From contig CAMAWF010000029.1 in NCBI GenBank assembly GCA_945861895.1, positions 1 through 33,690 on the forward strand: a stretch of 33,690 nucleotides of DNA. The letters run 5' to 3'. The position numbers were made by a program, and so were the translations under genes. Shown here one piece after another: positions 1 to 33,690 of the stretch. Position 1 is the stretch's first letter. Each line of letters starts with the position of its first letter. The notes below the pieces were generated by a model, which saw only the letters and a list, made by a program, of their open reading frames with translations, searched no databases and was not told the DNA's origin. Source of the DNA: Rhizobium sp. Q54 (lineage in GTDB: Bacteria; Pseudomonadota; Alphaproteobacteria; Rhizobiales; Xanthobacteraceae).

Positions 1-54
1 CCGGACTTGACGTCAAGCAGGACGCATGACCCCATGAGGCCGTCGACGGGAGCC

Positions 55-142
55 GCTGTCCGCCTTCACCGGATTGCTGTCCGCCATCGACCGGAATCAC
101 TGTCCGCCTTCAAATGGAATGCCTGTCCGTCATCACCGGAAT
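55..142. repeat. four degenerate tandem repeats, about 22 bp each
   Basis: Four head-to-tail copies of a unit close to GCTGTCCGCCATCRACCGGAAT lie at 55-75, 76-97, 98-120 and 121-142. They differ from each other at a few positions. Closely spaced degenerate repeats of this kind are typical of the ends of IS21-like and some other insertion sequences, where they are transposase-binding sites. They could also be a regulator-binding array. No transposase gene is visible in the window to the left, so the assignment is inference. The rest of 143-556 holds one strong hairpin and no gene that I can support. Confidence 0.6.
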
Positions 143-326
143 CCGCACCGGATTGTCAGCCCGCGTTCTATTAATAAGGACACCTTCCGTTTCAGCTTTG
201 GCTAACCGGCCCATAAGTTCTGACGACGGAGGATAGGTGGATTGCCCGGTGCCTGGTTTGCGGTCTGATTCGATAAAGCTCCGACATGAGTGCGCTTTAA
301 GCCTGTCGACATCGACTGAACAAAAT

Positions 327-368
327 TCAAGGCCCCGGGCGACGATGTGTTGTCGTCCGGGGCCTTGA
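327..368. repeat. 17-bp stem hairpin
   Basis: The arms at 327-343 and 352-368 are complementary over 17 bp with one mismatch and enclose an 8-base loop. The stem centres on GGCCCCGGGCGAC and its complement. There is no T-run on either side, so this is not a classic intrinsic terminator. It lies in gene-free DNA upstream of the PilZ gene and may be an old terminator or a repetitive palindrome. Confidence 0.6.
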
Positions 369-556
369 TCCAGAAAGGTCGTCAGGGCTCAGACACCAAC
401 CTGACAGTAAATACCTACTAAGAAATTCCTTTGATACCGTCAATGCGCCGAATAAAAGTGAATAAGATTTGTTAATCAATTTGCTATTATATTACAGTGC
501 ACGGGTGTGTATCATTCATAGCGTGATTTATGAACGTTATAATTTCTTCACGCCGA

Positions 557-832
557 ATGGAATTGCGGAAAGCTCCGCGCAAGACCCTGTACTACCCTGC
601 CTGGATCGATATTGGCGACGGTTCTGCGCCGCGCGATTGCATGATTTACGATATTTCCGCAACAGGCGCGAGGCTCACAGTAGCCGGTGACCAGCAGGTC
701 CCAGATAATTTCAATTTATTTCTTGCGCGCGATAGAAGCACGCAGCGTCGTTGTCAGACCGCATGGCGCTCGGGGCTCAATGTCGGTGTCAAGTTTTTAC
801 GCGATCCCTCATCAGTAAAACTAGACTGCTGA
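557..832 (+). CDS. small PilZ-domain protein
   Basis: This is a stand-alone PilZ protein of 91 residues if translation starts at 557. PilZ domains bind cyclic di-GMP and adjust motility, exopolysaccharide or other outputs in the cytoplasm. The diagnostic signature is present: an arginine-rich RKAPRK stretch near residues 4-9 matching RxxxR, followed by DISATGAR near residues 32-39 matching the D/NxSxxG motif. The length is normal for single-domain alphaproteobacterial PilZ proteins. An in-frame ATG at 530 would add nine residues. I prefer 557 because RKAPRK usually lies at the very N-terminus in these proteins, but neither start has a clear ribosome-binding site. The neighbours are mobile-element debris, so the partner system is not apparent. 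Presence of the domain is well supported; cyclic di-GMP binding is inferred from the motifs. Confidence 0.85.
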   Translation: MELRKAPRKTLYYPAWIDIGDGSAPRDCMIYDISATGARLTVAGDQQVPDNFNLFLARDRSTQRRCQTAWRSGLNVGVKFLRDPSSVKLDC

Positions 833-973
833 TTGCCCTAAATTAGCCGACACATACTTTCAAAGATTGAGTGCTTTGGGTTGAGCCAGGTTGATACGGC
901 TTGATCAGGCCGCTTTCGTTTTGTTGCCAACAATATTCTTGTAGACGTTTTACCAATTGCTTACCCGCGCGGC

Positions 974-1026
974 GGATCCTCCCCCCTTGAAGTGGTCCGA
1001 CCTAAAGTTCGTCTTTTGGCATCAAG
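974..1026 (+). mobile_element. solo left end of an IS3-family element
   Basis: This stretch matches, with few differences, the reverse complement of the right end of the element at 11747-12190. It shares AGTGGTCCGACC, then AAGT, GTCTT and TGGCATCAAG. It is therefore the terminal inverted repeat and leader of the same IS subfamily. The copy stops exactly where a second, different IS begins at 1027, so the rest of this element was displaced or deleted. It has no coding capacity. Confidence 0.75.
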
Positions 1027-1075
1027 TGACCTGCCACTGAGTTTTTCCTCCACCGGGAGTTAGAGTCCGGCCTTA

Positions 1076-1357
1076 TTGGAAGGACGGACGATGAAGCGGA
1101 TCAGGTTCACGGAAGAGCAGATCATCGCGGTTTTGCGCGAACACGAGGCTGGTGCGAAGGCCGCCGATCTGGCGCGCAAGCACGGAGTTTCGGAAGCCAC
1201 ACTGTACAACTGGAAGGCCAAGTACGGCGGTCTGGAGGTGTCTGAGGCCAGACGGCTGAAGGCGCTGGAGGATGAGAACCGCAAGCTGAAGAAGCTGCTG
1301 GCGGAATCGATGCTCGACAATGCCGCGATGAAGGAGCTTCTGACAAAAAAATGGTAG
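1076..1357 (+). CDS. IS3-family transposase OrfA
   Basis: OrfA is the DNA-binding half of an IS3-family transposase, 93 residues, and appears intact. It has an N-terminal helix-turn-helix (RFTEEQIIAVLREHEAG to HGVSEATLYNWKAKYGG, about residues 6-51). A leucine-zipper-like coiled coil follows (LKALEDENRKLKKLLAES, about residues 61-78), which mediates multimerisation in this family. It ends in an A7 run at 1345-1351 followed by TGG TAG, which allows -1 frameshifting into orfB to make the OrfAB transposase. In this copy the fused product would lack the end of the catalytic domain. Free OrfA is often an inhibitor of transposition in the family; here it could still bind related IS ends. Confidence 0.9.
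   Translation: MEGRTMKRIRFTEEQIIAVLREHEAGAKAADLARKHGVSEATLYNWKAKYGGLEVSEARRLKALEDENRKLKKLLAESMLDNAAMKELLTKKW
1345..1351 (+). other. programmed -1 frameshift slippery heptamer
   Basis: A run of seven A residues is set in the orfA frame as A AAA AAA (codons ACA AAA AAA TGG). That is the standard slippery heptamer of IS3-family elements. The orfB frame is -1 relative to orfA, and its ATG at 1351 overlaps the orfA stop region, so slippage here would join the two frames. Confidence 0.8.
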
Positions 1358-2043
1358 GGCCCGCCGCCAAGCGCGAGGCTGTCGCTCATCTACGCAGCGT
1401 GCTGGAGATGAGTGAGCGTCGGGCCTGCACCATCGTTGCCGCCGATCGCAAGATGATCCGGTATCGCTCGCGCCGGCCGCCCGATATCGAGCTACGAGCG
1501 CGTCTGCGCGATCTCGCCAACCAGCGCCGCCGGTTCGGCTACCGGCGGCTGTTCATCCTGCTGCGGCAAGAGGGCGAGCCCTCAGGCATCAACCGCATCT
1601 TCCGGCTCTACCAGGAGGAAGGGCTCACGGTGCGCAAACGCAAAGCCCGGCGACGGGCCGTGGGAACACGTACCCCGATCCTGATCGAAGCCAAGGTCAA
1701 CGCGCGCTGGTCGCTCGACTTTGTCCACGATCAGTTCGCTCTTGGCCGGCGCTTCCGCATCCTCAACATCGTGGATGACGTGACGCGCGAATGTCTGGCG
1801 GCGATCCCCGACACGTCGATCTCGGGAAAACGGGTCGCACGCGAACTGACGGTGCTCATCGGCAGGCGTGGTAAGCCTGCGATGATCGTGTCGGACAACG
1901 GCACCGAGTTCACCTCGAACGCGATCCTCGGCTGGGCAAAAGATCACAATGTCGAATGGCATTATATTGCGCCGGGCAAGCCGAGCAGTCCAACGATCTG
2001 GCGCTATTGTCGCCCCTCCCATCTTGGCTGGGCTGCATCATAA
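1351..2043 (+). pseudogene. IS3-family transposase OrfB, truncated catalytic domain
   Basis: OrfB is the rve/DDE integrase half of the transposase. The N-terminal HTH_21-like region (RRFGYRRLFILLRQEG, about residues 60-75) and two of three catalytic acidic residues are visible: D123 in SLDFVHDQF and D182 in IVSDNGTEF. After YIAPGKP (about residue 211) the usual sequence ending in the catalytic glutamate (normally NGFxESFN-like) is absent. It is replaced by about 20 unrelated residues up to a stop at 2043. The protein is about 60 residues short of the family norm and lacks the third catalytic residue, so it should be inactive. I found no good match for the DNA between about 1983 and 2098, which probably belongs to another broken element. 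Confidence 0.85.
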
Positions 2044-2098
2044 ATACGTCCGGATATGATTTTCGGAAAGGACAGGGCATCCCGCCACCACTACAACG

Positions 2099-2220
2099 CC
2101 GCGCTCCCCGTGGCAAAACGGATATGCTGAACGGCTGAACGGCTGATCGGTTCGATCCGCAGAGAATGCGTCGATCATATCATCGTCATTGGCGAACGAC
2201 TGGAAGGGACAAGGGACAAG
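2099..2220 (+). pseudogene. remnant of a second integrase-type transposase, frameshifted
   Basis: Two frames read as a conserved piece of a DDE transposase. PWQNGYAERL (about 2108-2137) is followed, eight bases out of step, by LIGSIRRECVDHIIVIGE (2143-2196). Together they match the PWQNGYAERLIGSIRREC block that carries the catalytic glutamate (YAE) in a common rhizobial transposase family. The break is caused by an exact 8-bp tandem duplication, CTGAACGG at 2127-2134 and 2135-2142, which creates an in-frame stop. The fragment has no start and ends within a few bases of the stop of the molybdenum hydroxylase gene on the other strand. Confidence 0.7.
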
Positions 2221-2224
2221 TTCA

Positions 2225-4642
2225 TCAGTTTCGTACGGTCTTTTGGACAACAGCGCCGCGACGGCCAGCCGGGTTGGTCATAACTTCGTAGAGATCGCTG
2301 GGCGAGTAATGCGACCGGTCAACGCGAATACCGTACTTAGCGAGGGCATCCTGCAATGCGGCCGATAACGTAAAAATCGGTCCGCCCCCGCCTTCGCCCA
2401 TGCCTTTGGCGCCGTTGTAGGTGAAAGGAGAGGGTGATTCCCGGTTTCCATAACGAATTTGAGGCATGTTCAGTATTGTGATCGGACAATAATCACTGAA
2501 AGTCGCCGTCAATAAATTTCCATTATCATCGTATTTCAAGTTTTCCATCAATGCTGCACCAAAGCCGTGTGCCGCCGCGCCAATGACCTGGCCTTTAACG
2601 ATGGTATGATTCATCACGCGGCCGCAGTCATCGACCGCTGCGTAGTCGAGAATATGGATGTTATGGGTCAGCGGGTCGATCTCGATCACTCCTATATGTA
2701 CCTGCGCGGCGTAAGTCAGCGTGAGATTGCCGTATTTGCGGACCGGATCAGGAAGATCGAATGGAGCGCGGTAGACGTAGCGGCAGTTAAGCGTGATGTC
2801 GTGCAGTTCCTTCGGTAATGCGGCGGTTTTTGTGTTGATCGTCGTCGAAATGTCCGCGAACGAGATATGGCGCGAGCCATCGTCAGTTCCCACCGCCGCG
2901 ACACCGCCGAATATTCCAGTCTTGAGTCTGGTACGATCCGTCTGGAGCAGAAGCGATGCCACCGTTAGAAGCTCTTCACGTAACTTATCGACCGCGCCGT
3001 GAATCGCTCCAATGCTGGTCACTGCGAATTGACTGGCGTAGGTACCGGAGTGACTGGTGTGCGTGACGCGATCCGAGTCGAAGCCGTTTGCAACCCGAAC
3101 GATATCTTCCGAAATGCCAAGTTCACTCGCCACGATCTGCGCCGCGACAGTTTCGTGACTCTGACCCTGTGGGACCGAGCCAACGATCACCGTCACGCTG
3201 CCGTCGCTGCCGATGCGGACATTGGCTGCCTCGGAATTACCGGAGAGCCCTGATTTGGGATTGACGATGGTCGATTGTCCGAAATTGTTGGTTCCGGAAT
3301 CGAGCGCAGTGCCGATGCCGATGCCGACAATGCTGCCCTCCGCCCGCATGGAATCGCGTTTAGCAATCCATTCATCCCAACCGATCATTTGCTTGGCCAT
3401 ATCAAGCATGGCTGCATAGTCGCCGGAATCGTAGATGCAGCCGTTTGGAGTTGTCCACGGCATCTCGGGAACGTAGTTGCGCTTTCGCATCTCGTCCGGA
3501 GGAATTCTCATCTCGTGCGCACAGATATCGATGATACGTTCGAGAAACCAGACATTTTGCATACGCGAGAAGCCGCGATTCGGCCCCACGGGACATTTGT
3601 TCGTCATTGCCTGACGAAAATCGATCCGCAGATTTTGGAGACGGTAAGCTGCCGGCGCGACCTGGCTCCAAATAACGCCACCCAAGGGTTCGTAGCGCGG
3701 ATATGCGCCGCAATCATCGACGTGTTTCGCCGAAACTGCGGTCATTTCACCATCGGCCTTAAGAGCGACCCTGATATCGAGAAATGTACGTTCGTTGCCA
3801 TGTGCGCTTGCTTGCAGATGCTCGCGGCGTTCCTCGATCCATTTGATTGGGCGATGCCCCGCTTTGCGCGAGGCAAGGGCTGCGATCATCAGATAGGGGT
3901 ACAAGTTTTGTTTAATGCCGAAGCCGCCGCCGATATCCTGTGTGCGCACACGCAATTGCTCGGGAGATACGCCGAGTGCAGGCGCCATAAACTTCATCGC
4001 GACGCCGGGTTGGATCAGATTGCAAAGCATGTCGATTCTACCGCCAGCCTCCCACGTCACGAGTCCGCAGTAACCTTCGAGCGGGGTGCTTGAGAAGCGA
4101 TGAAACTTTAAGCGATCGATCTCAATGATTGTGTCGGCGTCTGCAAAGGCGCGATCGACCTCACCCCACTCGAACAGCGAACCCCAGCTCTGGTTGGTGC
4201 CGATTTGCTCATGCAACAGCGATCCGTTTTCCAATGCCACAACGGCGTCGACGATGACGGGCAATGGCTCGTATTCCACCCGTACAAGCTCGATCGCATC
4301 CGCGGCGATCGCGGGTGAGGTCGCCACCACGGCGGCGACGGGTTCACCCTGAAATCGGGCACGATCGGGTGCAATGCAATAGTCTTTGATCTGATCGGCG
4401 GGAGCGGGTGCGATCTGCATGAACCGGTTTGTTAGCTTCGCGGCTTCGGCGCCGGTCAGAGTGCAGACGACACCTTCGAGTGCCTCAGCAGCGCCGGTGT
4501 CCACGCTAAGGATGCGCGCATGGGCGTAAGGGGAGCGTACGAGCTTGAGATGAAGCGCGCGGCTGCCTTCGTCGTCGACGAAACGGCCGCGGCCCCTGAT
4601 GAGACGATTGTCTTCCTTTCGCTGAAATGTCTGTACGCTCAT
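2225..4642 (-). CDS. molybdopterin-binding large subunit, xanthine dehydrogenase/CO dehydrogenase family
   Basis: This is the 805-residue catalytic (CoxL-type) subunit of a molybdenum hydroxylase, binding molybdopterin cytosine dinucleotide and hydroxylating a C-H bond with water. The N-terminal a/b hammerhead ends in FQGEPVAAVVA (about 98-108). IGGGFGIK lies at 237-244 and GPNRGFSR at 353-360, where CO dehydrogenases have a Cys-containing loop and xanthine-type enzymes have AYRGAGR. PQGQSHETVAAQI lies near 491-503. The catalytic glutamate is E750 in GAKGMGEGGGGP. The active-site loop lacks the CoxL cysteine, so CO is unlikely to be the substrate. It is the last gene of the operon. Its start overlaps the coxG-like stop by 4 bp (ATGA). 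Transposase debris begins within a few bases of its stop, but the length suggests that the C-terminus is complete. The true substrate is unknown. Confidence 0.9.
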   Translation of the reverse strand: MSVQTFQRKEDNRLIRGRGRFVDDEGSRALHLKLVRSPYAHARILSVDTGAAEALEGVVCTLTGAEAAKLTNRFMQIAPAPADQIKDYCIAPDRARFQGEPVAAVVATSPAIAADAIELVRVEYEPLPVIVDAVVALENGSLLHEQIGTNQSWGSLFEWGEVDRAFADADTIIEIDRLKFHRFSSTPLEGYCGLVTWEAGGRIDMLCNLIQPGVAMKFMAPALGVSPEQLRVRTQDIGGGFGIKQNLYPYLMIAALASRKAGHRPIKWIEERREHLQASAHGNERTFLDIRVALKADGEMTAVSAKHVDDCGAYPRYEPLGGVIWSQVAPAAYRLQNLRIDFRQAMTNKCPVGPNRGFSRMQNVWFLERIIDICAHEMRIPPDEMRKRNYVPEMPWTTPNGCIYDSGDYAAMLDMAKQMIGWDEWIAKRDSMRAEGSIVGIGIGTALDSGTNNFGQSTIVNPKSGLSGNSEAANVRIGSDGSVTVIVGSVPQGQSHETVAAQIVASELGISEDIVRVANGFDSDRVTHTSHSGTYASQFAVTSIGAIHGAVDKLREELLTVASLLLQTDRTRLKTGIFGGVAAVGTDDGSRHISFADISTTINTKTAALPKELHDITLNCRYVYRAPFDLPDPVRKYGNLTLTYAAQVHIGVIEIDPLTHNIHILDYAAVDDCGRVMNHTIVKGQVIGAAAHGFGAALMENLKYDDNGNLLTATFSDYCPITILNMPQIRYGNRESPSPFTYNGAKGMGEGGGGPIFTLSAALQDALAKYGIRVDRSHYSPSDLYEVMTNPAGRRGAVVQKTVRN

Positions 4643-5199
4643 GAAAGCTTCCCTTCGGTATCTTCATTCGAAATTTTTGTCTTGCCGAACAGTCCGCGCA
4701 ATGACGTCGCACTACGACCTAGAATATTTTCAGCTTTCTGCTCCGGCACAGCGTCCGTGCCGCCGAGCGCTGTGCGCACCGATGCGACCAGAGATTTAAT
4801 TTGTCGTTTCGCTAACGGGAGAAGGATTCCTTGTGCTAGTGAGGCGAGTGTCCCGCTCACGACACTCTCGGTCTGCCATGTCACGTTCGATCCGACTGGC
4901 GCTTCAGCGACCGAGAACGTCATGGTCGAGTCCATCATGCCGAGCGCATGCCGCCCTCTAACAGTGTAGACCGCACGATGCGGCGCCTGTGCCTCGACCA
5001 GTTCGGCATTGACCTCCGCGGTGCCGCGAATTTGCGGAACGCCGACCTCCAGCACGATCGTAAACTGACGGCCAGAGATATCTTTCAGTTCCTTGAAATA
5101 GGGAAGAACCGGGGCGAAGCGTTCCGGAGTCGTGATGAAAGCGAATGTTTCGTTCGCTGTTGCTGCGACCTCAAAGTCACCGTCGAGATTGACTTTCAT
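4639..5199 (-). CDS. CoxG-like SRPBCC-fold protein
   Basis: This is a 186-residue protein of the carbon monoxide dehydrogenase subunit G family (SRPBCC/START-like fold). CoxG-type proteins accompany molybdenum hydroxylases and are thought to tether the enzyme to the membrane or help deliver a lipophilic substrate or electrons. Visible hallmarks are the N-terminal [27 protein letters not shown], the central region ending in [18 protein letters not shown], and [29 protein letters not shown] near 120-150. The C-terminal tail is basic. I chose the ATG at 5199 because it overlaps the upstream stop as ATGA; a longer frame from 5274 would run far into the 2Fe-2S gene. It overlaps the large-subunit gene by 4 bp, so translational coupling is likely. 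Confidence 0.85.
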
Positions 5200-5687
5200 C
5201 GGGAGGAGTTTTTCATCTTGGAGGCAGCCGCCTGCACCGCTTGAATGATCGGCAGATAGCCGGTGCAGCGGCACACATTCCCGCCCAGACCTTTACGAAT
5301 GGCTTTTTCGTCCGGGTCGGGTATCTCAGCGAGCAGGTTCACGGCCGACATGAGAAATCCTGGTGTGCAGAATCCGCATTGCAGTGCGTGCTGTTCTGCA
5401 AAACAGGTTTGTAGAACGTGAAGCGCGTCGGGAGATTCGAGTCCTTCGATGGTTTGCACGTGCTTATCTGAGGCTTGCAACGCGAGCAGCGTGCAGGATT
5501 TCACCGAACGTCCGTCAAGCAGAACAGTGCAGGCGCCACAATAGCTCGTGTCACAACCGACATGTGTTCCGGTGAGGCTGCAGGATTCGCGGATGAATTC
5601 GACAAGCAGCATTCGTGGTTCGACATCAGCGCGAATGCTGCGCCCGTTCACAACGATGGTAACGGGTATCTTTTTGATATCAGCCAT
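5196..5687 (-). CDS. 2Fe-2S small subunit of molybdenum hydroxylase (CoxS-type)
   Basis: This 163-residue subunit carries two [2Fe-2S] clusters and passes electrons from the Mo site to FAD. The plant-ferredoxin-type cluster ligands are C45, C50, C53 and C65 ([16 protein letters not shown], then KSC). The second cluster in the four-helix domain uses C104, C107, C139 and C141 (QCGFCTPGF and NVCRCTGY). All eight cysteines are present and the length is normal for CoxS/XdhC-type small subunits. The ATG at 5687 is preferred over an upstream one at 5744 because family members start a few residues before this strand, and it overlaps the preceding FAD-subunit gene by only 8 bp. No signal peptide is seen, so the complex should be cytoplasmic. 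Confidence 0.93.
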
Positions 5688-6576
5688 AATAGCTATGAGT
5701 CTCCGGCGCTTGGGTGCCATGGCGGCGCGCTTCAACGATCTCAAACGCGCGGATCACGAGGCCGCGCGCCAGCGATCGCTTGTAGGCCTCGGACCCCTTG
5801 TTATCGTCGATCGGTTCGACGAATTCGGCCGCAGCCTGCGCAATATCTTCGACCAAGTCGGCATTGATCTGCTGACCCGCGGCCATGTCGTGGACAGCGT
5901 CGAATGCCAGCGGGGTGAGGCCCATGCAGCCAAAGCCCATCCGGACCGAAGCGATGCGGTCGCCGTCATAAGACAATTGCAATGCGCAACTGGCAGTAGG
6001 ATAGGCTGGCGCCGCGCGCTTGAAGGCTACGAAGGCGCCGACACCGACGAGCGCGGCCCGATCGATAGCAACGCGGGTGATTAATTCTCCCGGCGCCAAA
6101 TCAGGCGTATAGGCATCCGCGAGCAGGTCACGAACCCGCTGCGCTCGCTCGCCCTGCGGTCCATCGAGCAGAACTTCCGCGTCGAGCGCGACCAGCAATG
6201 CCGGCCAACAGCTGCAGGGATCCGCTTCTGCCAGCGATCCCCCAATGGTCCCCATGTTGCGGACTTGCGCGTCGGCAATGCCAAGGGCGCAATCGCCAAC
6301 GATCGGAAATGCCTTCAGAGCGGCGAAGAGGCCGATTTGCGCATGCCGTGCCAGGGCGCCAATCTCGACGGTCTGCTTGCCGACGACGATGTCGCGCGCA
6401 GATGGGATGCCGCCGAGGTCGATCAGCAATTCCGGCTTGATGAGCCGTAGCTTCATCATCGGAATCAGTGTTTGGCCGCCGGCGAGGACTTTTGCGTTCT
6501 CACCGGCACTCAACAGAGCTGCGGATGCTTCTGAGAAATTGGTGACCTTGAGATAGTTGAAACTGGATGGATACAT
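5680..6576 (-). CDS. FAD-binding medium subunit of molybdenum hydroxylase (CoxM-type)
   Basis: This is the flavoprotein subunit of the same enzyme, 298 residues from the ATG at 6576. It takes electrons from the 2Fe-2S subunit and passes them to an external acceptor. The PCMH-type FAD fold is shown by [15 protein letters not shown] (about 31-45) and [16 protein letters not shown] (about 108-122), the two pyrophosphate-binding loops of the family. In the second loop the usual asparagine after TIGG is serine. The C-terminal domain (about 175-285) matches the CO_deh_flav_C region. A longer start at 6615 exists, but family proteins begin at the MYPSSFNY position. Gene order medium-small-CoxG-large differs from oligotropha-type coxMSL but is common in uncharacterised clusters. 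Confidence 0.92.
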
Positions 6577-6625
6577 GACTTTACTGATCTCGTCGCATGG
6601 GATTGGCCTTTGCAATCGCGATGAC

Positions 6626-8083
6626 TTATGGCGGAGTCAGCCTGCTCCGGCTGGGCATGTCAACGATTGGAACGAGCGATCGATCCTGGGGGAGTTGCAG
6701 CGTGGTGATTTCTTCTTCCGCGTAGGCAAGCAGACTCTGGAAATGATGACTTGCGTCCTCGCGAAAGAGGTCACCGACGACTCCCTGGATCAATCGCGGC
6801 AGGCCGTATTTCATTCCGCTTATCGATGACGCGGAAAGGCCCATGCTTAAAGTCGCTCCATACGTGAAGTTATGTATCCGGCTCAGATGCGGGGCTGCCC
6901 CGGGTTTCTTCTCAAGAAACTGGAACGCCGGACCGAGATAGGGAGCTGAACCCTGATAGGGATCCTCTTCTCCCGGTGGCGGCGTAAACACGTCGTTCCA
7001 CGTCGCGATGTGGCCAGAGAGCGCCACGAGCTCCGGCCGCGATTTCGTTTCGTTGGAAATACCCGTGCCACAGATCAGAAAGTCGAAGGTTATGCGGCCT
7101 TTCGGCGTTTCGACCGCGACCTCACCATCGTCGATGGAAACCTTGTTCCAGCCTGCGTCTGTCTGAATGGAGAAATTAGGAAAATTGACGCAGCGCCAGA
7201 GAGTGTCCTGCGGCGGCGGCTGGCTCATGCCGGTAATCCGGCGCATGAAGCGCCAGCGATCGAGATCCGGCAATGACCAATAATGGCCGAGGAATCCGGA
7301 CGTCTCCATCCATTTGTGGGCGTTGACCCGGGGAAAATCCGGCTTTCGCAAGCACAGAGTTACGCTGCCCGCGCCGTATTCGAGCGCGGTCGCCGCATTG
7401 TCGAAGGCCGAGGCGCCGTTGCCAAGAACGCCGATGCGTTTGCCTGCAAGCGCGTCGAAATCGATGTCATCACCCGTATGCGCGTAACGGTCCGCTGGCA
7501 GCGAGAACGAGATAAATTTAGGTACCGCCCATTCGCCCGTGCCGTCCAAGCCAGTGCAGAGGATGACCTTGCGTGCCAGCAGCGTGCGGCCGTCGGATGT
7601 TGTAACGCCGACGATGTCGTCTATCGGAGAGAACCCCGTGACGTTGACGTGATTCTCGACCGGGATGCTCAGTACGCGGCGATACCAGTCGAGATAGTCC
7701 TGCCAGATATCGCGCGGAATCTTGCCGAGCTTCTTCCACGCCTCTATGCCGAACTGCGCCTCGTACCAAGCGCGCGGTGTCAGGGATGGATTTCCGAAGT
7801 CGAGTCCACTGACCATCTTTGGTGTCCGCAATGTGATCATGCGGGCGAAGTTCTTCCACGGGCCTTCTTGACCGGGCGCATTGCGATCCAGAACAATAAT
7901 GTTTCCGATTTGCTCGCGCATCAGGCCGAACGCTGCGGCGAGTCCGCTTTGGCCGCCACCGACGATGATAGCGTCGTAGACATGCCCGCGCGGGTTCGTG
8001 CGGACATGCATCCACGAGCGTGCCGGAAATTCGAGGAATGTCAGTTCGCGACGGAGGCGCGCTTCGAGATCTGTGAGGCTCAT
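6626..8083 (-). CDS. FAD/NAD(P)-dependent flavoprotein monooxygenase-like protein
   Basis: This 485-residue two-dinucleotide-binding-domain flavoprotein belongs to the class B monooxygenase/SidA-like superfamily. An FAD Rossmann motif VGGGQSG (about 41-47) follows a 35-residue N-terminal extension. A second Rossmann motif GVLGNGASAFD (about 218-228) would bind NAD(P)H, and CTGLDG near 176-181 is the typical linker. I do not see a strict Baeyer-Villiger fingerprint (FxGxxxHxxxW), so N-hydroxylation, C-oxygenation or a simple dehydrogenase role are all open. It lies between the ABC ATPase gene (4-bp ATGA overlap) and the Mo-hydroxylase genes (49-bp gap), so it is surely co-transcribed and probably acts on the imported substrate or on the hydroxylase product. 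Confidence 0.8.
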   Translation of the reverse strand: MSLTDLEARLRRELTFLEFPARSWMHVRTNPRGHVYDAIIVGGGQSGLAAAFGLMREQIGNIIVLDRNAPGQEGPWKNFARMITLRTPKMVSGLDFGNPSLTPRAWYEAQFGIEAWKKLGKIPRDIWQDYLDWYRRVLSIPVENHVNVTGFSPIDDIVGVTTSDGRTLLARKVILCTGLDGTGEWAVPKFISFSLPADRYAHTGDDIDFDALAGKRIGVLGNGASAFDNAATALEYGAGSVTLCLRKPDFPRVNAHKWMETSGFLGHYWSLPDLDRWRFMRRITGMSQPPPQDTLWRCVNFPNFSIQTDAGWNKVSIDDGEVAVETPKGRITFDFLICGTGISNETKSRPELVALSGHIATWNDVFTPPPGEEDPYQGSAPYLGPAFQFLEKKPGAAPHLSRIHNFTYGATLSMGLSASSISGMKYGLPRLIQGVVGDLFREDASHHFQSLLAYAEEEITTLQLPQDRSLVPIVDMPSRSRLTPP

Positions 8084-9657
8084 GGAGCGTGGCCCGGTGC
8101 AGAGCTACTCATCTGCTGCCGGCTTCCCGCTACGGCAGCGACAAGCTTTCCCTTGTCGATCGAATGTCGCGGAAACTCCGCGACCAGTGTACGGTCGCAT
8201 AGGACGAGGATGCGATCCGACAGGCCTATGAGTTCGTCGGTATCGGACGAAACCAGCACGACGGCATTACCATTAGTGACGACATTTCCAAGCAGTCGGT
8301 AAATTTCTGCCTTGGCGCCAACATCGATCGCCTTGGTCGGGTCGTTCATCACATAGATCTTCGCACCGCGCGCAAGCCATTTGGCGATGACTACCTTCTG
8401 GCGGTTGCCGCCGGACATATTCTTGACCGGCGTGTCCGGATTTGTCGGCCGGATATCCAGTTCGCGGATGAGATCGGAGACCACGCGGCGCAGGGCAGGG
8501 CGATGAAGAAATCCAGCGGTCTGAAACCGCGATAAATTGGGTAGCAAGATGTTGTCTTCAATCGAAAACTCCGGGATCAGGCCTTCGGCCATAGCGTCTC
8601 CCGGAATGAGACAGACGCCGGCATCGATGAAGTCTGAGATTCCAGCGCGAGAGAGGTCGCGCCCGTTGGCGGTCAGGCTTCCGCCGCGATAACGCGTCAT
8701 GCCAGTTAATTCGTTCAGCGTTTGCTCGATCATTGCGCCGACATAGGTCGGGATACCAAGGATTTCGGATTGGCGCAGTGACATCGAATAGAAAGAGCTT
8801 GCCTGAGTTTGCGCAAGACCTTCTGCAACCATGAGCGGTTCGCCGGCTGTAGTTGTCGCTTTTTGGTACCCACGCGCGAGTTCGCGCCCGACAATCATCT
8901 CAACAACGCTGTCATAATTGATGGCATCGCGCGCCAATGTTGCGATCAGCTTACCGTTCCTCAGGACGGTGACTCGGTCGGCGATCGAGAGCACTTCGTC
9001 GAGATTGTGCGCGATCAAAACGATGGTGGCGCGCTGCGCCTTCATAGCGCGTACATGCCGGAACAGTTCCTCTGTTTCTTCCGGACCGAGCGAAGCCGTA
9101 GGTTCATCGAGAATGAGGAGTTTTGCCGATCGATCGAGCGCGCGCGCGATTTCGACAAGCTGGCGTTCCGCGACTGTTAAGTCACCGACTCGCAAGGCAG
9201 CCGCGTGCGCGAGACCAAAGGGAGCAAGCCGCTCTTCGGCCAATAGGCGCATTCTCCGATGGTCCACTAGCGCGATAGGACCAACACGGCATTTGATTGG
9301 CGGTACACCCAAGAAAATGTTTTCGGCAACCGTCATGGTGTTGACGAGCTGAAAATACTGATGAACGATCACAATTCCGTGTGCCTGCGCATCTTGCGGG
9401 CTGCTGATGCGGACGGGATTTCCATTGATCAGGATCCCGCCCGCATCCGCCCGTTCTTCTCCAGCCAAGAGACGCATCAGCGTCGACTTGCCGGCCCCAT
9501 TTTCTCCAACGATTGCGTGAATTTCGCCGGGTCTGAAATCGATTGAAACACCGGACAAAGCCGTGATCGGACCGTAGCTCCGGCTCAAAGAATGAGCCGC
9601 GAGGAATACGTCCTCGTGTCGCGCAAACTGCTTGTTTGCGGTCGGGATCACGATCAT
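8080..9657 (-). CDS. ribose/sugar-type ABC importer ATPase with two nucleotide-binding domains
   Basis: This is an RbsA/XylG/YufO-type ATPase of 525 residues with two fused ABC domains. Domain 1 has Walker A GENGAGKST (51-59), a relaxed signature DLTVAERQLVEIARAL (159-174) and Walker B LLILDEPTASL (180-190). Domain 2 has a degenerate Walker A (GIPTYVGAMIEQT, about 301-313), an intact signature NMSGGNRQKVVIAKWLARG (413-431) and a Walker B variant IYVMNDPTKAID (434-445). One-sided degeneracy is normal for this family. I chose the ATG at 9657, ten bases after the stop of the binding-protein gene. An upstream ATG at 9693 would overlap that gene by 26 bp. The neighbouring binding protein and RbsC-like permease complete a carbohydrate-uptake-2 importer. 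Such systems also carry purines and nucleosides, so sugar specificity should not be assumed. Confidence 0.92.
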   Translation of the reverse strand: MIVIPTANKQFARHEDVFLAAHSLSRSYGPITALSGVSIDFRPGEIHAIVGENGAGKSTLMRLLAGEERADAGGILINGNPVRISSPQDAQAHGIVIVHQYFQLVNTMTVAENIFLGVPPIKCRVGPIALVDHRRMRLLAEERLAPFGLAHAAALRVGDLTVAERQLVEIARALDRSAKLLILDEPTASLGPEETEELFRHVRAMKAQRATIVLIAHNLDEVLSIADRVTVLRNGKLIATLARDAINYDSVVEMIVGRELARGYQKATTTAGEPLMVAEGLAQTQASSFYSMSLRQSEILGIPTYVGAMIEQTLNELTGMTRYRGGSLTANGRDLSRAGISDFIDAGVCLIPGDAMAEGLIPEFSIEDNILLPNLSRFQTAGFLHRPALRRVVSDLIRELDIRPTNPDTPVKNMSGGNRQKVVIAKWLARGAKIYVMNDPTKAIDVGAKAEIYRLLGNVVTNGNAVVLVSSDTDELIGLSDRILVLCDRTLVAEFPRHSIDKGKLVAAVAGSRQQMSSSAPGHAP

Positions 9658-9667
9658 CGTACGCGTC

Positions 9668-10633
9668 TTACTTGGTGACCCCGAGCCGTTCACGCAGCGG
9701 CGGCGGAATGAGATCGAAGGCTTCCGACTGACCGACCAATTTGAACTGGAAGGTCACGAATGGTTCAGGCTCCTTTTTGTTCTGCAGGAAGTCTGCGACG
9801 GTCGTCGCGGCGGTCCGGCCCCATCCGGTCGGATCGAGCAACACGGTCGCGGCCATTTCACCTTTGTGGACAGCGGCAAGTGCCGGTGGCGAGCCGTTAA
9901 GTCCAATGATCGCCACCTTGCCGGTGGCGCCCGCAGCCTTCACGGCTTGCGATGCACCAAGTGCGAGGTCATCATTTGACGCGTAGATCGCCACCAGATC
10001 GGGGTTCGCGATCAATGCGTCTTCGCTCAGCTTCAGACCATTCTCGCGGGTCTGGGTCGAGTTCTGCGCGAAAGTGACTTTATATCCGGCAGGTTCGATG
10101 GCCTGTCGGAACGATTTTTCTTGCTCTACCATAACAAGCGCGCCCGCTGGGCCAAGCAGCATCGCGACTTTCCCCGGCTTGGTGTTCTTGACTACCCACT
10201 CACCCTTGATCTTGCCGACTTCGTCGAAATGGATTCCAATAAAGGTTTTCCAGATGTTGCCGAAACGCTTGTCGAGTGTGCGCGCCACCATGAAAATTGG
10301 GATGTTGGCTTCATGCGCACGCCGCACAGCCGTCGCCGGTCCTTCGGTATCGAGCGGCGACATCAAGATGGCATCAACCTTCGATGCGACGAGGTCGTTG
10401 ATGTTGTTGATCTGCTCGTTCACGTCGGCGTTGGCCGATAGCAGCGTCGCCTCGATGCCACGCTGCTTCAACGTAGCGACCGCGGAGTTACCGAGTTGGA
10501 CGTAGAAAGGATTCTGCGCTTCCGGCAGCGATATCCCGACGCGATAGGTCTTGCCCTGCGCCAGCACTCCGCTGGCGGACGCTGCCACGAGCACGGTCGC
10601 CGCGGCCAGCACTGATTTTAGATTGCGTATCAT
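9668..10633 (-). CDS. periplasmic sugar-type substrate-binding protein (RbsB-like)
   Basis: This is a 321-residue periplasmic-binding-protein type 1 receptor. Residues 1-25 form a Sec signal peptide (MIRNLKSVLAAATVLVAASASG then VLAQG). The mature protein begins with KTYRVGISLPEAQNPFYVQLGNSAV, the standard first strand and helix of ribose/LacI-fold receptors. NDLVASKVDAILMSPLDTEG, near residues 78-97, and YASNDDLALGASQAVKAAG further on are the usual hinge and helix landmarks. It supplies ligand to the permease and ATPase encoded on either side. A good ribosome-binding site (AAGGAG) sits 6 bases before the ATG. The ligand is unknown; the operon context suggests a molecule oxidised by the downstream Mo hydroxylase and flavoprotein. 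Confidence 0.9.
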   Translation of the reverse strand: MIRNLKSVLAAATVLVAASASGVLAQGKTYRVGISLPEAQNPFYVQLGNSAVATLKQRGIEATLLSANADVNEQINNINDLVASKVDAILMSPLDTEGPATAVRRAHEANIPIFMVARTLDKRFGNIWKTFIGIHFDEVGKIKGEWVVKNTKPGKVAMLLGPAGALVMVEQEKSFRQAIEPAGYKVTFAQNSTQTRENGLKLSEDALIANPDLVAIYASNDDLALGASQAVKAAGATGKVAIIGLNGSPPALAAVHKGEMAATVLLDPTGWGRTAATTVADFLQNKKEPEPFVTFQFKLVGQSEAFDLIPPPLRERLGVTK

Positions 10634-10677
10634 TTCAATCTCCTTGTTCTTCCGAAGGCACAGCCTTCCGAGAATGC

Positions 10678-11622
10678 TTATTTTCGTCTTCGAAGAGCCT
10701 CAAGGGACGCAGCGAAAACCAGGATCGCGCCGATCGCAACGCCCTTCCAATGCGGATGGACACCTACAATATTCAAGCCGTTTCCAAGAGCCGTCAGAAG
10801 CAGAATGCCGAGCATCGAACGCCACAAGCGGCCGTCGCCTCCCGAAAGCGAAGCGCCGCCGAGTACGACAGCGGCGATGGCTTCGAGTTCGTAGAGAAAT
10901 CCGGCTGTCGGTTCGCCGCCGCCAGTGCGTGCGCAAAGCATGAGTCCGGCGATCGCCGTGACGACGCCCGCGAGAGTAAACGTTCCGAAACGAACGAAGC
11001 GGACATTGATGCCCGACAGACGTGCAGCCTGCGTATTGCCGCCGGTGGCATACAGATTGATGCCGAAGGTCGTAAACCGCATGAGTAACGCAAAGCTTAG
11101 GAAGACTATGACCGCGATGACGAAAAGCAATGGCAGCCCAAGCACGCGCGAAGTTCCGAGGTCGGTGAACCAAGCGGGAAAACTGTAGATAGCGCTGCCG
11201 CCTGCAAGAATGAGTGCGAGTCCGCGCGCCATATTCAATGTGCCAAGCGTCACAATCAGGGGCGAGACGCCGAGATAGCCAACAAAGAATCCGTTGAGCG
11301 CTCCAACAAGGCCGCCCGCGACAATGCCGGCAAAGAGGCCAAGCGCGACGCTATCGGTGTATCCAACAGTGAGTGAGGCGACGACGCCGGTGAGCGCAAC
11401 GACCGAGCCGGCCGAAAGGTCGAATCCGCCAGTAAAAATGACGAGGCTCGCGGCGATCGTTACGACCATCAGAATCGAAACCTGATTCATGATATTCAGC
11501 ACGTTGGCGCTCGACAGATAGCGAGCATCCATTGCGTAGAAGATGAGCACCATCAGCGCAAAAACGGCTGGAACGATAAACTGGCCCCAGTCGGCAGGAA
11601 TTGCTTGTCGTGAACGCGTCAT
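10678..11622 (-). CDS. sugar-type ABC importer permease (RbsC-like)
   Basis: This is an integral membrane permease of the BPD_transp_2 family, about 314 residues from the ATG at 11622. About nine or ten hydrophobic helices are visible, starting with FIVPAVFALMVLIFYAM. The family hallmark GGNTQAARLSGINVRFVRF lies near the two-thirds point, and a glycine-rich LGGASLSGGDGRLWRSMLGILLL follows. It is the first gene of the minus-strand operon. GAGG lies shortly before the 11622 ATG; another in-frame ATG at 11640 would add six residues but has no better ribosome-binding site. Only about 125 bp separate this start from an IS3-derived element, so the operon promoter lies in or next to IS DNA. Confidence 0.92.
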   Translation of the reverse strand: MTRSRQAIPADWGQFIVPAVFALMVLIFYAMDARYLSSANVLNIMNQVSILMVVTIAASLVIFTGGFDLSAGSVVALTGVVASLTVGYTDSVALGLFAGIVAGGLVGALNGFFVGYLGVSPLIVTLGTLNMARGLALILAGGSAIYSFPAWFTDLGTSRVLGLPLLFVIAVIVFLSFALLMRFTTFGINLYATGGNTQAARLSGINVRFVRFGTFTLAGVVTAIAGLMLCARTGGGEPTAGFLYELEAIAAVVLGGASLSGGDGRLWRSMLGILLLTALGNGLNIVGVHPHWKGVAIGAILVFAASLEALRRRK

Positions 11623-11746
11623 GGGCCTCGATTTCCGCATTTTCGGCCGCTTTGCTTGGCGACGCGGAAAGCTGCGTCTGCGTCGCTTTCAGCCATATCG
11701 ACAAGCTCAAGGTTCAATCGATTAATCGTAGTAAAGGGGAAGAATC

Positions 11747-12190
11747 TGATCGGCCCCCGCAAAAGTGGTCCGGGTGGAATGTTAGTTCATGGTGGGCCGT
11801 AGCGCTAGCGTGGCCGGCGGAGCTGGCCGGGGTTGCGCAGCCGGCCACGCAGCGAAGGCTGGCACGAACACTTCAGGCGCTGGCGGCTTGTAGCCGAGAG
11901 ATTCATGCGGCCGGATCGTGTTGTAGTGCCGCCGCCAGCTTTCGACGATGATCTGCGCTTCCTTCAGCGTGTAAAAGATTTCGCCATCAAGCAGCTCGTC
12001 GCGCAGACACCTCGGTCACGCCGATCTGACGGATCGCATCGGCAACGGCCTGGCCCTGCGAGACCAGAACGTCAACCTGCCGCAGCTTCGCAACAATCTC
12101 TTCCGGCTTGTGTCTCTTCCTCGGCATATCGGTCCTCCTTGATGCCATAAGACATACTTCAGGTCGGACCACTTTTGCGGGGGTGGATCA
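11747..12190 (-). mobile_element. internally deleted IS3-family element (MITE-like, 444 bp)
   Basis: Both ends are kept as inverted repeats. The left end reads TGATCGGCCCCCGCAAAAGT and the right end reads, on the opposite strand, TGATCCACCCCCGCAAAAGT; both then continue GGTCCG. Inside, the start of orfA is joined directly to the end of orfB, so roughly 800 bp of a normal IS3 element are gone. I see no obvious target-site duplication (AATC on the left, GTAT on the right). It cannot move by itself but could be mobilised by a full-length relative. The same IS end occurs alone at 974-1026 in inverted orientation. Confidence 0.85.
11782..12127 (-). pseudogene. IS3-family orfA/orfB deletion fusion
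   Basis: From the ATG at 12127, preceded by a clear AAGGAGG, the frame reads MPRKRHKPEEIVAKLRQVDV through RQIGVTEV, the helix-turn-helix of an IS3 OrfA. Near 12007 the sequence jumps, out of frame, into the tail of orfB: DELLDGEIFYTLKEAQIIVE, WRRHYNTIRPHESLGYKPP and an Ala/Pro-rich end stopping at 11782. The whole catalytic DDE region is missing except the final segment, so no transposase is made. A short HTH peptide could still be produced. Confidence 0.85.
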
Positions 12191-12258
12191 GTATGGTTCC
12201 CAAACGCCGTACGCTGCACAAAGGCAAGTTGCTCAGCTCGTCCGAGAGCTGCCCTTAA

Positions 12259-12284
12259 AGCGAGAATGTGCCGAATTTCTCGCT
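12259..12284 (-). terminator. possible terminator after the TRAP binding-protein gene
   Basis: An 8-bp perfect stem (AGCGAGAA at 12259-12266 and TTCTCGCT at 12277-12284) lies 20 bases past the stop of the minus-strand TRAP gene. On that strand it is followed by TTAAGG, so the T-run is weak. The neighbouring stretch 12191-12258 contains no recognisable feature. Confidence 0.45.
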
Positions 12285-12304
12285 CTTAATAATGGCCCAC
12301 GGAT

Positions 12305-13405
12305 TCATCGCAGCACCCGCGTCGTATAGACAAAATTCGCATAGGTATGCTCGGCAACGCGATGCCATGCAAACTGACGCTCGCGAAAAAGTCTCCAGTT
12401 CCGATAGAGCTTTCCAAATTCCGGGTTGCTTGAAGCCTCATTCTCGTAAAACTCGAATGTTGTTTTCTGCGCAAGTCGCATGATCTCCGGCGGGAACGGA
12501 ACCAGTTTGACGCCCAAATCAAGCAAGCGTTCCAACGCGGCCGGATTCAATGAATCATATTTAGCCATCATGTCGCCATTGACCTCCGCGGCAGCGGAGC
12601 GGAACGCATGTTGATAGAGTCGCGGCAGTTTTTCCCACATTCCGGCATTCACATAAAACGACAGCGACGTGTTGGACTCCCACCAGCCGGGAAAATAATA
12701 ATACTTAGCGGCCTCATAGAGCCTGAGCTTCTCATCATCGTAAGGCCCGACCCACTCCGCAGCATCAACCTTCCCGGACAACATGGCTGGTAAAATTTCC
12801 CCGCCGGGTAGCGTCAGCGGTATGACGCCAAAGGCGCTCATGATTTTTCCCCCGATACCAGGAATGCGATATTTCAATCCTTTTAAGTCCAGCGGTGAAC
12901 GCAGAGGATGCTTGAACCAGCCGCCCATCTGCGTGCCGGTATTGCCGCCCAGAAAACCGACAATGCTGTAGTTTCGAAGAAAGTCTCCCACCAGGCGCCC
13001 GCCGTCGCCATGCATCATCCAGGCATTCTGCTGGCGTTGATTGAAACCGAACGGCATTGTGCAATCGAACGCAAACGCATTTTGCTTCCCCACAAAATAA
13101 TAACCGGCGGTGTGGGCAACTTCGATCGTCGCCTTCTCTACTGCATCGGTAACAGCAAACGGCGGCATCAATTCACCTGCCGCGTGAACCTTTATTTTGA
13201 ATCGGTTCGCGGTAAGATCGGATATCCGCTGCGCCAGTAAATCCGCGCCGCCAAAGATGGTATCCAGCGCTCGGGGGAAGCTGGAAGCCAATCGCCATTC
13301 TATAGGCGGGGCATCACTTTGCGCGATGGCCGGCGTCGCCAATGTCGTGGCCGCGGCCGCTCCGCCAGCCATGAACCGTCTACGATCGTGATATGTGCTG
13401 CTCAT
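12305..13405 (-). CDS. TRAP transporter substrate-binding protein (DctP family), Tat-exported
   Basis: This is a 366-residue extracytoplasmic receptor of the DctP/TAXI-like TRAP class that binds carboxylate-type ligands. The N-terminus has a twin-arginine signal (RRRFMAGG at about 8-15, then an alanine-rich stretch to AIAQS). The mature protein shows WRLASSFPRALDTIFGGADLLAQRI and, mid-protein, GLKYRIPGIGGKIMSAFGVIPLTLPGGEI, the latter containing the family arginine that clamps the ligand carboxylate. WVGPYDDEKLRLYEAAKYYYFPGWWE follows. No DctQ or DctM membrane subunits are in the window, which is unusual. Its start overlaps the stop of the upstream membrane-protein gene by 4 bp (ATGA), so the two are translated together. 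Confidence 0.9.
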   Translation of the reverse strand: MSSTYHDRRRFMAGGAAAATTLATPAIAQSDAPPIEWRLASSFPRALDTIFGGADLLAQRISDLTANRFKIKVHAAGELMPPFAVTDAVEKATIEVAHTAGYYFVGKQNAFAFDCTMPFGFNQRQQNAWMMHGDGGRLVGDFLRNYSIVGFLGGNTGTQMGGWFKHPLRSPLDLKGLKYRIPGIGGKIMSAFGVIPLTLPGGEILPAMLSGKVDAAEWVGPYDDEKLRLYEAAKYYYFPGWWESNTSLSFYVNAGMWEKLPRLYQHAFRSAAAEVNGDMMAKYDSLNPAALERLLDLGVKLVPFPPEIMRLAQKTTFEFYENEASSNPEFGKLYRNWRLFRERQFAWHRVAEHTYANFVYTTRVLR

Positions 13406-14181
13406 CTGCCGAACCCCACGCCGCCGTAAGACATCGAATTCAGAACGCCTTCAAGAGAATCCATCATGCCAATCGTTCGCGAAGGACCAATAATTCCATC
13501 CTCAACGGCAAGATAAAGAAACGCCACAATCACACTGGCGGTGAAAGTCAGCTGTGCGGTCCAACTGGCTGCTGGCTTACCAATATGGACCAAAGAAATC
13601 GATATTTGCGTAATCACCGCCAATGTCGCCAACCCCAGCCAGTGCATGATGGAGCCTGTTTCTATAAATCGCGTCAGTCGTTCGGAACGCGCATTTCGCA
13701 GCTCATCGACGCGCGTCACGATGAGAGCTTTCAGGGATGGGACAGCATTCGAAGTCGTGGCAAAGGTTGTCGCTTCCTGGATCAAGGCGTCTGCGGCGCC
13801 TTGCGCAGGTTGGACGATACCTTCGCCAGTCTCCATCCAACTGCGCTCGATAGTCGTCGCGGCGTCGAGATAATCGTAAATAGCGCGACGGAGTAGATTA
13901 GCCTCGTTTCCGACGTTCTCAGTAAATTTAACGATTGAACGTGCGGTAGTGACTTCGTGCTCAGTCGTTAAGCGAAGGGCGCGTGCTCGCCCCCAAATAT
14001 CTGAAGCGTTTGCTGCTGCAAACAGAGCGAAGATGACCGCAACGACTGCGATAAAGGGCGGCACGACCGCATTCGTTCCTGAAAGCGCGGCGCGTACTGG
14101 TTGCGAATAGCATATCAACTCGGACAGGATGCCCATCAGAACGATGCCGGCGACGATATAGCTAAACGTTTCCGCTTTCAT
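13402..14181 (-). CDS. four-helix membrane protein, DUF4239-like
   Basis: This is a 259-residue inner-membrane protein with two hydrophobic helices at the N-terminus (about 7-27 and 40-60) and two near the C-terminus (about 188-206 and 212-230). They are separated by a polar, helical domain of about 125 residues with many charged positions. This layout, and the LTTEHEVTTARSIVKFTENV region after helix 2, resemble bestrophin-like DUF4239 proteins, which have no settled function. I see no catalytic motif. The gene is translationally coupled to the TRAP receptor that follows. It does not resemble DctQ, the usual small TRAP membrane subunit, in sequence or length. The family call is moderate; the membrane topology is clearer. 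Confidence 0.6.
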   Translation of the reverse strand: MKAETFSYIVAGIVLMGILSELICYSQPVRAALSGTNAVVPPFIAVVAVIFALFAAANASDIWGRARALRLTTEHEVTTARSIVKFTENVGNEANLLRRAIYDYLDAATTIERSWMETGEGIVQPAQGAADALIQEATTFATTSNAVPSLKALIVTRVDELRNARSERLTRFIETGSIMHWLGLATLAVITQISISLVHIGKPAASWTAQLTFTASVIVAFLYLAVEDGIIGPSRTIGMMDSLEGVLNSMSYGGVGFGR

Positions 14182-14816
14182 TTGTTTTGTCTCATAGGTT
14201 GTGGTCTACCTTCGCCAAATAAAACGCAAAATCCTGAGCGGGAATTCCCCCGACGACTCCCAACCGAGCGTAAATTGTTTCGCTTTTCCGGCTCGCACGC
14301 AAGGTAGACAAACAAGTTCTGAAAGCAATCGTCATCAGGCGGTTTGAAAATGACCGGCGGGCTGATCTGACCATTTTTCTCGGCATTTTAATGCACTCCT
14401 CCTTCTGGTTCCGCTTGAACGCATGGCCATCGGGCAGCTTACGCTTGTACCGGTGGCGACTGTGGCTGGAGTTCCGGAATACGCCGCAAAATCGCCTGGA
14501 AAATTTGCCGTTGGATGACCTGCCAATGACGCGATAGGTCAAGGACGGCCTAGCAATTCAGCGCCAGCACCGCCGTTTGTCCGTTGTTCCCCAATCGCGT
14601 CCTAAATGGCGCTTCGCCGCCAACGCAGCTAAGTGCCATACCGGAAGTTTCCAAGCTGACGACTGTTGCGCTGGCTTCCTTGACGAACGGCCGTCTGGAG
14701 GTAGGGTGTCGGTAGTCTCCCCCATCTCCTGAGCTGCGATCCGCGCTGGCAGGCGCCAGGCAATGCTTGGCGCCTGCTCACGCAGGACATCGCAACCCGC
14801 TCAAGAGGAGTTTCCC
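14182..14816. other. gene-poor stretch with a leader hairpin
   Basis: No gene can be supported here. The longest minus-strand frame (14192-14542, 116 codons) has an unnatural arginine/serine-rich composition and no recognisable motif. The one clear structure is a perfect 10-bp stem (GCAGGCGCCA at 14749-14758, TGGCGCCTGC at 14768-14777, 9-base loop) ending 25 bases before the ribosome-binding site of the next gene. It could be a leader hairpin, an upstream terminator or an operator. Confidence 0.5.
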
Positions 14817-15086
14817 ATGGCGGAGAAAGAACCTTCGAGACAGCCGACGCACCGTGCCTATTCCGTGATCCGGCGCGACGGTCAGGATGACTTCTGGCTC
14901 AACATCGGCCTTGTGTTCGCACACAAGGACAGCAGCGGCTTCAACATCATGCTGCAGGCGTTTCCGCTCGACGGCAAAATTGTCTGCCGCGAGATCACCG
15001 CCGAGGATATGGCCGAGGAGCCCGCACCGTCGAGCCGGCCGCGGCACAACAACAGCCGCAGCACGGCACCGGCACAGCGCCGGTAG
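14817..15086 (+). CDS. small conserved hypothetical protein, mobile-element type
   Basis: This is an 89-residue soluble protein that I do not recognise as a named family. The core is HRAYSVIRRDGQDDFWLNIGLVFAHKDSSGFNIMLQAFPLDGKIVCRE (about 11-59). It looks like a small beta-rich domain, followed by a low-complexity tail rich in Ser, Arg and Pro. Similar small proteins occur in rhizobial integrative elements and plasmids, which fits the recombinase gene that follows on the other strand. The start is secure: the ATG at 14817 has AGAGGAG 7 bases upstream. An upstream ATG at 14763 lies inside the leader hairpin and is unlikely. A terminator follows at 15113-15136. Confidence 0.75.
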   Translation: MAEKEPSRQPTHRAYSVIRRDGQDDFWLNIGLVFAHKDSSGFNIMLQAFPLDGKIVCREITAEDMAEEPAPSSRPRHNNSRSTAPAQRR

Positions 15087-15112
15087 GTTCCACATCGGCA
15101 ACCATCGTCAAT

Positions 15113-15136
15113 GAGCCCCGCATAAGTGCGGGGCTC
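15113..15136 (+). terminator. intrinsic terminator between convergent genes
   Basis: A perfect 9-bp GC-rich stem (GAGCCCCGC at 15113-15121, GCGGGGCTC at 15128-15136) with a 6-base loop is followed by TCATTTATT. It lies 26 bases past the small gene's stop and faces the end of the convergent recombinase gene at 15180. Confidence 0.7.
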
Positions 15137-15179
15137 TCATTTATTGCTATGCGGCGGTCTCAATGTGGTCGCTGCTTCC

Positions 15180-15800
15180 TCAATCTTCCCAAAATGATTT
15201 GAACCGTTCCGGCGACAGTTCGGTGTAGCGCACGGTGTGCTGAATATTCTTGTGCCCCATATAGTGCTGTACCGCGCGGGTGTCCTGCCCGTCGTTGGCG
15301 AGCTTGTAGCCGCAGGCGTGCCGCAGTATGTGCGGGTGCACCGGAAACGGAAACTCCGCGCTCTCCCCGATCCGCGCCACCACCTTGCGAAAACCGGCCG
15401 TCGTCATCGGCCCCAAGAGCTCGGTGACAAACACATGGCGTGATTCCGGTTGCTCGCGCCTCAGCCGCCGGAGCGCGCGTATCTCGGTCCCACCCATCGG
15501 ATGCACGCTTGGCGTGCCGTTCTTGACCCGTCGCACGTGCAACAACCCGTGGCCGAAATCGACCTGATCCCATCGCAGTGTGCACAACTCGCTTGCGCGA
15601 AGACCGTGCCGATACGCAACCAAAATCATGGTCGCGTCGCGGTGGCCGTGACGCCCGCGCCCGCGCGCCGTCTCCGTCAGCAATCCGATTTCCTTGATAC
15701 TCAAATATTCGCGTGGGCGGCGTTTAGAATACGGAAGCAGTCGAGGAGGTACTGTCCCGTTTTTGGTGCTCGGCCTACGTAGCCGAGCTGCAATGTTCAT
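15180..15800 (-). CDS. short tyrosine recombinase/integrase
   Basis: This is a phage-integrase-family recombinase of about 206 residues from the ATG at 15800. All conserved catalytic residues are visible: Arg in HGLRASEL, His and Arg in HPHILRHACG, His in YMGHKNIQ and the nucleophile Tyr in TVRYTEL. The protein has essentially only the catalytic domain, and the N-terminal SAM-like core-binding domain of long integrases is missing. That size is typical of FimB/FimE-like inversion recombinases and of small integrases common in rhizobia. A frame extending upstream would need a GTG at 15830 placed inside a palindrome, so I prefer 15800. A candidate core site directly upstream (15829-15860) suggests that it acts on its own 5' flank. 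No second integrase or excisionase is nearby. Confidence 0.88.
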   Translation of the reverse strand: MNIAARLRRPSTKNGTVPPRLLPYSKRRPREYLSIKEIGLLTETARGRGRHGHRDATMILVAYRHGLRASELCTLRWDQVDFGHGLLHVRRVKNGTPSVHPMGGTEIRALRRLRREQPESRHVFVTELLGPMTTAGFRKVVARIGESAEFPFPVHPHILRHACGYKLANDGQDTRAVQHYMGHKNIQHTVRYTELSPERFKSFWED

Positions 15801-15828
15801 ATCGAAAAATAGCAACTCATAGTCTCGC

Positions 15829-15860
15829 ACTGTCCCGTTTGGGGCTCAAAACGGGACAGT
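15829..15860. repeat. 12-bp inverted repeat with 8-bp spacer, candidate recombinase core site
   Basis: ACTGTCCCGTTT at 15829-15840 and its exact complement AAACGGGACAGT at 15849-15860 flank the spacer GGGGCTCA. Arm and spacer lengths are those of a tyrosine-recombinase crossover site. A further direct copy of ACTGTCCCGTTT is at 15751-15762 inside the integrase gene. A diverged inverted copy with matching flank (GTCTCGCAYTGTCC pattern) lies at 15894-15913. It could also be an autoregulatory operator. Confidence 0.6.
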
Positions 15861-16265
15861 CGAATTATATCACCCTCAGCGCTGCTCATCCCTAAAACTG
15901 GACAATGCGAGACAGACGCGAAGCGCCATTGCCGGAAGTCGGTCATTCAATCACCTCGTTGCACCAGCAAGCAGTACCACCCCCTCTTGCGCTACGAACA
16001 CGACAGGCTGACCTGCGATGTGGTATCAACTTCCCGTGAACGTGATTTTGTGATGCTGGGGAGGCCAACAGGGAACCGAACCCGCGACACGATAAAGCCT
16101 GCGGGTACAGGTGCGGGTACGGGATTTTCATCTCGCGCAATTCATCCCATTCCATAACGCTTTTCTGAATTATTTAAATCCCTCCGCCTCCCGCCGGGTG
16201 ACTGAGCATTAGGAGTGAGACTATAGCGAGACTAAAGCCCGTCTCGAAGGCGCAACCCTTTGAAA
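15861..16265. other. gene-free stretch with repeat copy and tRNA-like fragment
   Basis: No coding region can be supported. The stretch holds the diverged inverted copy of the recombinase repeat (15894-15913). It also holds, near 16054-16090, a sequence whose reverse complement contains GCGGGTTCGGTTCCC, reminiscent of the 3' end of a tRNA. Its T-stem pairs over only three base pairs, so it is at best a decayed tRNA end or attachment-site scar. From 16160 to 16265 nothing stands out. Confidence 0.35.
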
Positions 16266-17093
16266 TTACGCGGTGGTTGGCTCATTTGCCTCTTGATGCC
16301 AGATCAGCAAGCGGCGGCGCAGCATCGTCATGCCTTTGACCAGCACAAGGCCCACGAGCGCGATCTCGACGATGCCGGCGAATACGCCAGGCGAATCCGC
16401 AAAGCGCGAGGCGGTCATCATGGCGCCGCCGATACCGTATCCGCCCATCAGCATTTCGGCGACAACGGCGACGATCATCGACAGCGGCAGCGCCACCTGC
16501 AAGCCGGTCATGATCATCGGCAGCGCCGCCGGCAGTACGATCTGCCACAGCATTTCGCGGTCGCGCGCGCCCATATTGCGCGCCGACCACAGCAATTCGC
16601 GCTCGACGCCCTTGATGCCGGCGATGGTCGCGGTCACCACCGGGAAAATGGCGTCGAACACGATGATGGAAATCTTCGACAGATCGTAAAGCCCGAGCCA
16701 CAGGATCACCACCGGCAGGAAGGCGATCTTCGGCATCGGGAAACCGACCGAGATAATAGGATCGAAAAACCAGCGCACGCCGACGCTGCGCGACATCGCC
16801 ATGCCGATGGCGACGCCGCCGATGGCGGAAATCAGAAACCCGACGATGGCGCGGTAGAGCGTAAGCCCGGTATTGATCAGAAGATCGCCTGTGATGGCGT
16901 CGCTCCAGATGCGCGCGACAACCGACGAGAACGCCGGCAGCACGAAGGGCGTGAACGTGCCGCTGCGCGCCAGCGCTTCCCATGCGATCAACAAAAGGCC
17001 GATGGAGAAAAACGGCGCCAGCCGCCATGCCAAGGCCTGCCACGGCGCCGGCCGCGGCATCGCTTTCACCGCGGCTGCGTCTACTCCCGCCAT
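16266..17093 (-). CDS. ABC transporter permease, NitT/TauT (SsuC-like) family
   Basis: This is a 275-residue inner-membrane permease of the BPD_transp_1 family that imports nitrate, sulfonate, taurine or aromatic-type anions. It has about six hydrophobic helices beginning at FFSIGLLLIAWEALA. The cytoplasmic EAA loop that docks on the ATPase is LLWSARNMGARDREMLWQIVLPAALPMIMTG (about 163-193). PMPKIAFLPVVILWLGL near 115 is a typical helix start for this subfamily. It is the last gene of a three-gene minus-strand unit and overlaps the second permease gene by 13 bp. With two different permeases encoded, the membrane part is probably a heterodimer. Its binding protein is not adjacent; candidates lie at 22482 and 28395. 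Confidence 0.9.
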   Translation of the reverse strand: MAGVDAAAVKAMPRPAPWQALAWRLAPFFSIGLLLIAWEALARSGTFTPFVLPAFSSVVARIWSDAITGDLLINTGLTLYRAIVGFLISAIGGVAIGMAMSRSVGVRWFFDPIISVGFPMPKIAFLPVVILWLGLYDLSKISIIVFDAIFPVVTATIAGIKGVERELLWSARNMGARDREMLWQIVLPAALPMIMTGLQVALPLSMIVAVVAEMLMGGYGIGGAMMTASRFADSPGVFAGIVEIALVGLVLVKGMTMLRRRLLIWHQEANEPTTA

Positions 17094-17821
17094 TGCAGCA
17101 TCCGGTTCATCAGCAGTTGATAGGCGCGGTCGGCGGCAAAGCCGAGGAAGGCGACGGTAAGCACGACGGCGAACATCGCTTCATAGGCGCCGTCGGCGCC
17201 GAGATAGCCGATGAGGTAGCCGAGCCCCTGCCGCGCCACGATCAATTCGGAGCTGACCAGCAGGATAAAGGTGAGCGCGAGCGCGGTGCGCACGCCGCTG
17301 AGCAATTCCGGCAGCGCGCTCGGCACCACCACGTCCCACAACATGCGCATGCGGCTCGCCCCCATGCTGCGCGCGGACCACACCAGCGTGCGGTCGCTCG
17401 ATCGCGCCCCGTTGAAGGCGCCGATGGTCACCGGCAACATGCAGCCGAGGAAAATCAGCAAAATCTTCGAGCCGTCGCCGAAACCGAGCCAGATCACCGT
17501 CACCGGTATCAGCGCCGACTTCGGCATCGGATAAAACAGTTCGACCAGCGGGCCGACGAGCGCGTTGACCGGACGCCACCACGCCATGAAGATGCCGAGC
17601 GTCGAGCCGACGATGACGGACAGCAGCAGGCCGGTTCCGCCGCGGTAGAGTGAAGCCCAGCCGTTCGACACCAGTTCGCCGTTGATCAGCAAATCAAACC
17701 ACGCCGCCAGCACGCTGGTGAGCGGCGGCAGCGCCAGGCTCGACACCAGTTCGAGCCGCGAGGCCGCCTCCCAGGCGAGCGCCAGCAGCAACAGCGGTGA
17801 ATAACGGATGAGCGACTTCAT
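17081..17821 (-). CDS. ABC transporter permease, NitT/TauT (SsuC-like) family
   Basis: This is a 246-residue permease and probable partner of the gene downstream. Helices are visible from LLLLALAWEAAS onwards. PMPKSALIPVTVIWLGFGDGSKILLIFLG is the conserved central pair and TLVWSARSMGASRMRMLWDVVVPSALPELLSG is the EAA loop. The start at 17821 overlaps the ATPase stop as ATGA, so translation is coupled. The N-terminus is short, with little sequence before helix 1, which is common in this family. Substrate specificity cannot be read from the permease. Confidence 0.9.
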   Translation of the reverse strand: MKSLIRYSPLLLLALAWEAASRLELVSSLALPPLTSVLAAWFDLLINGELVSNGWASLYRGGTGLLLSVIVGSTLGIFMAWWRPVNALVGPLVELFYPMPKSALIPVTVIWLGFGDGSKILLIFLGCMLPVTIGAFNGARSSDRTLVWSARSMGASRMRMLWDVVVPSALPELLSGVRTALALTFILLVSSELIVARQGLGYLIGYLGADGAYEAMFAVVLTVAFLGFAADRAYQLLMNRMLQWRE

Positions 17822-18612
17822 GACGGGCGCGTCTCCTGCGCCTTGATCGCCTCGACCCGCACCAGGTTCCAGATCTCGTCGACCTTATCGACGAAGGCCT
17901 TGGCCTTGAAGATATTCGGGTCGTTCTTGTCGAATTTGGTATCGACGATGGTCTTGATCCGTCCCGGCCGCGCCGACATCACCGCCACGCGGTCGGCGAG
18001 ATAGACCGCCTCCTGCACATCGTGGGTGACGAAGATCACGGTCTTCGGCGTGCGCTGCCAGATGCTCAGCAGTTCGCTCTGCATCAGGTGACGCGTCTGC
18101 GCGTCGAGCGCGCCGAACGGCTCGTCCATCAGCAGAATTTTCGGATCGATGGCGAGCGTGCGCGCAATCGCCGTGCGCTGCTTCATGCCGCCGGAGAGTT
18201 GCGACGGATAGCTGTCTTCGAAGCCGGCCAAGCCGACAAGCTCGATGAAATCCTGCACGCGTTTTTCGCGCTCGCCGCGCTCCATGCCCTGGCGTTCGAG
18301 GCCGTAGAGGATATTTCCGCGCACGGTCTTCCACGGGAACAGCGCGAAATGCTGGAACACGATGCCGCGGTCGGGCCCGGGGCCACCGACCGGCTGGCCG
18401 TCGATCAGGATCGAGCCGATTTCGGTCGGGAAAAAGCCGCCGATCAAATACAGCAGCGTCGACTTGCCGCAGCCGGAAGGGCCGAGCAAAGCGACGAATT
18501 CGCGGCTGGTCACGCGCAGCGAGACATCCTCGAGCGCCAGCACTTCGCGCCCGCGCGGCGGACGGTAGAGGTGGCTGACCCGATCGATGACGATTTGCGC
18601 GCTGTCGGACAT
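17818..18612 (-). CDS. ABC transporter ATPase, NitT/TauT (SsuB/TauB-like) family
   Basis: This is a 264-residue ATPase and first gene of the three-gene importer operon. Walker A is GPSGCGKST (44-52), the Q-loop glutamine is Q87 in VFQHFALFPW, the signature is LSGGMKQRTAIART (139-152), Walker B is ILLMDEPFGALD (159-170) and the switch histidine is H197 in VTHDVQEA. All motifs are intact. It is the only ATPase of this family in the window, although a third permease of the same family is encoded at 29498. It may therefore serve both importers. A 143-bp divergent spacer separates it from the hydroxylase genes on the plus strand. Confidence 0.93.
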   Translation of the reverse strand: MSDSAQIVIDRVSHLYRPPRGREVLALEDVSLRVTSREFVALLGPSGCGKSTLLYLIGGFFPTEIGSILIDGQPVGGPGPDRGIVFQHFALFPWKTVRGNILYGLERQGMERGEREKRVQDFIELVGLAGFEDSYPSQLSGGMKQRTAIARTLAIDPKILLMDEPFGALDAQTRHLMQSELLSIWQRTPKTVIFVTHDVQEAVYLADRVAVMSARPGRIKTIVDTKFDKNDPNIFKAKAFVDKVDEIWNLVRVEAIKAQETRPS

Positions 18613-18755
18613 GCAGCGAGGAAGCTAGGCGAGCCTCCCGAGGCGATCAATGCTGATGGGGCCGCGCCCTGGTTCTCCACGAGTGAAAAAACTTGTATCC
18701 TGAGCGCCGGATCGTCCGCCATATGCGAAACCATGGGCGGCGTGGGAGACGTGCG
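18613..18755. promoter_or_regulatory. divergent promoter region, importer versus hydroxylase
   Basis: This spacer lies between the minus-strand ABC ATPase start (18612) and the plus-strand 2Fe-2S subunit start (18756), so it must hold or overlap promoters for both units. A ribosome-binding site GGGAG is at 18744-18748. I see no convincing -35/-10 pair or palindromic operator. Confidence 0.5.
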
Positions 18756-19217
18756 ATGCCAAGCTATAATCTGCGGGTGAACGGCTTCGGCCGCTCGGTC
18801 GAGGCCGACGACAGCAACAAGCCATTACTTTACGTCTTGCGCGGCATGGGCCTCACGGCGGCCAAATACGGTTGCGGGCTGGGCCAATGCGGCGCCTGCA
18901 CGGTCTTGATCGACGGCAAGGCGGCACGTTCCTGCCAGACCGCCGTCTCCGAAGTGCAAGGCAAGGCGATCACCACGCTCGAAGGGCTTGGCGGTGCGGC
19001 GCCGCATCCGGTGCAGGCCGCTTTCATCAAGGAGCAAGTGCCGCAGTGCGGCTACTGCACCAGTGGCATGATAATGACCGCGGTCGGTTTGCTCGCTCGC
19101 AACGGCAAGCCGAGCGAAACCGAAATCCGCTCCGAACTCGACGGCAATCTCTGCCGCTGCGGCACCCATGTGCGTGTCGTGCGCGCGGTGCTAGCGGCGA
19201 GCGGGCAGGGAGGCTGA
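18756..19217 (+). CDS. 2Fe-2S subunit of isoquinoline-oxidoreductase-like hydroxylase (IorA-type)
   Basis: This 153-residue subunit carries two [2Fe-2S] clusters. The first cluster uses C40, C45, C48 and C60 (YGCGLGQCGACTVLIDG, then RSC). The second uses C98, C101, C133 and C135 (QCGYCTSGM and NLCRCGTH). CTSGM and CGTHVR, where classical xanthine-dehydrogenase subunits have CTPGM and CTGY, are typical of the IorA/aldehyde-oxidoreductase branch. I chose the ATG at 18756 for its GGGAG 7 bases upstream and because it fits the family start; a longer frame begins at 18693. The large-subunit gene starts two bases after the stop. No FAD subunit gene follows, as in other two-subunit members, so electrons should go to a cytochrome or another carrier. 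Confidence 0.93.
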   Translation: MPSYNLRVNGFGRSVEADDSNKPLLYVLRGMGLTAAKYGCGLGQCGACTVLIDGKAARSCQTAVSEVQGKAITTLEGLGGAAPHPVQAAFIKEQVPQCGYCTSGMIMTAVGLLARNGKPSETEIRSELDGNLCRCGTHVRVVRAVLAASGQGG

Positions 19218-19218
19218 C

Positions 19219-21450
19219 ATGAACGCACCCTTCAAAACCTCCCGCGTTTCCCGCCGCGCCGTCCTTAAAGGCGGTGCATTGACCGTCGGGTTTGCATTGG
19301 CGGGCATGAGCCCGCGTGCGCTCGCGCAAGGCGCAGCACTTGCCGGCCGCGTGCTCGACGTCAAGGAGGTCGATGCTTTCCTCTCTGTGAATGGCGACGG
19401 CACGGTGACCGTGTTCTGCGGCAAGGTCGATCTCGGGCAGGGGCTACGTGTCGCCATTCCCCAAATTGCGGCCGAGGAACTCGGCATCGGCATCGACAAG
19501 ATCAAGTATGTCGAGGGTGACACGGCGCTCACCCCCGACCAGGGACGCACCTCCGGCTCAAACGGCATCCAGCGCGGCGGGGTGCAGATCCGGCAAGCTG
19601 CGGCGACCGCGCGCAAGGCGCTGATCGAGCTTGCGGCGCAACGCCTCAACATGAAGGCCGACGACCTCGTGGCCGCCGATGGCGAGGTGCGGCCGAAGGC
19701 AGGCGGCGCCGGCATCCGGTTCGCCGATTTGATCGGCGGGCGCCGGTTCGATCTCAAGCTTGACCCCAAGGCGCCGCTCAAGGACCCCGCCAGCTACACC
19801 ATCGTCGGCAAGTCGCTGACGCGGCCTGACGTGCCGGCCAAGTGCAACGGCAGCCACGTTTACATGCATGACTTTACCGTGCCGCGCATGTTGCACGGGC
19901 GCATCATCCGTCCGCCGGCGATCGGCGCCAAATTGACGTCGGTCGATGAGTCCTCGGTCAAGGACCTCGCCGGAGTGAAGGTGGTGCGGATCAAGGACTT
20001 TCTCGCAATCGCCGCCGAGGACGAATGGACGGCGGTGCGCGCCGCCCGCGCGCTGCGTGCGCAATGGACCGCAGGGTCGGGCCTGCCGGCGCAGGACAGG
20101 CTGGTCGAAACGCTGCGCGCCGATCCCGACAGCACCCTGGAGACGCTGGTCAGCAAGGGGACGCCGGGCGGACCTCGTCCGCAGGGCGCGAAGACGGTCG
20201 CCGCCAGCTATTTCTGGCCGATGCAAAGCCACGCCTCGATCGGACCCTCTTGCGCGATCGCCGACGTCAGCGCCGACGCAGCGACGATTTGGACCGCGTC
20301 ACAAGGCACCCACGGCAATCGCAATAGCTTTGCCAGGTTCCTCGGCTTGCCGCGTGAAAAAGTGCGGCTGATCTATCTTGAGGGCTCCGGTTGCTATGGC
20401 ATGAACGGTCACGAAGACGCCGCGGCCGACGCTGCAATTCTGTCCCGCGCGCTCGGGCGCCCGGTGCGCGTGCAATGGTCGCGTGAGGACGAACACGGCT
20501 GGGATCCTAAAGGCCCTCCGCAACTTCTCGACATTTCCGGTGCAATCGGTTCCGACGGCCGTATCCTCGACTGGCGAACCGAGATGTGGATTCCGCGCAC
20601 GACGCGAGGGCTGCCCAACATTCCGCTGCTTGCGCCCGAAGCCGCCGGGCTCGACGACGTGCGCGGTCTTAACGCCGGACTGATTTCGCAGAACGGCGAT
20701 CCACCCTATGCGGCGAACAGCGTCCAGGTCGTGGTGCATTGGCTGAAGGATGCGCCTCTGCGCCCGGCGCCGATCCGCTCGCCCGGTAAACCGGCGAACT
20801 GTTTCGCGGTCGAGAGTTTTGTCGATGAGCTGGCGGCGGCGGCGCGCCTTGACCCGGTCGAGTTTCGACTGCGCGGGCTCAATGACTCGCGCGGCATCGA
20901 GGTCCTCAAGCGCACCGCCGCGCTGATGAAATGGCAGGCGCGCCCGTCACCCGGGGCGGATGTGAACGCGGCCATCGCCCGCGGGCGCGGCATCTCTTAC
21001 GTGCACTACAAGCACAATGAAGCCTATGTGGCGATCGGCATGGAGGTCGCGGTCGAACGTGCGAGCGGCAGGATCAAGGTCGAGCGCATCGTCTGCGCGC
21101 ACGATTGCGGGCAGATCATCAACCCCGACGGCGTGCGTGCCCAGGTCGAGGGCAACATTTTGCAGACGTTAAGCCGGGTGCTGATGGAGGAGGTGAAATT
21201 CGATTCCTCGCGCGTCATGAATGTCGATTGGTCGAGTTATCCGATCCTGACGTTCTCGGAGACGCCGAAGCTGGAGATCGACCTGATCGACCGGCCGACA
21301 TTGCCTCCGCTCGGCGCCGGCGAGGCGGCGTGCACGCCGGTCGGCGCGGCACTCGCCAACGCCGTGTTCGACGCCACCGGGGTGCGGCTGCGCAGCGTTC
21401 CGTTCACGCCGGAACGTTTCAAGCGGGTGCTCGCCGGCCGGCCGGCCTGA
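19219..21450 (+). CDS. molybdopterin-binding subunit, isoquinoline 1-oxidoreductase beta-like (IorB), Tat-exported
   Basis: This 743-residue Mo-cofactor subunit is the partner of the preceding gene. The N-terminus is a twin-arginine signal (SRRAVLKGGAL at about 11-21, then a hydrophobic stretch to ALAQG). The folded enzyme, carrying its 2Fe-2S partner, is thus expected in the periplasm. VFCGKVDLGQGLRVAIPQIAAEELG near 65-90 and LEGSGCYGMNGHEDAAADAAILSRALGRPVRVQWSRED near 390-428 are IorB-branch hallmarks replacing the GGGFG loop of xanthine dehydrogenases. IRSPGKPANCFAVESFVDELA follows. The catalytic glutamate is E702 in GAGEAACTPVGAALANA. Family members hydroxylate N-heteroaromatics or oxidise aldehydes and nicotinate; the substrate here is unknown. 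No cytochrome acceptor is encoded nearby. Confidence 0.9.
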   Translation: MNAPFKTSRVSRRAVLKGGALTVGFALAGMSPRALAQGAALAGRVLDVKEVDAFLSVNGDGTVTVFCGKVDLGQGLRVAIPQIAAEELGIGIDKIKYVEGDTALTPDQGRTSGSNGIQRGGVQIRQAAATARKALIELAAQRLNMKADDLVAADGEVRPKAGGAGIRFADLIGGRRFDLKLDPKAPLKDPASYTIVGKSLTRPDVPAKCNGSHVYMHDFTVPRMLHGRIIRPPAIGAKLTSVDESSVKDLAGVKVVRIKDFLAIAAEDEWTAVRAARALRAQWTAGSGLPAQDRLVETLRADPDSTLETLVSKGTPGGPRPQGAKTVAASYFWPMQSHASIGPSCAIADVSADAATIWTASQGTHGNRNSFARFLGLPREKVRLIYLEGSGCYGMNGHEDAAADAAILSRALGRPVRVQWSREDEHGWDPKGPPQLLDISGAIGSDGRILDWRTEMWIPRTTRGLPNIPLLAPEAAGLDDVRGLNAGLISQNGDPPYAANSVQVVVHWLKDAPLRPAPIRSPGKPANCFAVESFVDELAAAARLDPVEFRLRGLNDSRGIEVLKRTAALMKWQARPSPGADVNAAIARGRGISYVHYKHNEAYVAIGMEVAVERASGRIKVERIVCAHDCGQIINPDGVRAQVEGNILQTLSRVLMEEVKFDSSRVMNVDWSSYPILTFSETPKLEIDLIDRPTLPPLGAGEAACTPVGAALANAVFDATGVRLRSVPFTPERFKRVLAGRPA

Positions 21451-21487
21451 GCGCCGATCCGCATTTCGCGCCCGACGCCCGCACTTG

Positions 21488-21520
21488 TTCTTGGCAAGTT
21501 CTTAGCAAGTTCTTGGCAAG
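21488..21520. repeat. three 11-bp direct repeats
   Basis: TTCTTGGCAAG at 21488-21498, TTCTTAGCAAG at 21499-21509 and TTCTTGGCAAG at 21510-21520 run head to tail with one mismatch. They lie between the IorB-like gene and the class II aldolase-like gene, about 70 bases before the start of the latter. An 11-bp period places every copy on about the same DNA face, which suggests a regulator-binding array. Confidence 0.75.
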
Positions 21521-21591
21521 TACGGGCGTTTCGGCTTTTCTTTCCGTTTCAGGCCGCCGGCAGAGGTGGCCATCGATCGTGAGGAATGCCC

Positions 21592-22383
21592 GTGCCCGAT
21601 CCGCTTGCCGACATCCGCTATGAACTGGCGCTTGCCAATCGCATCCTGGCGCATGAAGGCGTGCTCGATGCCTTCGGCCATGTCAGTGTGCGCCACCCGA
21701 AAGATCCCCATCGCTATCTGCTCTCGCGCTCGCGCTCGCCCGAACTGGTCGAGCCCGGCGATATTTCCGAATACAACCTGGATTCCGAGCCGGTGCGTCC
21801 GCTTAAACTGCCGCCTTATTCCGAGCGTGTCATTCACGGGGAAATCTTCAAGGCGCGGCCGGACGTGATGGCGGTGGTGCATCATCACGCGGCCGCCTTC
21901 ATGCCGTTCGTCGTTGCCGGCGTGGATTACGTGCCGGTGTTCCACCTCGGCGCGACCGGCGGCGTGAAGCCGCCGTTCTGGGATCAGCGCGACGAGTTCG
22001 GCGACACCAATCTGCTGGTGGTCAAGCCGCAGGAAGGGGCCTCGCTCGCCCGCGCGCTCGGCCGACACTGGATGGTGCTGATGCGCCGGCACGGCGTCAC
22101 GGTGGCCGGCACCAGCATCCGCGACGTGGTGTTCCGTTCCTACTTTTCCGCCCGCAATGCGGAATTCCAGACGGCGGCCGCTGCATTCGGCACCGTCGGC
22201 CCGCTGTCCGCGGGCGAGGCAGCGCAGGCGGCGCTCATCGGCACAAAGACCACCGGGCAGGGCCGCGCATGGGAATTGTGGACGGCGCGGCTCGCCAAGG
22301 CCGGCGGCACTCCGCCCAGCGGCGGAAAATCGGCGCGCCCGGCGGCAAAATCCAAGCGGGGTAAAACGAGGAAGAAACGATGA
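21592..22383 (+). CDS. class II aldolase/adducin-family protein, possible decarboxylase
   Basis: This is a 263-residue zinc-type class II aldolase-fold protein. The family core is clear: AFGHVSVRHP (about 27-36), SRSRSPELVEPGDI, the acid residue in PYSERVIHGEIFKARPDVMAVVHHHAAAF with the metal-binding histidine pair, and RRHGVTVAGTSIRD with the third histidine. Members include fuculose aldolase, ribulose-5-P epimerase and, in aromatic catabolism, 3,4-dihydroxyphthalate decarboxylase. Given the neighbours, a decarboxylase role is a reasonable guess. The ribosome-binding site decides the start: GAGGA at 21581-21585 touches the ATG at 21586 but is correctly spaced (6 bases) from an in-frame GTG at 21592. 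The C-terminal 30 residues are a Lys/Arg/Gly tail that is probably disordered. The gene follows the IorAB-like genes on the same strand. Confidence 0.85.
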   Translation: MPDPLADIRYELALANRILAHEGVLDAFGHVSVRHPKDPHRYLLSRSRSPELVEPGDISEYNLDSEPVRPLKLPPYSERVIHGEIFKARPDVMAVVHHHAAAFMPFVVAGVDYVPVFHLGATGGVKPPFWDQRDEFGDTNLLVVKPQEGASLARALGRHWMVLMRRHGVTVAGTSIRDVVFRSYFSARNAEFQTAAAAFGTVGPLSAGEAAQAALIGTKTTGQGRAWELWTARLAKAGGTPPSGGKSARPAAKSKRGKTRKKR

Positions 22384-22481
22384 AGCTTTAGTCCTTTCCT
22401 TGCGGGAAGGGATGGGTGTTGAATGACGGATTAATGGGACGCGACGCGACAGTTACAAAAAACCCAGTGGAGGAACGGAAT

Positions 22482-23450
22482 ATGGGACACATCAAACGCG
22501 TGATACGCGCGATCGGGCTGCTGGCTCCGCTTGCATTTGCTTGCGCGCCGGCCGCGGCCGAGGACACACTCAAGCTCGTCATCGGCCAGATCAACAATTG
22601 GGAGAACCAGGCGCCGACACTCGGCCAGGATGCCGGCATCTTCAAGAAGCACGGGCTGGTGCTCGAAAATACCGGGACGCAAGGCGCCGGCGAGACGATT
22701 CAGGCGGTCATCTCCGGCAGCGCCGATATCGGCGCCGGCGTGGGCGTTGCCGGCGTGATGCGGGCTTATTCCAAGGGCGCTCCGGTGCGCATCCTGCTGC
22801 CGGCGTTCACCGGCACCGGCGACATCTACTGGTACGTGAAGGCCGATTCGCCGATCAAAAGCCTGCAGGATGCGACCGAGAAAAATACCATCGCCTATTC
22901 CACCAGCGGGTCGAGCTCGAATAATATCGTCGTCGCCTTCGTGCAGGAGCTTGGCGCCAAGGCCAAGCCGACGGCGACCGGCGGTCCCGCGGCGACGCTC
23001 ACGCAGGTGATGTCGAGCCAGATCGACATCGGCTGGTCGGCGCCGCCGTTCGGGCTACAGGAAGAAAAAGACGGCAAGATCCGCATCATCGCGCGCGGCA
23101 GCGATGTCCCTTCGCTGCGCGGGCAGACGGTGCGTTCGATCATCGTCAACGCCGATGCGCTGAAAACCAAACGCGCCGCCATCATGCGCTTTGTCGATGC
23201 CTATCGAGAATCGGTGGACTGGATGTATTCCGATCCGAAGGCCATTCAGATGTACGCCAGCCAGATCAAGCGATCCGAGGAATTGGTCAAAGGCTCGGTG
23301 GCGAAGTTCCATCCGAAGCCGACGATGCAGACCGACAAGATGGCGGACCTCGACGGCGCCGTCCGCGACGCGGTGAAACTGAAGTTCCTGGAGGCGCCGT
23401 TGAGCAAGGAGCAGCTCGCCGAGTTCCTGCAAATTCCGCCGCGCAAATAG
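22482..23450 (+). CDS. NitT/TauT-type ABC substrate-binding protein
   Basis: This is a 322-residue periplasmic receptor of the NMT1/SsuA-like family. Residues 1-26 form a signal peptide (IGLLAPLAFACAPAAAED). The mature part starts DTLKLVIGQINNWENQAPTLGQDAGIFKKHGLVLENTGT, the standard opening, followed by AVISGSADIGAGVGVAGVMRAYSKGAPVRIL. GPAATLTQVMSSQIDIGWSAPPFGL is the second-lobe landmark. GGAGG at 22469-22473 supports the ATG at 22482. It is the nearest binding protein to the ATPase/permease operon at 16266-18612, although on the opposite strand 4 kb away, and probably feeds it. A bidirectional terminator follows. Confidence 0.9.
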   Translation: MGHIKRVIRAIGLLAPLAFACAPAAAEDTLKLVIGQINNWENQAPTLGQDAGIFKKHGLVLENTGTQGAGETIQAVISGSADIGAGVGVAGVMRAYSKGAPVRILLPAFTGTGDIYWYVKADSPIKSLQDATEKNTIAYSTSGSSSNNIVVAFVQELGAKAKPTATGGPAATLTQVMSSQIDIGWSAPPFGLQEEKDGKIRIIARGSDVPSLRGQTVRSIIVNADALKTKRAAIMRFVDAYRESVDWMYSDPKAIQMYASQIKRSEELVKGSVAKFHPKPTMQTDKMADLDGAVRDAVKLKFLEAPLSKEQLAEFLQIPPRK

Positions 23451-23474
23451 CGATATTCGGCGGCAAAAAAATCA

Positions 23475-23502
23475 GCGGGCCGCCGGCTGTACGGCGGCCC
23501 GC
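23475..23502. terminator. bidirectional intrinsic terminator
   Basis: A perfect 10-bp stem (GCGGGCCGCC at 23475-23484, GGCGGCCCGC at 23493-23502) lies between two convergent genes. On the minus strand the stem is followed by TGATTTTTTTGCC, a good U-tract. On the plus strand it is followed by ATTATCATTA. It can end transcription of both the binding-protein gene and the small secreted-protein gene. Confidence 0.85.
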
Positions 23503-23541
23503 ATTATCATTACAGCAAGGCGTAGCGCAGGTTGCGTACGC

Positions 23542-23778
23542 TTACTTCTTTTTCATGGCTTTCTTTTTCATGCCCTTCTTTTTGCCCTTCATGGCTTTCG
23601 CCGGCGGGGGGCACTTTCTCCAGTAGCCGTGGTCTACGCCACTGGTGGCGACCCAGCACATTTTGCCCTTCTTGATCGGTCCGCCGCCGTTGTAGTCCGC
23701 GCGGGCGGGATTCGAAGTGAGAACGGCGCCAGCCAAGATTGCCGCCGCAGCGGCAACGATAACGGTCAACTTACGCAT
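23542..23778 (-). CDS. small secreted lysine/methionine-rich protein
   Basis: This is a 78-residue exported protein with no recognised family. A Sec signal peptide spans about residues 1-27 (LTVIVAAAAAILAGAVL to ARA). The short mature domain, about 50 residues, has two cysteines (MCWVATSGVDHGYWRKCPPP) that could form a disulfide. It ends in a strongly basic run built from a repeated Lys/Lys/Met/Ala pattern (AMKGKKKGMKKKAMKKK). Similar short secreted proteins with Lys-rich tails are frequent in Bradyrhizobium relatives. A role at the envelope (nucleic acid, metal or polysaccharide binding) is possible but unproven. GGGGAGA precedes the ATG. It is a separate unit ended by the terminator at 23475-23502. 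Confidence 0.75.
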   Translation of the reverse strand: MRKLTVIVAAAAAILAGAVLTSNPARADYNGGGPIKKGKMCWVATSGVDHGYWRKCPPPAKAMKGKKKGMKKKAMKKK

Positions 23779-23878
23779 GGTTTCTCCCCAGAGATGATTA
23801 ACGAGCGTTCATGATCTCGTCAGTACCATTCTATAATGAGCGACTTGCTTTGGAAAACACAAGGGGGGAGACCGGATT

Positions 23879-24784
23879 TCATGTCGCAACTTTTTTCGAT
23901 GCCGCGCTAATGGCATTGAGTAGCGCGGCGCGGCCTTGCTTGATGGCCCCGCGCACATTGTCGCGCCTGCCGATATCGCCCATATGACGCTGGCGCTTGA
24001 CGGTGGCTTCCACCATTAGCGGCTCGACGCCGAGTTCGCGCAAGGTATCGGCGACCTCTTCCATTTCGGCGGCGCGGCGCGCTCCGTGGCTGACCATCCG
24101 TTCGAGATTGTATTCGATGAGCTTGCCCCAATCGAGCGTGGGATAGTTGTTGCGCAGCGAAGCGGCGACTTCCTCCGGCACCCCGGCACGGGTGGCGGCC
24201 AGGAAACATTCCTCCGTCAGCGCCTCGATGCCCTTGATCATGACGCTGCGCAGCATCTTGATGGCGGCGGCGGCGCCGGTCTGCGTGCCGGCAACCGAGA
24301 CCAGCATCTGCAATCCCTGCATGACCGGCAGGACCGCCTCGGCGTGCGGTCCGGCGATCAGCATGGCGGTGCGGTGGCGTGCGGGATGGACCGGCGCCAG
24401 CACTGCGACATCCACATAGCGGGCGCGCTCCGCCAGCAGTTCCGCCGTTTCCCGCTTGCGGCCGGGCGACACCGAGTTGATATCGAGAAAGAACGGATTG
24501 CCGCTCAGATGAGGTGCGACCGATTGCGCCGCCTCGGAGCTGGATGCCGCGGTGACGGCGGAGATGACAATGTCAGCGTCGCGTACCGCCTCGGCGGCGG
24601 ATGCCGCCAGCCGCACGCCGATGGTTTCGCCGGCCTGGCGAAGTTTGTCGCCCTCCGTATGCGGGAACAGAATGTCCCAGGCAGAAATGCGTTCGGCCCC
24701 GGCTTCGCGCAGGCCAGCCGCGAGGGCCTGGCCGGCTTCGCCGAAGCCGATGAAGCAAAGACGGGGTGTGTTGCGGCGGGTCAT
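23879..24784 (-). CDS. NAD(P)-dependent oxidoreductase, 6-phosphogluconate/beta-hydroxyacid dehydrogenase-like with DUF1932
   Basis: This is a 301-residue dehydrogenase of the beta-hydroxyacid dehydrogenase superfamily. The N-terminal Rossmann domain starts LCFIGFGEAGQALAAGL (GxGxxG at about 13-18) and continues through DADIVISAVTAASS to FLDINSVSPGRKRE, the position of the substrate-binding loop. AAAIKMLRSVMIKGIEALTEE carries the catalytic lysine region. The C-terminal all-helical part (about 190-265, NYPTLDWGKLIEYNLERMVSHGARRAAEMEEV) matches the DUF1932 domain. Such enzymes oxidise small hydroxyacids or semialdehydes in ring-cleavage pathways. The ATG at 24784 has GGAG upstream and is chosen over a much longer frame opening at 25132 inside the next gene. 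It lies 53 bp downstream of the aldo/keto reductase gene. Confidence 0.85.
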   Translation of the reverse strand: MTRRNTPRLCFIGFGEAGQALAAGLREAGAERISAWDILFPHTEGDKLRQAGETIGVRLAASAAEAVRDADIVISAVTAASSSEAAQSVAPHLSGNPFFLDINSVSPGRKRETAELLAERARYVDVAVLAPVHPARHRTAMLIAGPHAEAVLPVMQGLQMLVSVAGTQTGAAAAIKMLRSVMIKGIEALTEECFLAATRAGVPEEVAASLRNNYPTLDWGKLIEYNLERMVSHGARRAAEMEEVADTLRELGVEPLMVEATVKRQRHMGDIGRRDNVRGAIKQGRAALLNAISAASKKVAT

Positions 24785-24837
24785 GCCGGTGTCTCCGGAA
24801 AAAATGCAGTCTAGCATGCGCGGCATTCGGCGGCCCG

Positions 24838-25677
24838 CTACAACATCTCCAGCGGCCGCGCCTTGGATGGCGGCGGAAATGCCCGGTCGAGCGCGGCGAG
24901 GTCCTGCGCTGTCAAATGCAGATTGAGCGCGGCAAGGTTCTCCTCGACGTGTACCGGCGTCGATGCTTTCGGGATGACGATAACGCCCTCCTGCCGCAGC
25001 AGCCAGGCAAGCGCCACCTGGGCCGGCGTGGCGTTGCGGCCGGCTGCGATGCTGCGCAATTGTGCGTGTCCAAGCATGCGGCCCTGTTCGATCGGCGAAT
25101 AGGCCATGATCGGGATGCGGCGCCGGCTGCACCAGGGCATCAGATCGAATTCGATGCCGCGGCGGGTAAGATTATAAAGCACCTGATTGGCCGCAACGCC
25201 GCCGCCGCCGGGAATGTCCCGCAGTTCCTGCATGTCCGAGATGTCGAGATTGCTGACGCCCCAGTGCAGAATTTTATCCGCGCTCATCAAAGTCGCGAAC
25301 GCCTCCAGTGTGTCTTGCAATGGTGGGCGGCCGCGCCAATGCAGGAGATAAAGATCGATCCGGTCGGTCCGCATCCGCCGCAGGCTGCGCTCGCAGGCCG
25401 CAATCGTCCCCCGCTTTGAGGAGTTTTCCGGCAGCACCTTGCTGACAATGAAAAGGTCATCGCGGCGGCCGGCGATCGCTTCGCCGACGATCTCCTCGGC
25501 TTCGCCGTCGCCATACATTTCCGCGGTGTCGATCAGAGTTATTCCGCGCTCGAGGCCGAGACGTAGCGCGGTAACTTCGCCGCGGCGTTGCGGCGCCTGC
25601 TCGCCCATGCGCCAGGTGCCCATTCCGAATGTGGGGATTGCTGCGCCCGAGGGCAGCGTGGTGGTTGGCATTGCCAT
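24838..25677 (-). CDS. aldo/keto reductase
   Basis: This is a 279-residue NADPH-dependent (beta/alpha)8-barrel reductase. All four catalytic residues are visible: D50 and Y55 in LIDTAEMYGDG, K80 in FIVSKVLP and H113 in LYLLHWRG. IRWGVSN-like sequence appears as LHWGVSNLD, and IPIMAYSPIEQGRML with IPKAST further on marks the cofactor pocket. It would reduce an aldehyde or ketone intermediate, or oxidise a hemiacetal, in the cytoplasm. Its start lies only 17 bp after the stop of the nucleotidyltransferase-fold gene on the same strand, so its transcription probably depends on that gene's promoter unless an internal one exists. Confidence 0.92.
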   Translation of the reverse strand: MAMPTTTLPSGAAIPTFGMGTWRMGEQAPQRRGEVTALRLGLERGITLIDTAEMYGDGEAEEIVGEAIAGRRDDLFIVSKVLPENSSKRGTIAACERSLRRMRTDRIDLYLLHWRGRPPLQDTLEAFATLMSADKILHWGVSNLDISDMQELRDIPGGGGVAANQVLYNLTRRGIEFDLMPWCSRRRIPIMAYSPIEQGRMLGHAQLRSIAAGRNATPAQVALAWLLRQEGVIVIPKASTPVHVEENLAALNLHLTAQDLAALDRAFPPPSKARPLEML

Positions 25678-25694
25678 ATCGAGGAAATCGCCTG

Positions 25695-27044
25695 CTAGTT
25701 TCGCAAACTGGATGGCCGCTTCTTCAGTAACTTTGGAATATCCATCGTTTTGACAAGGACTGCGCCCGGCTCTTCGATTGGATATGACAGATACTTAGTG
25801 CGGGCAATTTGTTCGATTGTGGACCTATTTTTGAGAAATATTTCGATTTTACCTTTTTGATCCAGACCGTCCGTCCCGAAATGATCGTCAAGGGCTTCGC
25901 GACTTATTGCGCATTGAACGGACCCGCCCATGGTTTTTCCGGCAAATGTAATAACGTGGCGGCTAAAGTCATAGCGCGGAGGCGCGTTGTCGAAGGTCAA
26001 ATCAATCCCCGTGATAAAGTCGGGTCGGCGATCAATGACCTTTAGAATTCCGTCGCGTACAAGAGGAGTCAGTTCACTCATGCCCTCGATGAGGAGACGA
26101 CGCCATTCCTTGCCTTTTTGGTAGGCTTCTTCCCATGCAGTTCTCAATTCGTGCGGGCGTTTTTGCCAAAGAAAGCCAAGCAAGGCTTCGGCCTGTTGAA
26201 TATCTTTGTCGCGTTTTGCGGCTCCCTCGGGCCGGCGCCGAGAAATAATCAACTTGTGAACGGCATATCGCTGGGGGGCGGGAACGTTCACGTAAACTCC
26301 CGCATCGTGCAAAATGACGGCAGGCTCAGGTTCATAAATGAGGAAATCAAGAAATCGAAGCGGTTGTGCGCCCGTTTGCAGCGCTGGAAGCGGCTGCGGC
26401 GTATCGGTGTCGGGGCCTTCGTTCGGCGTAAGAAAATCGACGCGCAATCCGCTCTTTGCAGTGTAGCTAGTAACACGCCCTTTATGAATGGTCGGCACAG
26501 GACGAAATGTGCTGTCGGCTTCTTTAAGAACATCAAGTATGGGAGGCGTCCGGTCTTTGGCCGCCACGGATATATTTTTGAATTGGGCAATATCGACGTC
26601 GCCCGTTTGGAGAATTCGAACAGGAAGTTTTACTCCCAGCATCGCAGAATAAGTTTGGTACGCTACAGTTCCGACGAGGACTCCGCGGAGGCGAAAGACG
26701 CCAGCTTTCGCCAAGGCTGCGACAATGTCTCCGATCTCTGGAATTGGGCGAGGCAGGGCGAACGATCGCACAAGCGTAGAGACGAGCGCTCGACGTTCGC
26801 GCTCATCGTCGCGAGCGTTCTTGTGATGGGCAATTTTCTCCAAGAGCTCGGGTGTTTCCGGGCCAACGTATTTTTGGGCGCGGCCCGCTTTGGAAGAGGA
26901 TTGAAAATACCAGTACCGGCGGCCCTTGATTGTTTTCGGTATGAACACGCCGTCTGGGGGGAATGATGCGCCAAATGCCGCCGATGCGCAGCGTTCCACC
27001 AGTTCGGCATACGTCGTTTGCGTTATGAGCGGCGGTGCTGGCAT
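25695..27044 (-). CDS. GSU2403-like nucleotidyltransferase-fold protein with DUF1488-like C-terminus
   Basis: This is a 449-residue cytoplasmic protein. An N-terminal module (about 30-62, FIPKTIKGRRYWYFQ to AQKYVG) leads into a nucleotidyltransferase-fold domain. GVLVGTVAYQTYSAMLGV (121-138) precedes the acidic pair D149/D151 in TGDVDIAQF, with a probable third carboxylate D203 in LRVDFLTPNEG. This matches NTP_transf_8 (GSU2403 family). FLDFLIYEPEPAVILHDAGVYVNVPAPQRYAVHKLIISRR (231-270) is the helical extension. From about 346 the sequence changes to IDLTFDNAPPRYDFSRHVITF and CAISREALDDHFGTDG, resembling the small stand-alone DUF1488 domain, so I read it as a fusion. The target of nucleotidyl transfer is unknown; related folds occur in toxins and phage defence. 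Base composition is AT-richer than in the neighbours, and the ATG has no ribosome-binding site. It interrupts a row of catabolic genes. Confidence 0.8.
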   Translation of the reverse strand: MPAPPLITQTTYAELVERCASAAFGASFPPDGVFIPKTIKGRRYWYFQSSSKAGRAQKYVGPETPELLEKIAHHKNARDDERERRALVSTLVRSFALPRPIPEIGDIVAALAKAGVFRLRGVLVGTVAYQTYSAMLGVKLPVRILQTGDVDIAQFKNISVAAKDRTPPILDVLKEADSTFRPVPTIHKGRVTSYTAKSGLRVDFLTPNEGPDTDTPQPLPALQTGAQPLRFLDFLIYEPEPAVILHDAGVYVNVPAPQRYAVHKLIISRRRPEGAAKRDKDIQQAEALLGFLWQKRPHELRTAWEEAYQKGKEWRRLLIEGMSELTPLVRDGILKVIDRRPDFITGIDLTFDNAPPRYDFSRHVITFAGKTMGGSVQCAISREALDDHFGTDGLDQKGKIEIFLKNRSTIEQIARTKYLSYPIEEPGAVLVKTMDIPKLLKKRPSSLRN

Positions 27045-27056
27045 TGGAAGCCATTT

Positions 27057-27144
27057 AATTATACGCGTTTCGCAAATTGCGTATAACTCAGCTTGGTGAC
27101 CGAGTCAAACTAAGTTATACGCAAATTGTAGTTTGCGTATAATT
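27057..27144. promoter_or_regulatory. four-site inverted repeat containing two mirror-image promoters
   Basis: Four related 10-bp sites occur: AATTATACGC (27057-27066), GCGTATAACT (27079-27088), AGTTATACGC (27113-27122) and GCGTATAATT (27135-27144). The outer pair and the inner pair are exact complements. Minus strand: TTATAC (27086-27081), 17 bp, TATAAT (27063-27058), leading to the nucleotidyltransferase-fold gene start at 27044. Plus strand: TTATAC (27115-27120), 17 bp, TATAAT (27138-27143), pointing into the end of the dioxygenase gene. The centre holds CTTGGTGACCGAG, a further short hairpin. Confidence 0.7.
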
Positions 27145-27165
27145 CATAGGCTGCTCCAGTGCCCC

Positions 27166-28176
27166 TCATGACTCCGCAATGCCCTCCACCGGCGGCGTGC
27201 CGTGGGTGTGGAACGACTCGATGGTCTTGAGGCCCCAGGCCTGGCCCTTCTTGCGCTCGTCCTCGCTCCAGGTGATCGGTTTCCAGTCGGGCGCGAGGAT
27301 CAATCGCGCGCCGGCGCAGGCGACCTCGACGCGGTTGCCGCCCGGTTCATAGACATACAGAAAAAACGTCTGCTGCACGGCGTGCTTGTGCGGGCCGGTT
27401 TCGATATAGACGCCGTTTTCCAAAAATATATCGGCGGCGCGCAGCACGTCCTCGCGGGAATCGAGCGCATAGGTGATGTGATGGAAGCGCCCCTTGGCGC
27501 CGGTGTGGTCGCGCGTATAGGCGAAGTCGTAGCTCTTGTTGGTGGCGGTCATCCACATGCCGGCTTCCGTGCCGTCATTGAGCACGATCTGCTCGGTCAG
27601 CCGGAAGCCGAGATAGCGCTCGAAGAATTCGCGGTTGGCCTTGATATCCACCGCCAGCCCGTTGAAATGATCGAGCCGGCGCACATTGACGCCGCGGGCG
27701 GGAAATTTCTGCGCTTGATTCTTCAGCGCAGGTTTCTTGTCCGGCGGCGCGTCGTACCATTCGGTCTCGTAGTAAAGCTCGATCACGTGGCCATCGGGAT
27801 CCTTGCAGATAAATGTCTTGCCGTGACCGAGATCGCCGTCGCTCCAGCCGGTATCGAAGCCCGAGCCCTTGAGCGCGGCGGCACGGCGGTCCAGCGCCTG
27901 CGGCGAGCGCGTGCGGAACGCCACATGCGCCATGCCGGAGGTCTTCGCGGCGGTGAGCTTGAGGCTGTAGCGCTCATAGTCGTCCCAGCCGCGCAGATAG
28001 ATGCTGTCGCCTTTCTCGCCGCTTTGCGTCATCCCCATCACATCGATGAAAAACTTCGCGCTGGCGTCGAATTTCGGCGTCAGCAGCTCAAGATGGCCAA
28101 GATGCGCGATGTCGAGAATGGGTTCTGCTTGCACGGGAGACTCGCGGCGGTTTGCTGGCGAGCGGTATAAGGACAT
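27166..28176 (-). CDS. VOC-family extradiol ring-cleavage dioxygenase (catechol 2,3-dioxygenase-like)
   Basis: This is a 336-residue two-domain type I extradiol dioxygenase. It opens a catecholic ring next to the hydroxyl groups using Fe(II) or Mn(II) and O2. The N-terminal VOC module (about 24-138) ends FICKDPDGHVIELYYE. The catalytic C-terminal module has metal ligands H170 (RRLDHFNG), a histidine at 232/233 (RFHHITYAL) and E284 inside the extradiol signature YVYEPGGNRVEV (274-285). The usual second-shell H265/Y-type residues appear as PHKHAVQQTF and YVYEP. The ATG at 28176 has no ribosome-binding site. Homologues begin close to PILDIAHLG, so a GTG at 28134 is a credible alternative. The gene heads the minus-strand row and is divergent from a binding-protein gene. 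The natural substrate is not readable from sequence. Confidence 0.9.
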   Translation of the reverse strand: MSLYRSPANRRESPVQAEPILDIAHLGHLELLTPKFDASAKFFIDVMGMTQSGEKGDSIYLRGWDDYERYSLKLTAAKTSGMAHVAFRTRSPQALDRRAAALKGSGFDTGWSDGDLGHGKTFICKDPDGHVIELYYETEWYDAPPDKKPALKNQAQKFPARGVNVRRLDHFNGLAVDIKANREFFERYLGFRLTEQIVLNDGTEAGMWMTATNKSYDFAYTRDHTGAKGRFHHITYALDSREDVLRAADIFLENGVYIETGPHKHAVQQTFFLYVYEPGGNRVEVACAGARLILAPDWKPITWSEDERKKGQAWGLKTIESFHTHGTPPVEGIAES

Positions 28177-28394
28177 GACCGATTGCCGCGGTCAAAGGTC
28201 AAATAAAGCTCTGCGCATATGGCGAAGGCCGTTCATTCGGCGGCTATTTCCCGCGGCTGTTTCGTTGTTTTTGCGCCCTCGATCGGGCAGGATAACGGCT
28301 GCAACCGAGCCGCGCAGGGACCGCGCAAAAAAGCTCCCGCGGCAAGCCGGCGGGCCGGCAGCGGCCGGGGTGGGGGAAAACGGGAGGAACAATT
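28177..28394. promoter_or_regulatory. divergent promoter region with tandem heptamer
   Basis: This 218-bp spacer lies between the minus-strand dioxygenase gene and the plus-strand binding-protein gene. It contains a perfect tandem heptamer, GGTCAAA at 28190-28196 and 28197-28203. On the minus strand this reads TTTGACC twice, resembling doubled -35 elements; its closeness to the 28176 ATG argues that translation may start further inside. GGAGG at 28383-28387 serves the plus-strand gene. No other operator is obvious. Confidence 0.5.
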
Positions 28395-29408
28395 ATGCGT
28401 TCAATCAATTCGATTGCAGTCTTGCTGACAGCTGCGGCGTTCGCGCTTCCCGGCGCGGCCGTTGCGCAAACCACGCTCGTGGTCGCGATGCCGACAACGC
28501 CGCCGAACATCGTGCACATGCCGGTGCACATCGCCAACGATCTCGGCCTGTTCAAGAAGTACGGCCTGGAGATCAAGGTGATCGAGCTGGCGGGCGGGGT
28601 TTTCACGTTCCGTGCGGTGGTGGCGGGCAGCGCCGACATCGCTTCCGCTTCGGGCCCGTTCTCGGCCGTCGGCCGCGCCAAGGGCTCCGGGACCAAGATG
28701 ATCCTGGCCAACATGCCGAAGCTGGAAGCTTCGATGGTGGTCAATAAAGAGATCAAGACGATGGCCGACCTCAAGGGCAAGCGGATCGGCATTCAGGAGC
28801 CGGGCGGATTTGCCGATGTGCTGGCGCGCGGCGTGTTGCGCGCCGCCAAGATCGATCCGAAGGAAGTCAATTTCGTCAGCATCGCAACGGAAGACGTGCC
28901 CGCGCTGGTCGCCGGCCAGATCGACACCGCGATCCTGCACGTCGAGCAGGAGATCATCGCGCAGCAAAAGATACCGAGCCTGCACGCCATCGCGCGGCTG
29001 TGGGAGATCCAGCCGGAAAACCTCTACAACGTGATGGCCGTCACGGAGAAGCTGATCAAGGACAAGCCGGCGGCGGTCAAGGCGTTCGTCAAGGCGCACA
29101 TCGAGGCGACCCGGCTGATCTACACAGACCGGGCCAAGGTGCTGCCGATCATCATCAAGTACACCAAGCTGCCGAAGGACGTCGTCGAGAAGTCGCTCGA
29201 CTTCATGATCCAGCAGTGCATCTGGGACGGCAACCACGGTCTCACCCCCAAGCGGGTGAACGCCACCGCCGCGCTGATGGAGCGCGTCGGCAACATCCCG
29301 AAGGGCCAGACCCCGAGCTACGAGGATATGGTCGACCTTTCGTTCGCCAACGAGTCGATCAAGGAGCTCGGCGAATACCAGGGACCACTCTGCCCGTCGG
29401 AACAGTGA
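28395..29408 (+). CDS. NitT/TauT-type ABC substrate-binding protein
   Basis: This is a 337-residue periplasmic receptor of the NMT1/THI5-like class. A Sec signal peptide spans 1-25 (IAVLLTAAAFALPGAAVAQ). The mature protein starts TTLVVAMPTTPPNIVHMPVHIANDLGLFKKYGLEIKVIEL, followed by VVAGSADIASASGPFSAVGRA. The second lobe shows LKGKRIGIQEPGGFADVLARGVL and DVPALVAGQIDTAILHVEQE. GGAGG 8 bases before the ATG supports the start. It is the binding partner of the permease gene 89 bp downstream. A hairpin in that gap probably keeps receptor output higher than permease output. Its ATPase is not encoded next to it. Confidence 0.9.
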   Translation: MRSINSIAVLLTAAAFALPGAAVAQTTLVVAMPTTPPNIVHMPVHIANDLGLFKKYGLEIKVIELAGGVFTFRAVVAGSADIASASGPFSAVGRAKGSGTKMILANMPKLEASMVVNKEIKTMADLKGKRIGIQEPGGFADVLARGVLRAAKIDPKEVNFVSIATEDVPALVAGQIDTAILHVEQEIIAQQKIPSLHAIARLWEIQPENLYNVMAVTEKLIKDKPAAVKAFVKAHIEATRLIYTDRAKVLPIIIKYTKLPKDVVEKSLDFMIQQCIWDGNHGLTPKRVNATAALMERVGNIPKGQTPSYEDMVDLSFANESIKELGEYQGPLCPSEQ

Positions 29409-29435
29409 CCGGGTGGCGCAACGAAGTCAGTGATA

Positions 29436-29461
29436 CCGGACCGGCACATGCGCCGGTCCGG
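29436..29461 (+). other. intercistronic hairpin between receptor and permease genes
   Basis: A perfect 10-bp stem (CCGGACCGGC at 29436-29445, GCCGGTCCGG at 29452-29461) with a 6-base loop and no T-run lies 27 bases past the receptor stop. Such hairpins stabilise the upstream mRNA or partly terminate, which gives excess binding protein over permease. Confidence 0.65.
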
Positions 29462-29497
29462 GTCCATGCGGCTTGAACTTCGAGCGGAGCGATCGCG

Positions 29498-30331
29498 ATG
29501 ACCGTTATCAACCAAGCCCCCGCCCACGCCGGCGCCATCGCCGGCCAGACAGTTGCGCCCACGCCCGAGCGCGCGCCGCTCTGGCGGCAGCGGGCATTCT
29601 TTCGCTACGGATTCCTGATTCTGATCCTGGCGGTCTGGGAACTGCTCGGCCCGCTGGTCAACCCAATTCTGTTCTCCCATCCCTCGAAGATCGCCGCCGC
29701 GTTCTACGAACTGACCATGAGCGGCGAACTGCCCTATTACGCCGCCGAGAGCCTGCAAATCCTGTTCTACGGGTTGGCCTTCGCCATCATGGTCGGCGTC
29801 CCGCTGGCGGTGCTGATGGCGCGCTTCAAGCCGATCGACTGGGCGCTCGACCTGCCGATCAACGCGCTCTACTCGACACCTATGGTCGCGCTGGTGCCGC
29901 TCTTGGTGCTGTGGTTCGGCATCTACATGCAGGCCAAGATTATCGTGGTGTTCCTGTTCGCCGTGTTCCCGATCCTGATCAATACCTATCAGGGCGTCCG
30001 CGAATGCGACAGGAACATGATCGAGGTCGCCCGCTCGTTCCGGTCGAACGAATGGAAGATGTGGCAGGACGTGCTGTTCCCGTTTGCGCTGCCCTATATC
30101 GCAGCGGGCGTCCGGCTCGCGATCGGCCGCGGGCTGGTCGGCATGGTGATCGCCGAGTTCTACACCACGATCTCCGGCCTCGGCTTCATGATCTCGCGTT
30201 ACGCCAACATCTTCGAGACCGACAAGACCTTCGTGCCGGTGATCCTGCTGATGTTCCTCGGCATCGCGCTGACGGCTTCGCTGAAATGGGTCGAGCGTCG
30301 CATCGCGCCGTGGAGCCGGGTGGAGCATTGA
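29498..30331 (+). CDS. ABC transporter permease, NitT/TauT family
   Basis: This is a 277-residue inner-membrane permease encoded downstream of its receptor. After a 38-residue cytoplasmic Ala/Pro-rich N-terminus, helices start at FFRYGFLILILAVWELLGPLV. The central PINALYSTPMVALVPLLVLWFGI and the EAA loop NMIEVARSFRSNEWKMWQDVLFPFALPYIAAGVRLAIG are typical of the family. GEFYTTISGLGF-like sequence (IAEFYTTISGLGFMISRY) closes the fifth helix region. No ATPase gene follows; the minus-strand cupin gene begins its 3' end 45 bp later. The homodimeric permease must borrow an ATPase, and the one at 17818-18612 is the only candidate in the window. Confidence 0.9.
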   Translation: MTVINQAPAHAGAIAGQTVAPTPERAPLWRQRAFFRYGFLILILAVWELLGPLVNPILFSHPSKIAAAFYELTMSGELPYYAAESLQILFYGLAFAIMVGVPLAVLMARFKPIDWALDLPINALYSTPMVALVPLLVLWFGIYMQAKIIVVFLFAVFPILINTYQGVRECDRNMIEVARSFRSNEWKMWQDVLFPFALPYIAAGVRLAIGRGLVGMVIAEFYTTISGLGFMISRYANIFETDKTFVPVILLMFLGIALTASLKWVERRIAPWSRVEH

Positions 30332-30376
30332 ACGGCCCGGCGCGCCAGCGCGCTGACGGATGGAATTTGATCGTTC

Positions 30377-31216
30377 CTACACGTCCGCCGGCGCGACAAT
30401 ATCGGCCGAGCTGTGCGCCTTGATCTCGCGCACCGGCCGACGGCCCATGATGTCGCGGCCGGTCGGTTGCCACGTGCAAACCTTGCTCGGGTCGGCCCAG
30501 ACGGTCTTATAGACTCCGGGCACGAAGAACTCGGCGAATACCATTTCGTCGTCGTTGGCGGCCTTGAGATAATGCCGCTCGCGATCGGCGTAGCAGACGA
30601 CATCGCCCCGGCGCACATCGAACGGCTTTTCGCTCGCCCAGGCGGTGCCGCGGCCGCGCAAGAAATACATGAAATGCTCGGCGCCTTCGTGATGGTGATT
30701 GGGCGCGCTGGTGCCCGGCGGATAGAGGATCATCTCGCCGCGGATCGCAGTCGTGCCGGACAGCTTGGGGGTCGCGAGATAGATGCGCTTGCGCGCGTCG
30801 TGCTCGGAATCGAGCACCGGTTCACGCGTCCAGTCGATCAGGCGGAACTCGGGCGGATGCGAGTCGAAGTTCGGATCGAAGCGGCCAGCGTTGGGAATTT
30901 CCGCCAGAATCAGCGTCGCGCCTTTGTCGGCTGCAAGCGTCGCCCTGTAGCCCGGCGGCATGAATGCAGCATGTGCATCCGATAGACGGTCGGTCCGGTC
31001 TGCGGCAACGAGCGTCGCATCGCCATCGAGCATCAGGCACCATACGAGGCTCGCGCGCGGAACATCTATCGGCAGGCGCGCGCCCGCATTCAGCGTCAGG
31101 CGATCGAGAGCGATGTTGCTGCCGGCGAGCCGCTCGTTGCCGAGAAGCCGCTGACGCAGTGCGCCATCGCCTGCCGGCAGCGCAGGGACGGTCGTTTCAT
31201 TGAAACTGACAGCCAT
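30377..31216 (-). CDS. cupin-domain protein (bicupin layout)
   Basis: This is a 279-residue double beta-barrel protein. The C-terminal cupin is well formed: motif 1 PPGTSAPNHHHEGAEHFMYFLRG (about 166-188) with three histidines and the glutamate, and motif 2 RRGDVVCYADRERHYLKA (about 202-219) with the fourth ligand histidine. The N-terminal half (RLPIDVPRASLVWCLMLDGDATLVA, then FMPPGYRATL) has a barrel shape but no full metal-binding set. Cupins of this kind act as dioxygenases, isomerases or hydrolases in ring-cleavage pathways, or serve as sensors. AAGGAGG sits right before the ATG. It is the third gene of the hydratase-aldolase-cupin minus-strand unit, 107 bp after the aldolase stop. The reaction is unknown. 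Confidence 0.8.
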   Translation of the reverse strand: MAVSFNETTVPALPAGDGALRQRLLGNERLAGSNIALDRLTLNAGARLPIDVPRASLVWCLMLDGDATLVAADRTDRLSDAHAAFMPPGYRATLAADKGATLILAEIPNAGRFDPNFDSHPPEFRLIDWTREPVLDSEHDARKRIYLATPKLSGTTAIRGEMILYPPGTSAPNHHHEGAEHFMYFLRGRGTAWASEKPFDVRRGDVVCYADRERHYLKAANDDEMVFAEFFVPGVYKTVWADPSKVCTWQPTGRDIMGRRPVREIKAHSSADIVAPADV

Positions 31217-31323
31217 CGGTTCCTCCTTGAGAAGCCGGATGCCAATGTAAAACCACTCCGCTGACGGATACGGTAAAGTTGCCGCCGCCGCTTTGCCTCT
31301 GCAATGATCGCGATCGAATTGCT

Positions 31324-32016
31324 CTACACATCCTCGGCATTATCGACGTAGACCAGCCCCGCCTTCTTGAGCGCCTCGCGCATGTTGTACATGTCGAGGC
31401 CGAGTTCGCCGGCGGCCAATTTCCGCCGCTTGCCGTCCTCGTCGGCGTGACGCTTTTCGCCCTTGGCGGCGACTTCCGCCGCGAGCTTGCGCGGCACCAC
31501 CACCACGCCGTCGTCGTCGGCGACCACCGCATCGCCCGGCTCGACGTTGATGCCCGCGCACACCACGGGAATATTCACGGCGCCGAGCGTGGCCTTGACC
31601 GTGCCCTTGGCCGAGATCGCGCGCGCCCACACCGGAAAGCCGATGTCCTTGAGCGGCTTTACGTCGCGGCAGCCGGCGTCGATGACGAGCGCGACCACGC
31701 CGCGCGCCTTCAGCGAAGTGCCGAGCAGTTCGCCGAACATGCCGTCGGTGTTGTCGGCGGTGCAGCCGACCACCAGCACGTCGCCCTTGCGGCATTGCTC
31801 CACGGCCACATGGATCATCCAGTTGTCGCCCGGTTGCGCCAGCACGGTCACCGCTGGCCCGGCAATCGACGCACCTGCCCAGATCGGGCGCATATAAGGT
31901 TTCATCAGCCCGGAGCGGCCGAGCGCCTCGTGCACGGTGGAGACGCCGAGCGCGGCGAGCACGCCGATGGCGTTGGCGTCGGCGCGTTGGATATTTCGGA
32001 CGACGACGGGTTTCAT
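31324..32016 (-). CDS. RraA-family class II pyruvate aldolase (4-carboxy-4-hydroxy-2-oxoadipate aldolase-like)
   Basis: This is a 230-residue RraA-fold protein. Catabolic members cleave 4-carboxy-4-hydroxy-2-oxoadipate to pyruvate and oxaloacetate, whereas E. coli RraA only binds RNase E. The catalytic signature is present: GELLGTSLKARG (about 95-106) followed by DAGCRDVKPL, giving R117 and D118, which bind and activate the pyruvate enolate and metal. WARAISAKGTVKATLG and INVEPGDAVVADDDGVVVVPRKLA complete the family core. The C-terminal 40 residues (GLDMYNMREALKKAGLVYVDN) match the longer catabolic aldolases rather than the short RraA regulators. The start overlaps the hydratase stop as ATGA, and GGAGGAG precedes it. 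The pairing with a GalB-like hydratase strongly supports the aldolase reading. Confidence 0.88.
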   Translation of the reverse strand: MKPVVVRNIQRADANAIGVLAALGVSTVHEALGRSGLMKPYMRPIWAGASIAGPAVTVLAQPGDNWMIHVAVEQCRKGDVLVVGCTADNTDGMFGELLGTSLKARGVVALVIDAGCRDVKPLKDIGFPVWARAISAKGTVKATLGAVNIPVVCAGINVEPGDAVVADDDGVVVVPRKLAAEVAAKGEKRHADEDGKRRKLAAGELGLDMYNMREALKKAGLVYVDNAEDV

Positions 32017-32735
32017 TTCAACTCCTCCAGCACCGAGGGGAACAGCCGCTGATAGGCCTCGCCATAGGTCATTGGCTTGCCGGCATTGCGGCCGCCCTGC
32101 ACGCCGCGATTAAGCGCGACGCGGGTGTAATATTCCCACAAGTGCTTCTGCGCGGCCAACACCTCGAAAGCCTTGCGCTTGGTCTCCCACACCTCGTCGA
32201 TGTTGAGAATGACGTTGGGCTTGAAATTGCACATCTCGGTCTGGTGCGGCTCGAACAGGAACACCGGCGGCGCGGCGTAGGTGTATTTGGCGCCCGGCTT
32301 GTGACCCATCGCTTGCGCCACCACGCGCGTTTCCTGCGCGAAATGCGCCGCCACCGGATGATCGAAATTGTACGGGTCCTCCAGCGCATGGGTGAGCACG
32401 AAAGCGGGATTTAGCTCGCGATAAATGTCCACCGTGCGGTCGAACATCTCCGGCGTGGTGCGCAGCGGATAGTCGCCGGCATCGAAGAACTCGATCTCGG
32501 CGCCGAGAATTTGCGCGGCGCGTTCGGCCTCGGATTTCCGCCCGGCTTTGACTTTCGCAAGCGTGGCGCCGGCCTCCTTCCAGGCGAACTGGCTTTCGCC
32601 GCGCTCGCCGAACGACAGGCAGACGATTTTGACGCGATAGCCGCGTTTGGCGTGCAGCGCGATGGCGCCGCCGGCGCGCCAGACGAAATCGCCGGGATGC
32701 GCGGTGATGACGAGGCCAGTCTTTTCTGCCGGCAT
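32013..32735 (-). CDS. galB: PIG-L-family 4-oxalomesaconate hydratase (GalB-like)
   Basis: This is a 240-residue protein of the PIG-L/LmbE zinc-hydrolase fold. GalB of the Pseudomonas putida gallate pathway uses this fold to hydrate 4-oxalomesaconate to 4-carboxy-4-hydroxy-2-oxoadipate. Similar landmarks are TAHPGDFVWRAGGAIALHAKRGYRVKIVCLSFGERGES near the N-terminus, AERAAQILGAEIEFFDAGDYPL, LTHALEDPYNFDHPVAAHFAQE and HLWEYYTRVALNRGVQ. The metal site keeps His and Asp of AHPGD and the later histidines, but the second Asp of the canonical AHPDD is Gly, as expected for a hydratase rather than a deacetylase. I chose the ATG at 32735 because homologues start just before this strand; an ATG at 32780 would add 15 residues and crowd the divergent gene. 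It is the first gene of the unit, overlapping the aldolase gene by 4 bp. Confidence 0.8.
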   Translation of the reverse strand: MPAEKTGLVITAHPGDFVWRAGGAIALHAKRGYRVKIVCLSFGERGESQFAWKEAGATLAKVKAGRKSEAERAAQILGAEIEFFDAGDYPLRTTPEMFDRTVDIYRELNPAFVLTHALEDPYNFDHPVAAHFAQETRVVAQAMGHKPGAKYTYAAPPVFLFEPHQTEMCNFKPNVILNIDEVWETKRKAFEVLAAQKHLWEYYTRVALNRGVQGGRNAGKPMTYGEAYQRLFPSVLEELK

Positions 32736-32809
32736 GAAACCCGGAACCCCATTCAAAATGCGAGGGTTTTTTAATAGCATTTGCCGACGCTACCGGCCAG
32801 AAAGTCTTT
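32736..32809. promoter_or_regulatory. short divergent promoter spacer
   Basis: Only 74 bp separate the preferred hydratase start (minus) from the decarboxylase-like start (plus), so both promoters must overlap here. The stretch CGAGGGTTTTTTAATAGCAT near 32761-32780 is the most AT-rich part. No clear operator is visible. Confidence 0.4.
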
Positions 32810-33679
32810 ATGAACAGTCCCACGACTTCGCTTCGCATTGCCATCGGCGACTATCCGCACACGCTGCCGCTCAAGCGCGGCGAGATTGCCTCGCCGTGGC
32901 TCAAGCTCGATTTCGTCGAGGTGAAGCCGATGCACAAGGCGTTCAAGCCGATGGTGCGGGAGCACGCATACGATGCGAGCGAAATGGCGCTGGTCACTTA
33001 TTTCCAGGCGAAAGACCATGACAAGGGATTGACCCTGCTGCCGGCCGCGATGCTGGCGCGCTTTCAGCACGGGACGATGCTGTTCAACGCCGAGCGCAGC
33101 AAGCTTACGCCGTCCGGCCTGCCGGGCCGGCGCATCGGCGTGCGCTCCTACAGTCAGACCACCGGCGCCTGGATGCGCGGCATTCTCGCCAACGACTACC
33201 AAGTCGATCTTTCCCGCGTGCAGTGGGTGACCTTCGAAGACGGCCACGTCGCCGAGGCCCGCGATCCGCCCGGCGTCATCCGCGCGCGCAGCGATCAGGA
33301 CATGACGAAAATGCTGACCGACGGCGAACTCGACGCCGCGATCTATGGTGCGGAGCTTCCGAAGGATGCGCGGCTGCAAAGCGTGATCCCGGACCCGGAC
33401 GCGGCGGCGCGTGACTGGTTTGGCAAGCACGGCCTGGTGCCGGTCAACCATATGGTCGTCGTGACGGAGCAGCTCGCGCAATCAAATCCGCGGGCGGTCG
33501 CCGAGCTTTACCGTTTGCTGGAGGAGGGGAGGAAGGTGGCTGGCCTGCCGGCAGCCGGTGCGATCGACACCGCGCCATTCGGCAGAGAGGCCAACCGGCC
33601 ATGTCTCGAATTGCTGATCTCCTACGCGGTCGAGCAGCGCTTGATTTCACGCCGGCTGGATGTGGACGAACTTTGGTAG
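32810..33679 (+). CDS. 4,5-dihydroxyphthalate decarboxylase-like protein (binding-protein fold)
   Basis: This is a 289-residue protein related to Pht5-type 4,5-dihydroxyphthalate decarboxylases, which have a periplasmic-binding-protein-like fold. The N-terminus (LRIAIGDYPHTLPLKRGEIASPWLKLDFVEV) matches the family opening, and there is no signal peptide, so it acts in the cytoplasm. YDASEMALVTYFQAKDHDKGLTLLPAAML and GRRIGVRSYSQTTGAWMRGIL are lobe-1 landmarks. DGHVAEARDPPG and LTDGELDAAIYGAELPKD lie in lobe 2, and HGLVPVNHMVVV follows. It would remove a carboxyl group from a dihydroxy-aromatic acid before ring cleavage. Some family members are of unknown activity, so the reaction is inferred from family and context. 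The ribosome-binding site is weak. The stop at 33679 is 11 bases before the window end. Confidence 0.8.
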   Translation: MNSPTTSLRIAIGDYPHTLPLKRGEIASPWLKLDFVEVKPMHKAFKPMVREHAYDASEMALVTYFQAKDHDKGLTLLPAAMLARFQHGTMLFNAERSKLTPSGLPGRRIGVRSYSQTTGAWMRGILANDYQVDLSRVQWVTFEDGHVAEARDPPGVIRARSDQDMTKMLTDGELDAAIYGAELPKDARLQSVIPDPDAAARDWFGKHGLVPVNHMVVVTEQLAQSNPRAVAELYRLLEEGRKVAGLPAAGAIDTAPFGREANRPCLELLISYAVEQRLISRRLDVDELW

Positions 33680-33690
33680 CTGCCCGGATC

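What the first reader, a model, noticed from the sequence alone, without database searches (positions are those of the whole stretch)
27057..27144. Quadruple inverted sites holding two mirror-image promoters with identical 17-bp spacers
Four copies of an ATACGC/GCGTAT core are arranged as two palindromes that are also complements of each other. Each palindrome contains TTATAC-17 bp-TATAAT, one facing the nucleotidyltransferase-fold gene and one facing the opposite way, antisense to the dioxygenase gene. The minus promoter's -10 box ends only 13 bases before the ATG and no ribosome-binding site is present, which points to leaderless translation. A regulator bound to the palindromes would cover both the -35 and -10 boxes, and the plus-strand promoter could make an antisense RNA.
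Basis: seen in the sequence. Interest (0 to 1): 0.7.

Follow-up and report, generated by a model that had tools for sequence, protein, structure and literature searches.

The report
Self-controlled nucleotidyltransferase gene with private operators
Two DNA palindromes in front of an uncharacterised nucleotidyltransferase gene look like the switch by which the protein turns off its own gene, and many relatives carry such palindromes at the same place but with a different DNA 'password' in different subfamilies.

Summary
The four inverted cores are real: two 28-bp palindromes at 27059-27086 and 27115-27142, the only exact copies in the 3.77-Mb genome. The "mirror-image promoters" are a by-product of the palindrome arms. 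Aligning 62 relatives on the gene-proximal palindrome points to another promoter: TTGAC, 17 bp, TATAC, with the -35 between the palindromes and the -10 in the proximal one (clear in the window's own clade, weaker outside it). Leaderless translation and an antisense RNA find no support.

The arrangement belongs to the gene (NTP_transf_8, "GSU2403 family"). A strict pair of matching palindromes lies upstream of 46 of 94 non-redundant relatives, against 0 of 940 shuffles; a strong single palindrome in 71 of 94. The letters differ by subfamily (TATAC-KCA, TATTACC, TATAAGA, TTACCCCACA, TGCCACG...), while position and symmetry recur. Operator divergence follows protein divergence, with a suggestive extra signal in the N-terminal helix and three-stranded sheet.

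Best explanation: a one-gene module in which a nucleotidyltransferase with intact catalytic residues carries its own DNA-binding head and represses its own promoter. It works like AbiE type IV toxin-antitoxin operators but is not a sequence member of that family. Binding, repression and enzymatic target are inferred, not shown.

The parts
27059..27086 (-). Proximal palindrome (operator O1), TTATACGC-N12-GCGTATAA; its left arm on the - strand holds the inferred -10 box
   Evidence: position and symmetry recur in homologues
27115..27142 (-). Distal palindrome (operator O2), TTATACGC-N12-GCGTATAA, just upstream of the inferred -35 box
   Evidence: centre-to-centre distance to O1 is 56 bp
27103..27108 (-). 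Inferred -35 box TTGACT, between the two palindromes
   Evidence: TTGAC match peaks at offset -21 from the palindrome start in 62 aligned loci (mean 2.23 of 5; mean over offsets 1.26; next best 1.56)
27080..27085 (-). Inferred -10 box TATACG, inside the left arm of O1, 17 bp from the -35 box
   Evidence: read; position inferred
25695..27044 (-). Gene for a 449-aa protein: N-terminal helix plus three-stranded sheet (1-80), NTP_transf_8 nucleotidyltransferase (104-308), DUF1488 (350-429)
26853..27044 (-). Codons 1-64: H5-27, E33-39, E42-51, E54-62; candidate DNA-reading head
   Evidence: fold; divergence tracks the operator, suggestive

Best explanation
The two palindromes are operators for negative autoregulation. 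The 449-aa NTP_transf_8 protein, as a dimer, binds each palindrome through its N-terminal helix/three-stranded-sheet head. Bound O1 covers the -10 box and start point, bound O2 sits against the -35 box, and the protein shuts its own sigma70-type promoter (TTGACT-17-TATACG) until it is diluted, titrated or released. The nucleotidyltransferase domain keeps its catalytic residues, so the repressor is also an enzyme; its activity is probably one that must be kept low, as in nucleotidyltransferase toxins. Shown here: the palindromes, their recurrence and position, the promoter alignment, co-divergence with the protein, conserved catalytic residues. Inferred: binding by the encoded protein, repression, dimerisation, the enzyme's activity and target.
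For: Strict pair of palindromes sharing a half-site in 46 of 94 non-redundant homologues, against 0 of 940 Markov shuffles and 2 of 190 other gene starts in the same loci; both of those are mis-oriented copies of this gene. Strong single palindrome in 71 of 94, against 17 of 940 and 16 of 190. Set fetched afterwards: 10 of 14 single, 5 of 14 pair. Half-sites lie upstream: 205 in 140 nt upstream, 2 in 300 nt downstream, 4 inside the genes, over 64 loci. No neighbour gene of 70 aa or more is shared by more than 6 of the loci compared, and no small downstream frame (25-150 aa) by more than 6 of 79 loci, so no co-inherited separate regulator was seen. No other site in the genome with fewer than 3 mismatches. 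Pairs of homologues at 60% identity or more share the inner half-site in 247 of 321 cases, pairs at 40-60% in 140 of 1022. Operator distance tracks residues 1-30 beyond the rest of the protein (partial r 0.208, 0 of 200 permutations) and weakly 31-64 (0.106, 12 of 200); the other six regions lie between -0.056 and 0.07. The two top columns are 37 and 55, in strands 1 and 3. Promoter alignment: 13 of 62 loci have at least 4 of 5 TTGAC matches at offset -21, against a mean of 1.1 and a maximum of 4 at other offsets. Catalytic G125, D149, D151 in 65-66 of 68 rows and D/E at 203 in 68 of 68. Model mean pLDDT 89.9.
Against: No binding or expression data. The Mantel permutations ignore phylogeny, so they are too optimistic, and eight regions were tested without correction. 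Columns 296, 180 and 229 in the enzyme part score almost as high as 37 and 55. In a locus bootstrap the N-terminal segment has the largest weight in only 54% of draws, and over the full identity range segment 193-256 (0.74) comes close to 1-64 (0.98). The N-terminal domain has no significant structural match, and its separate model is only moderate (pLDDT 78.9, pTM 0.51). 23 of 94 homologues fail the strong-single test and 48 of 94 the strict pair test; many failures are imperfect copies by eye, but a few (for example L033, L059) show nothing convincing close to the start, and several families show one palindrome only. Outside the TATAC(K)C clade (41 loci) the -35 peak is weak (1.93, next 1.78), and the best match gives a 17-bp spacer in 21 of 62 loci.
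Confidence: 0.75

Rival explanations
1. The palindromes act as RNA hairpins in the 5' leader, bound by the protein or controlling translation.
For: Perfect stems close to, or overlapping, the start codon in several families. P-dist scores as a terminator-like stem on the - strand. Symmetric arms exceed independence at the variable base (34 of 45; about 23 expected from the column totals). Outside the window's clade the promoter position is less certain.
Against: The favoured -35/-10 places the start near the dyad of O1, so only half of O1 would be transcribed, and O2 lies upstream of the -35. Arm-to-arm spacing is exactly 12 nt in 43 of the 45 TATAC(K)C palindromes, as for a rigid dimer. In 11 of these 45 the arms differ (T with C, or G with A), which breaks an RNA pair but leaves two acceptable half-sites (near-identical L010 and L011 both counted).
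Confidence: 0.09
2. A separate host transcription factor, not the encoded protein, binds the palindromes.
For: Nothing here shows directly which protein binds. Co-divergence with the neighbouring gene could partly be plain linkage (one search shows it falls with protein identity, as linkage also would).
Against: Operators change with the protein across scattered contexts with no widely shared neighbour gene, and no other site with fewer than 3 mismatches exists in the genome. A host factor would have to change specificity each time the gene moved. Half-site identity falls off with this protein's identity.
Confidence: 0.12
3. The palindromes are ends or target sites of a mobile unit, with the protein as a recombination factor.
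For: Patchy distribution (54 of 297 genomes sampled from the order), low GC (0.53 against 0.60), 463 plasmid records, broken copies.
Against: Half-sites lie upstream, 205 against 2 downstream, so they do not bracket the gene. A promoter overlaps them. Mobility of the gene does not require these sites.
Confidence: 0.03
4. One reading: two divergent leaderless promoters with an antisense RNA against the dioxygenase.
For: The literal strings exist, and the window's own leader has no clear Shine-Dalgarno.
Against: Right-arm TATAAT in 7 of 68 homologues; TTATAC is a poor -35; another promoter position is favoured; Shine-Dalgarno-like motifs enriched in homologues.
Confidence: 0.04

Closest known systems
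AbiE type IV toxin-antitoxin (AbiEi antitoxin/autorepressor, AbiEii DUF1814 nucleotidyltransferase); PMC3985639 (passages seen), PMC7319586 (abstract and outline seen)
   Same: A nucleotidyltransferase-fold gene under a promoter with inverted repeats bound by its own operon's product; repeats placed at the promoter boxes; one AbiEi homologue (Rv2827c) uses two sets of inverted repeats.
   Different: No antitoxin gene seen; the proposed DNA-binding part is fused to the enzyme; no profile similarity to AbiEii (hhalign probability 0.3%, shallow alignments); no AbiEii Pfam match listed for 45 members; operators change from subfamily to subfamily.
Pfam NTP_transf_8 (PF12281) / NCBI 'GSU2403 family nucleotidyltransferase fold protein'
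   Same: Direct member (E 4.5e-69); NCBI name on plasmid relatives.
   Different: No paper on the family turned up; the one paper naming GSU2403 lists it once in an RNA-seq table as a hypothetical protein (passage seen).
Arm-type DNA-binding domain of tyrosine integrases (for example 3jtz)
   Same: Three-stranded sheet plus helix (recalled for the integrase domain).
   Different: Foldseek E about 1, rank 43: a lead only, not a match.

Membership tests
NTP_transf_8 (PF12281) | Score above the curated cut-off | tested here: met
   233.2 bits against cut-off 26.3, residues 104-308
NTP_transf_8 (PF12281) | Nucleotidyltransferase catalytic residues G[TS]...DxD plus a third acid | tested here: met
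   G125, T126, D149, D151, D203 in the window protein; G125 66, T/S126 65, D149 65, D151 66 of 68 rows, D/E203 68 of 68. That these are the catalytic residues is recalled knowledge of the fold.
AbiE type IV toxin-antitoxin | Toxin belongs to DUF1814/AbiEii (PF08843) | tested here: not met
   No PF08843 in the family list for 45 members at E up to 1; none in the own genome; hhalign with 13 AbiEii proteins, probability 0.3% (shallow alignments, so low power)
AbiE type IV toxin-antitoxin | Separate AbiEi antitoxin gene in the operon | tested here: not met
   No neighbour of 70 aa or more shared by more than 6 loci, no small downstream frame shared by more than 6 of 79 loci; annotated neighbours of six plasmid copies differ (that gene table is incomplete)
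AbiE type IV toxin-antitoxin | Inverted repeats in the promoter bound by the operon's own product | tested here: inconclusive
   Repeats and promoter geometry present; binding not testable here
Self-regulated sigma70-type promoter | -35 and -10 at about 17 bp overlapping the operator | tested here: met
   peak at 17 bp in 62 loci, strong in 21 TATAC(K)C loci (2.81 of 5), weak in the other 41 (1.93, next 1.78); TTGACT-17-TATACG in the window. Self-regulation itself not tested
Leaderless transcript | Transcript starts at or near the start codon and no ribosome-binding site | tested here: inconclusive
   The window's leader has no clear Shine-Dalgarno; homologues are enriched for one (31 of 68 against 144 of 849); start point not measurable here

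The most novel reading that the evidence does not exclude
NTP_transf_8 genes are single-protein, self-silencing nucleotidyltransferase modules (toxin- or defence-like) whose DNA-binding head and operator pair co-diversify into many mutually blind specificity groups. Each group would behave like a phage immunity group: a resident copy silences an incoming copy of its own group, while entry into a naive cell gives a burst of enzyme.
Probability: 0.3. Interest if true: 0.8.

Novelty: new variant of a known kind. Interest (0 to 1): 0.6.

Why it matters
It gives a handle on a widespread family for which my searches found no dedicated paper: a predicted operator, promoter and DNA-binding head for many members, testable by one gel shift. 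If binding is confirmed, the family is a one-gene counterpart of nucleotidyltransferase toxin-antitoxin operons. It would also be a large natural set of repressor/operator pairs with different specificities, useful for learning how such a head changes its DNA code and as orthogonal regulators.

Tried and rejected
Mirror-image promoters: rejected on conservation. RNA hairpin: disfavoured by promoter position and fixed spacing. Mobile-element ends: disfavoured, almost no downstream half-sites. Empty-site test: I looked for the dioxygenase next to the aldo/keto reductase without the gene; the 29 dioxygenase loci held (of 47 other places matched) contain neither partner within the DNA held, 1.5 kb each side and less for L142, so no empty site was found and nothing follows. 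A first palindrome scan was too lax (88 of 195 control gene starts positive) and was replaced by the stricter one. Insulation by selection: five same-genome pairs at 26-60% identity have different operators by eye (one of the five has a degenerate operator), but so do 882 of 1022 pairs at 40-60% identity overall, so this is no evidence for selection. AbiEii kinship: not seen at profile level. Solved relatives by sequence: best E 0.075, not credible. Foldseek, full model: nothing at E 0.001 or better; 2gpi (DUF1488, prob 1.0) and weaker nucleotidyltransferases 5uvd and 7ljn. Phage records: no match. PADLOC and NCBIfam: none for this protein. Conserved small partner downstream: none beyond one syntenic group of 6 loci.

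Rows dropped: one search took 117 loci with a usable upstream and collapsed them at 90% identity to 94. One search used 14 of the 21 places; left out were the own gene, four genomes already seen and two fragments; of the 14, L213 is identical upstream to L018. One search listed 47 rows; two with C/G at the variable base were left out. Searches used 63 of 68 loci (L031, L046, L102, L180, L184 left out because the arm register was unclear); one search kept all 68. One search used 62 of 68 (palindrome under 28 bp, or only the distal one found). One search used 79 of 94 loci for the downstream frames. L074 and L077 were mis-oriented and corrected.

Full report
What is there. The window at 27057-27144 holds two 28-bp palindromes, each TTATACGC-N12-GCGTATAA, at 27059-27086 and 27115-27142. 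They are the only two exact copies in the 3.77-Mb genome held, and no other site has fewer than 3 mismatches. They sit directly upstream of a - strand gene (25695-27044) whose protein matches Pfam NTP_transf_8 (104-308) and DUF1488 (350-429). NCBI calls plasmid relatives 'GSU2403 family nucleotidyltransferase fold protein'.

Relatives. A pattern-based scan of named genomes gave 50 loci; of genomes sampled from the order 54 of 297 have a match (E up to 0.001), and from the phylum 45 of 398 (E up to 1e-8). Reading the DNA upstream showed the same architecture in most, but with a different sequence in different subfamilies: GTTATAC-KCA in the long DUF1488 type, GTTATTACC in Mesorhizobium-like members, GTTATACTG in Rhizobium, GTTATAAGA, GTTACCCCAC, GTTATACAACA, GTTACTATA, TTGCCACG, TGTGCANCA, TGTTCAACA and others. 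With one fixed test, a strict pair of palindromes sharing half-sites is present upstream of 46 of 94 non-redundant homologues, against 0 of 940 shuffles and 2 of 190 other gene starts (both really this gene, mis-oriented); a strong single palindrome is present in 71 of 94, against 17 of 940 and 16 of 190. A set fetched afterwards with the Pfam model (14 of its 21 places) gave 10 of 14 single and 5 of 14 pair; one member, L213, is identical upstream to L018. Half-sites lie upstream (205 in 140 nt), hardly downstream (2 in 300 nt) or inside (4), over 64 loci. The tests rest on symmetry and position because the letters themselves are not conserved.

Promoter. Aligning 62 loci only on the start of the proximal palindrome, the match to TTGAC peaks at offset -21 (mean 2.23 of 5; mean over all offsets 1.26; next best 1.56), which is 17 bp from the TATAC of the left arm. 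At that offset 13 of 62 loci have 4 or 5 matches, against a mean of 1.1 and a maximum of 4 elsewhere. The peak is strong in the 21 TATAC(K)C loci (2.81) and weak in the other 41 (1.93, next 1.78); the best match gives a 17-bp spacer in 21 of 62 loci and 16-18 bp in 32. In the window this is TTGACT 27108-27103 and TATACG 27085-27080 on the - strand. O2 therefore abuts the -35, and O1 covers the -10 and start. The start should fall near 27072, the dyad of O1, about 28 nt before the ATG.

DNA or RNA. In the TATAC(K)C clade the spacing between arms is exactly 12 nt in 43 of 45 palindromes, and 11 of 45 have unlike arms. Against this, symmetric arms (34 of 45) are commoner than independence predicts (about 23), which relatedness or pairing could explain. 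Together with a promoter inside the array the balance is for a DNA site read by a dimer, not a leader hairpin.

Who binds. No neighbour gene of 70 aa or more is shared by more than 6 loci; the largest groups are a dioxygenase upstream (6 loci, window included) and an aldo/keto reductase downstream. No small downstream frame is shared by more than 6 of 79 loci. Operator identity follows protein identity with a sharp change near 60%: 247 of 321 pairs at or above it share the inner half-site, against 140 of 1022 pairs at 40-60%. Given the rest of the protein, the extra signal lies in residues 1-30 (partial r 0.208, 0 of 200 permutations) and weakly 31-64 (0.106, 12 of 200), with columns 37 and 55 on top but 296, 180 and 229 close behind. 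One search agrees in direction (weight 0.76 for 1-64, the only segment whose 5% bootstrap bound is above zero) but not decisively (largest in 54% of draws). The model (pLDDT 89.9) puts a helix and a three-stranded sheet there. No solved structure matches that head convincingly. I infer that it is the DNA-reading part.

Enzyme. G125, D149, D151 and an acid at 203 are kept, so the domain is probably active. What it modifies is unknown. Closest analogue: AbiE, where AbiEi binds inverted repeats in the promoter of its own operon and AbiEii is a predicted nucleotidyltransferase. Membership fails on two tested features: the family differs and no separate antitoxin gene was seen. 'Works like' remains open; 'is an AbiE' is not supported.

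Mobility. The lowest-GC stretch of the window lies on the gene (0.53 against 0.60); the gene is patchy, has matches in 463 plasmid records and in no phage record, and has broken copies. The palindromes travel with it but do not bracket it. Recent duplicates keep their operator (99.7% and 93.7% identity), while diverged copies in one genome have different ones, as expected from identity alone.

Literature. In one search no paper held NTP_transf_8, PF12281 or COG5397; six held DUF1488 and one GSU2403 (listing only, except that the GSU2403 passage was read: one line of an RNA-seq table). The NCBI family name gave 0 papers. Two further combined searches gave 5 papers and none, with no title about this family (listings only). 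The library is open-access only, so absence there is weak evidence.

Noticed in passing
25695-27044: The gene has GC 0.53 against 0.60 for the window; the lowest-GC 1350-nt stretch of the window lies on it, pointing to recent acquisition.
   Followed up: partly
24838-28176 and L004, L019, L020, L022: A catechol 2,3-dioxygenase-like gene upstream and an aldo/keto reductase downstream keep company with the gene in these loci; 29 other dioxygenase loci have neither in the DNA held.
   Followed up: partly
window residues 350-429: A DUF1488 domain is fused to part of the family only (21 of 45 members).
   Followed up: no
L039, L040, L044; L180/L187, L184/L191: Copies of the gene with short or split reading frames.
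   Followed up: no
L177 and L181 (plasmid pRetIE4771e): Two copies 99.7% identical on one replicon, with identical operators.
   Followed up: no
27115-27142: The distal palindrome is scored as a terminator-like stem on the - strand (3 G-C pairs, weak T run); it could end dioxygenase transcripts.
   Followed up: no
26803-27054: An out-of-frame ATG at 27054 opens an 83-aa frame overlapping the start of the gene.
   Followed up: no
L111 and L087: Distant homologues share nearly the same half-site (TATACGTTA) and the same residue K at position 37 and Q at 57: possible convergent recognition.
   Followed up: partly
L169, 21-1818 and 4215-4806: On an Agrobacterium pAt plasmid the gene sits between annotated VapBC and integrase genes and a RelE/ParE-type toxin-antitoxin pair.
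   Followed up: no
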